Part shown: in pieces, positions 1 through 64,000 of the stretch
Numbering within the stretch: the first letter of the stretch is position 1
Layout: each line of letters opens with the position of its first letter
Position numbers and translations under genes: made by a program
Notes under the pieces: generated by a model
The model's input: the letters and a program-made list of their open reading frames with translations, nothing else
Databases searched by the model: none
Told to the model about the DNA's origin: nothing
Assembly (NCBI GenBank): GCA_011523515.1
Contig: WTGO01000054.1
Location: 1 to 64,000, forward strand
DNA: 64,000 nucleotides
Direction of reading: 5' to 3'
From: Chloroflexota bacterium
GTDB lineage: Bacteria > Chloroflexota > Anaerolineae > Aggregatilineales > Phototrophicaceae

Positions 1-20
1 ATCGACAACCCATTGCGTAT

Positions 21-56
21 AAATTTTTCGCATGACTAACTTGGAACTACTGAGAA
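21..56 (+). repeat. AT-rich dispersed repeat, copy 1
   Basis: The segment begins AAATTTTTCG and ends in ACTACTGAGA. It matches 3217-3250 at most positions, including the shared parts TAACTTGG and CTACTGAGA, and more weakly 32328-32349. All copies are intergenic and lie near the palindromic TGTAGGGGCG repeats. Confidence 0.55.
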
Positions 57-64
57 TAGCATTC

Positions 65-89
65 TGTAGGGGCGAGCCTTGGCTCGCCC
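65..89 (+). repeat. Palindromic dispersed repeat (TGTAGGGGCG family)
   Basis: TGTAG is followed by GGGCGAGCC, a TT loop and GGCTCGCCC, a perfect 9-bp stem. Related copies lie at 1921-1994, 3171-3195, 26827-26852 and 32385-32410. All are intergenic, as expected for a REP or miniature palindromic element. Confidence 0.65.
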
Positions 90-297
90 GCGAATACCGG
101 CGGATTCCGCGCCTTTGAAGCAGCATAATTCGGCGCTTTCCCGCTTGATTAGAACGGAAAGTCCGCTTGCGAGGCGCAGTTTTGAAAGCTGTCCGCGCCT
201 CAGTCATAAGTGGAGAGGGAGATTTGTTATACTGATATTCGCGTCCTTCCTCGCGTTCAATCCGGAAAGGACGGTTGGGTAGTTGGAGAAAATCAAG

Positions 298-1401
298 ATG
301 GAAGCAACTAAAGCGCCCGCCGGGCGAATGCTTGATCAGGAGAAGCTGTTCATCGTTGATACCGATGTGCATCACGGTTTCGCAAGCTGGTCTGATCTCT
401 ATCCGTATCTTCCGCAGGTCTACGCCGAGCGTTTGCGCGAGCATGGCGGCAGTGGGCCTTCCAGCCAGTATTGGCATAATGGCGGCGCGCGGGGAAGGCG
501 GGCTGACTTCCTTGATGCGGACGATCTCTTGGAAAGCACGCGCCGCCAGCTCTTGGATGATTGCGAGATTGACATCGCTGTTTTGACGGGATCTTCCGCT
601 TATGGCGCCTCTGGCATACCGGATGCTGATTTCGGCTCGGCGATTTGCCGGGCGTTCAACGATTACACGCTGGAGCATTGGGTGGCCCGGGACGAGCGCT
701 TTCGTGCCGCGATGTCGATCAACACGCAAGATCCGCTGGGCATGGCGAAGGAGGTCGATCGGATTGGCTCACACCCGGCCGTAATCGCGATCATCATGCC
801 CGGCGGCGCTCCGAAGCCTTACGGCAATCGCTTTTATGACCCGATCTACGAAGCCTGCGAGCGCAATCGCCTGGCGGTGATGATCCACTTCAGCAACGAG
901 GGCGTCGGTCTCAATGGACCGCCGACCGCGGCCGGTTGGCCCAGCCACTATGTCGAAGGGCGAATGATGCGCGCGCCGGTTTACATGGCGCATATGGCGA
1001 GTTTCATTTTCGAGGGGACCTTTGAGAAATTCCCCGGTTTGCGCGTGGTCAATGTCGAAGCGGGTTTCGCCTGGATGCCCTGGTATCTCTGGCGCATGGA
1101 TTCCGATTGGAAGTCGCTGCGCTACCAGGTGCCTTGGGTCAAGCGTCCGCCGAGCGAGTACGTCAAAGAGCATGTGCGCGTCAACACGCAGCCGATTGAC
1201 GAGCCGGAGAATGAGCGGGATCTGGAGCAGGTAATCGAGTGGATGCAGGGCGATAAGACGCTGCTGTTCGGCAGCGATTTCCCGCATTTCGACTTTGATG
1301 ATCCGCGAAAGACCTTGACGCGCTTGCCCGACAAGCTGCGCCGGCGCGTCTTCGGCGAGAGCGCTATGGAGACCTTCCACAAGTTGCAGCCGCTGGATTG
1401 A
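298..1401 (+). CDS. Amidohydrolase family (TIM-barrel metal-dependent hydrolase)
   Basis: This 367-residue protein looks like a member of the amidohydrolase-2 family, which includes metal-dependent hydrolases and decarboxylases of the ACMSD type. The N-terminal VDTDVHH supplies an Asp-x-His-like metal motif, and GSDFPHFDFDDP near residue 325 is the usual C-terminal Asp motif of the family. ATG at 298 is preferred over an in-frame TTG at 283 because a GGAG site (285-288) sits 9 bases before the ATG. A Rieske gene follows after only 4 bases, so the two are probably co-transcribed. The substrate cannot be read from the sequence; pairing with a Rieske protein would fit catabolism of a cyclic or aromatic compound, but that is inference. 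Confidence 0.85.
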   Translation: MEATKAPAGRMLDQEKLFIVDTDVHHGFASWSDLYPYLPQVYAERLREHGGSGPSSQYWHNGGARGRRADFLDADDLLESTRRQLLDDCEIDIAVLTGSSAYGASGIPDADFGSAICRAFNDYTLEHWVARDERFRAAMSINTQDPLGMAKEVDRIGSHPAVIAIIMPGGAPKPYGNRFYDPIYEACERNRLAVMIHFSNEGVGLNGPPTAAGWPSHYVEGRMMRAPVYMAHMASFIFEGTFEKFPGLRVVNVEAGFAWMPWYLWRMDSDWKSLRYQVPWVKRPPSEYVKEHVRVNTQPIDEPENERDLEQVIEWMQGDKTLLFGSDFPHFDFDDPRKTLTRLPDKLRRRVFGESAMETFHKLQPLD

Positions 1402-1405
1402 GGGC

Positions 1406-1810
1406 ATGGGCCGTCACGTTATCTGTCGGGCGGGTGAATTGCCGCCGGGCGAAGTCAGGATCGTCGATGCGGAAAAGCGCAGCATCGGCATTTTCAATGT
1501 CCGCGGCGATTTCTACGCCTTGCGCAATACCTGCCCGCACAAGGGCGCGCCGCTGTGTCGCGGCATCCGCACGGGCCTGGTGGTCAGCGATGCGCCGCTG
1601 CAAATGCAGATGACGCGCAATGGCGAAATCGTGCGCTGCCCCTGGCATGGCTGGGAGTTTGATATTCTCAGCGGACGCTCGGTATACAATCCGCATCGGA
1701 TGCGGGTGAAGACTTATGATGTGGCGGTGGAGCATTTGGCGGAGGAGGAGCCTTCGGTTGAGACCTACGCGGTTAAGGTCGAGGAGGATTTCATTGTGCT
1801 TTATATTTGA
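1406..1810 (+). CDS. Rieske [2Fe-2S] domain protein
   Basis: A 134-residue stand-alone Rieske ferredoxin-like protein. The cluster ligands are visible as CPHKGAPLC (Cys-x-His) near residue 46 and CPWHGWEF (Cys-x2-His) near residue 81, with 32 residues between the two boxes, longer than in the second Rieske protein of this window. No oxygenase catalytic domain is attached, so it more likely carries electrons than oxidises a substrate. It starts 4 bases after the amidohydrolase stop and probably serves the same pathway. A ring-hydroxylating oxygenase subunit is the main alternative, but the C-terminal domain is missing. Confidence 0.9.
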   Translation: MGRHVICRAGELPPGEVRIVDAEKRSIGIFNVRGDFYALRNTCPHKGAPLCRGIRTGLVVSDAPLQMQMTRNGEIVRCPWHGWEFDILSGRSVYNPHRMRVKTYDVAVEHLAEEEPSVETYAVKVEEDFIVLYI

Positions 1811-2011
1811 GACGGGGTCTTCTACACCCCCACCCCCCAGCCCCCGCTCCTGATCGCTATGAGGAGCATTCGCCATCTTCAGTGGCGCGCAGACACGATC
1901 GACGGCACAGAGGAAAGAATTGTAGGGGCGATTCTGTGAACCGCTCCACAGTCGCACGATGGCGCAAACGGGCGACCCAAGGGTCGCCCCTACATCGACT
2001 TCCATTGAAGA
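1811..2011. other. Gap between convergent genes with a palindromic repeat
   Basis: I see no gene between the rightward Rieske gene and the leftward beta-propeller gene. The first part is C-rich (around 1827-1850). The second part holds a 74-bp repeat element described separately. Confidence 0.6.
1921..1994. repeat. Palindromic dispersed repeat with matching ends
   Basis: The element begins with TGTAGGGGCG and ends with its exact complement, CGCCCCTACA. An inner hairpin GGGCGACCC-AA-GGGTCGCCC occupies 1970-1989. The first 20 bases resemble the reverse complement of 32385-32410. It is the most complete copy of this family here and may show a non-autonomous mobile element with terminal inverted repeats. 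Confidence 0.65.
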
Positions 2012-3058
2012 TCAGGCGTCAACACGATCGCGCCCTGCCAGCTCAATGACATCGAGGGCGAAGGGGAGTTGCGGGCGCGTGCCGAAGCCCAGGCTGAACT
2101 GATTCCAGTTGGTCACGATGAGGCGTTCCCGCGCGGCGTCGTAGACCAGGTCGCTGGCGCCGCGGAAGTCCCGCGCCAGCATCACGAGCTCGCCCTGCTC
2201 CAGGCGCGCGGCGCGATTCCAGGCCAGCAGCGCCAGATAGATATCGCCGGCGGGCGTCACGTCGATGCCATCGAAGCCGTAACCCTGGCGCGCCTCGTCA
2301 TTGAAGAGCGTCTCGGTCAAGTCGATGGCGGTGGCCAGTTCCGAGGCGCTGGCGGGCACGCGATACAGGGCGTCCCGGGCGCTGTCGCTGACGAGAATGG
2401 CGTTGCGCTGGCTGTCGTAGGCCAAGCCGGTCGGGGCGGCTTCCTCGCCGGCGGGCGGGCGCCAGAAGATGCCGAGATTCTGCCCCCCGCTGCTGTAGCG
2501 CCAGACGCGCGCCGGATCGCGGTCGCTGATGTAGATCAGGCCGGCGCTGTCCACGGCGATGTCATCCGGCAGTTGCAAGCCGATGGTCGGATCAGCCGGG
2601 ATCTGCACGACGGACGCCAGTTCGCCGGCGCTATAGCGCCACACGACAGCGCCTCGGCTCTCCAGCGCGGCGAGGCGGTCGAGGATGTACAGCGCGCCAT
2701 CGGGGCCCACATCCAAACCCGTGACCGAGCCGATACGCGCGCGCGAATCCGCGATTTCGCTGATGGCGCCGTCGGGACTGATCGCCCAGAGCGCGCCTGT
2801 CTGATAGCTGCCGGTGTAGACCGTGCCGTTATCCGCGATCGCCAGCGCGGCGGGATAGGCGTCTTCGTCGGGCAGCGCGACGAATTCACTGACGGAGACG
2901 CCCTCGCGCTCGGCGATTGCTTGCGAGCGCGGCGCCGAGCCGACCACCCACCAGGTCACGGCGATGATGACGACCGCGCCGATGAGCAGCGTGACCAGCA
3001 GCGCCAACAGGGCGCGGAAGCGGGTGAATGAACTGGGTTTGCTGTCGGCTTCGGGCAT
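2012..3058 (-). CDS. Membrane-anchored SMP-30/NHL-like beta-propeller protein
   Basis: A 348-residue protein with a short cytoplasmic N-terminus, one membrane segment (about residues 14-40, rich in Leu, Val and Ile) and a long extracytoplasmic part. That part has repeated blades of the type GxVYTGS, GALYILD, GLIYISD and GDIYLAL, as in SMP-30/gluconolactonase and NHL propellers. A longer reading from 3118 is open, but the ATG at 3058 lies just before the membrane anchor and is preferred, although its ribosome site is weak. Such proteins can be lactonases, quinoprotein-like sensors or binding scaffolds. No catalytic residues can be named with confidence. Confidence 0.7.
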   Translation of the reverse strand: MPEADSKPSSFTRFRALLALLVTLLIGAVVIIAVTWWVVGSAPRSQAIAEREGVSVSEFVALPDEDAYPAALAIADNGTVYTGSYQTGALWAISPDGAISEIADSRARIGSVTGLDVGPDGALYILDRLAALESRGAVVWRYSAGELASVVQIPADPTIGLQLPDDIAVDSAGLIYISDRDPARVWRYSSGGQNLGIFWRPPAGEEAAPTGLAYDSQRNAILVSDSARDALYRVPASASELATAIDLTETLFNDEARQGYGFDGIDVTPAGDIYLALLAWNRAARLEQGELVMLARDFRGASDLVYDAARERLIVTNWNQFSLGFGTRPQLPFALDVIELAGRDRVDA

Positions 3059-3104
3059 GCGCTCGAGTGTAGCACGGGAATGAATTCCGCCACAGAGGCG
3101 CGGA

Positions 3105-3130
3105 AGTAGTTCCAACAAAGTAATGAGAAT
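3105..3130 (+). repeat. Dispersed intergenic repeat, AGTAG...GAGAAT type
   Basis: This 26-base block matches 29753-29778 at about 20 of 26 positions, with the same ends AGTAG and GAGAAT. A looser relative lies at 32232-32260. All copies are intergenic. Confidence 0.45.
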
Positions 3131-3170
3131 CGCAGCAGTAAGAAAGAAACTACCAAAATAATCGTATGAT

Positions 3171-3195
3171 TGCAGGGGCGAGCCTTGGCTCTCCC
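3171..3195 (+). repeat. Palindromic dispersed repeat (TGTAGGGGCG family)
   Basis: TGCAGGGGCGAGCC, a TT loop and GGCTCTCCC form a stem with one mismatch. It is nearly identical to 65-89 and seems to be a decayed copy of the same element. Confidence 0.6.
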
Positions 3196-3216
3196 ACTCT
3201 TGAATAGACTTCCATT

Positions 3217-3250
3217 AAATTTTCGCGCGATTAACTTGGTTCTACTGAGA
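3217..3250 (+). repeat. AT-rich dispersed repeat, copy 2
   Basis: The segment starts AAATTTTCGCGCG and ends TTCTACTGAGA, and clearly matches 21-56. It is followed by CACAGAAG, and a similar junction (ACTGAGAACGCAGAG) appears at 32342-32356. Confidence 0.55.
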
Positions 3251-3369
3251 CACAGAAGTAAAACCAAACAAGGCATGAAAAGATTCACCACCGAGTTCAC
3301 CGAGGTAAAAAGAGGACAGCGAGTAATTCTATGCGGTTGCCCACGGCGCCCGGCGGTGGCGCGCGCGGA

Positions 3370-3400
3370 TTGCCTGTGTAATTGCAGTTGATGCTATACT
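3370..3400 (+). promoter_or_regulatory. Candidate eno promoter (extended -10)
   Basis: TGCTATACT (3392-3400) is a good extended -10 element. A TTGCCT hexamer at 3370-3375 lies 19 bases upstream, long for a -35 spacer but tolerable with an extended -10. Transcription would start near 3407 and leave a leader of about 65 bases. Confidence 0.5.
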
Positions 3401-3415
3401 ATCATGTCAGGCTGA

Positions 3416-4768
<1,353 letters not shown>

Positions 4769-4808
4769 AGGTTGGCATTCTGGAGCGCCCGACACGAGGG
4801 AGAACAGC

Positions 4809-6278
4809 GTGCGACTCAGTTTGCACAGCAAACACACCAAGATCGTAGCCACCATCGGCCCGGCCTCACGCGATCCCGAGACGCTTCGCGAAATGATCCG
4901 CGCCGGGATGAATGTCGCCCGCATCAACTTCTCGCATGGCGATCACAGGACTCACGGCGAGGCGATCGATCACATTCGGCGCATTGCCGATGACGAAGGC
5001 AGTGTGGTCGCGATTCTGTGCGACATACAGGGACCCAAGATACGCATCGGGGGCCTGCAAGACGAGCCGCTAATGCTGGACATCGGCGATTCGATCACTC
5101 TGACCACGGACGCCGTGATTGGCGCTAACGGCCTGGTTTCCCTACCCCACCCGGAATTTGTGCAAGATATACGAGCCGGCACGACCCTGCTGCTGGATGA
5201 CGGCAATCTGCAATTTCACGTGCAGGCGGCAGACGGTCGCAATCTCGTCTGCGATGTCGTGGTCGGCGGCGCGTTGAAGTCTCGCAAAGGCGTCTCGGCG
5301 CCGAATGCTCGCCTGACCCTGTCCGCTATTACCGAGAAAGACCGTGCCGACATTGAATTTGCGCTGGCGAAACGCTGCGATTATATCGCGATGTCCTTTG
5401 TTCGCTCCGCCAACGATATCCGCGAGTTGAAAGCGCTGATGGAGCAGCTGGGTCAGGATGCCGCCGTCATCGCCAAGATTGAGATGGGCGAGGCGCTGGA
5501 GAATATCGAAGACATCATCAGGGTCTGCGACGGCATCATGGTGGCGCGCGGCGACCTGGGATTAGAGACCCCGGCCGAAGAAGTTCCCTTTCATCAGAAG
5601 CGCATTATCAAGCTGTGCAACGCCGCGGCCAAGCCGGTGATAACGGCCACGCAGATGCTGGAATCGATGACGGACAATCCGCGCCCGACGCGCGCCGAGG
5701 CGAGCGATGTATACAATGCCATACTTGACGGCACTGACGCCATCATGCTGAGCGCGGAGAGCGCCAGCGGCAGCTACCCCGTCCGCTCGGTCGAAGTCAT
5801 GAGCGAGATCGCCTCCATCGCCGAGCGCAATATGGAGAACTTCGGCGCGCCGGGCGCTGGGGGCGATATCGACAACGCCGCCGGGCGCAGTGAACACGAA
5901 GACATCTCCATTGCGATCAGCAAGGCGACTTCGGATATATCGCAAGTGATCAAGCCGAAGGCGATTGTGACCACCAGCATTTCCGGTTACACCACGCGCC
6001 GAGTCGCCAAAGAGCGCCCCAGTACCCCGATTCTGTGCATGACGCCCAATACCACCACGCAACGGCGAATGGCGCTGGTTTGGGGCGTTGTGCCGCTTCA
6101 TGTCGATGAATTTACTACGATTGATGAGATGGTTAGCATCACGATTCGCGCCGCGCACGATAAAGGTTTGGTGCAACGGGGCGATCGGCTGGTGATCATC
6201 GCCGGTGTGCCCTTCGGCATCGACGGCCAGACAAATCTCATCAAGATTCACACTGTCGGCGAAGAAGGCGAAATCTAG
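4809..6278 (+). CDS. pyk: Pyruvate kinase
   Basis: Catalyses phosphoenolpyruvate plus ADP to pyruvate plus ATP, directly after the enolase step encoded just upstream. The 489 residues contain TKIVATIGPAS at the start, the metal and substrate site VIAKIEMGEALENI near residue 222, the MVARGDLGLE motif near residue 245 and NAAAKPVITATQMLESM near residue 270. A normal C-terminal allosteric domain follows, without the extra PEP-utilising domain seen in some bacilli. The start is GTG at 4809, supported by AGGGAG (4797-4802) six bases upstream. Co-transcription with eno is likely. Confidence 0.97.
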   Translation: MRLSLHSKHTKIVATIGPASRDPETLREMIRAGMNVARINFSHGDHRTHGEAIDHIRRIADDEGSVVAILCDIQGPKIRIGGLQDEPLMLDIGDSITLTTDAVIGANGLVSLPHPEFVQDIRAGTTLLLDDGNLQFHVQAADGRNLVCDVVVGGALKSRKGVSAPNARLTLSAITEKDRADIEFALAKRCDYIAMSFVRSANDIRELKALMEQLGQDAAVIAKIEMGEALENIEDIIRVCDGIMVARGDLGLETPAEEVPFHQKRIIKLCNAAAKPVITATQMLESMTDNPRPTRAEASDVYNAILDGTDAIMLSAESASGSYPVRSVEVMSEIASIAERNMENFGAPGAGGDIDNAAGRSEHEDISIAISKATSDISQVIKPKAIVTTSISGYTTRRVAKERPSTPILCMTPNTTTQRRMALVWGVVPLHVDEFTTIDEMVSITIRAAHDKGLVQRGDRLVIIAGVPFGIDGQTNLIKIHTVGEEGEI

Positions 6279-6314
6279 CCGGCGAAGCTCCTGTCAAATA
6301 GCGTGTAAATTCAG

Positions 6315-6845
6315 TTAGTCGAGTTGCTGAGAGGCTACCCATTTGGCGTCGATCGGGTCTGGCTCTGAGGGCTGGACATGGCGCGAGTTGGTCGCGATGG
6401 TGCCGTCGGATGTGTAACTGACCTGGCTGACGGTGCAGCGCGGGCAGATATTCCAGGGCAGTTCCAAGAGGTAGTCACAGTTAACGCAGGCTTTCTTCAG
6501 CCGGTGATGACAGTGGGGGCAAGCCTGCCAGTTGTGCTGAACGCGCTGCCCGCAGCCGGGGCAGCTCGGCCGTTCTTCGATTTCCTGCAAGAGCGCTTCT
6601 TCTTCCAGCGAGCGCTCGTAGGCGGCCGACAGCGTTTCGCGCGGGCGCAACAAGATATAGATGAACAGGCCGGGGACATTCAGCAGAAAAACCAGGACGG
6701 CAACCAGGAATTGGGCCAAAGGATCACGCGAGCGGGAGCGCATATCGCGATAGGCCCACATAACAATCGCCAGCCAGAAGGCCGCAATGACTACTGCCGC
6801 AAAAACTGTAGCGACGAGCAAGATATCGTTTAGACTGTCGGGCAT
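6315..6845 (-). CDS. Membrane protein with C-terminal double zinc ribbon
   Basis: A 176-residue protein with two membrane segments (about residues 8-31 and 44-66), a Glu-rich linker and four Cys pairs: CPGC, CPHC, CVNC and CPRC between about residues 94 and 138. The spacing is that of a double zinc-ribbon (DZR) domain. An AGGAG site seven bases before ATG 6845 supports the start. The larger membrane gene upstream ends 46 bases away on the same strand, so the two may be co-transcribed. Zinc binding is a strong prediction; the role is not known. The signal resembles small Chloroflexi phospholipase D N-terminal-like membrane proteins with added ribbons. Confidence 0.75.
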   Translation of the reverse strand: MPDSLNDILLVATVFAAVVIAAFWLAIVMWAYRDMRSRSRDPLAQFLVAVLVFLLNVPGLFIYILLRPRETLSAAYERSLEEEALLQEIEERPSCPGCGQRVQHNWQACPHCHHRLKKACVNCDYLLELPWNICPRCTVSQVSYTSDGTIATNSRHVQPSEPDPIDAKWVASQQLD

Positions 6846-6891
6846 GCGTCATACTCCTGCGCGCTGCGAATGTTGCGAATATGCCCTCGGG

Positions 6892-8292
6892 TCAGCCGGC
6901 GGCCGAATTGCCCAGCAATAGCGCCATTTCACTAACCAGCGTATCGAACTGGTGGCCGGAGGCGTAAAATGACACGGCTGTGATGCGCGCCGGCCGCTCC
7001 TCTTCCGGGATAAGATTCAGCAGATTATCTGAGTCATAGGTGTACCAGACCGCCTGATTGATATCGAGATGATCCTGAATACAAGTATCGCAGCGTTTGC
7101 GAGCGACGCCGGAAATATCGGGGGCATAATAGAAGCCTCTATACCATTGCGCGTCATGGCTGCGACCAGATTCGTCCAGGTACTCGTAGTTGACCTGGAG
7201 CATTAGGGGGCATTCGCTGGCCGCCCGTCCACATACGCTGAGGTTCTGGTAGTTGGGCAGGAATGTAGTAATGACACGAACCGTATCATAGTCCTGCACG
7301 TCCAGGCCGTCGTTGGCAAAGGTCTGTGTACAGCGCACCTCGCCATTGGATTGAGCATTATTGAGACGGAGCAAGCGCAGCCCAACGCGTCCGTCAAAGC
7401 GTACCAAAGAAAAGTCACCAGGGGGCGCTTGCTCCTGCCTGATGCTGCAGCGCCAATCGTTCAATGCTTTGGCCACATCACTGCCTCGCAACAGGCTGAT
7501 ATCGCCGTTCGATAGCACGTTTGTCCGCGATGGGAACTGCGTGATGCTACGCGCGCCGATGCGCACGACCAGTTCGTGACCATCCCTGGCCAGCTCGCGG
7601 CGGCTCCGATCGTCACGAAAGTATACAGCCGCCTCGCCAGACAGGTTCAGCAGGCGAACTTCATCTTCGGACACGCTAAGGCGGTAGCGGCCGTTGCCGC
7701 TGAATTCAATATGCACGCCTTTGTCGCTGCTCAGGGCGTCGGTGTAGAAGTCCATGAGAAAGGGTCGTTCGCTCACGCCGGCAATCAAGATGTCGAGCAT
7801 GCCATTGAGGCGAGAGAATTGTATGCGCTGCCGATTCTGGCTCCATTCAAAGCGCGGCCGGCTGGCATGATTGAAGGTGACCAGCGTATTCCCCTGCAAG
7901 GTAACCGCAGCCAGCAGCTCGGCCGTCTCCAGGTTGCTGTCGCGCAGATCTTTGATCTGGATTGTCGCCTGGGACAGGGAGTCGGTACTAATGCTGGTGA
8001 CCGAGTTGGTCAAGTCATCGCGTTCCCGCTCGGCGGCTACGATCAGGTCGGGCCCGGTGATGCCGACCGTGCCCTTGGAGACCTGCAGCACGGCAGACAT
8101 GGCTACGGTCGAGCGAAATAGATAGTGGTATACGCCGAAGATTGTGGTCAGCGTTACGGTGCAGAAGAGCAGAAATGCGCCCAGCAGAACCAGCCACGCG
8201 ATGCGCTCCGGAGGGATTGAACCCTGGTATTGGAATTGGGACGATTCGCTGGCGGCCTCAATGATATCCTCGGCCTGTCGCATTACATCCAT
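6892..8292 (-). CDS. Hypothetical single-pass membrane protein
   Basis: I do not recognise a named family. The 466-residue protein has a short N-terminal cytoplasmic part, one strong membrane segment (about residues 34-60) and a long predicted extracytoplasmic part. Its middle region reads like a FecR-type beta domain (GEAAVYFRDD, then RSRRELARDGHELVVRIGAR). The C-terminal half (from about residue 270) looks like a jelly-roll carbohydrate-binding fold and has six Cys in CxxC-like or paired positions, for example CDTC. Starts at 8328, 8292 and 8283 are all open; 8292 is a choice without a strong ribosome site. It may share a transcript with the zinc-ribbon gene downstream. Confidence 0.6.
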   Translation of the reverse strand: MDVMRQAEDIIEAASESSQFQYQGSIPPERIAWLVLLGAFLLFCTVTLTTIFGVYHYLFRSTVAMSAVLQVSKGTVGITGPDLIVAAERERDDLTNSVTSISTDSLSQATIQIKDLRDSNLETAELLAAVTLQGNTLVTFNHASRPRFEWSQNRQRIQFSRLNGMLDILIAGVSERPFLMDFYTDALSSDKGVHIEFSGNGRYRLSVSEDEVRLLNLSGEAAVYFRDDRSRRELARDGHELVVRIGARSITQFPSRTNVLSNGDISLLRGSDVAKALNDWRCSIRQEQAPPGDFSLVRFDGRVGLRLLRLNNAQSNGEVRCTQTFANDGLDVQDYDTVRVITTFLPNYQNLSVCGRAASECPLMLQVNYEYLDESGRSHDAQWYRGFYYAPDISGVARKRCDTCIQDHLDINQAVWYTYDSDNLLNLIPEEERPARITAVSFYASGHQFDTLVSEMALLLGNSAAG

Positions 8293-8350
8293 TGCGGCGC
8301 AACTTAAGTATCCTATCTGGAAGCACACCTAAGTATTATAGCACTGTGTA

Positions 8351-8381
8351 TTGCAATATAGCTCGCGGAATACGCTATAAT
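8351..8381 (+). promoter_or_regulatory. Candidate yebC promoter
   Basis: A consensus -10 box TATAAT at 8376-8381 is preceded at 19 bases by TTGCAA (8351-8356). It lies in the 135-base divergent space between the leftward membrane gene and yebC, 46 bases before the ATG. Confidence 0.6.
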
Positions 8382-8427
8382 CGTCATACGCTTAGACATG
8401 CTGAATTGCTAGGAAAGGGATGCGTCC

Positions 8428-9174
8428 ATGTCCGGTCACAGCAAGTGGTCGACCATCAAGCGCAAGAAGGGAGCGGAAGACGCCAAGCGCGCCAAAATCT
8501 TCACGCGGCTGGGTCGCGACATCATGGTCGCCGCGCGAGAAGGCGGCGGCGACGAGGGCGCCAACCCCAGGCTCAAGCTTGCGATCGCCAAAGCCCGCGC
8601 CGCCAATATGCCCAAGGAGAACATCGAGCGCGCCATCAAGAAGGGCACAGGCGAAATCGCTGGCGGCGAGGTAGTGGAAATCCTATACGAAGGTTATGGC
8701 CCCGAGGGCGTCGCCTATATCGTTGAGATACTCACGGACAACAAGAATCGCGCCTTGGCCGAAGTCAAGCATGCCTTCAGCAAGCACGAGGGCAGCCTGG
8801 CCACCAATGGCGCCGTGATGTGGCAATTCGACCAGAAGGGCTACATCACCATAAAGGGCGACAATGACTACGACGAACTGTTTATGGAAGCTGCGGAGGC
8901 AGGCGCGGAAGATGTCTTAGATGAGGAGGGAGTCGTCACAGTCTATACGCCGCGCGATGAATTCTCGACGGTGGAACAGGCGCTGACACAAGCGGGCTAC
9001 CAATTCGACGATTGTGAATTACGCTGGTTCCCGCAGAACGAACTTGAGATTCCCAAGGGCAAAGCGCTGCAGAATATGCGGCTCATGGAACAATTGGAAG
9101 AGTCGGATGACGTTCAAACCGTCGCCTGCAACTTGAGCATCACTGACGAACTCCTGGCCGCATACGAGTCCTAG
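8428..9174 (+). CDS. yebC: YebC/PmpR family protein
   Basis: A 248-residue member of the universal YebC/PmpR (TACO1) family, which acts as a transcriptional regulator or, as shown more recently for some members, helps ribosomes through difficult sequences. MSGHSKWSTIKRKKG at the N-terminus and GYGPEGVAYIVEILTDNKNR near residue 88 are diagnostic. AGGAAAGGG lies upstream of ATG 8428. ruvC begins one base after the stop, and yebC-ruvC-ruvA is a classic bacterial gene order, so the three are probably one operon. Confidence 0.95.
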   Translation: MSGHSKWSTIKRKKGAEDAKRAKIFTRLGRDIMVAAREGGGDEGANPRLKLAIAKARAANMPKENIERAIKKGTGEIAGGEVVEILYEGYGPEGVAYIVEILTDNKNRALAEVKHAFSKHEGSLATNGAVMWQFDQKGYITIKGDNDYDELFMEAAEAGAEDVLDEEGVVTVYTPRDEFSTVEQALTQAGYQFDDCELRWFPQNELEIPKGKALQNMRLMEQLEESDDVQTVACNLSITDELLAAYES

Positions 9175-9175
9175 C

Positions 9176-9670
9176 ATGATATCACTTGGCATTGACCCCG
9201 GAACCGCTTCGCTGGGCTACGGTTTCGTTCGTGAACACGACGATGGCAGATTGGAAGCGCTGGCGTTTGACGTGATACGCACCAAAGCCGGCACGCCAAT
9301 GCCGGAGCGCCTGCGTCAAATCCACGACGAATTGAGCCGCCTGATCAGCGAATTCCGTCCTGACCGCGCCGGCGTCGAAGAGCTGTTCTTCTCACGCAAT
9401 GTCACAACGGCGATAACCGTGGCGCAAGCGCGCGGGGTGGTCTTGCTGACGCTTAGCCGGGCCGATCTCGTCATCGCCGAGTACAAGCCCAATGCGATCA
9501 AGCAGGCGGTCTGCGGATATGGTGGCGCCGGCAAGGGCCAAATGAAGGAGATGGCGCGCTTGCTGCTGGGCCTGGATGCCGCGCCCCGCCCGGACGACGC
9601 GGCGGACGCGCTCGCCGTAGCCATCACCGACTTGCATAGCTATCGCCTGCATGAAATCGACCACGCTTGA
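9176..9670 (+). CDS. ruvC: Holliday junction resolvase RuvC
   Basis: RuvC is the endonuclease that cuts Holliday junctions brought by RuvAB. The 164 residues start MISLGIDPGTASLGYG, with the first catalytic Asp at residue 7. The later acidic residues are visible in GVEELFF (about residue 64) and in the C-terminal DDAADALAVA. Length is normal for the family. It lies one base after yebC and 15 bases before ruvA. No ruvB occurs in this window. Confidence 0.95.
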   Translation: MISLGIDPGTASLGYGFVREHDDGRLEALAFDVIRTKAGTPMPERLRQIHDELSRLISEFRPDRAGVEELFFSRNVTTAITVAQARGVVLLTLSRADLVIAEYKPNAIKQAVCGYGGAGKGQMKEMARLLLGLDAAPRPDDAADALAVAITDLHSYRLHEIDHA

Positions 9671-9685
9671 GGATCGCCGCTGGAC

Positions 9686-10261
9686 ATGATAACCACTTTG
9701 GAAGGCAACCTGGCGTCGAAAGCAGCCGATCACGTCGTAGTGACGGTCGGCGGTGTGGGGATTGAAGTGCTCGCGCCCTTTACCACGATAGAAAAGCTGC
9801 AGTCGGATCGGGTCTTCCTGTACACGCGGCTGGTCGTGCGGGAGGAGTCCCTGACTTTGTACGGCTTTGCGAGCGCCGGCGAACGTGAAATATTTGACGC
9901 AGTGCTCAAGATCAGCGGCATCGGGCCCAAGCTCGCGGTCGCCATACTAAGCACGCTAAGTGTGGACAATTTACGCGGCGCAGTCTTGAACGACCGTCCG
10001 GAAATCATCAGCCGCGTACCGGGCATCGGCAAGAAGACGGCGCAGAAAATCGTGCTGGAGCTGCAAGACAAGATTGCGGGCGGCCTGGACAGCCTGCCGC
10101 TGGCCGCTGAAGATGATGACAGCGGCGTGCTGCTGGATGCGCTTACCGGGCTCGGCTACAGTGTGGTGGAGGCGCAAGCGGCAATCCAGTCTATTCCGCT
10201 CGACGCGCCCGACGACATTGAAGACCGCTTTCGTATCGCCCTGCAAAGTTTGGGCGGATAA
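9686..10261 (+). CDS. ruvA: Holliday junction branch migration protein RuvA
   Basis: RuvA binds the four-way junction and recruits the RuvB motor. The 191 residues contain an N-terminal OB-fold (residues 1-62), two helix-hairpin-helix motifs (ILKISGIGPKLAVAIL near residue 72 and ISRVPGIGKKTAQKIV near residue 107) and a C-terminal domain III that ends in IEDRFRIALQSLGG. The linker before domain III is acidic (EDDDSG). It follows ruvC; its partner ruvB must be elsewhere. Confidence 0.95.
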   Translation: MITTLEGNLASKAADHVVVTVGGVGIEVLAPFTTIEKLQSDRVFLYTRLVVREESLTLYGFASAGEREIFDAVLKISGIGPKLAVAILSTLSVDNLRGAVLNDRPEIISRVPGIGKKTAQKIVLELQDKIAGGLDSLPLAAEDDDSGVLLDALTGLGYSVVEAQAAIQSIPLDAPDDIEDRFRIALQSLGG

Positions 10262-10322
10262 GTTGGCTGCAGCCCAGACATGGCGCGACGCCGGCATTTA
10301 TAATCATGTGCGGGAGAATTGC

Positions 10323-11042
10323 ATGACGGATCAGCTAATCGGCAAGCGTGTGGAGGTACTTGACAAGGGCTGGATCGAGCTAATCGATTTGATGCCGCAT
10401 CCTGATTCTAAAGTCGGCGGGGATCTGGCCATCGTCAATGCCGCGCGGGTGAGCTTTCTGGGCGAAAGCAAAGGGCCGGAGCGCGACAAGAAATTGCTCT
10501 TTTACCTGCTGCGTCATCGACATACTTCGCCTTTTGAGATGGTTGAATTCAAGTTTCGCGTGCGCGCGCCGCTGGTCACCTGGTGGCAATGGGTGCGTCA
10601 TCGCACCTGGCACATGAACGCGCAATCGGGCCGTTACACGCCTTTCCAGGAAAGCGATTTCTATGTGCCCGACGCCTGGCGCCGGCAGAGCAAAGACAAT
10701 AAGCAGGCCAGCGAGGGCACGCTCGAAGCGGGCGAAAATGACGAGTTGACGCGGCGGCTGCTGCAACATTATGACGAGGGTTTTCGCCTCTATTCGCAGG
10801 CGCTGGAGCAAGGCGTTTCGAAGGAGATGGCGCGCCTGTTCCTGCCCGGATTCAGCGTGTATTACACCTGGGTGACGAAGATCGACGCGCATAATTTGAT
10901 GCATTTTCTGCGCTTGCGCATGGCGAGCGACGCGCAATTGGAGATACGGGTTTACGCCGAAGCCATCAATGAGCATTTCTTCAAGCAGGCCCTGCCCTGG
11001 ACCGCTGAGGCATTTGACAAGTACATTCTCAAAGGCAGCTAG
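10323..11042 (+). CDS. thyX: Flavin-dependent thymidylate synthase ThyX
   Basis: ThyX makes dTMP from dUMP with methylene-tetrahydrofolate, FAD and NADPH, in place of the unrelated ThyA. The signature RHRx7S is perfect: R92 H93 R94, seven residues, S102, followed by GRY. The 239-residue length is normal. An upstream reading is open into ruvA, but ATG at 10323 gives the correct N-terminus and lies 61 bases after ruvA. Its stop codon overlaps that of the convergent globin within a palindromic CTAG. Confidence 0.95.
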   Translation: MTDQLIGKRVEVLDKGWIELIDLMPHPDSKVGGDLAIVNAARVSFLGESKGPERDKKLLFYLLRHRHTSPFEMVEFKFRVRAPLVTWWQWVRHRTWHMNAQSGRYTPFQESDFYVPDAWRRQSKDNKQASEGTLEAGENDELTRRLLQHYDEGFRLYSQALEQGVSKEMARLFLPGFSVYYTWVTKIDAHNLMHFLRLRMASDAQLEIRVYAEAINEHFFKQALPWTAEAFDKYILKGS

Positions 11043-11455
11043 CGCGGATTAGGTCCCGCCGCGGCATCGGATTCGCCGGCGCGGTTGATGAGAAAAGCCG
11101 ACGATCGATCGAAGTATTCGCGCATGCGCGAGCGCGCCGGTTCTTGTATGCCGGCTTGGTCAACCGCGTTGAGCATGTGTTTCAGCCAATGGTCGCGCGC
11201 CTGCTGATCGATTGCGAAGGGGAAGTGACGCATACGCAAGCGGGGATGACCGCGCTCTTCCAGGTATGCGCGCGGCCCGCCGAAGAATTGCACCAAGAAC
11301 AGATACAAGTGACGTTTGGGGGCTTCAAGACTCTCCGGATACATTGGACGCAGCACCGGGTCGTTGTCGACGGCATCGTAGAAGGCGTCGACGATGGCGG
11401 CTATGGGTTTGTCTCCGCCGATTAATTCGTAGACGCTTTGCGGCGTATAGCCCAA
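11039..11455 (-). CDS. Truncated hemoglobin (group II type)
   Basis: A 138-residue globin that binds heme and probably handles oxygen, NO or reactive species. Group II features include AIVDAFYDAVDNDPVLRPMYP, the distal region LYLFLVQFFGGPRAY, and GHPRLRMRHFPFAI carrying the proximal His. TTG at 11455 is preferred because GGGAG lies six bases before it; an in-frame TTG at 11473 would add six residues with no good site. The gene is convergent with thyX, and both stop codons share the four bases CTAG at 11039-11042. Confidence 0.9.
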   Translation of the reverse strand: MGYTPQSVYELIGGDKPIAAIVDAFYDAVDNDPVLRPMYPESLEAPKRHLYLFLVQFFGGPRAYLEERGHPRLRMRHFPFAIDQQARDHWLKHMLNAVDQAGIQEPARSRMREYFDRSSAFLINRAGESDAAAGPNPR

Positions 11456-11550
11456 TCCATTCTCCCGCGACAATCTGAAGTCTTGCGCCTAAGCTGAATA
11501 TTGTCTTATCCAGAGGCGCCTGGCCGCCGATCTTAGCAGAAAAATATGGC

Positions 11551-11578
11551 TTTACAATCGTAGCGCTGACGGTACAAT
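11551..11578 (+). promoter_or_regulatory. Candidate promoter of the solute-binding gene
   Basis: TTTACA (11551-11556) and TACAAT (11573-11578) are 16 bases apart. The start would fall near 11585 and the leader would be about 34 bases long, ending in an AAGGAAA ribosome site at 11603. Confidence 0.55.
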
Positions 11579-11618
11579 CCGTTGGTTGAGTCAAGCTCAA
11601 GTAAGGAAACGTCAATAC

Positions 11619-13508
11619 ATGGCGAAGTTCAGATTGTTTACCGGCGCGCTTATGCTGATTCTGCTTATTGCGAGTGCTGGTTGGGCGGCGGCGCAGTCGC
11701 CGGAAGACATCACCGTTGTCGGCTCCGGCATTGCCAATTCGCTTATTGAGCGCATGGCGGCGGCGGGCGGCATGACATCCGTTGCGCTTACAACCAGTGG
11801 GACGGCGGCCGGCATCGACCAGTTTTGCAACGGCGAGATTGATCTGGCGACCGCGACCCGAGAAATGTCGGGTACCGAACGCGCCATCTGCGATGCCAAC
11901 GAAGTTGCCTATAGCGAATTGCTCATCGGCCATTATTTGGCGGCATTCATTACGCCGGCGGATACCACGCTCGAATGCCTTGACGAGTCGGAACTGCGCG
12001 AGGTCCTCAGGCCGAGTAACAGCAACGCCCTGACCAATTGGTCCTTCGCCAGCGCAGAATTGGCGGAGCTGCCGCTGACGCTCTTCCTGCCAAGCGACGA
12101 TCAGCTGGCATACTTCATCGTCGATTCCGTAGTCGCGGGCGATGGATTACGGCTCCATGCGGAGACTATCGCCGATCGCGCCGACGCGGTCGCGCGTGTT
12201 GGCGCAACTGAGGGCGCGCTTGCCTTGGTCGCCGGGAGCGAGTCGAGTGAAAACGTTGAGTTGATCACGGTTCTGGAAGTCGCGAGCGACAACACGGGCA
12301 ACTGCGTGGCGCCCTCGGCGGAAGCTGTAGAGAGCGACGATTATGATTTCGCCCTTTCGCTCCATGTTGTTGTCAATCGCGCGCGCCTCAGCGCCAGCGA
12401 CAGCCTGGAGGGCTTTCTACAGTTCATCGTTAGTGAAGCGGGCGCCGCGGTCATGCATGAGGCCGGCGTGACTCCGCCTACGGACATCACCTCCGAGCTG
12501 AACAATCTCATCATCACTGACGCTGATGCCGCGCTGAGCGCGGGAGGAGACGGCGGCGACTATCAGATTCCGCCCGACTTGAATGGAGAAGTCAGGCTGG
12601 TCGGCGCTGCCAACGCCTACCAGGTGCTGAGCCGTGTCGGCGACGGGCTAACCGAATCTTACGAGCGCTTCTCATATGATTACGTGGCGGCGGGCTCGAG
12701 CGCCGGCATCGCCAGCCTCTGCGATGGCGACGCGGACATTGCCCTGCTCGACGGGGCACTGGCTGCCGACGCGCTGGAAGGGTGCGCGGCCAAGGGCGTC
12801 GTGACCATGCCGCTGGCGCTGGGCGCGCAAGCGACGGTGCTGATCGGCCATGCCGGCGACGATTACAGCGCGTGTTTGTCCGCCGAGCAGGTGAACGGGA
12901 TATGGGGCAGCGATGCCGACAACTGGACGGATGTTGACCGCGCCTTTCCCGATCAGCAACTGACCCTGTTTGGTCACGCCTTTGCCGACCAGTATACAGA
13001 CATCTTGCTGCAGACCGCCGCCGGGATCATCCCGCCGGTGCGGCGCGACACCGAGAAGGATTACGACCCTTTGTATCGCGCAGCCGCGGTGGGGAATGTC
13101 GCGGGCGGGCTGACTTATATGAGCTGGCCGGATTATCAGCGGGTTATCGATAACGAACAGGCAAACATTAGGCTGGTCGCCGTCAATGAGGGCGCCGGAT
13201 GCATTGAACCCAATCTCGCCTCGATCGAGAATGCTACTTATCCGCTGTCGCGGCGAGCCAGTATGCTGGTCAGCGAGGAGTCACTGGCTAAAGCCGAGGT
13301 ACAGTCTTTCCTGTGGAGCCTCACTGAAGAAAACAACTGGTCGCTGCTAGAGCGGAACGGTTTCGTGGGCGCGTCGCCGCTAGACTTGCCCATCATTCGC
13401 CGCAATTTGGCGACCTGGTTTGCCGAAGCGGAAACGCTGCATCCTCAGGGGACCAGCGACGCGGATTCAGGCGCCGAGGGTGAATCCAGCGAAGACGCTT
13501 CAGAGTGA
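11619..13508 (+). CDS. Secreted protein with two PstS-like solute-binding domains
   Basis: A 629-residue exported protein. The signal peptide (Lys-Phe-Arg, then about 17 hydrophobic residues, cut near AAAQS) is followed by two tandem phosphate-binding-like domains. The first, about residues 30-300, has VVGSGIANSLIE, TTSGTAAGI and a CNGEIDLATATREM block. The second, about 325-600, repeats the pattern with VAAGSSAGIASLCDGDADIALLDG. The tail is Ser/Glu/Asp-rich. ATG at 11619 is used; the TTG at 11586 would put a polar extension before the signal. No pstC, pstA or pstB lies nearby, so binding without local transport, or partnership with a distant transporter, is implied. The ligand is not certain. 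Confidence 0.8.
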   Translation: MAKFRLFTGALMLILLIASAGWAAAQSPEDITVVGSGIANSLIERMAAAGGMTSVALTTSGTAAGIDQFCNGEIDLATATREMSGTERAICDANEVAYSELLIGHYLAAFITPADTTLECLDESELREVLRPSNSNALTNWSFASAELAELPLTLFLPSDDQLAYFIVDSVVAGDGLRLHAETIADRADAVARVGATEGALALVAGSESSENVELITVLEVASDNTGNCVAPSAEAVESDDYDFALSLHVVVNRARLSASDSLEGFLQFIVSEAGAAVMHEAGVTPPTDITSELNNLIITDADAALSAGGDGGDYQIPPDLNGEVRLVGAANAYQVLSRVGDGLTESYERFSYDYVAAGSSAGIASLCDGDADIALLDGALAADALEGCAAKGVVTMPLALGAQATVLIGHAGDDYSACLSAEQVNGIWGSDADNWTDVDRAFPDQQLTLFGHAFADQYTDILLQTAAGIIPPVRRDTEKDYDPLYRAAAVGNVAGGLTYMSWPDYQRVIDNEQANIRLVAVNEGAGCIEPNLASIENATYPLSRRASMLVSEESLAKAEVQSFLWSLTEENNWSLLERNGFVGASPLDLPIIRRNLATWFAEAETLHPQGTSDADSGAEGESSEDASE

Positions 13509-13619
13509 CCGGCAGCTGCATCGGTTCTCGCTACAGTCTGGCTTTGGCGCCAGCGCGTGAGATGGCCCGGCGCTGGGCATCAACGCGCTTGATTGGCGCC
13601 ACCCAAGCGGGAGGCTAGG

Positions 13620-16388
13620 ATGCACGGCGACCTAATCGCCTTCGACCTCGAAACCACCGGACTGAACCCGTCCAAAGATGAAATCATAGAAGTGGGTCTC
13701 GCACGTTTTCGCGACGGCGCAGTAATCGAATCGTATCAATCGCTGGTCAAGCCGTCGAAGCCCATTCCTGAAGATATCACGCACCTAACCAACATCCACC
13801 GGGAGGATGTTGAGGACGCGCCGGACATCGACGACATTCTCGCGGATATGCGCAGCTTCTTCGGCGAAACGCCTGTTATTGCGCACAATGTGGGTTTCGA
13901 TCGCTCTTTTCTGCGCAAACATGACTTGCTGGAGCGGAACGCCGCCATCGATACGTTTGAGCTGTCGTCGATTGTCATGCCTTCCGCGCCGCGTTATGGG
14001 CTGGGCAGCCTGGTGACGCAGCTCGACATCAAGCTCGAGCGGGCGCATCGCGCGCTAGACGACGCGGTTGCCACCGGCCATCTGTATTGGCGTCTGTGGC
14101 AACGGCTCTGCTCTATGCCGTCCGGGGTACTGACGGAAATTTTGCGTGCCGGCGATAGCTTGGACTGGGGCTTGCGCGCCGTCTTTCAGGCCGCCCTGGA
14201 CCAAAGCCTGCGCAATTTCGTCCCCCAGCGCCCGATCGTACCCTTTGAAATGGAGCGTATCGATCAGCCGCCGCTCAATATGGACAAGGCGCGGCATGAT
14301 CCACTTGAGCCGGCAGCGGTGAGCGCGGTATTCGGCGCTCAAGGCGAGCTGGCAGCTGGTTTCGGCGGCTACGAAGTCCGCGATGAGCAGCTGCGCATGG
14401 CGCAAGAAGTGACAGCCGCCCTAAATCAGGGCGAGCACCTCATGATTGAAGCGGGAACGGGAACCGGCAAGTCGCTGGCTTATCTGATCCCGGCCGCGCT
14501 TTGGGCGTTGAAGAATGATCAGCGGGTGACCGTGTCAACCAATACCATCAACTTGCAAGAGCAACTCTTGGGCAAGGATATTCCCCAGGCTCGAGATATC
14601 GTGGGCGCCCGGCTGCGGGCTGCGCTAATGAAGGGCCGCGGCAACTACCTGTGCCCGCGCCGCTTGGATACATTGCGCCGGCGCAAACCCGCCAATCTCG
14701 ATGAATTGCGCACACTGGCCAAGATTTTGATCTGGCTGCAGGAGAGCGATTCCGGCGACCGCGGCGAAATCACGCTGCGCGCCGGGGAGTGGGCCGTGTG
14801 GGCGCGGCTGAGCGCGCAGGACGAAGGCTGCTCAAGCACCCGCTGCATCAGCGAGATGGATGGCGTATGCCCTTATTATCGCGCGCGCCAACGGGCCGAG
14901 AGAGCGCATATCGTTATCACAAATCATGCCTTGCTGATCGCCGATGCGCGTATTGATAATCGCGCACTGCCGGACTATGGCAACCTTATCGTAGACGAGG
15001 CGCACCACCTTGAGGATGCCATCACCGATGGCGTGACGCGCCAAATCGACCAGACGCAGATTCTGTCCCGGTTGCGTGACCTGGGCAATAAAAGCAACGG
15101 CATTCTGGGCGAGCTGCTTGGATACGGGCGCGACTTTTTTCCCGCCGAGGAGAGCGGGCGGCTGTTGACTTTCATCAACAGTATCGACGAAACTATCGAA
15201 CTGATGCGGCGTTTCATCCGACAGTACTTCCGAGCATTACATAAGTTTGCCTCGGCGCAAAAGGCTGACAACCGCTACGCCATGCGGCTGATGGAATCGC
15301 ATCGCGACGGGGGTGATTTCGCGGCAGTCCTGGCGGCCTGGAAGCATCTGGGCGCCTATCTGTTGGCGCTGACTGACGCCGTGGAGCGCCTCTGCAACGC
15401 TTTGCCGCGCTATGCCGAATACGATATGCCGGACTTTGGTGACATCAGCAGCGAGATCAACGGGCACCGACGCTTTCTGGCCGACCTGCACGAACAGCTC
15501 GAAGGTTTTACACAGGCGCCGGACGCCGGGTCGGTCTATTCCATAACCGCCGGCGAGAGACCGGAGCGCCTCGCGCTTCAGATCGCGCCGCTTCATGTGG
15601 GGCCGATGATGGAGGAATATCTGAACCAGCGCATGGAGAGCATCATCCTGACCAGCGCCACGCTACGGACCCAGGACAACTTCGACTATATCAAAGAACG
15701 GCTTTATACCGAGAGCTTCAAGTCGGTCGCGGTAGGTTCGCCATTTGACTACAAGCAGTCTACGCTGGTCTACGTGCCGCAAGATATTCCCGAGCCCAGA
15801 GAGCACTTCGACTATCAGCGCATGGTTGGGCGCGGTGTGGTTGAGCTGGCGGCTGCGCTTGAGGGGCGGATGCTGGTGCTGTTTACCAGTTACGCGCAAT
15901 TGCGCGAAGTATCCAAGGCGATTACGCCGCGCCTGACGCTCGGCGATATCAATGTCTACGATCAAAGCTTCGGCGGCAGCCGCGACGCGCTGCTTGCCAG
16001 CTTCCTAAAGTCGGATAAGGCGGTGCTCATGGGCACGCGCAGTTTCTGGGAGGGCATCGACATTCCCGGCGACGATCTGAGCGCTGTTGTCATCACCAAG
16101 CTGCCTTTTGCTGTGCCAACGGATCCCGTTTTCGCTGCGCGCAGCGAGACCTATTCCCGTTCCTTCCAGCAATATGCGGTGCCTGACGCCATCTTGCGCT
16201 TTCGGCAGGGTTTCGGAAGGTTAATCCGCCGGCGCACGGATCGCGGGGTTGTCGCCATATTCGACAGTCGTGTCATCAGAAAGTCTTACGGCGCCGCTTT
16301 TCTTGAATCCTTGCCCGAATGCACAGTACAATACGGCACCTTGGACAAGCTGCCGGCGCTTGCCTCGCACTGGATCGAGCAAGAATAG
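13620..16388 (+). CDS. DinG-type DNA helicase fused to DEDD exonuclease
   Basis: A 922-residue DNA repair enzyme. Residues 1-165 form a DEDDh 3'-5' exonuclease like that of DNA polymerase III epsilon: FDLETTG, AHNVGFDRSFL and HRALDDAVAT. The rest is an XPD/DinG superfamily-2 helicase: Walker A EAGTGTGKSLAYLIP near residue 277, DEAHHLED near residue 461, LTSATL near 678, SFWEGIDIPGDDL near 811 and FRQGFGRLIRR near 862. Cysteines at about residues 344, 404, 409 and 416 fit the Fe-S cluster of this helicase family. CGGGAGG (13608-13614) five bases before ATG 13620 fixes the start. The fusion is usual in Firmicutes and some other phyla. Confidence 0.93.
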   Translation: MHGDLIAFDLETTGLNPSKDEIIEVGLARFRDGAVIESYQSLVKPSKPIPEDITHLTNIHREDVEDAPDIDDILADMRSFFGETPVIAHNVGFDRSFLRKHDLLERNAAIDTFELSSIVMPSAPRYGLGSLVTQLDIKLERAHRALDDAVATGHLYWRLWQRLCSMPSGVLTEILRAGDSLDWGLRAVFQAALDQSLRNFVPQRPIVPFEMERIDQPPLNMDKARHDPLEPAAVSAVFGAQGELAAGFGGYEVRDEQLRMAQEVTAALNQGEHLMIEAGTGTGKSLAYLIPAALWALKNDQRVTVSTNTINLQEQLLGKDIPQARDIVGARLRAALMKGRGNYLCPRRLDTLRRRKPANLDELRTLAKILIWLQESDSGDRGEITLRAGEWAVWARLSAQDEGCSSTRCISEMDGVCPYYRARQRAERAHIVITNHALLIADARIDNRALPDYGNLIVDEAHHLEDAITDGVTRQIDQTQILSRLRDLGNKSNGILGELLGYGRDFFPAEESGRLLTFINSIDETIELMRRFIRQYFRALHKFASAQKADNRYAMRLMESHRDGGDFAAVLAAWKHLGAYLLALTDAVERLCNALPRYAEYDMPDFGDISSEINGHRRFLADLHEQLEGFTQAPDAGSVYSITAGERPERLALQIAPLHVGPMMEEYLNQRMESIILTSATLRTQDNFDYIKERLYTESFKSVAVGSPFDYKQSTLVYVPQDIPEPREHFDYQRMVGRGVVELAAALEGRMLVLFTSYAQLREVSKAITPRLTLGDINVYDQSFGGSRDALLASFLKSDKAVLMGTRSFWEGIDIPGDDLSAVVITKLPFAVPTDPVFAARSETYSRSFQQYAVPDAILRFRQGFGRLIRRRTDRGVVAIFDSRVIRKSYGAAFLESLPECTVQYGTLDKLPALASHWIEQE

Positions 16389-16397
16389 GCCAAGCTG

Positions 16398-16745
16398 ATG
16401 AAAACGCCCGCCGGGCGCGAATGCCCGCATTACTACGCCGACTTCAACCGGCATACGCGCGATGTTGAAGAATGTCGGTTGGCCAAGGACAACCCGGCGT
16501 CTGACACTTGGCATCCCAAGGACTGCGTCAAGTGTCCGGTGCCCGATATCGTATTGGCGAACGCCAGCCCTGACACCCAGTTGGTGCTCACCATCAAGGC
16601 CAGCTTTCTGGGCTTGATGCGGCGGGTGGAAGTCGAAGCCATTTGCCTGAAAAACGGCGAAAAGGTCGATCCCTACGTTGGCTGCCCGGAGGACCACCCC
16701 GGCCTGGATATCTTTCGACAAGCGTTGGAAACCGGCGATGATTAA
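16398..16745 (+). CDS. Small cysteine-containing hypothetical protein
   Basis: I do not recognise this 115-residue protein. It has seven Cys: one near the N-terminus (ECPHYYADF), one in EECRL, two in DCVKCPVPD, and later ICLKNG and GCPED. The pattern suggests a metal or Fe-S site. It starts 10 bases after the helicase stop and its last eight bases overlap the start of the HAD-DinB gene, so the three are very likely one operon. Confidence 0.75.
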   Translation: MKTPAGRECPHYYADFNRHTRDVEECRLAKDNPASDTWHPKDCVKCPVPDIVLANASPDTQLVLTIKASFLGLMRRVEVEAICLKNGEKVDPYVGCPEDHPGLDIFRQALETGDD

Positions 16746-17901
16746 GGCAGTATTGCTCGACCTCGATAATACGCTGCTGCACAATCCCGACCACCAGTGG
16801 ATGCAGGCCTTCCGCCAAGGCTGGGACCAGCATTTCGCAAGCCACTGCGGGATCGCTAAGGCATCCGATGCCCTGCGCAGCGCCATGGGTCGGCTCAACA
16901 CTGGTGACGCTGCGGATTTGACCAATGCCGACTTGATGCGCGACGAGTTGGCGCGCCGCCTGCCGCTTTCGCCAGAAGCGCTCTCTAGCGCGCTCGACGA
17001 ATTCTATGCCGGACCCTATCATCGCTTCCGAGAGACTATGACGCCGATCGCGGGCGCGCAGGAGTTGGTGGAGACTCTGCTCAAGCAGAATTTCTTGGTA
17101 GCGATCGCGACCAACCCGCTCTTCCCGGAGTCGGCGACGCATGCCCGCATCGCCTGGGCAGGTTTGGGCGGTTACATCAGCGAGTTCGCCTTTGTAACCT
17201 GCAGCGAGAATATGCACTTCGCCAAGCCGAATCCAGCGTATCATGCCGAAACAATCGCGCGCGTCGGCGTGGAACCGGACGAAGCGCTGGTCATCGGAGA
17301 TAGCCCCACCCACGATTTAGAGCCCGCAAGATTCTTGGGAATTCACGCCTGGCAAACGGGCGAAGATTCGGCGCTGGGCGCGATTCTGGAACGGATTCGC
17401 CGACCAGGCTGGGAGAACGACTTCCAGCCCGGGGAGATGACGCCGGAGACGCTGCCGGTTCAGTTCACGGGCAACCTGGCGGCCCTGCGCGGCCTCCTGG
17501 CGGAAGTGAAGGCAAACCAGTGGCTGCAGCGGCCGGATCCCGCCGAATGGTCGATCTTGCAGATTCTTTGTCATCTGTGGCGCGCCGAGACGGATGTGCA
17601 TCAGCAGCGGCTGCGAGCGATACTGGAGGAAGACAATCCTTTCATCCCGTCGCCGCCGCCACCGGGCCCGGATATCCCGGAGTGTCATGACGATGGCATG
17701 GAGGTCTTCGAGCGATTTCGCGCGCAACGTCAGCGGACCATGGCGACGCTGGCTCAGCTCGGCGCCCAGGATTGGCAGCGCCCGGCCAGACACAGCATCT
17801 TTGGCTTGACGAATCTGCTGGAGATGGCGTATTTCACGGCGCAGCACGACCGCCTGCATATCACGCAGCTGTGCCAAACACTGGGCAAGTGCGCCGACTG
17901 A
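16738..17901 (+). CDS. HAD hydrolase fused to a DinB-like domain
   Basis: A 387-residue fusion. Residues 1-215 are a haloacid-dehalogenase hydrolase: LLDLDNTLLH (nucleophile D8 and D10), ATNPLFP (motif II), a conserved Lys in HFAKPNPAYH and VIGDSPTHDLEPA (motif IV). Residues about 240-387 resemble the DinB/YfiT metal-binding four-helix fold, with WSILQILCHLWRAE and FTAQHDRLHITQL giving the His pattern. A flexible Pro-rich stretch lies near residue 305. ATG at 16738 overlaps the upstream stop (ATGATTAA), indicating coupling. The HAD part could be a phosphatase of the nucleotide or phosphoglycolate type. I know of no standard function for this fusion. Confidence 0.8.
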   Translation: MIKAVLLDLDNTLLHNPDHQWMQAFRQGWDQHFASHCGIAKASDALRSAMGRLNTGDAADLTNADLMRDELARRLPLSPEALSSALDEFYAGPYHRFRETMTPIAGAQELVETLLKQNFLVAIATNPLFPESATHARIAWAGLGGYISEFAFVTCSENMHFAKPNPAYHAETIARVGVEPDEALVIGDSPTHDLEPARFLGIHAWQTGEDSALGAILERIRRPGWENDFQPGEMTPETLPVQFTGNLAALRGLLAEVKANQWLQRPDPAEWSILQILCHLWRAETDVHQQRLRAILEEDNPFIPSPPPPGPDIPECHDDGMEVFERFRAQRQRTMATLAQLGAQDWQRPARHSIFGLTNLLEMAYFTAQHDRLHITQLCQTLGKCAD

Positions 17902-17944
17902 TGCGATCAATGAGCAGCCAGCGCGCGACTCCGCCCGATTTCCA

Positions 17945-17972
17945 TTGACGATAATCGTACTTACTGTACAAT
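17945..17972 (+). promoter_or_regulatory. Candidate promoter of the prenyl synthase gene
   Basis: TTGACG (17945-17950) and TACAAT (17967-17972) are 16 bases apart. The start would fall near 17979, leaving a leader of about 40 bases that contains CTGGAG before the ATG at 18020. Confidence 0.6.
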
Positions 17973-18019
17973 ACATTTAGATAGTTCTAAACTTCACAAT
18001 TCTGGAACTGGAGCAGCAG

Positions 18020-18967
18020 ATGACAGGCACAGCGACAGGATCGGCGACACTCCCGAAACCCCTGGATGAAGGCCTGGCCGCAGTTGAGCGCGCCATGCTC
18101 AAAGTGACCGACAGCCAGGTTGATGTCTTGCGCGACGCCAGCCGACACATCCTCGGCGCCGGCGGCAAACGCATTCGACCGCGCTTGCTCTTGCTCTCGT
18201 ATATGGCACTGGGCGGACTCGAGTTGAATAGGGTCGCAAGGCCCGCCGCGGCGATTGAGCTCATGCACACCGCGAGCGTGGTGCATGACGACATAAACGA
18301 CCACGGCATCATGCGCCGCGGAAGGCCCTCGGTAAACGCTGCATGGGGGCGCACCTTCGCCCTGCTGACCGGCGACTACCTTTTCACTGCGGTTTACGAA
18401 TTGATGGCGCCTTTCGGCGAACTGAACGTCGACCTGGCTCAAGCGGCCACGGCCTTGGTCGAGGGAGAGACCTTGCAGGCAACCGCCGTCAAAGACAACA
18501 ACTTTTCGCGCGATGTTTACATGCGTGTCATCGCGCTGAAAACGGCAGCCCTCTTTCGCGCAGCCGGCGCGATCGGCGCCAAGCTGGCGGGCGCGAGCAA
18601 GAGCGAAGTCCATGCGCTCGCCGAGTTTGGATTCAACCTTGGTCTGGCCTTTCAGATCGTCGACGACATTCTGGATCTGGTCGGCGACGAAGATCGCTTG
18701 GGCAAGACTTCGGGCATCGACAGGGACCAAGGGCGGGGCGTGGCCGTCGCGCTGGGCGCCGATAAAGGCAACGGAAGCGGTTCGCCGCCGGATCCCTTGG
18801 AAGCCATCAAGCGCAAGATGCTGGAAGGCGACACGACCGACATGGCGCGGGGGCACGCCAACCTGCTCATCAGCAGCGCAATCGACAGCCTGGGCGCTCT
18901 GGAAGAAACGCCGGCTAAACAGGCGCTGGTCGAGCTGGCGCGTGAGGTGATCAACCGCGACCGCTAG
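18020..18967 (+). CDS. Polyprenyl diphosphate synthase
   Basis: A trans-isoprenyl diphosphate synthase that condenses isopentenyl diphosphate with allylic diphosphates, for quinone side chains or C20 lipids. The 315 residues show GGKRIRPRLLLLSY, the first Asp-rich motif VHDDINDHGIMRRGRP near residue 95 and the second FQIVDDILDLVGDEDRLGK near residue 212. The product length is not clear from the motif; the residues just before the first Asp motif (HTASVVH) are mostly small, which allows a long chain. A Ser/Gly/Pro stretch near residue 255 is an unusual loop. It has its own promoter-like site. Confidence 0.92.
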   Translation: MTGTATGSATLPKPLDEGLAAVERAMLKVTDSQVDVLRDASRHILGAGGKRIRPRLLLLSYMALGGLELNRVARPAAAIELMHTASVVHDDINDHGIMRRGRPSVNAAWGRTFALLTGDYLFTAVYELMAPFGELNVDLAQAATALVEGETLQATAVKDNNFSRDVYMRVIALKTAALFRAAGAIGAKLAGASKSEVHALAEFGFNLGLAFQIVDDILDLVGDEDRLGKTSGIDRDQGRGVAVALGADKGNGSGSPPDPLEAIKRKMLEGDTTDMARGHANLLISSAIDSLGALEETPAKQALVELAREVINRDR

Positions 18968-19046
18968 GCCTCTTTTCGTTAAGTAGCAGCGAGACGTGTA
19001 TCATTGGGATACAGGTCGTTTTTCGCGTCGAAGCGCAGGGGATGTC

Positions 19047-20675
19047 GTGACCAAAGTAGCGTCTGTAAACGAGGTACGTGAGATTGAAGCCGCGGCTGAC
19101 CGCTCGCTGTTGAGTTACGCGCAAATGATGATCCAGGCCGGGGTAGACGCCAGCGCGCAGCTGCAGTCCAGCGTCGCGATCACGTCGAAGACCACGATCC
19201 TGTTCCTGATTGGGAAAGGCAATAATGGCGGCGACGGCTTGGTCATGGCGCATGACCTGGCGCGGCATACAAGGGCGGATGTTCGCCTCTATCTCCTCAC
19301 TGAACGGGACATAAGGGATATTCCGCTTCCAGACCTGGCGGACGAGGATCTCCCTACCGCAGTATTTGCCAGTGACCGCGACAAGCTCCAGCTTGCGCAG
19401 TGGGCGCGCGAGGCAGACGTCATTGTTGACGCCATCTTTGGCATCGGCGCGCGCTTGCCGCTGCGAGGCAGCGCGGCTGAATTGCTCAATTGCGTGCGCG
19501 ATTGCTTGCCACGGATGTCGGCAAAAGTGCAGCTGAGCGCTGTGCGCCCGACGCGGCCTGAGCCGAGGCATGCTGATAGCAGACCATTTATTTTTGCCGT
19601 TGACTGTCCCAGCGGAATCGACTGCGACAGTGGCAGAGCCGACCCGGCTGCGCTGGCAGCGGACCTCACGATGACATTCATCGCGGCCAAAAGGGGATAT
19701 TTCGTCTTCCCCGCTGCCGGTCTCGTGGGCGAATTGGCTATTTCGCGGATAGGGCTACCGCATGACTTTGGGGCGCTGAAGCGGCTGTCCGCGTCTGTTG
19801 TCGATGGCGCGCTGGCTGCCTCGCTTCTGCCGCCGCGCCCATTGGATGGGCATAAAGGCAGCTTCGGCAAGGTCATGCTGGCGGTTGGCTCGTCCAACTA
19901 CATTGGCGCCGCCGCGCTGGCCGGCGAATCCGCCTGCCGCTCAGGCGCCGGGCTGGTCACGATTGCCGCCACTCGCCAGGTCATCGGCATGGTGGCGAGC
20001 GGGCTGCGCGAGCCTACCTGGCTGCCGCTGGCTGAAACCGACGGCGCTATAAACGAATCCGCCAGCGCAACGCTGACCGAGGCGGCGGCGGCGTATAACG
20101 CGCTGTTGATCGGCTGCGGCCTGGGATTGCATGCGTCCACGCGCGGATTCGTCTGGCGACTCCTACAGGACGATGCGCTGCCGCCGCTGATCATCGACGC
20201 CGATGCGCTCAATTCGCTGAGCGCTAGGTCGGAGTGGTGGCGGCCCCTGCCGGAAGACACGATCATCACACCCCATAGCGGCGAGATGGCGCGGCTGACC
20301 GGGCGTTCGATGACAGAGATCAACTCCGATCGCTGGAAAGTCGCGCGGCAATACGCTGAGGCATGGGGGCTGGTCGTAGTGCTCAAAGGCGCACACACGA
20401 TCGTTGCCGCTGCGGACGGCCGGACGAGCGTCATTCCCTTCAAGACCGATGCGCTGGCTACGGCGGGCACGGGCGATGTATTGGCGGGCCTGATAGCCGG
20501 GCTGCGCGCGCAGGGCGGCAATGCCTACGACAGCGCGCGACTGGGCGCCTATGGTCATGCGCTGGCCGGAACGATCGCCGCTGATAGCGTCAGGAGCAGT
20601 CGCAGTGTCATCGCCGGCGACCTGCTCGCCGCCATTGGGCCAGCCTTTCATCAGCTCGAACGCAACTCGCCTTGA
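19047..20675 (+). CDS. nnr: Bifunctional NAD(P)HX epimerase / dehydratase
   Basis: This enzyme repairs hydrated NADH and NADPH. The N-terminal epimerase domain (about residues 1-215) has LIGKGNNGGDGLVMAHDL and FAVDCPSGIDCDSG. The C-terminal ADP- or ATP-dependent dehydratase domain (about 235-540) has GHKGSFGKVMLAVGSSNYIG, IIDADALNSLS, TPHSGEMARLTG, VVLKGAHTIVA and TAGTGDVLAGLIAGLRAQG. GTG at 19047 is preferred because AGGGGA lies four bases upstream; a GTG at 18996 would add a polar leader. Total 542 residues. Its end overlaps the convergent small membrane gene by 25 bases. Confidence 0.93.
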   Translation: MTKVASVNEVREIEAAADRSLLSYAQMMIQAGVDASAQLQSSVAITSKTTILFLIGKGNNGGDGLVMAHDLARHTRADVRLYLLTERDIRDIPLPDLADEDLPTAVFASDRDKLQLAQWAREADVIVDAIFGIGARLPLRGSAAELLNCVRDCLPRMSAKVQLSAVRPTRPEPRHADSRPFIFAVDCPSGIDCDSGRADPAALAADLTMTFIAAKRGYFVFPAAGLVGELAISRIGLPHDFGALKRLSASVVDGALAASLLPPRPLDGHKGSFGKVMLAVGSSNYIGAAALAGESACRSGAGLVTIAATRQVIGMVASGLREPTWLPLAETDGAINESASATLTEAAAAYNALLIGCGLGLHASTRGFVWRLLQDDALPPLIIDADALNSLSARSEWWRPLPEDTIITPHSGEMARLTGRSMTEINSDRWKVARQYAEAWGLVVVLKGAHTIVAAADGRTSVIPFKTDALATAGTGDVLAGLIAGLRAQGGNAYDSARLGAYGHALAGTIAADSVRSSRSVIAGDLLAAIGPAFHQLERNSP

Positions 20676-20884
20676 GCCCGCCGCCGGGCTTTGGCTTGCT
20701 GTTTGGCGTCTTGAATGGCGGCCTTGGCCTTCAGCTCGGCGCTGGCGGCGCCAAATTGCGTTAAATCTCGCCGCCGCACCTGCCCGCGCTTGCTGATATG
20801 CAGCAAGGTATATATTGCGCCGAGAATCATGCCCAGCACGATGCCGGCGAAGGTCGCGTTCTCGCTAAGCCTGGGCGGTCTCAT
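20651..20884 (-). CDS. Small membrane protein with basic C-terminal tail
   Basis: A 77-residue protein with one membrane segment (FAGIVLGMILGAIYTLLHI, about residues 11-29) and a tail very rich in Lys, Arg, Gln and Ala, resembling YtxH-like proteins. ATG at 20884 lies inside the end of the upstream gene and fits translational coupling; a longer frame from 20926 is less likely. The role is unknown. Its last 25 bases overlap the end of the NAD(P)HX repair gene on the other strand. Confidence 0.65.
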   Translation of the reverse strand: MRPPRLSENATFAGIVLGMILGAIYTLLHISKRGQVRRRDLTQFGAASAELKAKAAIQDAKQQAKARRRAQGELRSS

Positions 20885-21383
20885 CAGGCTCGGCCGATTT
20901 GGAGTCGCGTTCGTCCGGCATGGCAATCCCGCGCAGCAGAATCAGCTCGCGCAGAAAGGCCAGGAGGCCGGCCATAAAACTCTTGATTTGAATGACGGGA
21001 TCGACCGCATTGGTATTGATAAATTGCGCGGTCGCTTTGCCGAGACGCGTCGTCTCACGCGCATTATCCAGAATCGGCTTGACTTCCGACCTTAACATGA
21101 TGAGGAAGCCAGCCATTTGCAACAGCAGCACCGTGACCGCGGCGATGATCAGCAGTGATTCGAGCAGGAGCGCGACAAGCAGTACATCGCGGAAAATCTG
21201 GATTACTGGCGCCCAAGTATCGGCAGCGGTCAAGGCCGCGACCAGCGCGCCAACCATGAGCAGTACGATAAGGAGGAGACCCGCGATCGCCGTAAACTTG
21301 ATCAGCCGGCCGATCTTGATTCCGCTCGACTCGCGTTCCGGCGCAGACGCGGGTTGGCTGCCGCCTGACTCACCTTCAGTCAT
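20865..21383 (-). CDS. Hypothetical two-pass membrane protein
   Basis: A 172-residue protein. A Ser/Glu-rich N-terminus of about 22 residues is followed by two long hydrophobic segments (about residues 31-52 and 66-96) and an amphipathic C-terminus. I do not recognise the family. It begins three bases after the stop of the upstream small membrane gene and overlaps the next by 20 bases, so the three leftward genes at 20651-21665 are one unit. A role at the membrane is all that the sequence supports. Confidence 0.65.
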   Translation of the reverse strand: MTEGESGGSQPASAPERESSGIKIGRLIKFTAIAGLLLIVLLMVGALVAALTAADTWAPVIQIFRDVLLVALLLESLLIIAAVTVLLLQMAGFLIMLRSEVKPILDNARETTRLGKATAQFINTNAVDPVIQIKSFMAGLLAFLRELILLRGIAMPDERDSKSAEPDETAQA

Positions 21384-21386
21384 GGT

Positions 21387-21665
21387 CTAGCGCCGCGAAA
21401 CCGGTGTGGTCGGATCGGCAGTCAATACATGGGCAAAGATCAGCAATCCGATGGCGCCTGCGGAGGCCGGCAATAGATGCACGACGCCGATCTTAAGCAG
21501 CGTCACACCGAGGTAGCCGCCGATGTACTGGCCCAGCAAGAAGCCGAGCCAGCCGGTGACGATGAAAAGCACCATGCGCCGCGCATTGCCGCCCATAATC
21601 ACATGGAAAGCCAAGCCAAACATCGTGGCGATAACAAAGGCAAAAATGAAGATAGGATTGAGCAT
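21387..21665 (-). CDS. Small multi-pass membrane protein
   Basis: A 92-residue, very hydrophobic protein with three predicted membrane segments (about residues 3-24, 29-50 and 56-80). The Gly-rich middle (GWLGFLLGQYIGGYLG) is a helix-packing pattern. It is the first gene of a three-gene leftward unit that diverges from the SRPBCC gene. Family and role are unknown. Confidence 0.65.
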   Translation of the reverse strand: MLNPIFIFAFVIATMFGLAFHVIMGGNARRMVLFIVTGWLGFLLGQYIGGYLGVTLLKIGVVHLLPASAGAIGLLIFAHVLTADPTTPVSRR

Positions 21666-21670
21666 TGCTT

Positions 21671-21698
21671 TTGCGATTCAGTTTTCCGGTGGTAAAAT
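21671..21698 (+). promoter_or_regulatory. Candidate promoter of the SRPBCC gene
   Basis: TTGCGA (21671-21676) and TAAAAT (21693-21698) are 16 bases apart in the 88-base divergent space. The start would fall near 21705. Confidence 0.45.
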
Positions 21699-21753
21699 CT
21701 AAGGGCAGTGTAGCATAAAGCGTGAATCCAGTCACGCCATAGCGGCAAAAGCC

Positions 21754-22929
21754 ATGAACGTCATTGACCTTGAAATCCTGATTCCAGCGTCGCCGGAATT
21801 CATTTGGCGTTTTCTGGGCGATCCGTCGGCACTGCCGCGGTGGCAAGAGGATGTGACATCAGTTTCCTTCCTCTCAACGCAAAGAGAGGGACAGGGCACG
21901 CGTTGGCGCGCGTCGTCGGAAAAGTCAAACGATATTGTCGTACAAGTCAGCGCTTGGTACGACACGCTCGGCTATGAGTACAAGCTGATGGACGGCGCCA
22001 AATTCGCGGAGAATCAGGGGCGCGTCCGCCTGCACGAGGTGCCTGACGGCACCTTGGTGCGCTGGACGTTTCAATACGAATTGGGCGGAGTCTTGGGCGG
22101 ATTGCGCAACACCATGCGCTTGAAGCGCAGCACCACTAATCAACTGCAAGCCAGCCTGCGCAACTTACATCAGCTGATCATGCAAGAATCCGGCGGAATT
22201 TCCACGCATGAAGCCAAGGCCAGCGTGCGCGAGGCGCCGGATGTCGACGAGCGAATCAGCTACCAGCCCCGCCATCCCTCGTCGTTTCATGAAGCCGCGC
22301 CGGACGAGCTGCCGGAGGGCGACGACGAGACCGCCACCGACAAGCAGCCGGTTTCCTACGACGAGTATGATGCCGAGCCAGTTGCGTTTGTTCGCGACAC
22401 CGACACCAAGCCCAATCCTGTGGTGATTTCGACCGGAGATGACGAACGGCTGCCGCGCACGCCCGACCCCGCGCCGGACGATACCAAGCCGATACGCGTC
22501 ATTCCGCCGGTCACCGAGGCGCCGGCACTACCAGAGCCGCGCGCGCCTGAACCGCGCCTGCCCGCGCCGTTGGCAGAACCCGAGAGGCCCGTCGTTCCGG
22601 CCGTATCGCCACCCGAGCCAATGGCAATGCCGGCGGCGCCTGCGCTATCCAGCGAAGCGCGAGATACGGCAAATCTGAGCGTGTTTGAAGTCTTCGGCTT
22701 AAGAAAACCCAGCGAAGCTAGGTCCTGGCCTTCGGCGGTTGAACCCGCCCCCAGCGATGCGCGGGATGTGCCGGCGGCGATTCCATACCCGCGGCAGGAC
22801 GTTCCGGAAGCCAAGCCCAGTCTGGATTCGCCGCCAGATGCAGGAGATGCAATCGCCCGGCCAGGGCTGGTCATCGGATGGCGGCGACAATCACGCCGGC
22901 GCAAGACTGTGATTCGATCGCACAATTAA
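21754..22929 (+). CDS. SRPBCC-domain protein with a Pro-rich tail
   Basis: A 391-residue protein. Residues 1-145 form an SRPBCC (polyketide cyclase/START-like) ligand-binding domain: VIDLEILIPASPEFIWRFLG, then ALPRWQEDVTSVSF and LVRWTFQYELGGVLGGL. The rest (about 150-370) is a low-complexity stretch rich in Pro, Glu, Ala and Asp, and ends in a short Arg/Lys tail (WRRQSRRRK). The domain may bind a hydrophobic ligand. The tail looks disordered and may mediate contacts with other proteins or the membrane. The family is clear; the role is not. Confidence 0.75.
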   Translation: MNVIDLEILIPASPEFIWRFLGDPSALPRWQEDVTSVSFLSTQREGQGTRWRASSEKSNDIVVQVSAWYDTLGYEYKLMDGAKFAENQGRVRLHEVPDGTLVRWTFQYELGGVLGGLRNTMRLKRSTTNQLQASLRNLHQLIMQESGGISTHEAKASVREAPDVDERISYQPRHPSSFHEAAPDELPEGDDETATDKQPVSYDEYDAEPVAFVRDTDTKPNPVVISTGDDERLPRTPDPAPDDTKPIRVIPPVTEAPALPEPRAPEPRLPAPLAEPERPVVPAVSPPEPMAMPAAPALSSEARDTANLSVFEVFGLRKPSEARSWPSAVEPAPSDARDVPAAIPYPRQDVPEAKPSLDSPPDAGDAIARPGLVIGWRRQSRRRKTVIRSHN

Positions 22930-23023
22930 GGGTTGGTTTGGCCCCATTTCGTTCGGAGCGCCTCCTGGCATTAGAAAACAAAATCGTCCTCATTGCGCGG
23001 ACGCCTCTCTGAATCAATCTTTG

Positions 23024-23096
23024 GGTGGACGAAGGGGCTCGAACCCTCAACCGCCTGAACCACAATCAGGTGCTCTGCCATTGAGCTACGCCCACC
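23024..23096 (-). tRNA. tRNA-His (anticodon GTG)
   Basis: The minus strand folds into a standard cloverleaf. The 7-bp acceptor pairs 23089-23095 with 23025-23031 with one G-U pair. The anticodon stem CCTGA/TCAGG encloses the loop TTGTGGT, giving anticodon GTG. The T loop contains GGTTCGAGCC. A G at position -1 (23096) faces C73, the identity element of histidine tRNAs. The CCA end is not encoded. It lies 20 bases downstream of the methyltransferase stop. Confidence 0.95.
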
Positions 23097-23116
23097 ACGG
23101 TCAACTGGTTATCATA

Positions 23117-23812
23117 TCACAGAGACGTTTCGGTTTCCAGACCCGGCTCAGGACTTAGCGCTGCGCGACCGGCAACCTTGGTCAGCACCGCAAGCTGAAC
23201 GGCACTGCCTGGAAGCGTGACGATCTCCGCTGCGACATCGAACGAGCGGCAGACAAACAGGTCGGCGAGGGCGCCCTGACTGAAGAGACCATCCCGCTGG
23301 CCGGTTAGGCGGTAAAGGCGGCGGATTGCTGCCCGCAGGACGCCTCCGCCGCTGAGCTGTCCAACCAGGGCGATGACCACGCGGCCGGACGGACGCAGTA
23401 AGCGCGCCAGCTCCGCCAAAACAAGCTCATTGAATATAAACGATGCCGGAAAGGTGCATACGATCGCCGCGAAAGTTCCCGATTTGCAAGGCAGCTGAAA
23501 GGCGTCGCCGCGAATGAGATTGGCAGGCAGGCCAGCGCGGCGCAGTTTACGGCTGGCCAAGGATCCCATGCGTGCCGATTGGTCGAGAGCCACCGTCTGG
23601 TAGCCCGCGCGAATCAAGTCGATCTGCAGATCCCCGGTGCCATGGGCCAATTCGAGCACCAACCCAGCGTCAGCCGCTGGCAGCATGTCCAGTGCCGCGC
23701 GCTGCCAATCGCGCCATTGCCCGAGCGAGACGGCGCAACTGACGCGATCGTAGATATAGGCAAATTCATTGTAGAGCAGGCGGAACAGAAGGCGCCAAAC
23801 CTTGTTCAGCAT
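23117..23812 (-). CDS. Class I SAM-dependent methyltransferase
   Basis: A 231-residue methyltransferase. The SAM-binding motif I is LVLELAHGTGDLQIDLIRAG near residue 50, with AHGTGD in place of the usual GxGxG. LDQSARM follows, and motif IV is AIVCTFPASFI. The arrangement is close to UbiE/methyltransferase-11 enzymes, and the substrate is unknown. Its start lies within the last seven bases of the phosphodiesterase gene, so the two are translationally coupled at the end of the suf transcript. Confidence 0.85.
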   Translation of the reverse strand: MLNKVWRLLFRLLYNEFAYIYDRVSCAVSLGQWRDWQRAALDMLPAADAGLVLELAHGTGDLQIDLIRAGYQTVALDQSARMGSLASRKLRRAGLPANLIRGDAFQLPCKSGTFAAIVCTFPASFIFNELVLAELARLLRPSGRVVIALVGQLSGGGVLRAAIRRLYRLTGQRDGLFSQGALADLFVCRSFDVAAEIVTLPGSAVQLAVLTKVAGRAALSPEPGLETETSL

Positions 23813-24570
23813 TGATTCAGCGCGCTAATCGTGTCCTGCGGACTGTCGGTGATGATGCCGTTGACACCCAGTTTCTTCAACGCGCAGGCGCGATCCGTAT
23901 CGTTGACCGTCCAGGCGTTGACCAGGAAGCCGGTGGCGCGCGCCCAGCGCATGTAGGCGGCGTCGATGCCGTCATGCCAGGGATGCCGCGCTTCGTGAGG
24001 AACCTCGTCCATCAGCGCGTCCAAGCCGACCGGGGCATGCAGATAGCCCATCATCACCTCTGGGGCAAGCGCGCGGAAGCGCTGCAATAGCCGCGCGTCA
24101 AAGGACGAGACAATCGTCTGTTCGGTCAAGCCATGACGCCGAATGCAGTCAGCAACGGCCGCTTCAAGGGCGGAGCTCTCGTCGAAACGCGACTTGAGCT
24201 CGACGTTGATGTAGAGCTTGCCCGCAAAGCCGGCGAAGACCTCGTCCAGAGTCGGGATGCGTTCTCGCGCGAACTCACCCGCGAACCAGCGGCCCGCGTC
24301 CAGCTGTTTCAGATCCGAGAGCGCAAGCGCGGAGACTTCACCGCGGCCGTCGGTTGTCCCGTCGACCGAGAAGTCGTGCACGACTACTATATGGCCGTCT
24401 CGGGACAGCTGCACATCCAGTTCGACGCCGTCGGCGCCTTGGTCCACCGCCAGTTGAAATGACGCCAGCGTATTTTGGGGCGCGTCGGCCATGGCGCCGC
24501 GATGCCCGAATATCAGGGTTCGGCTCGCAGCGTAAGCTTCACGGATTGAGAGACGGTTTTCAGTGGACAC
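23806..24570 (-). CDS. Glycerophosphodiester phosphodiesterase
   Basis: This enzyme hydrolyses deacylated phospholipid diesters to glycerol-3-phosphate and an alcohol. The 254 residues contain the catalytic motif LIFGHRGAMADAPQNTLASF near residue 19, GADGVELDVQLSRDGHIVVV (metal ligands) and a C-terminal VNAWTVND region. There is no signal peptide, so it acts in the cytosol. The GTG start at 24570 has a GAGGAGG site five bases upstream. It lies 14 bases after the Rieske gene and overlaps the methyltransferase by seven bases. Confidence 0.93.
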   Translation of the reverse strand: MSTENRLSIREAYAASRTLIFGHRGAMADAPQNTLASFQLAVDQGADGVELDVQLSRDGHIVVVHDFSVDGTTDGRGEVSALALSDLKQLDAGRWFAGEFARERIPTLDEVFAGFAGKLYINVELKSRFDESSALEAAVADCIRRHGLTEQTIVSSFDARLLQRFRALAPEVMMGYLHAPVGLDALMDEVPHEARHPWHDGIDAAYMRWARATGFLVNAWTVNDTDRACALKKLGVNGIITDSPQDTISALNQC

Positions 24571-24584
24571 AGAGGCCTCCTCGC

Positions 24585-24911
24585 CTAGATCAGGATCTGC
24601 ACGTTGCCGCCGTCAATACGCGCTTCAAACCACGGCACATCGACCTCAGCCGGACGGCGAGTTACAGCGCCATCGCGAACATCAAAGCGGGCGCCGTGGC
24701 GCGGGCACTCGATTTCAAAACCGACGAGTTTGCTGGGTTGGTCGCGCTCGTCGAAGGCCAGCACATTGCCATCGTGCGTGCACAGGTCTTCTATGGCATA
24801 AACGCTGCCGCCGATGTTGAAGACGGCGATCCATCGTCCATCCACTCCGAATACGTCCCGCTGGCCGGGCGACAGTTCGCTTTCCTGACAGAGCGTAATC
24901 CATTCAGACAT
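24585..24911 (-). CDS. Rieske [2Fe-2S] ferredoxin in the suf operon
   Basis: A 108-residue Rieske ferredoxin of the non-heme-iron-oxygenase ferredoxin type. Ligands: DLCTHDGN (Cys-x-His) and IECPRHGARFD (Cys-x2-His), 22 residues apart. It begins at ATG 24911, eight bases before the sufU stop at 24904-24906, so the two are coupled. A Rieske protein in suf operons is a recurring arrangement; its exact job is not known and may be electron supply for cluster assembly. Confidence 0.9.
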   Translation of the reverse strand: MSEWITLCQESELSPGQRDVFGVDGRWIAVFNIGGSVYAIEDLCTHDGNVLAFDERDQPSKLVGFEIECPRHGARFDVRDGAVTRRPAEVDVPWFEARIDGGNVQILI

Positions 24912-25323
24912 GGTCACTGTGGCCTGCTTCAATCAGGTTCCACTGTTCCAGGCCGATCTGGCCGTACGCGCCGACCACCAGCACCTTGAGCGGCAGCAGC
25001 GCGCATTTGACGCGGTTGATGCTGAGTGTGAGACCGATGCTATCGAGCAGGTCTTGCTTGTTGATCTGGCGCGCTTCTTGCAGCGTCAAGCCGAGCAATT
25101 GCTCGCCGAACATCGACGCCGAGGCTTGACTGATGGCGCAGCCTTCTCCATCCCAGCCCACCTCGGCGATAGCGCCGTCCGCCTCCAGCCGCAGCGTAAG
25201 CCGAAGGCGATCCCCGCAGAGGGGATTGCATTCCTCGTGGTCAAAGTCGTTGGGCGCGAGCAGTCCCCAATTGCGCAGATTACGCGCATGATCCAGGATG
25301 AGCTCGCGAAACATGTCTTCCAT
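24904..25323 (-). CDS. sufU: Fe-S cluster assembly protein SufU-like
   Basis: SufU accepts sulfur from the cysteine desulfurase SufS with the help of zinc. The 139-residue protein has ECNPLCGDRL, WDGEGCAISQASASM and RVKCALLPLKVL, which carry the three conserved Cys. The Asp of the zinc site is also present (LCGD). ATG at 25323 is preferred over 25368 because the product then begins MEDMFRELILDHARN like other SufU proteins; AAAGG lies a few bases before it. The usual neighbour sufS is missing here. Confidence 0.9.
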   Translation of the reverse strand: MEDMFRELILDHARNLRNWGLLAPNDFDHEECNPLCGDRLRLTLRLEADGAIAEVGWDGEGCAISQASASMFGEQLLGLTLQEARQINKQDLLDSIGLTLSINRVKCALLPLKVLVVGAYGQIGLEQWNLIEAGHSDHV

Positions 25324-25433
25324 AAGGACCTTTGCGTCGGCGCCGCTGTTAAGCAGAAGGCGCACCATTTTGATGCGCCTTGCATTCTAGCATTTACTCG
25401 GCTGGCGTCGCAATCCAAGCTCAGGTCATTTGC

Positions 25434-26768
25434 TCAGGCAATGATTTTCGCTTCAATCTCATCCATCAGGCGCTGCCGCACTCGTTCAAAGGGGATGCGC
25501 TGCAGCAGTTCGTCGAAGAAGCCCTCGATGATCATCAGCTGCGCCTGCGGCCGTGTGATGCCGCGGCTCATTAGATAATAGATGGGCTCTTCTTCGAGAG
25601 TGCCGAATGTGGCGGCGTGTGAACAGGCGACATCATCCGCCTCAATCTCCAGCCCCGGAATGCTGTCCATGCGCGCTTCGTCGCTGAGCATCAAATTGCG
25701 GCAGACCTGGTAGCCGTCGATTTGCTGCATCTTGGGCAAGGACTTGATCATGCCCTGCCAGAGCGTGCGGGCATTGTCGCGCGCGGCGCCCTTGAAGAGC
25801 AGGTCGGTATTTGTCAGCGGCGCATTGTGGTTCTGCTGCGTATCTAGATCGAAGAATTGGCCGCGGTCGGCGAAGAAGAAGCCGCTCACGCGCGCATTGG
25901 CGCCGGCGCCCACGGTATCGACTTCGATGAAGGCTTTGGTGAGCCGGCTGCCCATCACGCCGTTGACCCAATCCAACTGCGCGTCGCGGCCGACGACGCC
26001 GCGCTGATGGCTGAATTCGAAGGTCTCCCGATTCCAGTCTTGCAGCGAGACGTAACGCAGGTTGCCGGCGGCGCCAACGATGAGTTCGGTGGCGCCGATA
26101 TATGCCGACTGCCGCGCGCGGTCTTGCGATGCGTATTCGACTTGCATGGTCGCCTGGGCATTTTCGTCCAGCACGACCAGGACATGGCCCAGTCCGGCGC
26201 CGGCCGCCGTGTTGTAACAAACGACATGCAGCGGCAATTCGGCAGCTGTGTTGCGCGGCACATGAACGAAGACGCCGTAGTCCCAGAGCGCGGCGTGCAG
26301 AGCGGCGAATTTGCCGTCGGCGGGCGTCACGGCGCGGGTCATAAAGTGCGCCTTGACCAGGTCTTCGCGCTCGCGCACGGCCGTGCGCAAGTCGGTAAAG
26401 ATCACGCCTTGCCGCGCCAATTGATCAGCGAGTTCGTGGCTGACGACCTTGCCGTCGACGAATACGAGCAGACCACCCTGCTCCGCGCCGGTCAGCGGCT
26501 CCAGGTTTTTTACGGGAACGGAGCGGGCATCGACGCCGTTGGCGTTGATCAGCCTATCGGCTTCATCCCAGCGAATATGGCGATAGTCGGTGCGGCGCCA
26601 CTCTTCTTCCATATAGGGCATGGGCAACGCTTGATACTGCGCCCAGGCTTCGAGACGGCGCTCGCGCAGCCAGTCGGGTTCGTCGTGGTCTCGGCTGATC
26701 GCCTCGACCTGTTCGATGGTGTAGCTCGGCGCTTGCGGAAGCGACGATCGTCTGCGTACAACTGCCAA
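25434..26768 (-). CDS. sufD: Fe-S cluster assembly protein SufD
   Basis: SufD forms the SufBC2D scaffold for Fe-S cluster assembly in the cytosol. The 444 residues contain an N-terminal helical region and the beta-helix core with GANARVSGFFFADRGQFFDL and AAFGT-like segments near the end (CSHAATFGTLEEEPIYYLMS RG pattern). The TTG start at 26768 has AAGGAG seven bases upstream. It lies 101 bases downstream of sufB, and the gap carries a palindromic repeat. sufU follows after 110 bases. Confidence 0.95.
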   Translation of the reverse strand: MAVVRRRSSLPQAPSYTIEQVEAISRDHDEPDWLRERRLEAWAQYQALPMPYMEEEWRRTDYRHIRWDEADRLINANGVDARSVPVKNLEPLTGAEQGGLLVFVDGKVVSHELADQLARQGVIFTDLRTAVREREDLVKAHFMTRAVTPADGKFAALHAALWDYGVFVHVPRNTAAELPLHVVCYNTAAGAGLGHVLVVLDENAQATMQVEYASQDRARQSAYIGATELIVGAAGNLRYVSLQDWNRETFEFSHQRGVVGRDAQLDWVNGVMGSRLTKAFIEVDTVGAGANARVSGFFFADRGQFFDLDTQQNHNAPLTNTDLLFKGAARDNARTLWQGMIKSLPKMQQIDGYQVCRNLMLSDEARMDSIPGLEIEADDVACSHAATFGTLEEEPIYYLMSRGITRPQAQLMIIEGFFDELLQRIPFERVRQRLMDEIEAKIIA

Positions 26769-26826
26769 TTTGCTGCTCCTTCTATGGGCAATACATCAGA
26801 TCGCCCACGCATGTTTGCTGGATCGC

Positions 26827-26852
26827 GGGCGCCCCACCGGGTCGCCCCTACA
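26827..26852. repeat. Palindromic dispersed repeat between sufB and sufD
   Basis: GGGCGCCC, a short loop and GGGTCGCCCCTACAA form a hairpin of the same family as 1970-1994. Inside a presumed polycistronic message it could act as a processing or stability hairpin. Confidence 0.6.
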
Positions 26853-26869
26853 AGACAATTGGCGGCGGG

Positions 26870-28318
26870 TTAGCCGATGGAGCCTTCCAGCTGAATTTGT
26901 ATCAGCCGGTTGAGCTCAAGCGCGTATTCCATCGGCAATTCCTTGACCAGCGGCTCCAGGAAACCGTTGACGATCATGGCATTGGCTTCGTCTTCGCCGA
27001 TGCCGCGGCTCATTAGATAGAAGAGCTGATCTTCACCAACTTTGCTGACCGACGCCTCATGGCCCATGGTTACATTTTTGGCGTCGATCTCGATCGTCGG
27101 ATAGGTGTCCGAACGGCTAAAGTCATCAAGGAGCAAGGCGTCACAGACCACGTTGCTTTTGCTGTGATGCGCCGCTTCGTCGATCTTGAGCAGGCCGCGG
27201 TAGCTGGCTCGGCCGCCATCCTTGCTGATCGACTTGCTGATGATTTGGCTGGTGGTATTCGGCGCCAAGTGGGTGATCTTGGCGCCCGCGTCCTGGTGCT
27301 GGCCGTCGCCGGCAAAGGCGATCGAGAGCACCTCGCCGTGCGCGCCCTCACCGCGCAATATCACCGCCGGATACTTCATCGTCAGGCGACTGCCCAGGTT
27401 GCCGTCCACCCATTCCATAGTCGCGCCTTCTTCGGCGACGGCGCGCTTCGTCACCAGGTTGTAGACGTTATTGGACCAATTCTGGATGGTGGTATAGCGG
27501 CAGCGGCCGCCTTTCTTGACTATGATTTCGACGACGGCGCTGTGCAGGCTGTCCGAGCTGTAGATGGGCGCTGTGCAGCCTTCGACATAGTGAACGTAGG
27601 CGTCTTCATCGACGATGATCAGCGTGCGCTCAAACTGGCCCATATTCTGCGTGTTGATGCGGAAATAGGCTTGCAGCGGCATCTCGACATGCACGCCCGG
27701 CGGCACATATATGAAACTGCCGCCCGACCAGACTGATGTATTGAGCGCGGCGAATTTGTTGTCGTTAGACGGGATAACCGTACCGAAATATTCCTGGACG
27801 ATTTCAGGGTGCTCGCGCAACCCCGAATCCATATCCAGAAAGATTACGCCCTGCTCTTCCAGGCTGTCCTGAATCTTGTGATAGACAGACTCGCTGTCGT
27901 ATTGCGCCGAAACGCCATGCAGAAATTTCTGCTCTGCTTCGGGAATACCCAGCTTGTCAAAGGTGTCTTTGATATCTTGCGGCACCTCGTCCCAGTCGTC
28001 TTCGGACTTGTCCGTCGCGCGGACGTAGTAGTAGATATCGTCGTAGTCGATGCGGTTAAGGTCGCCGCCCCATTGCGGAGTCGGCTTGTCCATGAAGATG
28101 TCAAAGGCCTCGACGCGCCGATCGGTCATCCATTGCGGCTCGTCCTTCATGCCGCTGATCTGGCGGACGATGTCCTCGTTGATGCCCTTCTGGCTCTTGA
28201 AGGTGTAGTCGACATCGGCGTCATGAAAGCCGTACTTTTCGGCATAGCTCAGGCCGACTTCCTTCAAGGCTTCTTCTTCGTGCGTCAGCTGCTTTTCGCT
28301 CTGAATCGCGTCAACCAT
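26870..28318 (-). CDS. sufB: Fe-S cluster assembly protein SufB
   Basis: SufB is the main scaffold of the SufBC2D complex. The 482-residue length is typical. Motifs include [59 protein letters not shown] and the C-terminal [23 protein letters not shown] at 28318 is preceded by GAGGAAC. It starts 18 bases after sufC on the same strand. Confidence 0.97.
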
Positions 28319-28336
28319 GATTCGTTCCTCTTCCGC

Positions 28337-29122
28337 TTAGACTTCCGCCAAGGCCAGGTGTTTCTCCCGAATCCACTCGTAGCCCTTCTCTTCCAGCTCG
28401 AGCGCCAGTTCGGGACCACCGCTCTCAACAATTCTGCCATCATACAACACATGCACATAGTCCGGCTTGATGTGATTCAACATGCGCTGATAGTGAGTGA
28501 TGACCAGCGCGCCCATATCTGGGCCGGTCAGCGCATTGACGCCGTCGGCGACGATGCGCAGCGCATCAATATCCAGGCCGGAGTCGGTTTCATCCAGCAC
28601 GGCAATGCGCGGCTCGAGAACCGCCATTTGCAATACTTCAGCGCGCTTCTTTTCTCCGCCGCTAAAACCTTCATTCAGGTAGCGCCCGGCAAAAGAGTGA
28701 TCGATATGCAAGTCCGTCATCTTCTGGCGCATCATGCGGGCGAATCTGGGAATGGGAATGCCCTTGCTCTCCGGGTCGTCCGCTTTCATGCGCGCGTTGA
28801 TCGCATGGCGCAGGAAGTTAGCCAACGTGACGCCCGGAATCGCCACCGGATACTGAAACGCCAGGAACAGACCGGCGCGGCTGCGCTCATCGGGCTCCAT
28901 GTCGAGTACGTTCTCGCCATCCAAGAGTACGGCGCCTTCACGCACGTCATAGGCTGGATTCCCCATCAGGATATTGGCAAGCGTGCTCTTGCCGGAGCCG
29001 TTTGGCCCCATCAGCGCGTGAATTTCGCCCTGCTTCACTGTCAAATCCACACCGCGCAGAATCAATTCATCATCGCCTTCTACGCTGACGTGCAGGTTTT
29101 TTATCTGCAATGTTGCGGTCAT
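28337..29122 (-). CDS. sufC: Fe-S cluster assembly ATPase SufC
   Basis: SufC is the ABC-type ATPase that powers the SufBC2D scaffold. The 261 residues contain Walker [20 protein letters not shown] near residue 40, the ABC signature [14 protein letters not shown] near residue 152 and Walker [18 protein letters not shown]. It is the first gene of the leftward suf operon and has a good promoter-like site at 29196-29224. Confidence 0.97.
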
Positions 29123-29195
29123 TCGGGGCGGTGCTCCCTTCTCCCTGATTTAATGCCGGTTAAATCTACTGTATAACCGAATCGAACTTGCCTGC

Positions 29196-29224
29196 AGTCT
29201 AACAGCGCGGCCGTGCCTTGTCAA
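29196..29224 (-). promoter_or_regulatory. Candidate suf operon promoter
   Basis: On the minus strand TTGACA (29224-29219) is followed at exactly 17 bases by TAGACT (29201-29196). Transcription would start near 29188, leaving a leader of about 65 bases before sufC. Confidence 0.7.
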
Positions 29225-29320
29225 CAGCATAACGAGGAAGAAGCACCCGCTCTGGCGCCGCAGAACCATCCGCTATCATACTTTAGCGCAGCAAGCATAG
29301 AATTGCGTTAACGCTTGATG

Positions 29321-29346
29321 CGATTCGTCAAATTGACAGCGAATCG
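29321..29346. promoter_or_regulatory. Inverted repeat over the sufT -35 region
   Basis: CGATTCG (29321-29327) and CGAATCG (29340-29346) form a perfect 7-bp inverted repeat with a 12-base spacer that contains the TTGACA box. A second short palindrome, GCGTTAACGC, lies at 29305-29314. Either could be an operator for an Fe-S-responsive regulator in the shared sufC-sufT region. This is an inference from position only. Confidence 0.4.
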
Positions 29347-29361
29347 TCACTGTACTATGCT
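29333..29361 (+). promoter_or_regulatory. Candidate sufT promoter
   Basis: TTGACA (29333-29338) and TATGCT (29356-29361) are 17 bases apart. The start would fall near 29368, about 80 bases before the ATG. The site is divergent from the suf operon promoter about 110 bases away. Confidence 0.6.
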
Positions 29362-29447
29362 TAACTGGCTGCCACATACCGGCATCGGAACTAGACAAGA
29401 CAACATGCTGCGCTGAGCGAGTCAGCGCTAATCCAGGGGACAATGAC

Positions 29448-29744
29448 ATGAGCGAAAAAGAAGCCGGACTTTATGAGGCCTTGCGCACGGTGATAGACCC
29501 GGAAATCGGCATGAATGTTGTCGAATTGGGTTTGGTGCGAGGAGTCGACATTGGGGAAGACAGCGCGCACGTGAACATGATCATGACCACGCCTTTTTGC
29601 CCTTATGCGCCGCAACTGCTGGAGCAGACTCGACGTACGACGCAGGACTTCCTTGGTGTGCCGACGACCATTGAGATGGGTATGGAAATGTGGGATCCCA
29701 GCATGATGGAGGAAGGCGCCGCCAGCGACTGGGGGCTGTTCTAG
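29448..29744 (+). CDS. sufT: SufT/MIP18-like (DUF59) Fe-S maturation protein
   Basis: A 98-residue protein of the DUF59/MIP18 family, whose members (SufT, PaaD, Cia2) help place Fe-S clusters into target proteins. The signature is TVIDPEIGMNVVELGLVRGV, followed by a Cys in TTPFCPYAP. It is divergent from sufC across 325 bases, and the location supports a SufT role. PaaD is less likely without phenylacetate genes. Confidence 0.88.
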   Translation: MSEKEAGLYEALRTVIDPEIGMNVVELGLVRGVDIGEDSAHVNMIMTTPFCPYAPQLLEQTRRTTQDFLGVPTTIEMGMEMWDPSMMEEGAASDWGLF

Positions 29745-29896
29745 CGTGTCTGAGTAGCTATAAGAGAGTAACGAGAATTACGGAATCGTTGCTTTTCTAC
29801 CCCATCCCCGAATCATCAGGGAAGGGTGACTCGTAGTTGAGGATGGAAGTTCCGGCGAAATTCGCATCGCTTGCTTGGTTTTACTTCTGCCTACCG
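29745..29896. other. Short gap with a dispersed repeat piece
   Basis: No gene is visible between convergent sufT and the lysin-like gene. The block at 29753-29778 matches 3105-3130. Confidence 0.5.
29753..29778 (+). repeat. Dispersed intergenic repeat, AGTAG...GAGAAT type
   Basis: Matches 3105-3130 at about 20 of 26 positions, same length and same ends. It lies just after the sufT stop. Confidence 0.45.
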
Positions 29897-32023
29897 CTAA
29901 GGACGATGCCGGCGAATCCAATCCAGTGGATCAATGTAATTCGCGATGAGCAAATCATAATCTTGCTTGGGCCAGTTGCTGGGGCGCGTCGCCAGCAGCG
30001 TTGTGGGGCTCAAGTCAAAGTGCAGGTGCGGCACGAAACGGCCAAACGCGTCGCCGACTTCGCAAATGCGCTGGCCACGGGCAACGCGATCGCCCACTTC
30101 CACGCGCGGATTCTGCACATGAGCGTAACGGCTGTAGATGACCTGGCCGGATGGTTCGAAGAGCGGATCGTGGCGGATGATCACCAGATTGCCCCATACG
30201 CCAAAGCGCGCGGACACCGTCACGATACCGCTGGCGCAGGCGTAACAGGCCATGCCCTTGTCGGCATAGGGCGCGCCGAAGTTTAGATCAGCGCCAGTAT
30301 GGTAGGCTTCGCTGGGCGTGCCGATGAAATAGAGCTTGCCAAAGGGCGAGGCATCGCGCCAGCCGGGGGGCCAAAGCTCCGTGCCGCTGCGCTGTTCGGT
30401 TGTGCCCACAGGCGAATCATAGCCATCGGCGACATGGACGCCATTTATATTCGTTGGACGCGATGGGTCTGGCGCCGGGGTATAGCCGGCCGGCGTTGAC
30501 ACAATGCGGCGAAAGCGGACGGCGTCGAAGGCGATTTCCTTGTCCGGCTCGCCGGTGACATCGTTGAGGAAAACGCGCCCGGCGTTCTCCATGTTCCGGT
30601 CCAGATCAAATACGCCCAGGGCCACCCATTGATTGCGATTCTTGTTCTGGTTGATGTCAATCACAACTTCGGTCGTCGTGCCGACGATACCGTGCACTTT
30701 GTAACGCGCGCGCATAGTCGTGGCTTTACGATTGGGGATAAAGACCGAGATTTCGTACAAGCCGTTGCGCGGCAATACATCACGCCATTCGGCCCAGACC
30801 TTGCTGGTGCGTTCTTCGGTGCTGACGTAGAGATAATCCCAGCCCCAGGTATTCTGCCGCGCGCTGAATTCCGGTTTGCCGGTGTAGGTGCCGCTGCGAA
30901 AACCCTGTTTGTTGGGCAGAATTGTCACTTCGTCGGTGAAGTTCTGTACGATGTCCGAGTCTGGATCAGCCGGCGAACCGGTCAGTTCAATCGGCTTGTT
31001 GACACCGGTCCACTGGGAAATCGTGCCGTAGCGCCACCAGCTCAGCCCCTTGGCGCCATGAACTTGGGTGGACAGCGTGTGGGCGGTGGTCTGCTCGCTA
31101 GTCACAGCGGAGCCTTCCAGCACTGGGATGATCGGTTTGTCGAAGCCGCTCCAGACGGTCCAGACTTCTGAGAGCGCTGCTTCAGGCGTATTGCGGAAGA
31201 TATTCCAATAAGTCTGCGGATGGACGCTGTCGACGAAGGGGCTCCATTCGCCGGGGTGGATGGTGTGATAATGCTGCCGACGCGGATCGACGCTCAATCC
31301 GATGTGGTAACGCGTCCCTAAACCTCGGCGCAGCGCCAACATAAAGGGCCGAACTTTGGACGCCCCACCCTTCCAGTAGCCTTCGTCGGCATAGGGCTCT
31401 ACATCCAGGATTAGCGATTCCACGCCGGCACGCGTGCAGGCCTCAATCAGGATGGCCGCTTCGCCCTCGACGTCCAGACCTTGCGGCACGCACCAGGCGT
31501 GAAATTCAAAGTCGGTCGCCTGGCAGGCCGTCACCCACTGGTCGATGCTTTCGGTCCCGTTGATGGCCATCGCGCTCGAATCGAAGCGCCCCATCCAGTC
31601 CGTGCCATTGGTGATCTTGACCCAGATTTGGTTGACATTGGGGGCTCTGGTCTTGATGTTGCTGAGCACTTCGGTCGCGGTGTTCTCGCTGACGGCGCTG
31701 CCCTTCCAGTGCCAGACCGCGACCTTGCCATCGTAGGGCGTCGGCTTGTGGCGCGAGGGCGAAGCGCCAATGGCCTGGATAAACTCGATATACCCCGCGT
31801 AAACCCAGCCCTTTAATCCGCCCTTTTCAATCCAGACCCAATTACTGCCGGTACGCGTGTCCGGGTAGTAGACTACAAGCGTGTTGTCAAGTAGATCGCC
31901 AATATCGGCGTAGTTGACGCCGGGACCGCGGCGAATATTGCTCAGCGCGGTCTTGGTGTTGGCTACGGCGACTATCCCGCCCCCGGCGTCATCGGGTTTG
32001 GGAACGAATGAGGAACTGCTCAT
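29897..32023 (-). CDS. Multidomain SH3 / TIM-barrel / golvesin-like / M23 peptidase
   Basis: A 708-residue cell-wall-directed protein. Domain order: bacterial SH3 (about residues 12-80, NIRRGPGVNYADIG and GWVYAGYIEF), a TIM barrel like GH25/DUF4015 (about 98-345, with the acidic motif LILDVEPYADEG), a golvesin/xanthan-lyase-type binding domain (about 375-515) and a zinc peptidase of family M23 (about 575-700). The M23 ligands are complete: HTGADLNFGAP (His-x3-Asp) and PHLHFDL (His-x-His). The N-terminus (SSSSFVPKP) has no signal peptide or membrane segment. It is probably a peptidoglycan hydrolase; export would need another route or an upstream start I cannot see. Confidence 0.85.
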   Translation of the reverse strand: MSSSSFVPKPDDAGGGIVAVANTKTALSNIRRGPGVNYADIGDLLDNTLVVYYPDTRTGSNWVWIEKGGLKGWVYAGYIEFIQAIGASPSRHKPTPYDGKVAVWHWKGSAVSENTATEVLSNIKTRAPNVNQIWVKITNGTDWMGRFDSSAMAINGTESIDQWVTACQATDFEFHAWCVPQGLDVEGEAAILIEACTRAGVESLILDVEPYADEGYWKGGASKVRPFMLALRRGLGTRYHIGLSVDPRRQHYHTIHPGEWSPFVDSVHPQTYWNIFRNTPEAALSEVWTVWSGFDKPIIPVLEGSAVTSEQTTAHTLSTQVHGAKGLSWWRYGTISQWTGVNKPIELTGSPADPDSDIVQNFTDEVTILPNKQGFRSGTYTGKPEFSARQNTWGWDYLYVSTEERTSKVWAEWRDVLPRNGLYEISVFIPNRKATTMRARYKVHGIVGTTTEVVIDINQNKNRNQWVALGVFDLDRNMENAGRVFLNDVTGEPDKEIAFDAVRFRRIVSTPAGYTPAPDPSRPTNINGVHVADGYDSPVGTTEQRSGTELWPPGWRDASPFGKLYFIGTPSEAYHTGADLNFGAPYADKGMACYACASGIVTVSARFGVWGNLVIIRHDPLFEPSGQVIYSRYAHVQNPRVEVGDRVARGQRICEVGDAFGRFVPHLHFDLSPTTLLATRPSNWPKQDYDLLIANYIDPLDWIRRHRP

Positions 32024-32327
32024 GGTCTGGACCTCGCAGGAAAGCTAATACAGGCATGGTAGTACAAGTGCCGGATTTGGGCAAAGCCAGCGGCGCGTAT
32101 CCACAGCTTCATTGAAATGAGCCGCGCATAGGCGACTCTTTGTTCGCGTATCTTAATCTGGCTGAGCAAGCTAATGGGCGTTAACCAGAGTATACGCAAC
32201 TAAGTCGTGCAACAAAACTCAACTACAGCGAGCGCGGAAGCAAGTGCAAGTAAGTAATGAAAAAGACTTGCCACCGAGTACACAGAGTTGCAAAGAGCAT
32301 TCATTTCCATTGATACAGGAGTTGCAT

Positions 32328-32349
32328 AACTTACTTGTTGTTACTGAGA
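32328..32349 (+). repeat. AT-rich dispersed repeat, copy 3 (diverged)
   Basis: The block AACTTACTTGTTGTTACTGA aligns with AACTTGGTTCTACTGAGA of 3217-3250. It is followed by ACGCAGAG, as copy 2 is followed by CACAGAAG. Confidence 0.4.
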
Positions 32350-32384
32350 ACGCAGAGAAAGTCCACGAAGAAACCTTCTTATTC

Positions 32385-32410
32385 GGGCGATTCACAGATT
32401 CGCCCCTACA
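32385..32410. repeat. Palindromic dispersed repeat (TGTAGGGGCG family)
   Basis: GGGCGA, nine loop bases and TCGCCC form the stem, and the element ends CGCCCCTACA. Read from the other strand it starts TGTAGGGGCGAATCTGTGAA and resembles 1921-1941. Confidence 0.6.
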
Positions 32411-32473
32411 ATCCACCCGTTTATTCGCATCATTTGCCTTGGTGTGCTGAGGACGCGGCGACGAAGTGGGGTC

Positions 32474-33577
32474 TCAGGGCACAAAGCCGCCGTCCTTATA
32501 GAACAACTCGCCGTCTACCAGGATCTCGCTGTCCTGGCGCATATCGCAAATCATATCCCAGTGGACCGCGCTCTTGTTCAAGCTGCCCGTTTCCGGATAG
32601 CCCATGCCCACCGCCATGTGCACGGTGCCGCCGATTTTCTCATCGTACAGTATCATGCCGGTGAAGCGGTCGATGCCGAAGTTGGCGCCGATGGCGAACT
32701 CTCCCAGGTAGCGCGCGCCGGCGTCGGTGTCCAGCTGCGCGTACAAGAGGTCTTCGTGCATTTCGGCGGAGGCGTCTCTCACCTTGCCGTCGACGAAGCG
32801 AAGCTCGATGCCGCTCACGGCGCGCCCGCCAACGATCGCCGGATAGCTGAAGCGAACCCAACCGTTGACGCTGTCCTCGACCGGCCCGGTGAATATCTCG
32901 CCGCTGGGCATGTTGCGCCGGCCGTCGCTGTTGATGAAGGTACGGCCCGCGATGCTCAAGGTCAGGTCGATATTGGGCCCGCGCAGCGTGATCTGATTCT
33001 TGCCGGCCAGGTAGTCGACTTTCTGCTGCTGCATTTCGCTGAGCTTGCGCCACTCAGCGGCGGGGTCGTCAGCCTCGCAGAAGCAGGCGCCATAGACGAA
33101 GTCCTCGTATTCTTCGAGGCTCATATTGGCTTCCTGAGCGCTGGCTTCAGTCGGATACAGCGCGCCGACCCAGCGGAATTCGCCACGCGCGGCGCGCTCC
33201 AGTCGCGTCTGCAAGATCTCGCTTTGGGCCGACCGCTGCTGGCGAATGCGCTGCGCGTCGATATTGCTCATGGCGCGGGTATTGTCAGGCGCGCCGACGC
33301 GAATGTAGACATCGCCAGTCTCGGTGTAGCGCCGCAAACTCGGGTCGATCCAATTCATCTGTTCGTCGCTGGCGTGGCGCAGGAAGTAGCGCTGCATCTG
33401 ACTGTCGTCGATGAGCAAGCTGGGATGCCCGCCGGCGTCGACGACCGCCTTATACACATCGCGCAGAATGGGCAGCGACTTGAAATCGCCTAGAATGCCG
33501 ACCCAGTCGCCGGGTTTGACTTCAGTCGAATAGTTGACCAGCAATTTCGCCAGCTTGCGCCGCCTAAGTTCACTCAT
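32474..33577 (-). CDS. Aminopeptidase, peptidase family M29
   Basis: A 367-residue metal-dependent aminopeptidase of the thermophilic aminopeptidase T/AmpS type. Family features are LRRRKLAKLLVNYSTEVKPGDW at the start, a Glu-rich segment in the middle, LGEFAIGANFGIDRFTG near residue 288 and the C-terminal SAVHWDMICDMR with the metal-binding His-x-Asp. ATG at 33577 is preceded by GGGAGG. It lies 27 bases after the thiol peroxidase on the same strand. It probably works on peptides in the cytosol. Confidence 0.92.
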   Translation of the reverse strand: MSELRRRKLAKLLVNYSTEVKPGDWVGILGDFKSLPILRDVYKAVVDAGGHPSLLIDDSQMQRYFLRHASDEQMNWIDPSLRRYTETGDVYIRVGAPDNTRAMSNIDAQRIRQQRSAQSEILQTRLERAARGEFRWVGALYPTEASAQEANMSLEEYEDFVYGACFCEADDPAAEWRKLSEMQQQKVDYLAGKNQITLRGPNIDLTLSIAGRTFINSDGRRNMPSGEIFTGPVEDSVNGWVRFSYPAIVGGRAVSGIELRFVDGKVRDASAEMHEDLLYAQLDTDAGARYLGEFAIGANFGIDRFTGMILYDEKIGGTVHMAVGMGYPETGSLNKSAVHWDMICDMRQDSEILVDGELFYKDGGFVP

Positions 33578-33604
33578 AATCGTTCGCCTCCCGTGGAGCC
33601 GGCT

Positions 33605-34111
33605 TTATGCCAGCTGACGCGCCTTGGCCAAGGCGGCGTCAAAGTCGACTTCGTTCCCGATCACCGGGACGTATTCGGCGTGCCGCACGATGTTGTCGCG
33701 GTCGAGCACAAAGACCGCTCGCTGGCAGATGCGCCAGTCGGTGTCGTGAACACCGTAGTCGTCGGCGAACCGCATATCGCGATGCGTGCTCAAGGTCTCG
33801 GTATTGTCGATGCCTTCGCTGCCGCAGAACCTGCCCAGCGCGAAGGGCAAATCCACGCTGACCGTCAGCACGACCGTGTCGCTGAGGCCGGCGGCTTCCT
33901 GGTTGAAACGGCGCGTCTGATCGGAACAGACGCCGGTGTCGATCGACGGGATGACGCTGATGACCTTGACCTTGCCGGCATAGTCCGCCAGCGACTTGCT
34001 GCCGAGATCGTTGGCGATCAGCGCGAAATCCGGCGCGGGCGCGCCGACTTGAAGCATGTCGTTCCGAATCTGGTGTTCACTGTCTCCTACCATCATTCCC
34101 TTGCGCGCCAT
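33605..34111 (-). CDS. tpx: Thiol peroxidase (Tpx, atypical 2-Cys peroxiredoxin)
   Basis: Tpx reduces peroxides with electrons from thioredoxin. The 168 residues hold VIPSIDTGVCSDQTRRF with the peroxidatic Cys at residue 62 and the resolving Cys at residue 96 (LGRFCGSEGI). The start ATG at 34111 has GGAG nine bases before it. It is divergent from the DM13 gene and leads the aminopeptidase gene. Confidence 0.95.
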   Translation of the reverse strand: MARKGMMVGDSEHQIRNDMLQVGAPAPDFALIANDLGSKSLADYAGKVKVISVIPSIDTGVCSDQTRRFNQEAAGLSDTVVLTVSVDLPFALGRFCGSEGIDNTETLSTHRDMRFADDYGVHDTDWRICQRAVFVLDRDNIVRHAEYVPVIGNEVDFDAALAKARQLA

Positions 34112-34232
34112 ACTGATTTCTCCTTCGTATTCCTAATATGTTACTGATAACAAATCGGATATTATGAGAATTGTAGGGGCATATCAAGATGGCAATTTAT
34201 TAAGCGCCAAGAAATTCGCGCGGGAGACTAAC

Positions 34233-34871
34233 ATGCAACGCAGAATTCTGCTGATCATCGTTGTGGTTGCTGCGGCGGTTGTGGCTCTGGCAGTCACTCA
34301 GCCGTGGCTGTACTTTGTGAATCGCGAGGTGAATGAGGCTTTCCCCGGTATGAGCGCCGAGCAGCGGGAAGCCGTCAGCAACATGCCGGAGGAGGAAAAA
34401 CAGGCGCTGATCGCTATGGCCAAGGAAAACCGGGAAATGGCGGAACAGACCGCCATGGCGCAGATCGGCGAAGATAGTGTCGTTCCGCAAGCCGAGCAAG
34501 CCATGCCACCCGAGATGCCGGCCGAGCCGGCCGTCCTGGCGCAAGGCTCGTTTATCGACATCGACCCAATCCACGGCGCGGTCGGCACTGCGACCGTCTA
34601 CGAGTTGCCTGACGACAGCCGCGTACTGCGCTTCGAGGACTTCCGCTCCAAGAATGGGCCGGACCTGCACGTCTATTTGTCGACCGAAGCGCCGACGAGC
34701 ACATTTGCCGGCCTGGGCGAGGACGAAGTGCATTTGGGCGCGCTAAAGGGCAATGTGGGCAACCAGAATTACGAGATTCCCGCCGAGGTTGACTTGAGCC
34801 AATACCGGAGCGTGGTAATTTACTGCGTGCCTTTCCACGTGGTCTTCAGCACGGCGGAATTTAGCGCGTAG
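34233..34871 (+). CDS. Membrane-anchored DM13-domain protein
   Basis: A 212-residue protein. A membrane anchor (about residues 4-23) is followed by a Met/Glu-rich helical linker and a DM13 domain from about residue 105 to the end: GSFIDIDPIHGAVGTATVY, LRFEDFRSKNGPDLHVYL and the final YCVPFHVVFSTAEF. DM13 domains are linked to redox or electron transfer roles. The Cys in VIYCVPF matches the redox Cys proposed for the family. ATG at 34233 is preferred because GGGAG (34222-34226) lies before it; 34164 would add a polar leader. Confidence 0.85.
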   Translation: MQRRILLIIVVVAAAVVALAVTQPWLYFVNREVNEAFPGMSAEQREAVSNMPEEEKQALIAMAKENREMAEQTAMAQIGEDSVVPQAEQAMPPEMPAEPAVLAQGSFIDIDPIHGAVGTATVYELPDDSRVLRFEDFRSKNGPDLHVYLSTEAPTSTFAGLGEDEVHLGALKGNVGNQNYEIPAEVDLSQYRSVVIYCVPFHVVFSTAEFSA

Positions 34872-34880
34872 CCGGCGCCG

Positions 34881-36482
34881 CTAGTCAAATTCGCGGTAAC
34901 GCCAGATGCCGTCAACCATGGCGCCGAGCACGGTGAGAGCCGGTATCTCGTCCGGCTCGACCTGGTAAATGTCGCGGTCGAGCACGATCAAGTCCGCCAG
35001 GTAGCCTTCGCGCAGCATACCCAAGCGGTCTTCCATTTCAGCGGCGTAGGCCGGTCCCTGCGTGAAAGCGAGCAGTGTCTCGTGCAGGCTGATCCTGGCG
35101 TCAGGATACCAGCCGCCGGCGGGCTGACCATTGCGCTGGCGCGTTACGGCGGCGTGAATGCCCAGGAGCGGATCAAGAGGTTCGACCGGCGCATCGGAGC
35201 CAAAGGCGATGCGCGCGCCCTGATCCAGCTGCAAGCGCGGATTGTAGGCGTATTTGTTGCGCTCGCCCCAATAACGATCGGCTGTGGCCATGTCGGAAGT
35301 GGCATGGATGGGCTGCATGGACGCGATGACATTCAGTTCCGCCAGGCGCCCGGCATCCAGCGGATGAATGATCTGCACGTGCTCGATGCGGTGGCGGCGG
35401 CTGCTGGCCGGCTCTCCGCGCGCCGCTTCCTCTTGTCGGGCGCGCTCAAAGACATCCAGCACATCGTGGACCGCCTTGTCGCCGATGGCATGCACGCTCG
35501 CAGGCAAGCCGCTGGCGCTTGCTCGGCTAACGTATTCCACCATCTCTTCTTTATCGACGACGGGCATGCCAAAATTGTCGGGCTCGCCTTGGTAGGGCTC
35601 GAACATCAGCGCCGTTTTTGGCCCCAGCGCGCCATCGGCAAAGAGCTTGAGCGCGCCAATGCGAATCCAGTCATCGCCGAAGTTGCGCCGAATGCCGGAT
35701 TCCAGCGCCGCGTCCAGCCAGGCTTGATTGACCTGTTTGACGACGCGCAACCCCAGCTCTCCGCGTTCGCGCAGAATTTGCAAGGCAACCAGGCAGGACG
35801 GGTCGTCAAAGTCGTGGATCATGGTGAGGCCGGATTGATGCGCGAGGGCTTGCGCGTCCCGCATCATGTCCGCCAACTGGTCGCCGGTCGGGCGAGGAAT
35901 GCAGTTGTCTACCAATTCCAGGGCGGTCTCGAGCAGAATGCCGGTCGCCGCGCCCGTGTCATCGCGCGCGATTTGCCCGCCATCGGGGTCGGGCGTGGAG
36001 TCGCTGATGCCGGCGGCAGCCAGCGCAGCGGAATTCACCCAGCCGGCATGACCGCTCTTGGCCGAAAGATAGACGGGATTGTGGGGGGCTACGGTATCCA
36101 GATCGGCTTTGCTGGGAAAGGCGCGATCGGGCCACAAGTCTTGGGCCCAGCCTTGGCCCGTAATCCATTCGCCCGCCGGGGACTGCGCGGCGCGCTCCCT
36201 GACACGCTCCAGCGCCTCAGCTTTGTTAGGTATTTCGAAAACGTTGACCGACTTCAGCGCGCGCGCCTGCGCCTCCCAATGCAGATGCGCATCGCAAAGC
36301 CCGGGCAGTACGGTCTTGCCGTCCAGGTTTACGACGGTGGCGCCCGACCCAGCCAGGCGCCGTAAGTCGGCGTCCTCCCCCAGCGCGACCACGCGTCCAT
36401 AGCTGATCGCCAGGGCGCTGGCGCGAGGCCGGCGTTCGTCCAGGGTGATAATATTGCCGTTGACAAGTAGCGTCTGGATCAT
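34881..36482 (-). CDS. YtcJ-like amidohydrolase
   Basis: A 533-residue amidohydrolase of the YtcJ/AepA type (amidohydrolase-3). The N-terminus has LLVNGNIITLDERRPRASAL and the metal motif LPGLCDAHLHWEAQA. MIHDFDDPS is in the middle, and HAIGDKAVHDVLDVFE, RIEHVQIIHP and GSDAPVEPLDPLLGIHAAV are in the second half. It is the last gene after rpmH-jag and pfkB on this strand, 10 bases downstream of the sugar kinase. The substrate is unknown; amide or imide bonds are typical. Confidence 0.9.
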   Translation of the reverse strand: MIQTLLVNGNIITLDERRPRASALAISYGRVVALGEDADLRRLAGSGATVVNLDGKTVLPGLCDAHLHWEAQARALKSVNVFEIPNKAEALERVRERAAQSPAGEWITGQGWAQDLWPDRAFPSKADLDTVAPHNPVYLSAKSGHAGWVNSAALAAAGISDSTPDPDGGQIARDDTGAATGILLETALELVDNCIPRPTGDQLADMMRDAQALAHQSGLTMIHDFDDPSCLVALQILRERGELGLRVVKQVNQAWLDAALESGIRRNFGDDWIRIGALKLFADGALGPKTALMFEPYQGEPDNFGMPVVDKEEMVEYVSRASASGLPASVHAIGDKAVHDVLDVFERARQEEAARGEPASSRRHRIEHVQIIHPLDAGRLAELNVIASMQPIHATSDMATADRYWGERNKYAYNPRLQLDQGARIAFGSDAPVEPLDPLLGIHAAVTRQRNGQPAGGWYPDARISLHETLLAFTQGPAYAAEMEDRLGMLREGYLADLIVLDRDIYQVEPDEIPALTVLGAMVDGIWRYREFD

Positions 36483-36492
36483 AATTTTTTAC

Positions 36493-37335
36493 TCAGGAGA
36501 CTCTTTTGACTTCGCGTGCAATTTCAATTTCAGTCGGCGCGCTGGCGAGGCCTTCCCGCGTCACTGAATAGGCGGCCAGCTTGCCGGCGACGCGCGCGGA
36601 CCGAGCGACATCGCCGGCCAGTATGGGCAGAGCGCCCAGCAGCGAAGCGGCGAATACATCGCCGGCGCCGGTCAAATCCCGCGGCTGCACGGGCAGGCTC
36701 TCATAGCGCATGGTCCCGCCATCATGATAGTACGTGCCGCCCTTACGTCCGTTGGTCACCACCAGGTGCTTGCAGACCCGGCGCGCGTCATCAGTAAATT
36801 GCGGGAACCGGCTGACATCTTCTTCGCTGTAGACAACGATATCGATTCTCTCCAGCGCGCCTTCATCAAACCAGCGGCGGAACTTGACCTGGCCGTCGGC
36901 GCCCCAATCGCGCATCAGACCTTGCAGCGTCAACATGATGGTCGCGTCCGGGAAGTTCGCCGCCATTTCGCGCGCATCCAACTCAGCGGCGAGCGGGCCC
37001 AGATGCACATAAGGCGCGTTTGTCCAGCCGACCGGCACATCGTCGTAGCGCAAGAAGTTCGCGGTTGCGCGGATGAATTGCGTACGGCCGCAGTCGCTGT
37101 AGACATTTTCGTAGGTCAGGGAGCGCTCGGCCGGGCGCAGCGCCAATTCAGCATAAGGAAGCAGCTGCCCTATGAGCGGCTCGTCATAGGCGGCGCTGGT
37201 GACGATGCCCACCTTGTGGCCGAAGGCCGCGTAAGTCGGCGCGGCATAAGCGATGGTTCCGCCGAGCATGCGCCCGCCGGGGAGCAGGTCCACCGTCATG
37301 TGGCCGATGAGCAGGATATCTATCACGCTAGCCAT
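36493..37335 (-). CDS. PfkB-family carbohydrate kinase
   Basis: A 280-residue sugar or nucleoside kinase of the ribokinase family. The N-terminal DILLIGHMTVDLLPGG starts the fold, and DLTGAGDVFAASLLGALP near residue 220 carries the anion hole and the catalytic Asp. The protein is shorter than ribokinase. ATG at 37335 is preferred over GTG at 37371, although neither has a good ribosome site. The downstream amidohydrolase starts 10 bases away, which suggests a shared transcript. The substrate is not known. Confidence 0.85.
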   Translation of the reverse strand: MASVIDILLIGHMTVDLLPGGRMLGGTIAYAAPTYAAFGHKVGIVTSAAYDEPLIGQLLPYAELALRPAERSLTYENVYSDCGRTQFIRATANFLRYDDVPVGWTNAPYVHLGPLAAELDAREMAANFPDATIMLTLQGLMRDWGADGQVKFRRWFDEGALERIDIVVYSEEDVSRFPQFTDDARRVCKHLVVTNGRKGGTYYHDGGTMRYESLPVQPRDLTGAGDVFAASLLGALPILAGDVARSARVAGKLAAYSVTREGLASAPTEIEIAREVKRVS

Positions 37336-37418
37336 ATTCGTTTGGGGCCATGCCGGCGCCGTGCCTGCCACCGGTTTCAGGCAAACAACTTGATCGTTGC
37401 AAAAGGCAGAAACAGTGC

Positions 37419-38159
37419 TTAGCGTGGGACAATGGTGACTTTGCGTCCGCGACCCTCGCCGATGCTTTGGGTCATGACATCGCTTCGGCCGCGGAGTGTC
37501 ACGTGGATGATGCGCCGTTCATTAGGGTGCATGGGTTCGAGCGTTATCGTCCGGCCCTGCTGCACGGCTTGCTTCGCCATGCGATTGGCCAAGCCGCGCA
37601 ACCTCTTGGAGCGACCGGACTTGTAGCCGCCGGCATCGACGATGATATTGGCGCGGCGTTCCAGGCGACGGCTGCATATCAGGCGGACGATATGCTGCAA
37701 GGACGACAGCGTTTCGCCACGCCGGCCTATCAGTCGATTGACGCGGTCGCCGGAGATGTTGAGCATCCAGTGCGGATCTTCACCCTCATCGTCGTCCTCG
37801 GCGCGTTGGACAGCCACGCGCGCATCCACGCCCATTCGTTCCAGCAAGTCTTGAAGCACCTGTTTGCCAACCAGCGCGTCTTCGTCCAATTCGTCGTCCG
37901 CCAAACCGGGGTCGGGCGCGCTCGCTATCTTGCTTTCAAAGTTTGGGCTGTCATCGGTGAATTCTTCCGCTTCAGTCTCGGAGCGATTGCCGATCAGCAC
38001 CAGGCGCACGCGCGCCTCTTTCGCGCCGAAGCCAAACAGACCGGTGTTGGGCTCCTCAAGAACCTCCACGACGACCTCGCCCGGCCGCGCCTTGAGCTCC
38101 GCCAATCCTTTGTCGATCGCCGCCTCAACCGAATTGGCGGTTACTTCAATCATCTGCAT
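37419..38159 (-). CDS. jag: Jag/KhpB RNA-binding protein (SpoIIIJ-associated)
   Basis: A 246-residue RNA-binding protein. Domain order: Jag-N (about residues 1-55, with LEEPNTGLFGFGAKEARVRL), an acidic linker, a KH domain (about 115-185, ending before GRRGETLSSLQHIVRLI) and an R3H domain (about 185-246, ERRIIHVTLRGR and GEGRGRKVTIVP). Its place next to yidC is the standard one. In Gram-positive bacteria the protein is linked to cell wall growth and division. ATG at 38159 is preceded by AAGGGA. Confidence 0.93.
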   Translation of the reverse strand: MQMIEVTANSVEAAIDKGLAELKARPGEVVVEVLEEPNTGLFGFGAKEARVRLVLIGNRSETEAEEFTDDSPNFESKIASAPDPGLADDELDEDALVGKQVLQDLLERMGVDARVAVQRAEDDDEGEDPHWMLNISGDRVNRLIGRRGETLSSLQHIVRLICSRRLERRANIIVDAGGYKSGRSKRLRGLANRMAKQAVQQGRTITLEPMHPNERRIIHVTLRGRSDVMTQSIGEGRGRKVTIVPR

Positions 38160-38198
38160 AGTTCTATCCCTTGTCAGTCAGGCTGTTGCAGGTCCAGA

Positions 38199-39104
38199 TT
38201 ATTTCTTGCGCGGCTTCTTCTTTTTGCGCTTTCTGGTTTTGGCTGGCGGATTGTCATCCTCGAATATCACTTCCACCGGCGGCTCGTCCGATGACTTGCG
38301 GCGGAATACTCTTTCCAGGACGCGCTTGCCTTGCGGGCTGTATTGCACAACGCCGATCAAATTCGAGGTCACAAAATAGATTGACAAGCCGACCGAGAAC
38401 GACAGCGAGAAGAAACCGAACATGATGGGCATGATGGTGGTCATGCTCTTGGTCATGGCCGCCGCTTGTCCGCCGGCGGGCGCGCCGCTATCGTCGTCAT
38501 CGTCATCATCTTTGTTTGACTTGTTCTGTCCCATCGTGCCCATGGTCAGCTTTTGCTGGCCCCAGGTGGTGATCAAGACCAGCAAGGGCAAAATCAAGGC
38601 GTAATGCGGGTTTTCCGTCGGCGCCAGGGTCAGGTCCAGCTCCGGCAGCAGCGCCGCCAACTGCGGAATCGGCGTCCACATACGCTGTAGCGGTATTAGC
38701 GAATCCAGGCCCGGGATCAGCAGCCGCTCCGAGAGGTCGACCAATTGGAAGGGCGTTGCCGCCAGCGCGAAGAATATGGCCTGGTACAAGCCGATCAGAA
38801 TTGGAAACTGTATCACCATAGGAAAACAGCCGCCAACCGGGTTGACCTTGTTTTCTTTGTACAATTTCATCTGGGCTTGCGAGAGTTTTTCTTTATCGTT
38901 CTTGTACTTCTCCTGCAGCTTCTTTAGCTGAGGCTGGATTTGCTGCATCTTTTTTGACGACTCTTGCTGCTTGGCGAAGAGCGGAAAGGTCAAGATGCGG
39001 ATAATCACGGTCAAGACGACGATCGCCAGCACGATGTCCTGGTTTAGCGCGGCGTAAAGCCAAGCCAGAATCGTGACAAAGGGGTTAAGAATCAGATCCC
39101 ACAT
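38199..39104 (-). CDS. yidC: Membrane protein insertase YidC/Oxa1
   Basis: YidC inserts and folds membrane proteins. The 301-residue protein is of the short form without the large periplasmic domain. Membrane segments lie at about residues 8-40, 100-120, 170-190, 225-245 and 250-270. KENKVNPVGGCFPMVIQFPI near residue 90 is the family core. An Asp-rich loop (KDDDDDDDSG near residue 200) and a very basic tail (RKRKKKKPRKK) stand out; the tail would suit ribosome contact. GGAG precedes ATG 39104. Confidence 0.95.
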   Translation of the reverse strand: MWDLILNPFVTILAWLYAALNQDIVLAIVVLTVIIRILTFPLFAKQQESSKKMQQIQPQLKKLQEKYKNDKEKLSQAQMKLYKENKVNPVGGCFPMVIQFPILIGLYQAIFFALAATPFQLVDLSERLLIPGLDSLIPLQRMWTPIPQLAALLPELDLTLAPTENPHYALILPLLVLITTWGQQKLTMGTMGQNKSNKDDDDDDDSGAPAGGQAAAMTKSMTTIMPIMFGFFSLSFSVGLSIYFVTSNLIGVVQYSPQGKRVLERVFRRKSSDEPPVEVIFEDDNPPAKTRKRKKKKPRKK

Positions 39105-39127
39105 TCAGCCTTGCTCCAGTCGCTGGT

Positions 39128-40306
39128 TTAGCGAGGATAAACCCAGGTTTGGCGCCCATCGACTCCAAACGCGATCAGCAATCTACCATCATGGACGCTG
39201 GTAACCAGCAGCAGCGGTTCGTCGATATCCAGCGTATCGCTGGGCTGCAAGAGCAGCATATCACCCAGGAGCTCGGGACGATCGTCGATTTCACGCGCGT
39301 TGATGAGTTCGCCGTCGAAGCGGTCCAGCCAATAGACTTTGCCATCGCGTGATGCAACGATGACACGTTCTTCAAAGACCACTGGACCGGCGCGAATGCC
39401 GCGCTCGGCAATTTGCACCGACCAGCGCTCGCGCAAGCCGCCGCTGCTGCTATCCAACGCGTGCACATATCCGCTCAAGTCGGTCACGTAGACGATGCCA
39501 TTTTCATCCATTGCCGGCGTGCCCCAGACCCAATTCTGGGTGGCGTATTCAGCGAGGATGGCGCCGTCAAGCGAAATCTCGAAGAAGCTCTTGTTGAAGC
39601 TGCCCACGTACAAGCGATCATTGGCCAGCAGCGGCGTTGACGCGACGGCGCCGCCCAAGTCCACCGACCAAAGTCGCTGGCCGGTGGAGCGATCGACGGC
39701 GTATAAGAAATGGTCAATCGAGGCCAGGATGAGCATGTCGTTGACCAGCAGCGGCTGCGCCCAGATGCCCGCTGCGGTTGGGAAGAACCACGATTCGCGA
39801 TAGTCTTCGAGTGAGATCGCGCTGAGACCGCCGTTTTGGAAGGGTACATAAAGCATGCCGTCCGCTTCCAGCGGGCTGGCCACCACCTTGTCGACCAGCG
39901 GGAAGGATCGCTGCACCTCGACGACGACTGAATCTACGCGCAACAGCCTGCGATTATGATCGGCGACGAGTACAGTCTCGTCATCGATTCTGATCGGCAG
40001 GGTGTGAAATTGCGCGCCCTCGTTCTCGGACCCGCGCAGCACCCAGGTACGGGGATTGTTGTCGTTGTCGCGCAGCACATCGCCATTGAGCGGGTTCACC
40101 AGACGTGCCGGCGCGCCGTTGGACGGGGTGAGCAAGGTGACATCGTTATTGTAGGATAGCGCGATATGTGTCTGGCCGTTTAAGTCGATCAGACCGACCG
40201 CTGGCCAACTGACGCCCATGCGCGCGCCAACGCAGGCGGGCAGCGTGAGCAGCAGCAACGCCAGAAGCAGCAGAAATCCAAGTCGCCTGCGCATGTAGCT
40301 ATACAA
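39128..40306 (-). CDS. Beta-propeller (PQQ-like) lipoprotein in the rpmH cluster
   Basis: A 392-residue lipoprotein. A basic start (MRRR), a run of about 17 Leu-rich residues and the lipobox LLTLPAC (Cys near residue 25) indicate lipid anchoring. The mature part has PQQ/BamB-like propeller blades: TGQRLWSVDLGGAVAS, NDRLYVGSFNKSFFEIS, GIVYVTDLSGYVHALDSSSG and REGKVYWLDRFDG-like units. The TTG start at 40306 has AAGGAG (40318-40313) exactly six bases before it, whereas the ATG at 40294 is 18 bases away, so TTG is favoured. It sits between yidD and yidC, where no such gene is standard. Confidence 0.85.
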   Translation of the reverse strand: MYSYMRRRLGFLLLLALLLLTLPACVGARMGVSWPAVGLIDLNGQTHIALSYNNDVTLLTPSNGAPARLVNPLNGDVLRDNDNNPRTWVLRGSENEGAQFHTLPIRIDDETVLVADHNRRLLRVDSVVVEVQRSFPLVDKVVASPLEADGMLYVPFQNGGLSAISLEDYRESWFFPTAAGIWAQPLLVNDMLILASIDHFLYAVDRSTGQRLWSVDLGGAVASTPLLANDRLYVGSFNKSFFEISLDGAILAEYATQNWVWGTPAMDENGIVYVTDLSGYVHALDSSSGGLRERWSVQIAERGIRAGPVVFEERVIVASRDGKVYWLDRFDGELINAREIDDRPELLGDMLLLQPSDTLDIDEPLLLVTSVHDGRLLIAFGVDGRQTWVYPR

Positions 40307-40309
40307 TCA

Positions 40310-40531
40310 TCACTCCTTGGGTGGGACCGGATCAAATCCGCCGGGGTGCAAGGGATGGCAGCGCAAAATCCGCCGCAGCCCCATCCATGTCCCGCGCAGG
40401 GGCCCATAAGATTCGATCGCCTCGTAGGCATATACCGAGCAGGTCGGCGTGAAACGGCAAGCCGAGGGCAAAATCGGCGACAGAAACCGCTTGTACAACC
40501 TTATGCAAGTCAGCAGTGCCCACTTCAGCAT
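40310..40531 (-). CDS. yidD: Membrane protein insertion efficiency factor YidD
   Basis: YidD is a small membrane-associated protein that helps YidC-dependent insertion. The 73 residues contain the hallmark [19 protein letters not shown] and the C-terminal [13 protein letters not shown]. It starts one base after the rnpA stop. Its stop TGA (40312-40310) lies inside the spacer of the ribosome site of the next gene. Confidence 0.95.
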
Positions 40532-40532
40532 C

Positions 40533-40874
40533 TCAGCACGTTTCTAACATTTTTGCTCGTGTCAAGAGTTCGTGTAGTATACGCTGCAATTCGCTGAAGG
40601 GTTGCTCAATCAAGCTCTTCCGCGCGATCACAACAATGTCATATCCTTGCCGCATTGCCGGGTGCAACCTATCGAGCGCCGCCACCAGGCGCCGCTTGCA
40701 ACGATTGCGGATCACGGCGACGCCGATACTCTTGCCGGTGACAACGCCATATCGATTATGCAGGCATTCGTTCGCGCATACGCCGATTGCCATTGCCGGA
40801 TGTCGATGCAACCTGCCGCTGCGCCGAACTCGAGCGAAATCGGCGGACCGACGCAACCTTAAGGCGGATTTCAT
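40533..40874 (-). CDS. rnpA: Ribonuclease P protein component
   Basis: RnpA is the protein subunit of RNase P, which matures the 5' end of tRNAs. The 113 residues contain the [16 protein letters not shown] start and the [13 protein letters not shown] motif near residue 55, and are basic overall. It lies between rpmH (three-base gap) and yidD (one-base gap), the usual order. Confidence 0.95.
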
Positions 40875-40877
40875 GAA

Positions 40878-41057
40878 CTAGCTAGCGTTCCAATTGACCT
40901 TTTTCACGTGGTTGGGGGTCACAGCCAACTGGTGGCGACCCCGCAGGCGCCGCGCCTTGATGACGTTCCTGCCGCTGCGCGTGCTCATGCGTTTGCGAAA
41001 GCCGTGCACGCGTTTCCGCCGGCGAACCTTGGGCTGCCAGGTGCGCTTGGTTGACAT
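40878..41057 (-). CDS. rpmH: 50S ribosomal protein L34
   Basis: L34 is a small, very basic protein of the large ribosomal subunit. [20 protein letters not shown] is typical, and the 59-residue length includes a short C-terminal extension ([19 protein letters not shown]). The longer open frame upstream is not used; ATG at 41057 gives the correct N-terminus. It leads the leftward rpmH-rnpA-yidD-lipoprotein-yidC-jag cluster. Confidence 0.96.
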
Positions 41058-41383
41058 GTTCTGAGCCTTTATCTTGTTCCGTTCCAGGTCACAAGGGCGC
41101 AGTATAGCTGAGCAAGCAGTGACGGTCAACTGTGTTTTGGCTTTGTCGCGCTCCAGGACACTGGCATTAATCCATCTGCACAAGAGCGCGAGATTGGCCA
41201 TCTCGCCCGGAGCCATGGGCCGAAAACGCGCCGGAACGCATTGATTTGGCGCAAGTTGCGCTTGACGAGCAGCCCCGCCGTCCTGTAGGATTGCTGCGGC
41301 GTAGCGCCTTCCGTCACACCAGCTTTTCTTGAGCGCCTCGATTTTCGCATCACGCCATGTACGTCTTCGGGAGATGATTTACC
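41058..41383. other. Divergent gap before rpmH and the unknown cassette
   Basis: This 326-base gap holds the rpmH promoter near 41101-41129. I find no TTATNCACA-type DnaA boxes and no dnaA gene, although this cluster is often near oriC. I see nothing else I can name in the rest. Confidence 0.55.
41101..41129 (-). promoter_or_regulatory. Candidate rpmH promoter
   Basis: On the minus strand TTGACC (41129-41124) is followed at exactly 17 bases by TATACT (41106-41101). The start would be near 41094, about 37 bases before the ATG. This is one of the best promoter matches in the window, as expected for a ribosomal gene. Confidence 0.75.
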
Positions 41384-42961
41384 TTGCTGCCAGCACAACA
41401 TTGGGCTTACAGCTTCTCAATCGGCGCGGATGACATCGAAAGCATAACCAACTTACTGCTTGAAAAAGAATCTCCCCTATCCTCGGTCGAGCTCGCCACT
41501 GAAATCATCAAGGCGCGCGAAGATCATAGGCGGCGAAAGCTAGCGCAGAAATACCTGGACGCTAAAGTCTACCGCCCCTCCGAAACTTATGAACTTGGCG
41601 ATCGACTGACATTTTCTCAGCTGAATTACGCCACGGCCAAGGTCGTAAAACTGCGCGATGGCAAGAGCACGGATCTCCGTCCACTCCGGGTGGCCGCGGT
41701 TGAATTTGAAAGCTCCAACGGCAAGCCTGAAAGCCGCCTGCGCGAATTCGTCATCGCTTACGACCAGGACCATCCGCTAAACGACGCCGACAGCAATCGA
41801 CATCCCAGCCAGTTAAAAGGCGATTACACAGTTGACGACATCCTCAATGATCCTGACACGGATATCGTCGAACAGGTGGACGACGCCCTGGAACGCAACG
41901 CCGATCTGGTTCGCCTGGCCGGCACCTGGTTCGTGCGAGAGTTGATGCTTGAAGTCGACATAGGTCACCTGCATCTGGCCGAAGCCGTGCTCGACATGCA
42001 TGAGGGCGGCCCCTTGCGCCCGGAAGACATTTTGGACCAAATCGGCGGACTGGGCAGCGCGCCGCGCCCGCTGCAAATTTTCTCGCTAAATTATTTCATG
42101 AATCAGGATGATCGCTTTGACGAAGTGGGTCCGGCGGGTAAAGTGTTATGGCATTTGACGGAGAAATTGCCGCGTTTGGTGCGCGAAGTGCCGGCGATAT
42201 TGGAGTATGAGCCGATAGCGTTTGACCGCGCCAAACTGTCGCGCGAGATGAAGCAGTTGGAATACGACCTCGATGACGAACACTCGCCGGTAACATCGCC
42301 ACGACCTGAAGAAGAAGTCAGCCTGACCTTGATCTACCCGCATCGCCGCGTGGGCACGCTGCCGATCAATTCGGAGACCAAGTATGTCTTTCCCGCGGCC
42401 AAAACACCACGAATCGCCATTACCATGATCGACGCATTAGACAAGAAGGAATATCCCTGCTGGGTGGTGCACGAGTTTAAGTATGTAGTGGGCTTGGCGC
42501 CGATATTCCAGAAGCATCATCTGCCGGTCGGCGCTTATGTCTACTTGACGCCGACGGAAGACCGCAGCCGGATCGAAATCGAATTCGATACTTATCGGCC
42601 GCGCACCGAATGGATACCGGTCGTCGAGCGGTCCGACCGCGATCTGCTACGCTGCAAGACCGCCAAACGCGCCATCGGCGCCGATTATGATGAGATGATT
42701 ATCTTTGGCGTCACGAACTTGCCCGAAGTTGATCAGCTGGGCAAGGATTTGCTTGCCAAAGGCGCCTCCCTGGCGCAGCTGCTGGTGCATCTGGTGCGCG
42801 AACTCAGCAAGGAGAACCCGCAGGGCACGGTTCACGCCAAGATTCTCTATAGCACGCTAAACATATTGCGGCGCTGCCCGCCCGGGCCGATGTTCGCTAC
42901 CTTGGCCAACGCGCCCGAAGTCGAAGATGTCGGCGGCAACTACTGGAAACTCAGCGAATAA
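41384..42961 (+). CDS. Uncharacterised protein, first gene of an unknown cassette
   Basis: I do not recognise this 525-residue soluble protein. The N-terminus looks like a small helical (possibly winged-helix) region, followed by a segment reading PSETYELGDRLTF and TAKVVKLRDGKST that could be an SH3-like barrel. The middle is acidic and the C-terminal 250 residues mix strands and helices (YPCWVVHEFKYVVGLAPIF, then RTEWIPVVERSDRDLL). There is no signal peptide or membrane segment. It starts with TTG at 41384, with GGGAG about ten bases before it. Two more unknown genes follow within 20 bases each, so the three are probably one operon. Confidence 0.65.
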   Translation: MLPAQHWAYSFSIGADDIESITNLLLEKESPLSSVELATEIIKAREDHRRRKLAQKYLDAKVYRPSETYELGDRLTFSQLNYATAKVVKLRDGKSTDLRPLRVAAVEFESSNGKPESRLREFVIAYDQDHPLNDADSNRHPSQLKGDYTVDDILNDPDTDIVEQVDDALERNADLVRLAGTWFVRELMLEVDIGHLHLAEAVLDMHEGGPLRPEDILDQIGGLGSAPRPLQIFSLNYFMNQDDRFDEVGPAGKVLWHLTEKLPRLVREVPAILEYEPIAFDRAKLSREMKQLEYDLDDEHSPVTSPRPEEEVSLTLIYPHRRVGTLPINSETKYVFPAAKTPRIAITMIDALDKKEYPCWVVHEFKYVVGLAPIFQKHHLPVGAYVYLTPTEDRSRIEIEFDTYRPRTEWIPVVERSDRDLLRCKTAKRAIGADYDEMIIFGVTNLPEVDQLGKDLLAKGASLAQLLVHLVRELSKENPQGTVHAKILYSTLNILRRCPPGPMFATLANAPEVEDVGGNYWKLSE

Positions 42962-42977
42962 GAGCAGGTTATTTCGT

Positions 42978-43418
42978 ATGGCGCTGAATTACTTGATAAA
43001 GCCAAGTCTCGAAACCAAATTCTACATCGACTACGACTGGTGGGAGACAAGCCGCGACGACCTGCAGATCTACTTGTTGACGCACCTGTCGCAGGAGCAG
43101 CAGCAGGCGCTTGCGAGCCGGGATTTGGATGAGGTCTACGATTATGTTCATCCGGAAACCGGTGAAGTCTTTGCGCTTGACGCCTTGGGGATGGCCATTC
43201 AGGAGTCGTCCCGCAGCGACGACTTTATCAGCGATCATATTGGGCTGATCGACAGCGTGTTTCGCGCCTTCCTGGTCAACGGCAATCAGCCTTTGAATGC
43301 GCAGGAGTTGGCAGTGGCCACCGGGCGCAATGCTGCAACCATATTGAAGACTATCGGCGGTGTTCACATCTATCGCGGCATCATGCCTCACGCTCTGAGC
43401 CAGGTCTCGGAAGCCTGA
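42978..43418 (+). CDS. Uncharacterised protein, second gene of the cassette
   Basis: A 146-residue soluble protein that I do not recognise. The N-terminal half has a Trp/Asp-rich start (FYIDYDWWETSRDDLQIYL) and a conserved-looking YVHPETGEVFALDALG. The C-terminal part (VFRAFLVNGNQPLNAQELAV ending ILKTIGG) resembles a winged-helix domain. It starts 16 bases after the first gene and three bases before the third. DNA or RNA binding is possible. Confidence 0.65.
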   Translation: MALNYLIKPSLETKFYIDYDWWETSRDDLQIYLLTHLSQEQQQALASRDLDEVYDYVHPETGEVFALDALGMAIQESSRSDDFISDHIGLIDSVFRAFLVNGNQPLNAQELAVATGRNAATILKTIGGVHIYRGIMPHALSQVSEA

Positions 43419-43421
43419 CCG

Positions 43422-43844
43422 ATGGCGCGCGTAATCAATACCAATAGCCCGGGCAAGCGCCGTAGCGCCCACATGCGCACGATCGCCGAAATCCTCAGAC
43501 GGCTCAGCCAAGCGCAAGCCATCAACCAGGAAAGCAAAGACATGGCGGCCATGCTTGTCTATTGCTTGCGGGGAATAGACAGCACGGTCGAAGAGTCGAT
43601 GGTCGCTTGGGAAAAGCGCGGCTATTGGAAAAAGTCGGATGAATTTCAGCAAAAGTGGTGGTGGGCGACATTGCTCTCGAAGTCAATCGAAAAGCTGGTG
43701 CGGAATGAAGACTGGGAGCAGCTGCCGGAGACGCTGATGCAGCTCTACGCCCATGTTTCCGACCTGAAAGTGAATCGAATGACACGCGATCCCAGCACTT
43801 GGCAGGGCGCGCACCAGAAGCTGATCAACGAAATGCGCGCCTGA
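43422..43844 (+). CDS. Uncharacterised protein, third gene of the cassette
   Basis: A 140-residue protein with no recognised family. It is basic at the N-terminus (PGKRRSAHMRTIAEILRRL), mostly helical by composition and carries a WEKRGYWKKSDEFQQKWWW segment. No signal peptide, membrane segment or Cys pairs are visible. It starts three bases after the second gene. The three genes together look like a protein set that works as a complex. Confidence 0.65.
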   Translation: MARVINTNSPGKRRSAHMRTIAEILRRLSQAQAINQESKDMAAMLVYCLRGIDSTVEESMVAWEKRGYWKKSDEFQQKWWWATLLSKSIEKLVRNEDWEQLPETLMQLYAHVSDLKVNRMTRDPSTWQGAHQKLINEMRA

Positions 43845-43909
43845 TCCAATTGGCGAATCGCCACAGCAATCTCTGGGCAAATTGCATAAGCGCTTGTATA
43901 CTGTGTCCA

Positions 43910-44336
43910 ATGGATCATTGGGCAGGGGCTTGGCATTTGTCTGTGATTGCAGGTGCGCCATTCGAATCCAGGCAGGATGAATCAGGCGACTCTACCGAGT
44001 CATCAGTTCCAAAAACGGATGAGCAATACCACTTGGAGCGCTTGTCTTGGTTTGGCCTGGTCGGTGTGCTGGTCATCAGCGGAATGGCGCCGGAGTGGCT
44101 GCCATTGCATCATGGCCTGACGCCGCTGGCGGGCGGTCTGGTTCTGCTGATTGCTGCATTCCTCGAGCTACGCCGCCGTTTCCAGGTCTGCGTCGCGTTT
44201 GGTGGCGGGCATCGTGCTGCTGCTGCTCGCCGCGTTCAATTTCTTCAGCCGCCCGGAGCTTGACCTGTCCCTGCTTGCTGTGCTTGTAGTCATCGTTCTC
44301 ATTGGCCGCGGCGTCATCATGCGCAGAAGCAACTAG
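43910..44336 (+). pseudogene. Membrane protein gene with an apparent frameshift
   Basis: Two overlapping frames together make one plausible four-pass membrane protein. From ATG 43910 the first frame encodes a hydrophilic N-terminus and two membrane segments (WFGLVGVLVISGMAPEWLP and LTPLAGGLVLLIAAFLEL), then turns into nonsense. The next frame (+1) continues with two more segments (RLVAGIVLLLLAAFNFF and LSLLAVLVVIVLIGRG) to a stop at 44336. The change falls near 44185-44205. No slippery run is visible, so a sequencing or assembly error or a real mutation is more likely than programmed frameshifting. The function is unknown. Confidence 0.6.
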
Positions 44337-44369
44337 CTGCTGGCTCGAACAAGAAGAGGGGAGCATTGA

Positions 44370-46016
44370 TTGAGCGCCACGCGACCGCAGGAGCTCACGG
44401 TTGAAGAGATCCGCAAGTTGGCGCTTCCCTTGAGCGCGCATGTGCTGTCGGGCGAGGGCCTGCTCGATCGCCCCATCACCTGGACGACAGTCATCCACCC
44501 GGAAGACGATATCGACTCGAAGTCCGTACAGCGGGGCGAGCTGATTCTCATCGCCTCGTTGACAAATCCGCCCAGGGCGCACAGCGACACCGAGCTGATC
44601 CGCTGGACCGAGAAGGTCGGCGCCTCGGCGGTCGTATTCTGCGGCTTGGTCAGCACGTCGGCGCTGGCGGAGGCCCGGTCATGCAATTTGCCCGTGCTGT
44701 CGCTGCCCGAAGACACGCGCATTCGCGATGTAGAAAAGACCATCGTCGGTTTGCTGGTCAATCGCAAGGGCAATATCGAACGACGCGGCACGCAGATCTA
44801 CCGACAGCTTACGCAGATATCGTCGCGCAATGAAGGCATGGACGCCCTCATCGGCGCTATGGCTCGTTTGACCAAGAAAACCGTGATCCTTCAGGACAAG
44901 CGGCTGCGCCCCATATCGCACAAGCTGCAGCCGAGCGTCATCGGCGTCTGGGATGATGTCGAATTCTTCCTCAAGAAACAAGACAACTTGCCAGTGGAGC
45001 TGCATGACCGGCATCGGGTGATTGAAGTCGACCCGCCGGTGCTGATGCAGGCTTTGCCGGTATCCGGCGTTGCGCGTCTGGTCGCGCCGGTCATCACCAA
45101 GAATATCGGGCGTGGCTGCCTTTCGATTATCGGCCTGGAGAGCGACCTGGACGAAGTCGACCAGCTCGTATGCGAGCACGGCGCGGCGGCATGCGCGCTG
45201 GAGATGGCGAAACAAAAGGCTGTCAATGAGACGGAGAAGCGCCTGCGGGGCACCTTTCTGGATCGACTTCTTTTGGGAGACGTCAGCCTGCAAGAGGCCG
45301 TGCGACAAGGCGAGCGCTTCAACCATGATATGGCGCGGACACATGTCGCCTTCGTGCTTTCCTGGCGCGGCGAAAACAAGCCGTCGCTGCGGCGGCTGGA
45401 AACGACAGTAAATGCGATCATAACGGCGCGGGATACCGCGGCCCTGGTCTGGACGCGCGAAAAAGAAGGCGAAGTCGTCGTGTTTCACGCGACCGACTTT
45501 GACGACCCCATCGACCACAGTCTGGCGCTTTCGAATGCCTTCAGCGACGAGCTCACTCAACAATATCCGGGGAATCAGTTCGCCATCGGCCTGGGGCAAG
45601 TGGCGCGCGATGTCAACGCGTGGCGGGCCAGCTACCGCGACGCATTGCAAGCCATGGAGCTGGCCGAACGGTTGCAAACTGAAATACCGCTATTCATCGG
45701 CGACCTGGGCGTCTATCAATTGATCTTGAGCCTGTCAGATCGCAATCGGCTAAGCGAATTCTGCGAACAAACGCTGGGCACGCTGATCGAATATGACATG
45801 CGGCAGAATGCAGATCTCATCAAGACCTTGGAAGCCTACTTCAACTGCCACGGCAACTTGTCGCAGACGGCCGAGTCCTTGATTGTGCATCGGAATACCC
45901 TGCTCTATCGCATGAATCGCATCAATGAAATCGCCGGCATCGACTTGAACCGTCCTGAAACCCGTCTGGCGCTGCATCTGGCGCTGACGATACGCAGGCT
46001 ATTGACCCTCGCTTGA
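44370..46016 (+). CDS. PucR-family transcriptional regulator, upstream of gltB
   Basis: A 548-residue regulator. Order: a PucR N-terminal sensory domain (about residues 10-130, LSGEGLLDRPITWTTVIHPE and LILIASLTNPP), a central GAF/GGDEF-like part (about 180-430) and a C-terminal helix-turn-helix (about 475-535) with FNCHGNLSQTAESLIVHRNT followed by LLYRMNRINEIAGID. PucR proteins often regulate nitrogen or purine use. The TTG start at 44370 has GAGGGGAG six bases upstream. It lies directly before gltB, in the same direction, 314 bases away. Confidence 0.9.
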   Translation: MSATRPQELTVEEIRKLALPLSAHVLSGEGLLDRPITWTTVIHPEDDIDSKSVQRGELILIASLTNPPRAHSDTELIRWTEKVGASAVVFCGLVSTSALAEARSCNLPVLSLPEDTRIRDVEKTIVGLLVNRKGNIERRGTQIYRQLTQISSRNEGMDALIGAMARLTKKTVILQDKRLRPISHKLQPSVIGVWDDVEFFLKKQDNLPVELHDRHRVIEVDPPVLMQALPVSGVARLVAPVITKNIGRGCLSIIGLESDLDEVDQLVCEHGAAACALEMAKQKAVNETEKRLRGTFLDRLLLGDVSLQEAVRQGERFNHDMARTHVAFVLSWRGENKPSLRRLETTVNAIITARDTAALVWTREKEGEVVVFHATDFDDPIDHSLALSNAFSDELTQQYPGNQFAIGLGQVARDVNAWRASYRDALQAMELAERLQTEIPLFIGDLGVYQLILSLSDRNRLSEFCEQTLGTLIEYDMRQNADLIKTLEAYFNCHGNLSQTAESLIVHRNTLLYRMNRINEIAGIDLNRPETRLALHLALTIRRLLTLA

Positions 46017-46153
46017 CCTGCGCGCATAAGTGCCCGGCGCAGCCTAAGTGGCTGAGACGCGCTTTTCTGTCGCTTTTTGCCCATACAAAGTGCGAAAGAC
46101 AGTAGACCTTGTACAAACTGCCTAAGCAATCAGTCCTGATGTCCATAAGTTCT

Positions 46154-46172
46154 TGCAATGTCAAGTATTGCA
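46154..46172. promoter_or_regulatory. Inverted repeat upstream of gltB
   Basis: TGCAAT (46154-46159) and ATTGCA (46167-46172) are exact inverted copies around a 7-base spacer. It lies close to the TAGAAT hexamer, so it could be a regulator site. Binding by the neighbouring PucR proteins is only an idea. Confidence 0.4.
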
Positions 46173-46204
46173 GCGCTTGGTAGAATATTTGCCAGAACTC
46201 ATGT

Positions 46205-46224
46205 ATTATCTAACATTATCTAAC
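46205..46224 (+). repeat. Tandem 10-base repeat upstream of gltB
   Basis: ATTATCTAAC is repeated twice in direct, perfect succession (46205-46214 and 46215-46224). Ten bases is close to one turn of the DNA helix, as in sites for cooperative binding. It lies about 105 bases before the gltB ATG. Confidence 0.6.
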
Positions 46225-46330
46225 GGTAAATGAGTCGGGCATTGCGCTGACCTGCGGCTACGAATGCGCGTGGGATTGCGCGATGCAAGATTTTCTACAG
46301 GGACCGTTACGTTAGCCGTCAGGATGAGAA

Positions 46331-49300
46331 ATGAAACCAAACAGTCATTCCCTCAACGATCCCTTCGCTGATCTTCATCCGCTTGATCGCGAGCATCGCG
46401 ATGCATGCGCCTTGATTTGCTCGGTGCGCAAAGGCGGACAGGCGACGCACGGAAACGTAAAGCGAACAATCGAAGCCTTGACACGGATGGGCCATCGCAC
46501 CGGCTACGTCAACGGCGAAGGCGACGGCGTCGGCGTCTTGACCGATATCCCGCGTCAGCTATGGACGAAGTGGCTGGCGGAAGCCGGCTTGCGGTCTTCG
46601 CTGGCGACCGACCGCAATTTCTGGGTCGCCCATGTGATGATTCCGGCGCACGATCGCGCGCGCGCCCAATACATCGTCGATCAAATCTGCCACCAAATCA
46701 GCGAAGAGGGCCTGCACATACTCATCGACCGCGCGGGTCGGGTCAATCCACAAGTGTTGGGACCCAATGCGGAAAAGAACGAACCGGTTTTCTGGCAGAT
46801 CGCCGGCATCAATGGCCAGGTCGCGTCACAGAATCTGGATCGCACGCTATTTGAGCTGCAAGTACAGCTGGAGCGTGAGCTTGAAGTGCATTTCCCCTCT
46901 TTCTCGGCGCATAGCGTCGTCTACAAGGTGCAGGGCACGATTGAGATTCTGCGCCGCTATTATCCGGAATTGCGCGATCCCGATTACGCATCGGCGATCA
47001 CCATGGGCCATGCTCGCTACAGCACCAATACCAATCCCATATTCGAGCGCGCGCAGCCCTTCAATCTGATTGGCCACAACGGCGAATTCAACACCATCTC
47101 GCGCTTCCGGCTGGAATCGGAAATGCTCGATATCCCTATGGTTGACGCCGGCTCCGACTCGCAGGATGTTGATCGCACGATTTACGCCTTGTGCATGCGC
47201 TATGGCATGGACCTTATCGAGGCGATGGAGCATATCTTCCCGCCCTTTGAGCACGATCTCATACAGACGGCGCCGGATATTCACGCGATGTATACCGAAA
47301 TGCGCCATTCTTTCGGGCCTTTCGCCCAAGGCCCCGCCGCCGTGGTTGCCCGGCTGGGCAATCAAGCGGTCTTCAGCGTTGACGCTCTGGGATTGCGCCC
47401 CTTGTGGTTTGGCGAGACCGAGAAAGAATACTTCATTACATCGGAGCGTGGCGTATACGCGCTCGATTCGATGTCGGTCAGCCCCAAGCCGATGGCGCCC
47501 GGCGAAAAGATCGCCATGACTGTGAATACGGGCCAGCCCATTGAGGTGCTGGAATACCCGGCAATTCAACAGTACGTCTACAGCAAGCACCGCGATCGCA
47601 AACCAGCCGCTTCCGCCAATGGCGGGATTTGGCAGGCCGAATCGGCTAATGGCGGCGGTCCGGCTGCGCCAGCCTATCCGATACCCCCAAGTGGCAACGG
47701 TGGCCATGCTTTGCAAGCGCAAGCCGCTCCCGTGGCCGTGATGGAGCGCAGTCTCGAGCGGCAGAAGACCGCCACGCAACTGCCGTGGTCGGACGATCCG
47801 ATCAAGGTAAACGCCGCGGTTATGTCGGGTTTCGGCTGGGAGCGTTATCACGTTGAAATCGTTTCCGCGCTGGCGCAGAACGGCAAAGAGCAGATCGGAT
47901 CGCTGGGCTGGGATGGCCCGCTGGCCGCGCTGAGCAATACGCGCGCGAATCTGGCGGACTACTTCAAAGAAACGATTGCCGTGGTGACGAACCCGTCGAT
48001 CGACCGTGAACGCGAGCAGGCGCAATTCTCGTCTCAGGTATTGATCGGGCGCCGGCCGGATGTTGCCTCCGGGCGGGATGAAGAGGCGACGTTGATTCGC
48101 TTGCAGATACCACTCTTGCTGGAGGAAATCCAGGAATTCGATGATGCCGACACCATACGCGAAATGGCTAACAAGCATGGAACCCTGCTAATCGGCGATC
48201 TTGTCAATATCTTCCACGACCGTATCGCCTTCTTTTCCATGGGCTGCCCCATGGATACCACCGTCGATCTGGCTGTGGAGGCGCTGCAAGACAGGGCTAT
48301 CGAAGCGGTCGCCAATGGGACGGAATGCATCGTGCTGGATGACAGCGCCATCGCCAGCGGGGAAGAACTTTACATGGACCCGCTGCTGGTCGTCGCCGCC
48401 ATTGACCGAGCGCTGCGGCTGGCTGACGAGACCCCGAACCTGCGACGCCGTACTGGCATTGTTGTACGGTCCGGCGCGCTGCGAGATTTGCATGATCTGT
48501 CCATTTGCCTGAGCTTGGGCGCCAATGCGGTTCTGCCCTACGCCATGTACGCTGTATGTTTGGGAACCGCCCCGCGCGGCAGCAGGAAACCGCTCGTCGC
48601 CGAGCAGGTTGAAACCTCGTTCAGCAATACCTTGAACGCAATACACGCCGGCCTGCAGAAGATTACCTCCACGGTGGGCTGCCACGAGCTGCGCGGTTAC
48701 GGGCACAGCTTCAGTTCCATCGGCCTGTCCAAGAATATCGCCGGCTTGCTGGGTACGCCGAATTATTTCGGCTCAACTGGTCGCGGGCTCACCTGGACCT
48801 CTGTCTACGAAGATGCCCAGGAGCGCGCGCAGGAGTTCCGCGGTGAAACGCGGGCGCGGCTGAAGAATCCCGAGCGCTTTTATCCCAAGATGTGGAAAAG
48901 AGCCGAGGCGGTCGCTCATGGTGAAATGGAATTCGATGAATACACCGAAACCCTGCTGGGCCTGGAAGACAAGATGCCGGTATCGCTGCGGCATATCTTG
49001 GGCTTGAAAGAGGGCCAAACGCCGATTGAAGCTGACGAAGTTGATATCAGCATCAAGGGCTATGACATGCCGGTTCTGATCAGCGCAATGTCTTTTGGCT
49101 CACAGGGCGAGTTGGCTTACCGCTCATACGCCGAAGCGGCTCACTTGCTCAATATCATCTGTATGAACGGCGAAGGCGGAGAAATCCAGGATTTGCTAGG
49201 CAGGCACCCGCGCAACCGCGGGCAGCAAGTGGCGTCCGGGCGCTTCGGCGTCAATATAGCCTTCCTTAACGCCGCCGACTACATCGAGATCAAGATCGGC

Positions 49301-51031
49301 CAGGGCGCGAAACCGGGCGAAGGCGGCCATTTGCCCGGCTACAAAGTCACGGAGCAGATCGCTGCCGTACGCAGCACCACGCCCGGCATCGGCTTGATTT
49401 CACCGAGCAACAATCACGACCTGTATTCAATTGAAGACCTGGCGCAGCTGATCGACGAGCTGAAGACAGCCAATCCAGACGCCAAAGTCTCGGTCAAGCT
49501 GCCGGTCGTGCCCGGGATTGGCATCATCGCAGTCGGCGTGGCCAAGGCGGGCGCCGATATCATCACGATCACGGGCTACACCGGCGGCACCGGCGCCGCG
49601 CGGGCGCATGCGCTGCGCCACGTCGGCTTGCCGGCTGAAATCGGCGTTTGGCTGGCGCATCGGCATCTGATCGAGAGCGGGCTGCGGGATGATGTCGAGC
49701 TTTGGGTTGACGGCGGTATGAAGAGCGGCCGCGATGTCATCAAAATGGTATGCCTGGGGGCCAATCGCGTCGGTTTCGCCACATTGGCAATGGTCTCTCT
49801 GGGCTGCACGATTTGCCGTGGCTGCCAAGACGGCGACTGCCATGTGGGCATCACAACGCACGTGAAGACCAAAGAAGAGGCGGACAAACGTAATTTCAAA
49901 GCCTTCCGCCCCTTTGAAGAACGCGGCTCTCCGCACAGCATCGTGCATATGTTTGACGCGCTGGCAGAAGACATCCGCAAGTGGGCGGCTAAGATGGGCG
50001 TCAAGAATTTACAGGACATCGTGGGGCGCGCTGACCTGCTTTATCAGCGTTCGCATCACGATCGCGTCGACCTGACGCACTTGCTGAAACCGGTCCCGCG
50101 CGGGCAGAAGACGCCGGCGCAGCCTGGAGGCCGCCGCGTCACAAGACCGCGCAACACCGTCAGCAAGCAAATCACCGACATCATCACCGAATATGTTGCC
50201 AAAGGTGAATACGAATTGACCTATGACGATGGGCAAGTAATGGCGATGGATCGCGCCTTGGGCACGCATCTTGCTGGCGCCATCAAACGCAAGGCGATCC
50301 CGCAGACGAATCGCATCGACGCCATCAACTTGAGCTTCAGCAATTCGGCCATCCCTGGCAACGGACTGGCCGCCTTCATTGACGACCCGGTGAATGTCCT
50401 GGTCGAGGGCGGCGCGCAGGACGGCGTGGGCAAATGCGCCGCCGGCAGCAAAGTGTCCGTCCTCAAGGGGCTCAATCACAACGGGCGCCGTCTGGATGGC
50501 TCGGTCGGCAAGAGCTTCGCCTATGGCGCGCAAGGTGGCCTGTTTATCGTTCAGGGCGACGCCGATACCCGCGCCTGTATCCGCATGAGCGGCGCTGACG
50601 TCGTCTTCGGCGGAGAGATTCGCGAGCCGCTGCGCGACGATCTGGGCGGCATGGGCGCGCGGGCCAATCTCAAGGGCTACGCCTTCGAGTACATGACTTC
50701 GGGACGCGCAGTTGTTTTGGGCGATCCGGGGCCGTGGATGTGCGCCGGTATGACGGGCGGCGTGGTGTTCCAGCGGGTTCAGCCCGAAATGGGCCTGACG
50801 CTTGAAGCGATCCGCCACCGCATCGCCGCCGGCTCGGTCGTGGAGATCCAGCCGCTGGACGAAGATGGCCAAGACGATGTGCGCGAGCTGCTGAACGCCT
50901 ATATCCGCACACTTGAGGAAAATCACCAATCCAAGGAAGCCCAACCCTTGTATACGCTGTTGCGGCGGCCGGCCGATCACTTTATCAAGATCGCGCCGCC
51001 GATGGCGCATAAGATCGTCAACGAGAGCTAA
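46331..51031 (+). CDS. gltB: Glutamate synthase large subunit
   Basis: Makes glutamate from glutamine and 2-oxoglutarate. The 1566 residues hold all domains: N-terminal glutaminase whose nucleophile is probably C26 (DACALICS, so a 25-residue propeptide), a central domain, the FMN-binding synthase domain (ISAMSFGSQGELAYRS near residue 916, VKLPVVPGIGIIAVGVAKAG and TGYTGGTGAARA) and the C-terminal GXGXG domain. The 3Fe-4S ligands fit C1159-x5-C1165-x4-C1170. A Gly/Ala/Pro/Asn-rich insert lies at about 420-475. No gltD follows, so ferredoxin or a distant small subunit must supply electrons. PucR genes lie on both sides. Confidence 0.95.
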   Translation: MKPNSHSLNDPFADLHPLDREHRDACALICSVRKGGQATHGNVKRTIEALTRMGHRTGYVNGEGDGVGVLTDIPRQLWTKWLAEAGLRSSLATDRNFWVAHVMIPAHDRARAQYIVDQICHQISEEGLHILIDRAGRVNPQVLGPNAEKNEPVFWQIAGINGQVASQNLDRTLFELQVQLERELEVHFPSFSAHSVVYKVQGTIEILRRYYPELRDPDYASAITMGHARYSTNTNPIFERAQPFNLIGHNGEFNTISRFRLESEMLDIPMVDAGSDSQDVDRTIYALCMRYGMDLIEAMEHIFPPFEHDLIQTAPDIHAMYTEMRHSFGPFAQGPAAVVARLGNQAVFSVDALGLRPLWFGETEKEYFITSERGVYALDSMSVSPKPMAPGEKIAMTVNTGQPIEVLEYPAIQQYVYSKHRDRKPAASANGGIWQAESANGGGPAAPAYPIPPSGNGGHALQAQAAPVAVMERSLERQKTATQLPWSDDPIKVNAAVMSGFGWERYHVEIVSALAQNGKEQIGSLGWDGPLAALSNTRANLADYFKETIAVVTNPSIDREREQAQFSSQVLIGRRPDVASGRDEEATLIRLQIPLLLEEIQEFDDADTIREMANKHGTLLIGDLVNIFHDRIAFFSMGCPMDTTVDLAVEALQDRAIEAVANGTECIVLDDSAIASGEELYMDPLLVVAAIDRALRLADETPNLRRRTGIVVRSGALRDLHDLSICLSLGANAVLPYAMYAVCLGTAPRGSRKPLVAEQVETSFSNTLNAIHAGLQKITSTVGCHELRGYGHSFSSIGLSKNIAGLLGTPNYFGSTGRGLTWTSVYEDAQERAQEFRGETRARLKNPERFYPKMWKRAEAVAHGEMEFDEYTETLLGLEDKMPVSLRHILGLKEGQTPIEADEVDISIKGYDMPVLISAMSFGSQGELAYRSYAEAAHLLNIICMNGEGGEIQDLLGRHPRNRGQQVASGRFGVNIAFLNAADYIEIKIGQGAKPGEGGHLPGYKVTEQIAAVRSTTPGIGLISPSNNHDLYSIEDLAQLIDELKTANPDAKVSVKLPVVPGIGIIAVGVAKAGADIITITGYTGGTGAARAHALRHVGLPAEIGVWLAHRHLIESGLRDDVELWVDGGMKSGRDVIKMVCLGANRVGFATLAMVSLGCTICRGCQDGDCHVGITTHVKTKEEADKRNFKAFRPFEERGSPHSIVHMFDALAEDIRKWAAKMGVKNLQDIVGRADLLYQRSHHDRVDLTHLLKPVPRGQKTPAQPGGRRVTRPRNTVSKQITDIITEYVAKGEYELTYDDGQVMAMDRALGTHLAGAIKRKAIPQTNRIDAINLSFSNSAIPGNGLAAFIDDPVNVLVEGGAQDGVGKCAAGSKVSVLKGLNHNGRRLDGSVGKSFAYGAQGGLFIVQGDADTRACIRMSGADVVFGGEIREPLRDDLGGMGARANLKGYAFEYMTSGRAVVLGDPGPWMCAGMTGGVVFQRVQPEMGLTLEAIRHRIAAGSVVEIQPLDEDGQDDVRELLNAYIRTLEENHQSKEAQPLYTLLRRPADHFIKIAPPMAHKIVNES

Positions 51032-51039
51032 TGAGCCAA

Positions 51040-51071
51040 AAGAGCTGCTGACAGCAAAATCAGCAGCTTTT
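51040..51071. terminator. Bidirectional terminator between gltB and pucR
   Basis: AGCTGCTG (51043-51050) pairs with CAGCAGCT (51061-51068) and the stem extends to 11 bp including one wobble, with a 10-base loop. A T run follows on the plus strand and a matching A run flanks the other side. It lies between two convergent stop codons. Confidence 0.85.
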
Positions 51072-51096
51072 CATTTACCCACGTTGCCTGACGGAT

Positions 51097-52749
51097 TCAG
51101 GCTGTAACCGGCTCGCCCGGAATCGTTGCCAAAACGCGCTGCGTCTTCAATGCAAGGTGCAGGATCAGCCGGTTGTCGGAATCGTCCAGGTCCATCTTTG
51201 TCAGATCGGCGATGCGCTCCAAGCGATAGACGAGCGTATTGCGATGCACGTCGAGCTCCTGCGCCGCGCGGGCCAAATTGCCGTTGGCGGCGAAGAAGCC
51301 GCTGAGCGTCCTGATCAAGTCGCTCTGTTTGCGCCTGTCATGCGCGACCAAGGGGCCCAGCGCATCGTCGTAGAATTGCTGCAAGTATTCCAGATTGCGT
51401 TCCTTCAGCGCTAAAAGCAGCTGATAGAGTTTCAGATCGCCGTAGAAGGTTGTGGAATCGCGGTCGCTCAGTTCGTGGGCGATGACGACGGCGTCCTTGG
51501 CTTCCCGGTAGGCTTCACGCAGGTTGGACAGGCCGGCAGTCGGACGGCTGATACCCGCGGCTACCAAACCATTGGGAAAGCGCGAGGCCAGCTGGTCGCG
51601 CACGGCTTCAACCGACGAGCGCGCGCGTGACAGGGCGCTGCCGTCATCTTCAAGCGGATACAAGCCGACAATGGCATCGACATACTGCCCGACCGCCCCG
51701 CTGACGCCGCGCCGCGATACATCGTCGCGAACCAATGAGATCACTGTGTCCAGCGGCAAGGACTGCCCGGCATCGTTGACTGCGCGGTAGACGGCCACCA
51801 CATAGTGCTCGCCCGGTTCGAAACCGGCCTGTTGCGCGCGGGCGCGCAGAAGGTCGTCATCGGCCGGCGTGCCACTCAGCCACATCTGAATCCAATCGCC
51901 GCGCGTCTGCTCCACCGCCGAGGCGATGGCGCGATTCTTGGCCATCTCGATAGCGCAAACATCGGCGCCATAAGTCAGCACCAGCCGGTCGAACTCGTTC
52001 AGATTTTCGTCGTTGTCGACCAGGGAGAGGTAGCCGGCTACACGCTTCTCGACCTTCAGTACGGTGGTGTAGCCCAGCGGACTGGAGCTGATCGCGTTTG
52101 TTAGTTCCGCGCCCTTCTTGGCCAGCCAATCAAGAAACTCCTGACTTTCAGTCTGAACGTTTTGATTGCGCCCGTTCAGGCTGCGCCGACCCACGTACGG
52201 CAAAATCCGGGTAATCATGGCGCCCGCGTCATTGTGAATTACTATCGGTTTTCCGGTTGAACGCGACATCACTTGCAGCAGACTATTGAGGTCGCGATTC
52301 TCTGCCGACAAACGCGTCAGCTGCCGTTGTATTTCAATCGCGCGTTCGGTGAGGCGCGCCGACTGATTTAGAATCAAGGCGTTAACCGCGCGCTCAATTG
52401 TGGTCAGGCTGGTATCGTCCGGCGCGGTCAAAAGAGCAAGCCGGCAATCGTTCGCGCTGTCGATGGCGTCTTGATCGACATCACCGGTCGCCAGAACAGC
52501 GCTGACGCCAAAGTCCGCCAGCTGCCGCACGACATTCGCCAAGGTGAGGCGGCTGTCGAAGCTGCGCAGCACATCCATCGAAACCAGCGCCAGTTCGCCG
52601 CCGTAGATATCCGGGAATACCGGCGGCTGCGCGCGAATGGTGATCGACCAATTGACGTCAGTTTCCGGATCACCCGCGACGATACTGGCGCCAAGCGGCA
52701 AAGAGTAACGCAGCAGCGACTGAATGGTAGCGGTGTTTTTATCTGACAT
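51097..52749 (-). CDS. PucR-family transcriptional regulator, downstream of gltB
   Basis: A 550-residue paralogue of the regulator at 44370. Its N-terminal sensory domain (about residues 10-130) is diverged. The C-terminal helix-turn-helix has FFAANGNLARAAQELDVHRNT followed by LVYRLERIADLTKMD, similar to the first. The middle holds the GGDEF-like part (YVVAVYRAVNDAG). ATG at 52749 is preferred over the longer frame to 52869 because the latter would include a hydrophobic polar-free stretch unlike the family. It converges on gltB and has its own promoter. Confidence 0.88.
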   Translation of the reverse strand: MSDKNTATIQSLLRYSLPLGASIVAGDPETDVNWSITIRAQPPVFPDIYGGELALVSMDVLRSFDSRLTLANVVRQLADFGVSAVLATGDVDQDAIDSANDCRLALLTAPDDTSLTTIERAVNALILNQSARLTERAIEIQRQLTRLSAENRDLNSLLQVMSRSTGKPIVIHNDAGAMITRILPYVGRRSLNGRNQNVQTESQEFLDWLAKKGAELTNAISSSPLGYTTVLKVEKRVAGYLSLVDNDENLNEFDRLVLTYGADVCAIEMAKNRAIASAVEQTRGDWIQMWLSGTPADDDLLRARAQQAGFEPGEHYVVAVYRAVNDAGQSLPLDTVISLVRDDVSRRGVSGAVGQYVDAIVGLYPLEDDGSALSRARSSVEAVRDQLASRFPNGLVAAGISRPTAGLSNLREAYREAKDAVVIAHELSDRDSTTFYGDLKLYQLLLALKERNLEYLQQFYDDALGPLVAHDRRKQSDLIRTLSGFFAANGNLARAAQELDVHRNTLVYRLERIADLTKMDLDDSDNRLILHLALKTQRVLATIPGEPVTA

Positions 52750-52840
52750 GGCTAAATTCCAGTCCAAGCCGATATGGCTCTTTAGGTCACTATGACAAAG
52801 CGGCGCCAGAAATAAACAGTATGCCAAAGCAGTTTTGTAA

Positions 52841-52869
52841 ATTATAACCAATTGTAGTCTGTCATGCAA
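52841..52869 (-). promoter_or_regulatory. Candidate promoter of the second pucR gene
   Basis: On the minus strand TTGCAT (52869-52864) is followed at exactly 17 bases by TATAAT (52846-52841). The start would fall near 52834, giving an 85-base leader. It lies immediately after the ileS terminator. Confidence 0.75.
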
Positions 52870-52871
52870 GC

Positions 52872-52910
52872 AAAAAAACAGGGCGAATCTGGACTATCAA
52901 TCCGCCCCGT
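52872..52910 (-). terminator. Intrinsic terminator of ileS
   Basis: Read on the minus strand, an 11-bp stem (52910-52900 with 52888-52878, two G-U pairs) is followed by seven T bases (52878-52872). It begins about 27 bases after the ileS stop. Confidence 0.88.
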
Positions 52911-52936
52911 AGCGAAACTTGTCAAATATAACTAAA

Positions 52937-55900
52937 TCAGCGCGCGCGTTTGACTCCGATCGTCAAGGCTTCGCCCTTCACGTCTTCAAGCGTTTCGCTG
53001 ACGAAGTCATCGGCGATTTCACCGGCGGTCAAGCTGTCGGCCAAGGTCTCCTGGCTGATATAGCCGCTAAACAGCTGCATCACCGCGTCGATTGCGCTTG
53101 ACGCGTCGGCGTATACAATCTCGATACGATCATCCAGCGCGAAGTCGGCGGTCTTGCGCAGATTCTGGATGCGGCGGATTACCTCGCGCGCCAGCCCCTC
53201 CTCTACCAGGTCCGATGTCAGTGTCATATCCAGCGCTACAACATAACCATTGTCTTCAATGGCCCCGGCCGGCGATTCAAGCGTAACCTTGACCTCGCAC
53301 TCTTCGTTGCGGATTTCATAGGCGGCGCCGTTGAGCTCCAGCGTGATGTCGTCCCCAGCCAGCAGGCGCTCCGCGAATGTACGCACGAAGTCTTGCTCGC
53401 CATCGCGCAAGGCGGCCTGAATCGCTTTGAAGTCTTTGCCGAATTTCTTGCCCAGAAATCGTGGCAGCGGATTCAAGCTGTAAACAGTCGCCGACTCGTA
53501 CTCGCTGGCTTCGTCCGCGCCCATGACGCTGACGGATTTCAGGTTCAGCTCGCCCTTGATAAGCTCCGCGTGCCGCTCGATGATTGACGCTTCCGAGATA
53601 TCGCGCAGGGCAAACTGCGCGCCGGCCAAGGGCTGGCGTACGCCCGTCTGCACGGCATTGCGCGCCGACAAGCCCAAGCTGACCAGCCGCCGAACCAGCG
53701 CCATTTCATTGATTAGCGCCTGGTCAATCAGCGATTCGTTGATCGCTGGCCAGCGGGACAGGTGCACGCTATCCGGCTGCGACCGGTCGCGGTCGGCAAC
53801 CAGGTTGCGATACATGGCTTCGCTGAGGAATGGCATGGTGGGCGCCAGCAGCTTGGCCAAAGTCGTCAGCGCCTCGTACAAGGTCGCGTAGGCAGCCAAT
53901 TTGCTGTCATCAATCTCGCTTTTCCAAAAGCGGTCGCGGCTCAAGCGCACATACCAATTGCTCAGGCGCTCCACAAAATCTTCGATGGGACGGGTCGCGT
54001 TCACGGCGTCATAATCTTCGAAGGCCGCGGTCACATCCCTCACCAGCGAATTCAACTCCGCCAGCAGCCACTGATCCAGCAGGTCGCGGTTGGCGACATC
54101 GGGCCTCGGCGCGGACGGCGTCCAGTCGTCAATGTTGGCGTAGGCGACAAAGAAGCTGTAGGTATTCCAGAGCGTCGACCAGAACTTCTTGATCACGTCG
54201 CTCACCGTGTTGAGCGAGAAACGGCGCGAGTCGCCGGGCGGGCCCGATGTGTACATATACCAGCGGAAGGCATCCGCGCCGTTCTGCTCCAGCACCACCC
54301 AAGGGTCGATGGCGTTGCCTTTGCTCTTGGACATTTTCTGGCCCTGTTCGTCGAGAATATGACCCAGGCAGATGACGTTGCGGAAGGCGACCGTCTCGAA
54401 CAACATCGAGGCGATCGCATGCAGGCTGTAGAACCAGCCGCGCGTCTGATCGACCGCTTCGCAGATATAATCGGCCGGATGCTGCTCCTCCAGGATTTCG
54501 CTGTTGCGCTGGGGATAGGCCCACTGCGCCACTTGCATCGCGCCGCTGTCAAACCAGACATCGATGACCTCCGGCACGCGCCGCATGGTGCCGCCTTCGC
54601 CGTTGGGATTCTCAAAGGTGACCTCGTCCACGTAGGGACGATGCAGATCCAGCTCGCCAAGATCTTTGCCGGCCAGTTCGCTCAATTCTTCCACGCTGCC
54701 GACGCAGAGCATTTCGCCGGTCGTGTCGTCGACCCAGACGGGCAGCGGCGTACCCCAGTAACGCTCGCGCCCCAGCGACCATTCCTTGAGATCTTCCAGC
54801 CAGTTTCCGAAGCGCCCGTCACGCACGTGCTCGGGCACCCACTTGACGGTCCGGTTGAGGTCGATCATGGTCTGCTTGTACTTCAGCGTGTCAATGAACC
54901 AGGTCTCGCGCGCGAAATACATCAGCGGAGAGCCATCGCGCCAGTTATGCGGATAGGTGTGTTCGTACGACTCGTGACGGTACATCAAACCGCGCTCGAC
55001 CAGGTCCCGGATGATATGAGGGTCGGCGTCTTTGAACCACATGCCGCGGAAATTCGCGACCGCCTCGATAAAGCAGCCGGATTCGTCGACCGTGATCAGG
55101 ACCGGAAAGTCGTGCTTGCGCCCGGTCTCCAGATCATCCACGCCATAGGCCGGCGCCGTGTGCACAATGCCGGTGCCGTCTTGCGTGCTAACGTAGTCAG
55201 CCGTCACGACATAAGCATAATCCTGCTCAACCGGCAGGAAATTATACAGCGGCTTGTAGCGCCAGCCTTGCAGGTCACGCCCTTTCAAGCGCTCCACTAC
55301 TTTGTAATCGTCCAGGTCGACCAGTACTTTGTCCATCAGCGCTTCAGCGAGGATCAGCTGCTCGACGCCTTCACCATCGGTCGATGGCCCTTCGACGCAG
55401 ACATAGTCGACATCTTCGCCTACCGCCAAGGCGACGTTCGCGGGCAAGGTCCAGGGCGTTGTCGTCCAGGCCAGGAGATAGACGCCGGGACGATCTTGCA
55501 CTGGAAAACGGACGTAGATACTTGGATCTACGATTGTTTCGTAGCCCTGCGCCACCTCGTGGCTGCTGAGCGGCGTGCCGGACGACGGGCTATAGGGCAC
55601 CACTTTGTGGCCGCGGTAGAGCAAGCCCTTGTTCCAAAATTGTTTGAGAATCCACCAGACGCTCTCGATATAGTCGTTGGAAAAGGTGACGTAGGCGTCA
55701 TCGAGATTGACCCAAAAGGCGGTGCGCTCGGTCAGCTTTTCCCATTCGGTAATGTGGCGAAAGACGTTGGCGCGGCACATGGCGTTAAACTTGGCCACGC
55801 CGTATTCTTCGATCTCCGCCTTGCTCTCAAAGCCCAGCTCTTTCTGCACTTCAATTTCGACCGGCAGGCCGTGGGTATCCCAGCCGCCGCGCCGCATACA

Positions 55901-56143
55901 GTAGTAACCCTGCATCACTTTGTAACGCGGGAACATGTCTTTGAAGGCGCGCGACATTACGTGGTGGCTGCCCGGCGTGCCATTTGCCGTCGGCGGCCCT
56001 TCGTAGAAGACGTAACGGGGCGCGTCTTCACGCCCTTCAGTCGTGCGTTCAAATATGCGGTGATAGCGCCAGAAGTCCAGTTGCTGCTGTTCCAGGCGAT
56101 TGATGACTTCGCTGTTAACTTGCGAGTTTACTTCCCTAAACAT
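52937..56143 (-). CDS. ileS: Isoleucyl-tRNA synthetase
   Basis: Charges tRNA-Ile in the cytosol. The 1068 residues hold a HIGH-type motif (TPGSHHVMSR near residue 57), GWDTHGLPVEIEVQKELG, the editing domain and the KMSKS loop (QKMSKSKGNAIDPW near residue 602). The length and the GWDTHGLPVEIEVQ region fit the type 2 IleRS group, but that class is inferred. The ATG at 56143 has only a weak site (GGAG about 11 bases upstream). A very good ribosome site lies further upstream at a short open frame, described next. Confidence 0.96.
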   Translation of the reverse strand: MFREVNSQVNSEVINRLEQQQLDFWRYHRIFERTTEGREDAPRYVFYEGPPTANGTPGSHHVMSRAFKDMFPRYKVMQGYYCMRRGGWDTHGLPVEIEVQKELGFESKAEIEEYGVAKFNAMCRANVFRHITEWEKLTERTAFWVNLDDAYVTFSNDYIESVWWILKQFWNKGLLYRGHKVVPYSPSSGTPLSSHEVAQGYETIVDPSIYVRFPVQDRPGVYLLAWTTTPWTLPANVALAVGEDVDYVCVEGPSTDGEGVEQLILAEALMDKVLVDLDDYKVVERLKGRDLQGWRYKPLYNFLPVEQDYAYVVTADYVSTQDGTGIVHTAPAYGVDDLETGRKHDFPVLITVDESGCFIEAVANFRGMWFKDADPHIIRDLVERGLMYRHESYEHTYPHNWRDGSPLMYFARETWFIDTLKYKQTMIDLNRTVKWVPEHVRDGRFGNWLEDLKEWSLGRERYWGTPLPVWVDDTTGEMLCVGSVEELSELAGKDLGELDLHRPYVDEVTFENPNGEGGTMRRVPEVIDVWFDSGAMQVAQWAYPQRNSEILEEQHPADYICEAVDQTRGWFYSLHAIASMLFETVAFRNVICLGHILDEQGQKMSKSKGNAIDPWVVLEQNGADAFRWYMYTSGPPGDSRRFSLNTVSDVIKKFWSTLWNTYSFFVAYANIDDWTPSAPRPDVANRDLLDQWLLAELNSLVRDVTAAFEDYDAVNATRPIEDFVERLSNWYVRLSRDRFWKSEIDDSKLAAYATLYEALTTLAKLLAPTMPFLSEAMYRNLVADRDRSQPDSVHLSRWPAINESLIDQALINEMALVRRLVSLGLSARNAVQTGVRQPLAGAQFALRDISEASIIERHAELIKGELNLKSVSVMGADEASEYESATVYSLNPLPRFLGKKFGKDFKAIQAALRDGEQDFVRTFAERLLAGDDITLELNGAAYEIRNEECEVKVTLESPAGAIEDNGYVVALDMTLTSDLVEEGLAREVIRRIQNLRKTADFALDDRIEIVYADASSAIDAVMQLFSGYISQETLADSLTAGEIADDFVSETLEDVKGEALTIGVKRAR

Positions 56144-56200
56144 AACGTACGTTCACTCCATGCCATTGATACCTTGTCGCATACTGCTGAATCCGAATCC

Positions 56201-56260
56201 TTATCGCAACTCTTGTATCAATGCGGCAATGGCCCGCGGTGTGTAAACATGCGACACCAC
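56201..56260 (-). CDS. Possible leader peptide upstream of ileS
   Basis: A 19-residue open frame starts with GTG at 56260, seven bases after the strong site GAGGAGG (56274-56268), and ends at 56201, 57 bases before the ileS ATG. The peptide contains AIAALIQ, so two of its residues are Ile. The excellent ribosome site is wasted unless this frame is used. It could control ileS by coupling or attenuation. Alternatively it is an accident of a richer purine tract. Only the sequence layout supports it. Confidence 0.4.
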   Translation of the reverse strand: MVSHVYTPRAIAALIQELR

Positions 56261-56393
56261 GTAAGCACCTCCTCGTATTGACGAATCCCCTTGGGAACGA
56301 TTATCCGCCCGAATTATGGCGTAATCCGAATTATAGCGAAAGGGTAGACTCAGGGGGCCAGGCGCCGGACTGTTTGCATGGCGGGGCCGGACT

Positions 56394-57191
56394 TTATGTG
56401 GCCGCTTGCCAACGCTCCAACTGCTGGATGATCTGCCCCAGGTGATCGCTGTATGCTGTGCCCGCATACTTGGCGGCATCGTTTCGAAGGCTCGTCAAGC
56501 CAGCGGCAATCAGACCTGTGCTTGGCGGCTCCGCCTCGCCCAGGCGCTGCCAATAGCAAGCCAGCAGCAGCGATTGCTCCTGCTCGCTTGTGTAGTCGGC
56601 GGGCAGAAAACTGAAAGCGCGCCGCGCCGCCGCGTCATCACCCGACAGCAAGCAGGCTTGCCCCAATTCAAAGTTTGCAATGTCCGGCGCGCCCAGATCT
56701 AGGGCGCGCGCTATCGATTCGCGAGCGGGCGCGTAATCGCCGAGAATGAGGCTGAGCTTGCCCAGACTAAAATTGGCCAGATGATGCCGGGGATTGAGCG
56801 CCAGCGCCCGTTCCAGTACTGCGCGGCTTCGGCCAAACTGCGCCAGGTGACGATAGCAGTTGCCCAGCATGACCAGCGCATCGACAGATTCCCGCGACGG
56901 CGCCGGCGCTGCTTCGAGAATCGTTCTGGCTTCCTCGAAATCGCCGGCGATGAATCGTTGCTGAGCCTGGTGATAGGGCGAAATTTCGCGTCGATTGCCC
57001 CACAGAAAGAGTAGCTGGCCGGTCACCACCAGGCCAAACGCGCCGATGCGAGCCGGTAATTGAAGCGCAGGCGGACCGCTGAAACCAAGCGCCATCAGCA
57101 GCACAAACAAGAAAACCGCCAAGGCCAGGGCAACCTTGACCGACGCATCCCATTCGGGAAAGCGCCGAGCAGCGTCGCGCAAGAACATCAT
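56394..57191 (-). CDS. Membrane-anchored TPR protein, third of three
   Basis: A 265-residue protein. Two membrane segments (about residues 20-37 and 47-65) are followed by a TPR-like helical repeat region (FEEARTILEAA, GNCYRHLAQFGRSRAVLERAL, GKLSLILGDYAPARESIARAL). ATG at 57191 overlaps the stop of the upstream gene by four bases (ATGA). The three adjacent TPR genes share this layout and are probably one operon. The role is unknown; TPRs bind proteins. Confidence 0.75.
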   Translation of the reverse strand: MMFLRDAARRFPEWDASVKVALALAVFLFVLLMALGFSGPPALQLPARIGAFGLVVTGQLLFLWGNRREISPYHQAQQRFIAGDFEEARTILEAAPAPSRESVDALVMLGNCYRHLAQFGRSRAVLERALALNPRHHLANFSLGKLSLILGDYAPARESIARALDLGAPDIANFELGQACLLSGDDAAARRAFSFLPADYTSEQEQSLLLACYWQRLGEAEPPSTGLIAAGLTSLRNDAAKYAGTAYSDHLGQIIQQLERWQAAT

Positions 57192-58075
57192 GTATCGTTC
57201 TTCCGCTTGTCCTGATGCTCGGCGATGGCTTCCTCGATTCTTTCCAATTCGTAATGCAGCAGACTGCCGTAGGCCGTGCCTTCCAGCGCGCGCAGCGTCG
57301 ATATCCAGGCTTGCAATCCGTGTTGGGTGGCGATCAATTGATCAGTGGCCTTGTCGGCATTTTCGCGCTCGCCGATTCTGAAATAGTGGCGCGAGAGGTG
57401 GTAGTTGACCCGCACCGCGTACATCGAGGGCATGGAATAAAGCGCCGCGTGCTTGAAGGACTCAATCGCCGAGTCATGCTCGCCCGACAATTGCTGCACG
57501 AAGCCGAGTTCCGCCCAGACGATTGGCTGCGCGGGCGAGAGTTGCGCCGCGGTTTGCAGGGCGATGGCCGCTTCGCCATAGCTGGCCTGCATGCGATAGC
57601 CATTGGCCAGGGTGATGTAGGCGCCGGCGTCGCCCGGGAACATCTCGACCGCGCGATCGGCGGTTTCCTGCGCCTTCGCCAGTTGACCGTTATAGGCGTA
57701 GGCGCTGGTGAGCAGCATCAACAGATCGGGAGTGATCTTGCCGCCGGCCAGCACACGTTCCAGCAATTGAATCGCTTGCGGAAATTGCATCTTCTGGATC
57801 AGGCGATAGGCTTCGCCGTAGCCGGCGCCGTAGTGCCGGGATTGCCGCGCCAGCAGGATGCCCACCAGCAGGAAACCGAGCAGAACCATGGTCGCCGACA
57901 GGCACAGCCCGGCAAGCGACATCTGCATGACCGGTGAAATATACGGATCCAGCGGTTGCGTGATGCCGTCCGCCAGCTCAATGAGCACGCCCAGAGCAAA
58001 CACAATAAAGCCCAGGGCCGCGAAGACGGCGGAGACCACAACCGCTCCCCAGGCTATACGGCGGCGAACAGACAC
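57188..58075 (-). CDS. Membrane-anchored TPR protein, second of three
   Basis: A 295-residue protein with two membrane segments (about residues 9-33 and 48-72) and then TPR repeats: RLIQKMQFPQAIQLLERVL, TSAYAYNGQLAKAQETADRA, NGYRMQASYGEAAIALQTAA. The GTG start at 58075 has GGGGAG five bases upstream. It lies 10 bases after the first gene and overlaps the third by four bases. Confidence 0.75.
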   Translation of the reverse strand: MSVRRRIAWGAVVVSAVFAALGFIVFALGVLIELADGITQPLDPYISPVMQMSLAGLCLSATMVLLGFLLVGILLARQSRHYGAGYGEAYRLIQKMQFPQAIQLLERVLAGGKITPDLLMLLTSAYAYNGQLAKAQETADRAVEMFPGDAGAYITLANGYRMQASYGEAAIALQTAAQLSPAQPIVWAELGFVQQLSGEHDSAIESFKHAALYSMPSMYAVRVNYHLSRHYFRIGERENADKATDQLIATQHGLQAWISTLRALEGTAYGSLLHYELERIEEAIAEHQDKRKNDT

Positions 58076-58085
58076 AGATTCTCCC

Positions 58086-59078
58086 CTACTCTACTGCTGC
58101 GGCGATTGCATCGCCTTCGATCAGCCGGCGCGCCGCTTCAATGTCGTCTTTGAGCACGTCGCGCAAGGCTTGGGCTTCATCTGCGCTCATGATTACTTGC
58201 CATTCTTCCAGGCCGGCCTTTTCGTGCTTGAGCGCCGCCAACGCCTGAGCGGCGGCGTCACGGTTTTCCAACCCGCGATACGCTCTGTTTAAGTATAGAT
58301 GCGCCAGCAATCTGTGTCGAGAATCGGGTATCTGTAATTCGAGCGCGCGCGTGACATGGCGCGCCACCGCCGCATAGTCCTCCAGGCGGTCGTCGATCAT
58401 GCCCAGATTGTAGGCGGCGACCCATTCATCCGGCGCCAGCTTTTGAGCGGTTTGCGCCGCCTGCCGCGCCGCTTCAAAGCGCCCGGCCTGCAATTCCACC
58501 TCGGCCAACCCGTTGTACGCTACTGCGGAATCGGCATCCAGTTCGGTCATACGCTGATAGTCGCGGCGCGCTGACTTCAGATCGCCCGACAGGCGGTAGA
58601 GCTCGGCGCGAAAACGGAAGTGCTCGGCGCGCTTCGGCTCAGCCTTGATTTGCGCTGTCATCTCCGAAACGGCGGCCCGGTAGTCGCCCTTTCGCATCGC
58701 TTTCACTGCGGCTTTGTAGCGGCGTGGACCGCCGGCATTTCGGAATATGAATATGCCCGCCACTATCCAGCCAAACCCTGCGCCAACGAATAGCCCGGTG
58801 GCGTGAGGCGCGGCCAGTGAACCTATGACCATCACCAAAATCGACGGCAGGATCACCGCCAGCCAGCGTTTGCGTTCTTCCGTCGGCAGACGCGACATGA
58901 CAAGATAGGCGGCGCCGACAATGAATATCATCAGCAACAAGGTTTGCAGGGCCGGCACTAGATCGGAGACGTCAGCGACAACATTGAGCGCCAGGCTGGC
59001 CAGGCCCGTTATCGCCAGCAGCGATATCAGCGCGCGGTAGTTGCGCGGCCCGAGGAAAATTTGCATTCGCTTCAGCAT
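58086..59078 (-). CDS. Membrane-anchored TPR protein, first of three
   Basis: A 330-residue protein. Four membrane segments (about residues 14-33, 40-58, 73-90 and 94-112) are followed by TPR repeats: MRKGDYRAAVSEMTAQIKAE, RLSGDLKSARRDYQRMTEL, AEVELQAGRFEAARQAAQ. Its N-terminus (IFLGPRNYRALISLLAITG) is preceded by basic residues. It leads the three-gene unit. I see no known family beyond TPR. Confidence 0.75.
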   Translation of the reverse strand: MLKRMQIFLGPRNYRALISLLAITGLASLALNVVADVSDLVPALQTLLLMIFIVGAAYLVMSRLPTEERKRWLAVILPSILVMVIGSLAAPHATGLFVGAGFGWIVAGIFIFRNAGGPRRYKAAVKAMRKGDYRAAVSEMTAQIKAEPKRAEHFRFRAELYRLSGDLKSARRDYQRMTELDADSAVAYNGLAEVELQAGRFEAARQAAQTAQKLAPDEWVAAYNLGMIDDRLEDYAAVARHVTRALELQIPDSRHRLLAHLYLNRAYRGLENRDAAAQALAALKHEKAGLEEWQVIMSADEAQALRDVLKDDIEAARRLIEGDAIAAAVE

Positions 59079-59132
59079 GTCAATGAGCTCTCAAATTGCG
59101 GGCGGCCAGCTGGGAGTAGTAAAAGCGGCGCA

Positions 59133-59840
59133 TCAGTTCACGGGCGGGACATAGTTGCTGATTTGCACCACGATTTCTTGCCGCTTAAAGGCGTTAACGC
59201 GCTTGATGACCACGCCGTGTTCGTCGACCCAATACAGCGCGGCGCGATCGCGGTATCGATAACGTTTGGCCGAGATTTGGCGGGCGCCCAGGGGCAAGAC
59301 ATCTTCGCCGTCTGCAGCAATCGGCGCGCCCATACTTTGAAATGTACCCGGAAAGAGCTGCGCGTACTCATACATCGGCACAAAAATGGATTGAGGCGCC
59401 GGCTCCTTCGCAGCGATCGCGCGAATGGTCCCGCCTCGGAAGATCAAGAGCGGTATGTCAAACAGCGTCCCGGCGGGAATATCAACTTCGAGGTATTGCC
59501 GCTCGCCGCCGTTCATGTTGAAGCCCACCTGCAGCCGCTCATCCACGATCTGGTAGCTGGCGCGCAGGCGTTTGATCCCGCCGTCGAAGTTGTCATTCTC
59601 ATAGCGAAAATCCAGGCGCGCCAATTCGCCGTTGCGGTTGAGAAGCGCTTCCGCCAGAATTGACTTGCCTTCTTCGCGCCGGGCATCCAAATCAACACGG
59701 ACGAACCTCTCTCCATCCGCATGGCTGTGGATGGTCCAGGCTTCGGTCTTATCCAGCGCCTCTTCGTCTTTGGCGAAGTGATATATGCCGCACGCGACGA
59801 ATTGTTCGTGCGCTTGCACCGGATGCAAATAGCGCATCAA
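59133..59840 (-). CDS. Uncharacterised protein coupled to alaX
   Basis: I do not recognise this 235-residue soluble protein. It has many strands by composition (FVRVDLDARREEGKSILAEA, LRASYQIVDERLQVGFNM, DIPAGTLFDIPLLIFRGGTI) and may be an immunoglobulin- or lipocalin-like fold. It starts at ATG 59840, overlapping the alaX stop by four bases (ATGA), so it is translated with alaX. A shared job with tRNA editing is possible but not shown. Confidence 0.6.
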   Translation of the reverse strand: MMRYLHPVQAHEQFVACGIYHFAKDEEALDKTEAWTIHSHADGERFVRVDLDARREEGKSILAEALLNRNGELARLDFRYENDNFDGGIKRLRASYQIVDERLQVGFNMNGGERQYLEVDIPAGTLFDIPLLIFRGGTIRAIAAKEPAPQSIFVPMYEYAQLFPGTFQSMGAPIAADGEDVLPLGARQISAKRYRYRDRAALYWVDEHGVVIKRVNAFKRQEIVVQISNYVPPVN

Positions 59841-60544
59841 TCGCCGATCTCCACATAGAGGCGCTTGTTGATGCCGCCTTTGCTCTTGTATTTGGTGATG
59901 GCGATATGGCCGATTTCGCTGGTGTTGGCTACATGCGTACCACCATCGGCTTGCAGGTCCAGGCCGACGATCTCGACCGTGCGCACTGCTCTGATGCTCT
60001 CGGGCAGCAAATTAATCTTGGTGCGAATCAAGTCGGGGATCTTAAACGCTTCTTCGCGCGGCAAAATCTTTGTGCGCACCGGGCGCGCCGCCTCGACTTC
60101 GCGGTTGATATTCGCTTGAATCTCGTCAATCACCTCGGGCCGCAAGCGCTCAAATTCGAAGTCCATGCGCCCGGCGAGTATGTCCATATTGCCGCCGGTG
60201 ACGCTGGCCTGGTAATCGCGCCAGACTACGCCGCAGAGGACGTGCATAGCCGTGTGGGTGCGCATGATCCGGTAGCGGCGTTCCCAATCCACGACGCCGC
60301 GAACGGCGCTATCCAACGGCGGCAATTCGGCATCAATAGTGTGCAGGCTGCCCCGGCGCAGTGTAGTCACGCGATACTCCCGCTCGCCGATCCACAGCGC
60401 GCCAGTGTCGGGCAGTTGACCGCCGCCACCGGGATAGAAGGCGCTGCGATCCAGCAGTACGCCGTTCTGTTCAATTTCGTGCGCAACCACCGTGGCCTTG
60501 AACTCGCTCAAGTAGCTGTCTTCCAGGTAAAGCAAGTCGGTCAT
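59837..60544 (-). CDS. alaX: Alanyl-tRNA editing protein AlaX
   Basis: A free-standing editing enzyme that removes Ser (or Gly) wrongly attached to tRNA-Ala. The 235-residue protein contains the zinc ligands in RTHTAMHVLCGV (His-x3-His) and DGGTHVANTSEIG, and the GGGGQLPDTG region of the AlaRS editing domain. The length fits the AlaX-M type. It overlaps the preceding GNAT gene by four bases and the next gene by four. Confidence 0.93.
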   Translation of the reverse strand: MTDLLYLEDSYLSEFKATVVAHEIEQNGVLLDRSAFYPGGGGQLPDTGALWIGEREYRVTTLRRGSLHTIDAELPPLDSAVRGVVDWERRYRIMRTHTAMHVLCGVVWRDYQASVTGGNMDILAGRMDFEFERLRPEVIDEIQANINREVEAARPVRTKILPREEAFKIPDLIRTKINLLPESIRAVRTVEIVGLDLQADGGTHVANTSEIGHIAITKYKSKGGINKRLYVEIGD

Positions 60545-61023
60545 TCTTCTGCTCCCGGCACATTCGCGCGCATGCGAAGAATTGTGGGCTGACCGCCAAT
60601 CGTTTCCCAGAACGCCATAGCCGTCTGGTTCCTGGCGCTAACGTGCCATTCAAAGTGCGACACGTCTTGATCGCGAAACCAGAGGCACAGTCTCTCTACT
60701 AGTTCCCGACCCAGTCCGCGCCGCCGATAAGGTTCGCTCACGTAAATATCGGCCAGCAGTCCGCAGCGCAAGGGCAGAAACATTTCGGTTGTGATATCCG
60801 CGATCATGGCGCTGGCGTAAGCCGCAATCTCGCCGTTCGCTTCCGCCACCAGCACGCGTGACTGCGGGTCGCCCAGTCGATCCAGCATACGGCGCTCATA
60901 CAGTAGCGCGCCATTCTCCGCCGCGCGAAAGGTGGACTGGTCGAACTGCGCATGGTAATCGACCATTTCTTCCCATAGCTCACCGATGCGGCGCGCGTCA
61001 GTTTCAAGCGCAAGTCTGATCAT
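60541..61023 (-). CDS. GNAT family acetyltransferase, second of two
   Basis: A 160-residue acetyltransferase. The CoA-binding motif is LADIYVSEPYRRRGLGRELVE (Q/RxxGxG/A) near residue 95, with FEWHVSARNQTAMAFWETIG behind it. ATG at 61023 overlaps the stop of the upstream GNAT gene (ATGA); a longer frame from 61146 is less likely. The acceptor is unknown. Its product might modify a tRNA or amino acid, given the alaX neighbour. Confidence 0.85.
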   Translation of the reverse strand: MIRLALETDARRIGELWEEMVDYHAQFDQSTFRAAENGALLYERRMLDRLGDPQSRVLVAEANGEIAAYASAMIADITTEMFLPLRCGLLADIYVSEPYRRRGLGRELVERLCLWFRDQDVSHFEWHVSARNQTAMAFWETIGGQPTILRMRANVPGAEE

Positions 61024-61484
61024 ATACGCAGCCTGTAGTTCCGCGCGCTCAACGCAGCGCCTTGCGCGCGCCAGAAGGCGTCTTCCACCGGATAACTCGC
61101 AGGCGCGGCGATTTCCAATATCGTGATGTCTCTCGACCGCAGCCATGATTCGGCCGCCTCAATCAGGCAGCCGCTTAGACCGCTGTGTGGCTGATGCAAA
61201 TCGACGGCGAGCTCCAGCAGCACGCCAATCCGCTCAGGGCAAAGCCCCGGTTCTCCCGCTTTGCCCGCTACCACCGCCAGACCGATGATCCGCCCATCCG
61301 CTTCGGCGACATGGAAAGCGACCTCGGCATCATCAATCCAAATCAGGGCGCGCCGGCGCCAGCTGTCGATGGCGTCAGGCGCGAACTTGATCCAGCTCGC
61401 GGATTCGCGCAGCATGGCCATGCGTTGGTACCAGAGCTCTGCGGCGGCATCCAGATCGGCCGCCTGCGCGCGTCTAATCTTCAT
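61020..61484 (-). CDS. GNAT family acetyltransferase, first of two
   Basis: A 154-residue GNAT-like protein with MKIRRAQAADLDAAAELWYQ at the start and ELAVDLHQPHSGLSGCLIEAA in the CoA-binding region, where the usual R/QxxGxG motif is degenerate (HSGLSGCL). This may be an inactive or diverged member. It leads a four-gene unit of overlapping genes. Confidence 0.8.
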   Translation of the reverse strand: MKIRRAQAADLDAAAELWYQRMAMLRESASWIKFAPDAIDSWRRRALIWIDDAEVAFHVAEADGRIIGLAVVAGKAGEPGLCPERIGVLLELAVDLHQPHSGLSGCLIEAAESWLRSRDITILEIAAPASYPVEDAFWRAQGAALSARNYRLRI

Positions 61485-61593
61485 AAGACTTTCGATGGTC
61501 GCTCTGCCCTCAGCCTAGCATAGCACCCGCGGCATAGCGCGGCAAGACGCTGTGACCATTGCCCACCGATTGCGCTACGCCTGCCGCGCCGCG

Positions 61594-61622
61594 TTAGCAA
61601 ACTGGCGCGTTTAAGGTAGAAT
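61594..61622 (+). promoter_or_regulatory. Candidate promoter of the TPR/URO-D/rsmD operon
   Basis: TTAGCA (61594-61599) and TAGAAT (61617-61622) are exactly 17 bases apart. The start would fall near 61629, with a 70-base leader ending in AAGGAG. Confidence 0.55.
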
Positions 61623-61698
61623 ATGGGACAAATCGGCTGCCCGCGGGAATCAGCCAAAAGCGGCAGCAGCGGCGTCAAGTATGGACGAAGGAGTTCCT

Positions 61699-62055
61699 AT
61701 GTCGGCTATGTCATCAGCAGAGAAGATCGGTCAAGCTTGGCGTCTCCATCGTGATGGCGATTCCAGGGGAGCGATCGACATCTTCAATAGCATCATAGAG
61801 TCCAATCCCGCCAACGTGGACGCGCATTATGGATTGGGGCTGGCGCAAAAGGCTCTGGGCGACAATGAAGCCGCGGCGAAAGCCTTTCAGACTGCGCTGG
61901 ATAATACCGAGCAGGCGCTATCGGCGGTGCAGACAGCTTCGCATGTCGAAGGGCAAATGGGCGACAATGACCTCGACAGCACCTACGATGACCGCTATAT
62001 GATGCTTACCCGGATGTTGAATCAACGTCTTGAGGACGTAGGCGCGGCCTCCTAA
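61699..62055 (+). CDS. Small TPR protein
   Basis: A 118-residue soluble protein with one to two TPR units: GQAWRLHRDGDSRGAIDIFN, VDAHYGLGLAQKALGDNEAA and AKAFQTALDNTEQAL. The C-terminus is acidic and helical. The start ATG at 61699 has AAGGAG five bases upstream; an ATG at 61681 lies before the site. The URO-D-like gene starts six bases after its stop. Confidence 0.8.
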   Translation: MSAMSSAEKIGQAWRLHRDGDSRGAIDIFNSIIESNPANVDAHYGLGLAQKALGDNEAAAKAFQTALDNTEQALSAVQTASHVEGQMGDNDLDSTYDDRYMMLTRMLNQRLEDVGAAS

Positions 62056-62061
62056 AAAACG

Positions 62062-63054
62062 ATGCGGAAGCGCGAACGACTCGAGCGCGCGATTGCGGGT
62101 GAACCGGTTGACCGCGCGCCGGTCGCGCTATGGCGGCACTGGCCGGGCGACGACCAGCGCTATGCCGATTTGGCGCGATCCACCATCGACCACCAGCATG
62201 ACTACAATTGGGATTTTGTCCGCGTGATGCCATCGCGCTCGTTTCATGTCGTCGACTTCGGCCTGCAGGATCATTGGGATGGCGATGCGAGGGGCATAAG
62301 AAAGATCTCCAAGCGCGTGATTGGGCGTTCGCTGGATTGGACTGAGCTTCGACCGCTGTCCCCGACCCGCGGCATCCTGCTGCAGCAGGCGCAGTGCATG
62401 CGTCTGATCGGCCAGGCCTTGCAGGCGGAAACGGTCCCGCTGTTGCAAACTGTTTACAGCCCCTTCGTCCAGGCGACGCAATTGGCCGGGCGGCAGAAGG
62501 CGCTGCGGGACATGCGCGTACGGCCCGACCGGCTGCGCAGCGGCTTGAATCAGCTGACGGAAAGCACCATGCGCTTCCTGGACACGCTGAAAAAAGTTCC
62601 CGGCGTGGCCGGCGTATTCCTGGTCACAGAATTCGCCAGCCACGATACGATGTCCGAATCAGAATTCGAGGCGTATGTCCTGCCTCATCTGCAGAATATA
62701 CTCGCCGATCTGCCGGAGCACTGGTGGTTGAATATCGTGCAGGTCGCCGGCCCCTCGCCCATGCTGTCGCTATTCAGAGACTTGCCGATCCAGGCGCTGA
62801 ATTGGGATACGCATCCGGATCCGGAGCGCTTGCTCAAGGCCTCTAGCGAATTCAGCTTCGCGGCTTGCGGCGGGCTCAATGACGAAGCGCATCTGCTCAA
62901 AGGAACGCCGACGCTCATTCACGACGCTATACGTCAGACGCTGAGTCAGACCGAGTCGCGCGGGCTGATTGTGTCCGGCAGCGGCGACGGGCGCATCAAT
63001 CTGCCGCTGTCCAATATGCGCGCGGTTCGCAGCGGCGTTGAAACGCAAGTCTGA
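62062..63054 (+). CDS. Uroporphyrinogen decarboxylase-like protein
   Basis: A 330-residue protein of the URO-D superfamily, which includes heme-pathway HemE and cobalamin-dependent methyltransferases. RERLERAIAGEPVDRAPVALWRHWPG at the start and the later TEFASHDTMSESEFEAYVLPH are family-like. The HemE substrate residues (the FTGAPFTL type motif) are not seen, so it is probably not HemE but a methyltransferase-like or unknown member. rsmD follows after two bases. Confidence 0.85.
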   Translation: MRKRERLERAIAGEPVDRAPVALWRHWPGDDQRYADLARSTIDHQHDYNWDFVRVMPSRSFHVVDFGLQDHWDGDARGIRKISKRVIGRSLDWTELRPLSPTRGILLQQAQCMRLIGQALQAETVPLLQTVYSPFVQATQLAGRQKALRDMRVRPDRLRSGLNQLTESTMRFLDTLKKVPGVAGVFLVTEFASHDTMSESEFEAYVLPHLQNILADLPEHWWLNIVQVAGPSPMLSLFRDLPIQALNWDTHPDPERLLKASSEFSFAACGGLNDEAHLLKGTPTLIHDAIRQTLSQTESRGLIVSGSGDGRINLPLSNMRAVRSGVETQV

Positions 63055-63056
63055 CG

Positions 63057-63653
63057 ATGTCCTTGCGGGTGATCGCCGGCAAGGCGCGCGGCAAGAAGTT
63101 GAAAGCCGTGCCGGGGGATAGCACCCGTCCGGTGACGGACCGGGTCAAAGAGGCATTATTCAGCATCATCGGCAGCGACATCCGATCAGCCAGTTTTCTA
63201 GACCTGTTTGCCGGTACCGGCGGCGTCGGCATCGAGGCGCTAAGCCGGGACGCAGACTTCGCCCTGTTCGTCGAATTAGATCGCAGAGCGTTAAGGGTCA
63301 TTCACGAAAATCTCGCTCACACGGGGCTGGCCGATCGAGCCGCGGTGTATCGGCGCGACGCCTTTAGGCTGCTGAGCCGCCCGCCCGAGCGCCACTTTGA
63401 CTTCATATACATTGCGCCGCCACAGTACAAAGGCATGTGGGACCGTAGTCTGCGCGCGCTGGAACGGAATGGCGCCTGGAGGCGAGCCGATACCCGCGTA
63501 ATCGCGCAAATCGATCCAAAGGAGTTCGATGCCGCCCTCCGCTTTGAGTATCTCGAGTTGGAGGACCAGCGTCGATACGGCAGCACCATGCTGCTATTTT
63601 ATCGCTTTGTCGATGGCGCGACGCGCAACGATGCCGGGTCCCAAGGCGAGTAG
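63057..63653 (+). CDS. rsmD: 16S rRNA m2G966 methyltransferase RsmD
   Basis: RsmD methylates guanine 966 of 16S rRNA. The 198 residues contain RVIAGKARGKKLKAVPGDSTRP, TDRVKEALFSIIG, the SAM-binding FLDLFAGTGGVGIEALSR and the catalytic motif, here written FIYIAPPQYKG. The motif is APPQY in place of the usual DPPF or DPPY. It lies in the same unit as the URO-D-like gene. Confidence 0.92.
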   Translation: MSLRVIAGKARGKKLKAVPGDSTRPVTDRVKEALFSIIGSDIRSASFLDLFAGTGGVGIEALSRDADFALFVELDRRALRVIHENLAHTGLADRAAVYRRDAFRLLSRPPERHFDFIYIAPPQYKGMWDRSLRALERNGAWRRADTRVIAQIDPKEFDAALRFEYLELEDQRRYGSTMLLFYRFVDGATRNDAGSQGE

Positions 63654-63658
63654 CCGCG

Positions 63659-64000
63659 CTAGTTCCGCATGCTGGCTGCCCGCACGACAACAAAGTCGGC
63701 TGCCTCGCCGGCGGAGCGCACGGCGCCCGTGACTTGCGCCTCTCGCAGCGCGGTTAGCAGCTCCCCGATAAGCGGTCCCGGCGCCAAATTACAGAGCGCG
63801 CGAATGTCGTTGCCGTCGAGCAGCAGCGCCGGTTCAACGATTTCGGCGTAGCGATTGAAGTAGGCATCGAGCAGAGTTGTTGCAGTCTCCACGAAATCCA
63901 GCCAGTCGCGCTGTTTGAGATCACGGCCAGCGCTTCCAAGATATTGAGCGGACGCCAGCAAAATCGCATCGATGCCGCCGGCGCCCAGCTGGTACCAAAA
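63659..64000 (-). CDS. CCA-adding enzyme / poly(A) polymerase family, 3' end only
   Basis: The last 113 codons of a leftward gene whose start lies outside the window. The C-terminal part reads FWYQLGAGGIDAILLASAQY, then a helical stretch, then PALLLDGNDIRALCNLAPGP followed by LIGELLTALREAQVTGAVRS, the typical end of HD-domain tRNA nucleotidyltransferases of the PcnB/CCA class. The catalytic domain cannot be seen, so the exact specificity is open. It converges with rsmD, five bases apart. Confidence 0.75.
   Translation of the reverse strand, partial: FWYQLGAGGIDAILLASAQYLGSAGRDLKQRDWLDFVETATTLLDAYFNRYAEIVEPALLLDGNDIRALCNLAPGPLIGELLTALREAQVTGAVRSAGEAADFVVVRAASMRN

Follow-up and report, generated by a model that had tools for sequence, protein, structure and literature searches.

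Introduction

Cell wall hydrolases that lack a signal peptide are already known. Phage endolysins may be laid out as two enzyme domains accompanied by an SH3 domain, also with no signal peptide. Among the described enzymes, LytA is devoid of a signal peptide and, during the exponential phase, is cytoplasmic or associated with the membrane (PMC12029793). Cwp19 of Clostridioides difficile is a peptidoglycan lytic transglycosylase participating in stationary-phase autolysis, and the signal-less proteins of this species exit via the holin-like TcdE and/or autolysis involving Cwp19 (PMC6016235).

The gene analyzed here lies at positions 29897..32023 (minus strand) of a 64,000-nucleotide stretch of a Chloroflexota contig, referred to below as the window, and encodes a candidate signal-less wall hydrolase with two enzyme domains. 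The first-pass annotation had described a lysin-like, multi-domain protein without a signal peptide, and this description was confirmed by the Pfam searches, the fold model, the hydropathy analysis and the true start of the gene. New are the domain set, its conservation across a whole order and the route by which the protein might leave the cell. A predicted wall-cutting enzyme that has no signal and is kept across an order implies either a built-in lysis enzyme or export by an undescribed path. Among open-licence PMC papers on Chloroflexota/Anaerolineae autolysins, M23–golvesin proteins and contractile cargo, no title or abstract start described this protein.

With LytA the protein shares its (here predicted) nature of a chromosomal wall hydrolase, the missing signal peptide and the relatives among phage endolysins (PMC12029793). 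LytA, however, is an amidase with choline-binding repeats, whereas the 708-residue protein combines a candidate barrel glycosidase with M23, golvesin and SH3-like domains; the likeness lies in the absent signal peptide, and lysis by the protein described here is what we infer. The two-enzyme endolysins of Gram-positive phages show the same layout, and the M23 part of the protein matches PHROG endolysin families. Unlike those endolysins, the gene has no phage neighbors in the sequence read, is inherited vertically within an order and encodes a golvesin domain; neither a holin (LrgA, Phage_holin_4_1) nor a full-length phage relative was found.

The Gene and Its Start Codon

The gene begins with ATG and codes for 708 amino acids followed by a stop codon. 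The stop-to-stop open reading frame spans 29897..32044, and an in-frame stop codon at 32045..32047 (minus strand) precedes the ATG by seven codons, so that a longer start is impossible and a signal peptide could not be accommodated. A Shine–Dalgarno-like GAGG motif (32032..32035, minus strand) is located 8 nt before the ATG. The upstream stop and the ribosome-binding motif establish that the annotated start is correct, and the check for an upstream start suggested by the first-pass annotation revealed no alternative.

Domain Composition and Predicted Structure

Pfam recognized Golvesin_C (PF25275) at residues 387–505 (E 6e-15, 55.9 bits against the curated cut-off of 31.6) and Peptidase_M23 (PF01551) at residues 575–671 (E 2e-14, 53.8 bits against 28.7). 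The corresponding parts of the protein are a golvesin C-terminal-type beta domain, residues 362–508 (30500..30940, minus strand), with a probable role in polysaccharide binding, and an M23 metallopeptidase, residues 530–708 (29900..30436, minus strand). At the N-terminus an SH3-like domain extends over residues 16–86 (31766..31978, minus strand); SH3_3 (PF08239) matched at residues 29–80 just under its cut-off (E 1e-5, 25.8 bits against the curated 27), and beta strands were predicted across the region in the AlphaFold model. The segment of about residues 94–345 (30989..31744, minus strand) matched no Pfam family; modeled alone, it formed an eight-strand TIM barrel with a mean pLDDT of 96.0. 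The same barrel was visible when AlphaFold modeled the full-length protein (mean pLDDT 84.5); the pTM of this model, 0.43, renders the relative placement of the domains unreliable. NCBIfam returned M23-type models and one weak row of another kind, all far under the cut-offs.

The closest folds to the barrel among the matches listed, with those within 1 Z counted as tied, were the Pyrococcus GH18 chitinase 2dsk (Z 19.3, 2.9 Å, 231 residues), a GH164 mannosidase (Z 18.9), Cwp19 (Z 18.6, 240 residues, 3.6 Å, 15% identity) and the cortex-lytic SleL (Z 17.6). GH18 chitinases and SleL share with the barrel both the fold (Z about 17–19 among the matches listed) and a DxE at strand 4, which is the GH18 motif, but the identity amounts to about 8–15% and there is no family match at the sequence level: GH18 or GHL10 of Pfam matched none of the 34 barrel rows, and the barrel profile run against the PDB sequences gave two rows, both with E above 1 and neither of them GH18 or GHL10. 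The first-pass annotation had called the domain GH25-like. A TIM barrel was present, and GH25 found no support as its family name, with no GH25 match in Pfam, no GH25 entry among the 50 structure matches listed, and GH18, GH164 and Cwp19 as the closest of them. The likeness of fold suggests a GH18/Cwp19-type barrel with a predicted glycosidase activity. Cwp19, unlike the 708-residue protein, bears three CWB2 motifs as well as a signal peptide, and it is drawn without an M23 domain (PMC6016235). Since the barrel belongs to no Pfam family and recurs in other enzyme fusions, it may be regarded as a candidate new glycosidase family, its activity being predicted.

A search of the viral structure library with the whole model placed two uncharacterized phage proteins of 255–294 residues, A0A6J5P508 and A0A6J5L5X0, first and fourth; the former (294 residues) showed 18% identity over 283 columns. 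Their size suggests that the barrel is the matched region.

For the M23 part, the closest folds among the matches listed were ShyA (Z 18.0), StM23 (17.7) and LysTt72 (17.6), at 23–29% identity. These enzymes have the M23 fold in common with the 708-residue protein, in which the metal and catalytic positions of the family are present, and differ from it in their partner domains. LysTt72 and other wall peptidases resemble the M23 part in sequence as well as in structure, and Thermus phages supplied further matches, among both M23 peptidases and endolysins.

The M23 motif consists of HxxxD and HxH with the metal and catalytic residues. All zinc ligands had been reported in the first-pass annotation, rightly: H575, D579, H635, H666 and H668, which we take to be the M23 metal and catalytic positions, were invariant in 40/40 aligned sequences. 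So were D207, E209, H240, D246, Y272 and W273 of the barrel (40/40), with D207-V208-E209 (31397..31405, minus strand), the predicted catalytic DxE pair, at the end of strand 4 in the model. Both the alignment and the gene tree comprised 40 of 56 sequences, picked for spread. The DxE was kept in most rows of the barrel relatives that have other partners, the exceptions being L250, L251 and L252, with L236 differing.

The SH3-like part was present in the 19 alignment rows of family f1 and missing in the 21 rows of families f2 to f8, the proteins of which start at or just before the barrel. Judged from these alignments, barrel–golvesin–M23 is a combination of long standing in the order and the SH3-like part is the sole addition, confined among the aligned rows to f1. 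The notion of four domains of different origin is fair for the folds.

Distribution and Selection

Orthologues with about 38–92% identity were found in 58 of the 61 related genomes and were absent from G003, G019 and G035. The class-wide sample of 249 genomes contained the full-length protein in 14 of the 15 members of the order (G204 being the one without it) and in none of the 234 others. The best matches, at least 77 loci, were labeled Chloroflexi, Chloroflexota, Anaerolineae and similar, one of them Aggregatilineales; exceptions among the matches listed were L119, from a bin labeled Bacteroidetes, and four weak partial matches from other groups (L174–L177). Every family stayed together in the 40-row gene tree, with seven label changes among eight families, which is the minimum possible. 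In comparisons with four relatives the dN/dS ratio ranged from 0.056 to 0.093, and dS exceeded 1 for three of these. On the grounds of the wide retention, the family-congruent tree and these dN/dS values, the gene is old, vertically inherited and under purifying selection.

The Missing Export Signal

The 708-residue protein and 55 orthologues were inspected (56 sequences; excluded were the orthologues of G056, which runs off its contig, and G047, which is spread over two frames). By a hydropathy test, which is crude, no convincing signal peptide was detected in any of the 56 sequences. The highest hydropathy from the chosen start was 1.52, and in 55 of the 56 no hydrophobic stretch could be reached from an upstream start. 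The examination of homologues recommended by the first-pass annotation thus extended its observation, Tat-type signals appearing only in distant relatives of the barrel, and the missing signal is a rule of the order rather than a peculiarity of one odd protein.

The hydropathy survey was carried over to other domain combinations, with a threshold of 2.0 or more and with every start codon ahead of the first domain admitted, so that internal segments count; the loci overlap, only identical ORFs were merged and some rows are truncated copies. The threshold was reached in 1/61 SH3–barrel–golvesin–M23 proteins (the upstream frame of L008), 0/39 barrel–golvesin–M23, 0/10 golvesin–M23 and 1/13 M23–golvesin proteins (L201, an internal segment at position 270). 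It was reached in 0/12 proteins with the barrel only, 0/2 barrel–golvesin, 0/1 SH3–barrel and 0/2 SH3-only proteins, the barrel-only and barrel–golvesin classes being assigned by our own profiles (L067, among the 12, has M23 by Pfam). The figure for M23-only proteins, 17/26, is inflated by the counting of internal segments. Overall, a hydrophobic N-terminus was scored by the crude test in 2/123 fusions of M23 and golvesin, neither of them convincing. Of the 25 golvesin loci with neither barrel nor M23, which were picked from the better-scoring rows and not at random, 23 had a hydrophobic N-terminus; the two exceptions were L167, an ORF from a broken gene, and L246, cut by a contig end.

Barrel matches are rare at the phylum level (8/400 genomes). 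Four of the six matches outside the class (L258, L259, L260 and L263) had Tat-type (twin-arginine) N-termini, and L263 also carried two LysM stretches; L261 had no signal and L264 no clear one. The three matches within the class and outside the order (L257, L262, L265) had no signal. The hydrophobic N-termini of golvesin-only proteins and the Tat-type barrel relatives, one with LysM, indicate a probable site of action of the barrel outside the membrane. TatC is present.

The genome contains six M23 matches. Four of these proteins start with a hydrophobic segment of the ordinary kind, and so a normal export route exists in this genome. The remaining two are the 708-residue protein and a 1062-aa fusion of a phosphotransferase (APH), M23 and a class-III aminotransferase (G000:C52, L212) with no N-terminal hydrophobic segment.

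Other arrangements of the same domains were also encountered. The barrel is fused to Peptidase_C39_2, or to golvesin plus a GDSL lipase, in L066, L235, L068 and L061, with no hydrophobic N-terminus by the crude test. Proteins of other Anaerolineae (L197, L201–L204, L206) start with a long N-terminal part of another kind, followed by M23 and then golvesin, and have no convincing signal.

Discussion

We regard the chances as about even that the protein is a LytA-type, endolysin-like autolysin, vertically inherited and freed by lysis or through a pore, with its activity predicted. The binding modules, together with the barrel relatives that have Tat-type signals or LysM, point to a substrate outside the membrane, the missing signal means that the protein starts inside, and an autolysin waiting in the cytosol is the simplest way to reconcile the two. 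The protein would be made and kept in the cytosol, with the membrane separating it from its substrate. Upon a breach of the membrane by cell death, stress, phage attack or a pore, the enzyme would get to the wall, where the SH3-like and golvesin domains might hold it. With its GH18-type DxE pair the barrel would then cut the glycan strand and M23 would open the peptide cross-links, which would end in lysis of the cell or its neighbors. The cutting of peptidoglycan glycan, the wall binding by the modules, the trigger and the release route are all presumptive steps of this scheme. Several observations speak against the autolysin: the neighboring genes form no lysis cassette, no LrgA or Phage_holin_4_1 partner was found (LrgA in 0/61 genomes; Phage_holin_4_1 searched for in this genome), the likeness to GH18 is one of fold, and five barrel relatives (L261, L264, L257, L262 and L265) lack a clear signal.

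A role in growth, reached by undescribed export, would also fit an enzyme that is lethal and yet fixed in a whole order, and such export is the main rival to the autolysin. According to this explanation, the protein leaves living cells with no cleavable N-terminal signal, by a non-classical route, in vesicles or with a partner bearing a Tat signal, and reshapes the wall during growth, division or the separation of filaments. The retention in 58/61 genomes and the purifying selection suit such a routine function. In the order and the class, further proteins with no hydrophobic N-terminus combine this N-terminal part or a different one with golvesin, M23, C39 peptidase or GDSL lipase and look like a set of surface enzymes using one undescribed route; TatC is encoded, and some of the distant barrel relatives have Tat-type signals. 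Yet no common motif or partner gene was found, SUF genes being the sole neighbors seen in several families, and four other M23 proteins of the genome have ordinary N-terminal segments. Overall, export from living cells is a tentative alternative, possible and still clearly weaker than the autolysin. A broader version appears more doubtful still: Anaerolineae would keep shuffling a signal-less surface-enzyme set (barrel or other N-terminal parts with M23, C39 peptidase, GDSL lipase and golvesin), exported by an undescribed route with the barrel or golvesin–M23 as the carrier, an ancestral Tat signal of the barrel having been replaced.

NagZ, LdcA and AmpD are cytosolic enzymes of peptidoglycan recycling. 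The 708-residue protein might similarly digest imported muropeptides in the cytosol and never meet the intact wall, which would explain, without any need for export, why the signal is consistently missing; the signal-less 1062-aa fusion of the same genome demonstrates that an M23 domain can be cytosolic. We consider this unlikely, as the SH3-like and golvesin modules would suit a polymer and not small fragments, the M23 relatives are mostly wall hydrolases among the matches listed, and some barrel relatives are of the Tat type, one with LysM.

The first-pass annotation had named release by lysis, a contractile system and unknown export as possible ways out. The first and the last are left standing, whereas the contractile system is not. 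Chloroflexota do possess contractile systems (PMC12998442), and archaeal signal-less peptidoglycan hydrolases are weakly enriched in sheath-bearing genomes (P = 0.059, PMC12352652). The sheath PF04984 was detected in 9/61 genomes and in 1/34 of the genus. It was not found in this genome and was missing from 50 of the 58 genomes that carry an orthologue (present in 8), so delivery by a contractile system is unlikely. As to a prophage or plasmid origin, the barrel-sized phage protein A0A6J5P508 was among the best viral structure matches, but no relatives were found in viral contigs, no phage or plasmid match covered 80% of the protein, and the neighbors are cellular. The phage and plasmid matches listed, 20 of 40 and 5 of 31 respectively, sit at the C-terminal M23 end. 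The origin from a prophage or plasmid was rejected with no full-length phage or plasmid relative and no phage neighborhood, and it is on the whole very improbable that the protein serves as the payload of a tailocin, a prophage or a contractile injection system.

An overlooked signal peptide behind a misplaced start can hardly be credited, since only L008 (1/56) has an upstream start with a possible hydrophobic N-terminus, in a frame absent from the other sequences, whereas an in-frame stop lies seven codons upstream here and within about 15 codons in 42/56, and a ribosome-binding motif precedes the chosen start in 49/56.

Gene Neighborhood

The gene is surrounded by iron–sulfur assembly, M29 peptidase and redoxin genes. 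FeS_assembly_P and SufC/B/D-like genes adjoin it at 25434..29744 of the window, and the same block stands beside the gene in 9 of 20 wider loci (L081, L085–L089, L091, L099 and L100), belonging to families f1, f3, f4 and f6. In the remaining 11 loci, some of them on short contigs, the block was not seen whole. No functional link between the gene and its SUF neighbors was evident. A defense system was also considered and discarded, with no PADLOC match at E 0.01.

In family f4 (L041, L044, L045 and L046), the orthologue is adjoined by a second, diverged golvesin–M23 protein with a different N-terminal part. Further along the window, at 37419..39104, a Jag-type gene (Jag_N, KH, R3H) lies beside a YidC-type gene (60KD_IMP); the Jag–YidC pair is often found near the replication origin.

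Follow-up and report, generated by a model that had tools for sequence, protein, structure and literature searches.

A stretch of 64,000 nucleotides from the metagenome-assembled genome of a Chloroflexota bacterium of the family Phototrophicaceae (contig WTGO01000054.1, positions 1 to 64,000; hereafter the window) carries next to rpmH three closely packed genes, here called A, B and C, which raise the question of whether they encode an undescribed system, how many of the three belong to it, and what it does. The first-pass annotation, made from the sequence, reported reading frames of 525, 146 and 140 codons with gaps of 16 bases between A and B and 3 bases between B and C, and rederivation of the coordinates reproduced these values exactly:

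41384..42961, plus strand: gene A, 525 amino acids, TTG start.
42978..43418, plus strand: gene B, 146 amino acids, with a helical N-terminal part and a C-terminal winged helix in the model.
43422..43844, plus strand: gene C, 140 amino acids.

Gene A has no earlier start because an in-frame TGA stop codon lies at 41375-41377, upstream of the TTG; the start codon is a conserved TTG or GTG, and a purine-rich GGGAG is found 10 nucleotides 5' of the TTG. Comparison with close congeners gives dN/dS ratios of about 0.07 for A (0.06-0.10 for both A and B) and mostly 0.06-0.15 for C, and therefore A, B and C are real, constrained genes, each of them under purifying selection. The product of A is acidic (pI about 5.1, median net charge -22), that of B mildly acidic, and that of C basic (pI about 8.8).

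That the three proteins match no recognised family was borne out by profile searches. Pfam and NCBIfam yielded zero matches for A, B or C even at E = 10; PADLOC, PHROGs and PDB sequences returned either nothing or matches at noise level; and the open-access literature searched contained no description of the families. A known family as the identity of A, B or C was rejected on the strength of the library and PDB searches. A mobile or viral origin was rejected as well, the plasmid search having come back empty and no viral contig having been confirmed; the viral fold library gave no convincing match.

Homologues of A were found in 59 of 61 relatives and in 138 of 150 class genomes, and homologues of B in 59 of 61 and 141 of 150, so that each is present in more than 90% of the class genomes sampled. 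A scan of genome contigs with A retrieved close relatives only; the two named ones, labelled 'Anaerolineae bacterium' and 'Chloroflexi bacterium', are 91% and 88% identical to it. Several families are without both genes, and genomes with only A or only B mostly have the lone gene at a contig edge (B in G104, C173:23-424, and G154, C11:5-250; A in G148, C435:80). Wherever loci were compared, across dozens of families, B lies directly 3' of A on the same strand (79/79), and 83 B genes were found adjoining A. The pair is single copy and chromosomal, and is a fixed conserved pair across the class; no class-wide conserved neighbour other than A and B themselves was found in the loci compared. A recurring 'cluster 2' open reading frame near A-B is an antisense frame over B. 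One genome (G040) has a diverged second copy of A (L039:4617-6443, minus strand), with no adjoining B and with a cysteine-rich, basic extension.

The fixed close packing that the first-pass annotation attributed to all three genes thus holds for A and B and not for C, whose place beside B is limited to the window's family (L024, L025, L041, L042, L044-L046 and congeners). Other members of the order have C on another contig or at a distance, and it is also apart from the pair in the other class members examined; the expectation that A, B and C would be kept together in other genomes therefore failed, C separating from the pair outside the window's family. Since C adjoins A-B solely in that family, the A-B-C cassette is a family-level arrangement, and the conserved unit is A-B. 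C was found in 59 of 61 relatives; a search with a single sequence found it in 54 of 150 class genomes, and profile searches in 34 of 38 class genomes and in none of 263 other Chloroflexota. The earlier proposal that A, B and C form a three-subunit complex, to which C would contribute a basic accessory subunit, fits the tight A-B-C order maintained throughout the window's family, and C is itself both basic and a core gene of the class by its profile count; the proposal is nevertheless distinctly unlikely, because C is located elsewhere in all other members of the order and class examined, is present in three genomes that yielded no A (G071, G107, G459), and went undetected in Chloroflexota of other classes, which do carry B or a diverged A family (A', described below). 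C is an independent core gene of the class and not an obligatory subunit.

Gene A is preceded by its own predicted promoter and by an inverted repeat:

41252-41264: CAAG-N5-CTTG inverted repeat, overlapping the -35 element of the promoter of A.
41262..41291, plus strand: sigma-70-like promoter of A (TTGACG, 18 nt, TAGGAT), from a consensus scan.

The TTGAC...TAGGAT pattern is found upstream of A in all 22 genus members examined. The inverted repeat is found in 14 of 22 congeners and at none of 57 loci outside the genus, and is possibly an operator for autoregulation of A, a candidate that is conserved within the genus only. Only the window's family has rpmH, rnpA, yidD and yidC beside A, in divergent orientation. 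The position beside the ribosomal cluster, which had been offered as a clue to function, is accordingly given no weight, because it is family-specific, the genes are divergent and A is served by a promoter of its own; a link to the ribosomal cluster was rejected on the same grounds. The rpmH-rnpA-yidD-yidC-jag cluster also contains, between yidD and yidC, a gene for a PQQ/BamB-like beta-propeller protein (39128-40306, minus strand), which is retained in the window's family.

The structures of A and B were predicted with AlphaFold2 from 57 homologues of A (mean pLDDT 93) and 64 homologues of B (pLDDT 88). Besides a small barrel and a B3-like pseudobarrel, the model of A has three winged helices, and B has one; winged-helix-like pieces, which had been noticed earlier in two of the three proteins, are thus confirmed by prediction:

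41402..41551, plus strand: A residues 7-56, N-terminal helical or winged-helix-like piece (AlphaFold2 model).
41555..41755, plus strand: A residues 58-124, small beta barrel (AlphaFold2 model).
41951..42169, plus strand: A residues 190-262, second winged helix (VIA-align Z 7-8).
42305..42697, plus strand: A residues 308-438, B3-like pseudobarrel (VIA-align, Foldseek).
42719..42952, plus strand: A residues 446-523, C-terminal winged helix (AlphaFold2 model).
43236..43400, plus strand: B residues 87-141, winged helix (AlphaFold2 model).

The small barrel has a weak chromo-barrel-like Foldseek match to MSL3 over 41 residues only; the second winged helix is strongly acidic (net charge about -12); and the C-terminal winged helix contains the conserved motif PQGTVHAKTLYSAVNxxRRCPPGPIF in the alignment. 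A fold search of the PDB with B found nothing above Z 4.9, which leaves the whole of B with no good match and is no proof of a new fold.

The pseudobarrel of A aligns by VIA-align with the B3 domains of the plant proteins VAL1, FUS3, ARF and LEC2 at Z about 10-10.7 and rmsd 2.2-2.9 A over 93-98 residues (for VAL1 and FUS3, Z 10.7 and rmsd 2.5-2.6 A over 95-96 residues), scores that clearly exceed the generic winged-helix rows at 7-8, and Foldseek with A returned 5yzy, 6j9a, 6fas and 6j9b, all of them B3 domains, with a probability of 1.00. The alignment covers 95 of the 106 residues of the VAL1 B3 domain, so that the predicted pseudobarrel fold spans most of a B3 domain. At the level of sequence, Pfam assigned none of the 51 A members scanned to the B3 family, and a PDB profile search with A retrieved no B3 chain at E up to 10. 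In the absence of a sequence-level B3 match, residues 308-438 of the modelled protein are described here as B3-like by fold and not filed as a member of the B3 family. Like the plant domains, the predicted pseudobarrel has a similar order of arm, strands and helices, and a GxLxLP...FP...D..G...GL...L..G pattern can be recognised by eye; unlike them, it sits inside a bacterial winged-helix protein, its predicted C-arm is shorter, and the sequence-profile match is missing. A strongly conserved motif, YPHRRxGTLPL, occupies the position of the B3 N-arm in the alignment, and the domain is slightly positive (median charge +3). To our knowledge, this fold occurs in plant transcription factors and restriction enzymes, and its bacterial examples are all from restriction enzymes. 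The fold of A resembles the B3-like domains of LlaJI.R1, the NgoAVII R protein and BfiI (Z 6.9-9.3, with LlaJI at 9.3), which belong to patchily distributed defence nucleases, whereas A is a class core gene with no nuclease domain. In NgoAVII the B3 domain binds the recognition site (PMC4267653).

Relatives of A and B in other Chloroflexota classes indicate how the parts of the system can be separated. The diverged family A' (L084-L103), which has no description in the libraries searched, is 540-940 amino acids long, and its match to the A profile spans positions 137-504 of A; a profile-profile comparison by hhalign gives a probability of 99.7% over 362 columns. A' has in common with A the second winged helix, the B3-like barrel and the C-terminal winged helix; it differs from A in having neither the fused N-terminal piece nor the small barrel, in having an N-terminal domain of its own, with a long linker, and in having a HEAT-repeat partner in place of B. 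In L097, L099, L100 and L103 the linker, which lies between the N-terminal domain and the core and varies in length between species, is rich in proline, glutamate and valine, with repeats such as EPEPVV. By inspection, 16 of 20 loci have directly 5' of A', usually with a 4-bp overlap, a conserved micro-gene of 41-54 codons (for example L102:6868-7018, minus strand, upstream of A'), and a profile built from ten of these also recovers the micro-genes of L088, L093, L092, L098 and L101; such genes are easily missed by gene callers. The micro-gene product resembles the N-terminus of A (residues 7-56; hhalign probability 91%), and the micro-gene, A' and the fused A form a split/fusion series. On its 3' side A' is usually followed by a gene for a HEAT-repeat protein (Pfam HEAT_2, 5.5e-31), which is in one reading frame with A' in L094.

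B is found in other classes as an open reading frame of 116-242 amino acids (L124-L143) with neither A nor A', and in a sample of 301 genomes of the phylum the 39 genomes with A' and the 36 genomes with B outside the class did not overlap. In 15 of 20 of these B relatives there is a CxxC motif, in most cases accompanied by C or CC further along the chain, and this points to a putative metal site that has been largely lost in the window's genus; the matching positions in the B of the window are S38, Q41 and S77. The neighbours of B in several loci of other classes are ruvC-ruvA-yebC or pheT-moeA-like genes. Within the distribution of A-B, families f40, f44, f53 and f54 (L064, L065, L068-L071) have an A that consists of the N-terminal half, about 250 residues, and B still adjoins it, and in family f13 (L066, L067) an A-type N-terminal half is joined to an A'-like B3-like half. 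Because truncated A is still followed by B, the occurrence of B goes with the N-terminal half of A, from which the B3-like half can be separated as a module.

Taken with the fixed gene pairing, these modular losses make an association of A with B likely, and we place the contact in the N-terminal half of A because B stays beside that half where A is cut to about 250 residues, and because no sampled genome combines B with A', in which the B3-like half is present. Constant pairing of two genes is also compatible with a shared function that involves no physical contact. In the proposed mechanism, A and B would bind each other via the N-terminal half of A. With less certainty than this contact, the B3-like domain of A may read a DNA site through its basic N-arm (PHRR), the winged helices may stabilise DNA or contact RNA polymerase, and the complex may regulate or organise many loci. 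The models make DNA binding by A-B plausible; against it, A is acidic, B is mildly acidic and the B3-like domain bears little positive charge. The first-pass suggestion of a complex for nucleic acid handling fares similarly, being a function that we infer for acidic proteins and yet a plausible one, to which the B3-like fold adds strength. The reading that we prefer, and to which we give about an even chance, is that A-B is a housekeeping two-gene operon of Anaerolineae-type Chloroflexota encoding a two-protein DNA-associated factor of transcription or of the nucleoid. A broader reading, tentative and with the balance somewhat against it, is that a sequence-reading core transcription or nucleoid factor of bacterial B3 type exists throughout the Chloroflexota, in which a B3-fold reader is combined with winged-helix partners, either B or a micro-protein together with a HEAT-repeat protein.

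Two serious rivals explain the winged helices in other ways. If A-B were a factor associated with RNA polymerase, in the manner of Firmicutes delta or TFIIE, its acidic winged helices would touch the polymerase and little or no sequence-specific reading of DNA would be needed. The second winged helix of A is about 70 residues long and strongly acidic, as in HARE-HTH domains and the delta subunit, and aligns with Staphylococcus aureus delta in its RNA polymerase complex at Z 7.4, with RpoE at Z 7.3, and with TFIIE at Z 8.3 (5fyw chain X) and 7.2 (1d8j); core, single-copy genes are also what such a factor would have. HARE-HTH domains have an extra helix inserted in the helix-turn-helix core (PMC11037411). 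These Z values, however, are tied with those of many unrelated, generic winged helices, A carries four further domains, only 1 of 57 A members matched Pfam HARE-HTH (PF05066), at E 0.12 and not at the curated threshold, and the B3-like domain is left unexplained, so that we regard a polymerase-associated factor as unlikely. If A-B were a protein-protein scaffold, its winged helices and B3-like barrel would have a structural role only and contact no nucleic acid; this would suit the acidity of the proteins and the scaffold-type HEAT-repeat gene that usually follows A', and tandem winged helices are common in scaffolds; but we know of the B3 fold in DNA-reading domains only, and the basic arm motif PHRR is conserved, and a scaffold is judged rather improbable.

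The likeness of A to restriction enzymes, among which both B3-like and HARE-type domains are found, invites a further explanation, that A-B derives from a restriction or defence module and has been domesticated; the recognition domains of LlaJI, NgoAVII and BfiI are among the fold matches of A (PMC4267653). This is very improbable: the genes have no effector in or beside them, neighbours encoding a nuclease, methyltransferase or helicase are not conserved in the class, matches to PADLOC and to plasmids are absent, and the distribution is that of a core, single-copy gene pair, neither patchy nor mobile.

A-B is a genuine unannotated core system whose constituent folds are already known. The curated libraries searched contain no entry for these three families, although most genomes of a large and abundant bacterial class possess them, and library-based annotation therefore leaves A, B and C blank. 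If A reads DNA via its B3-like domain, the fold would extend to a bacterial housekeeping regulator, which would be a chromosomal use of the bacterial B3 fold outside restriction and a candidate general regulator in a phylum whose regulation has been little studied, and A-B would offer a tractable two-protein target for work on gene regulation in the Chloroflexota.
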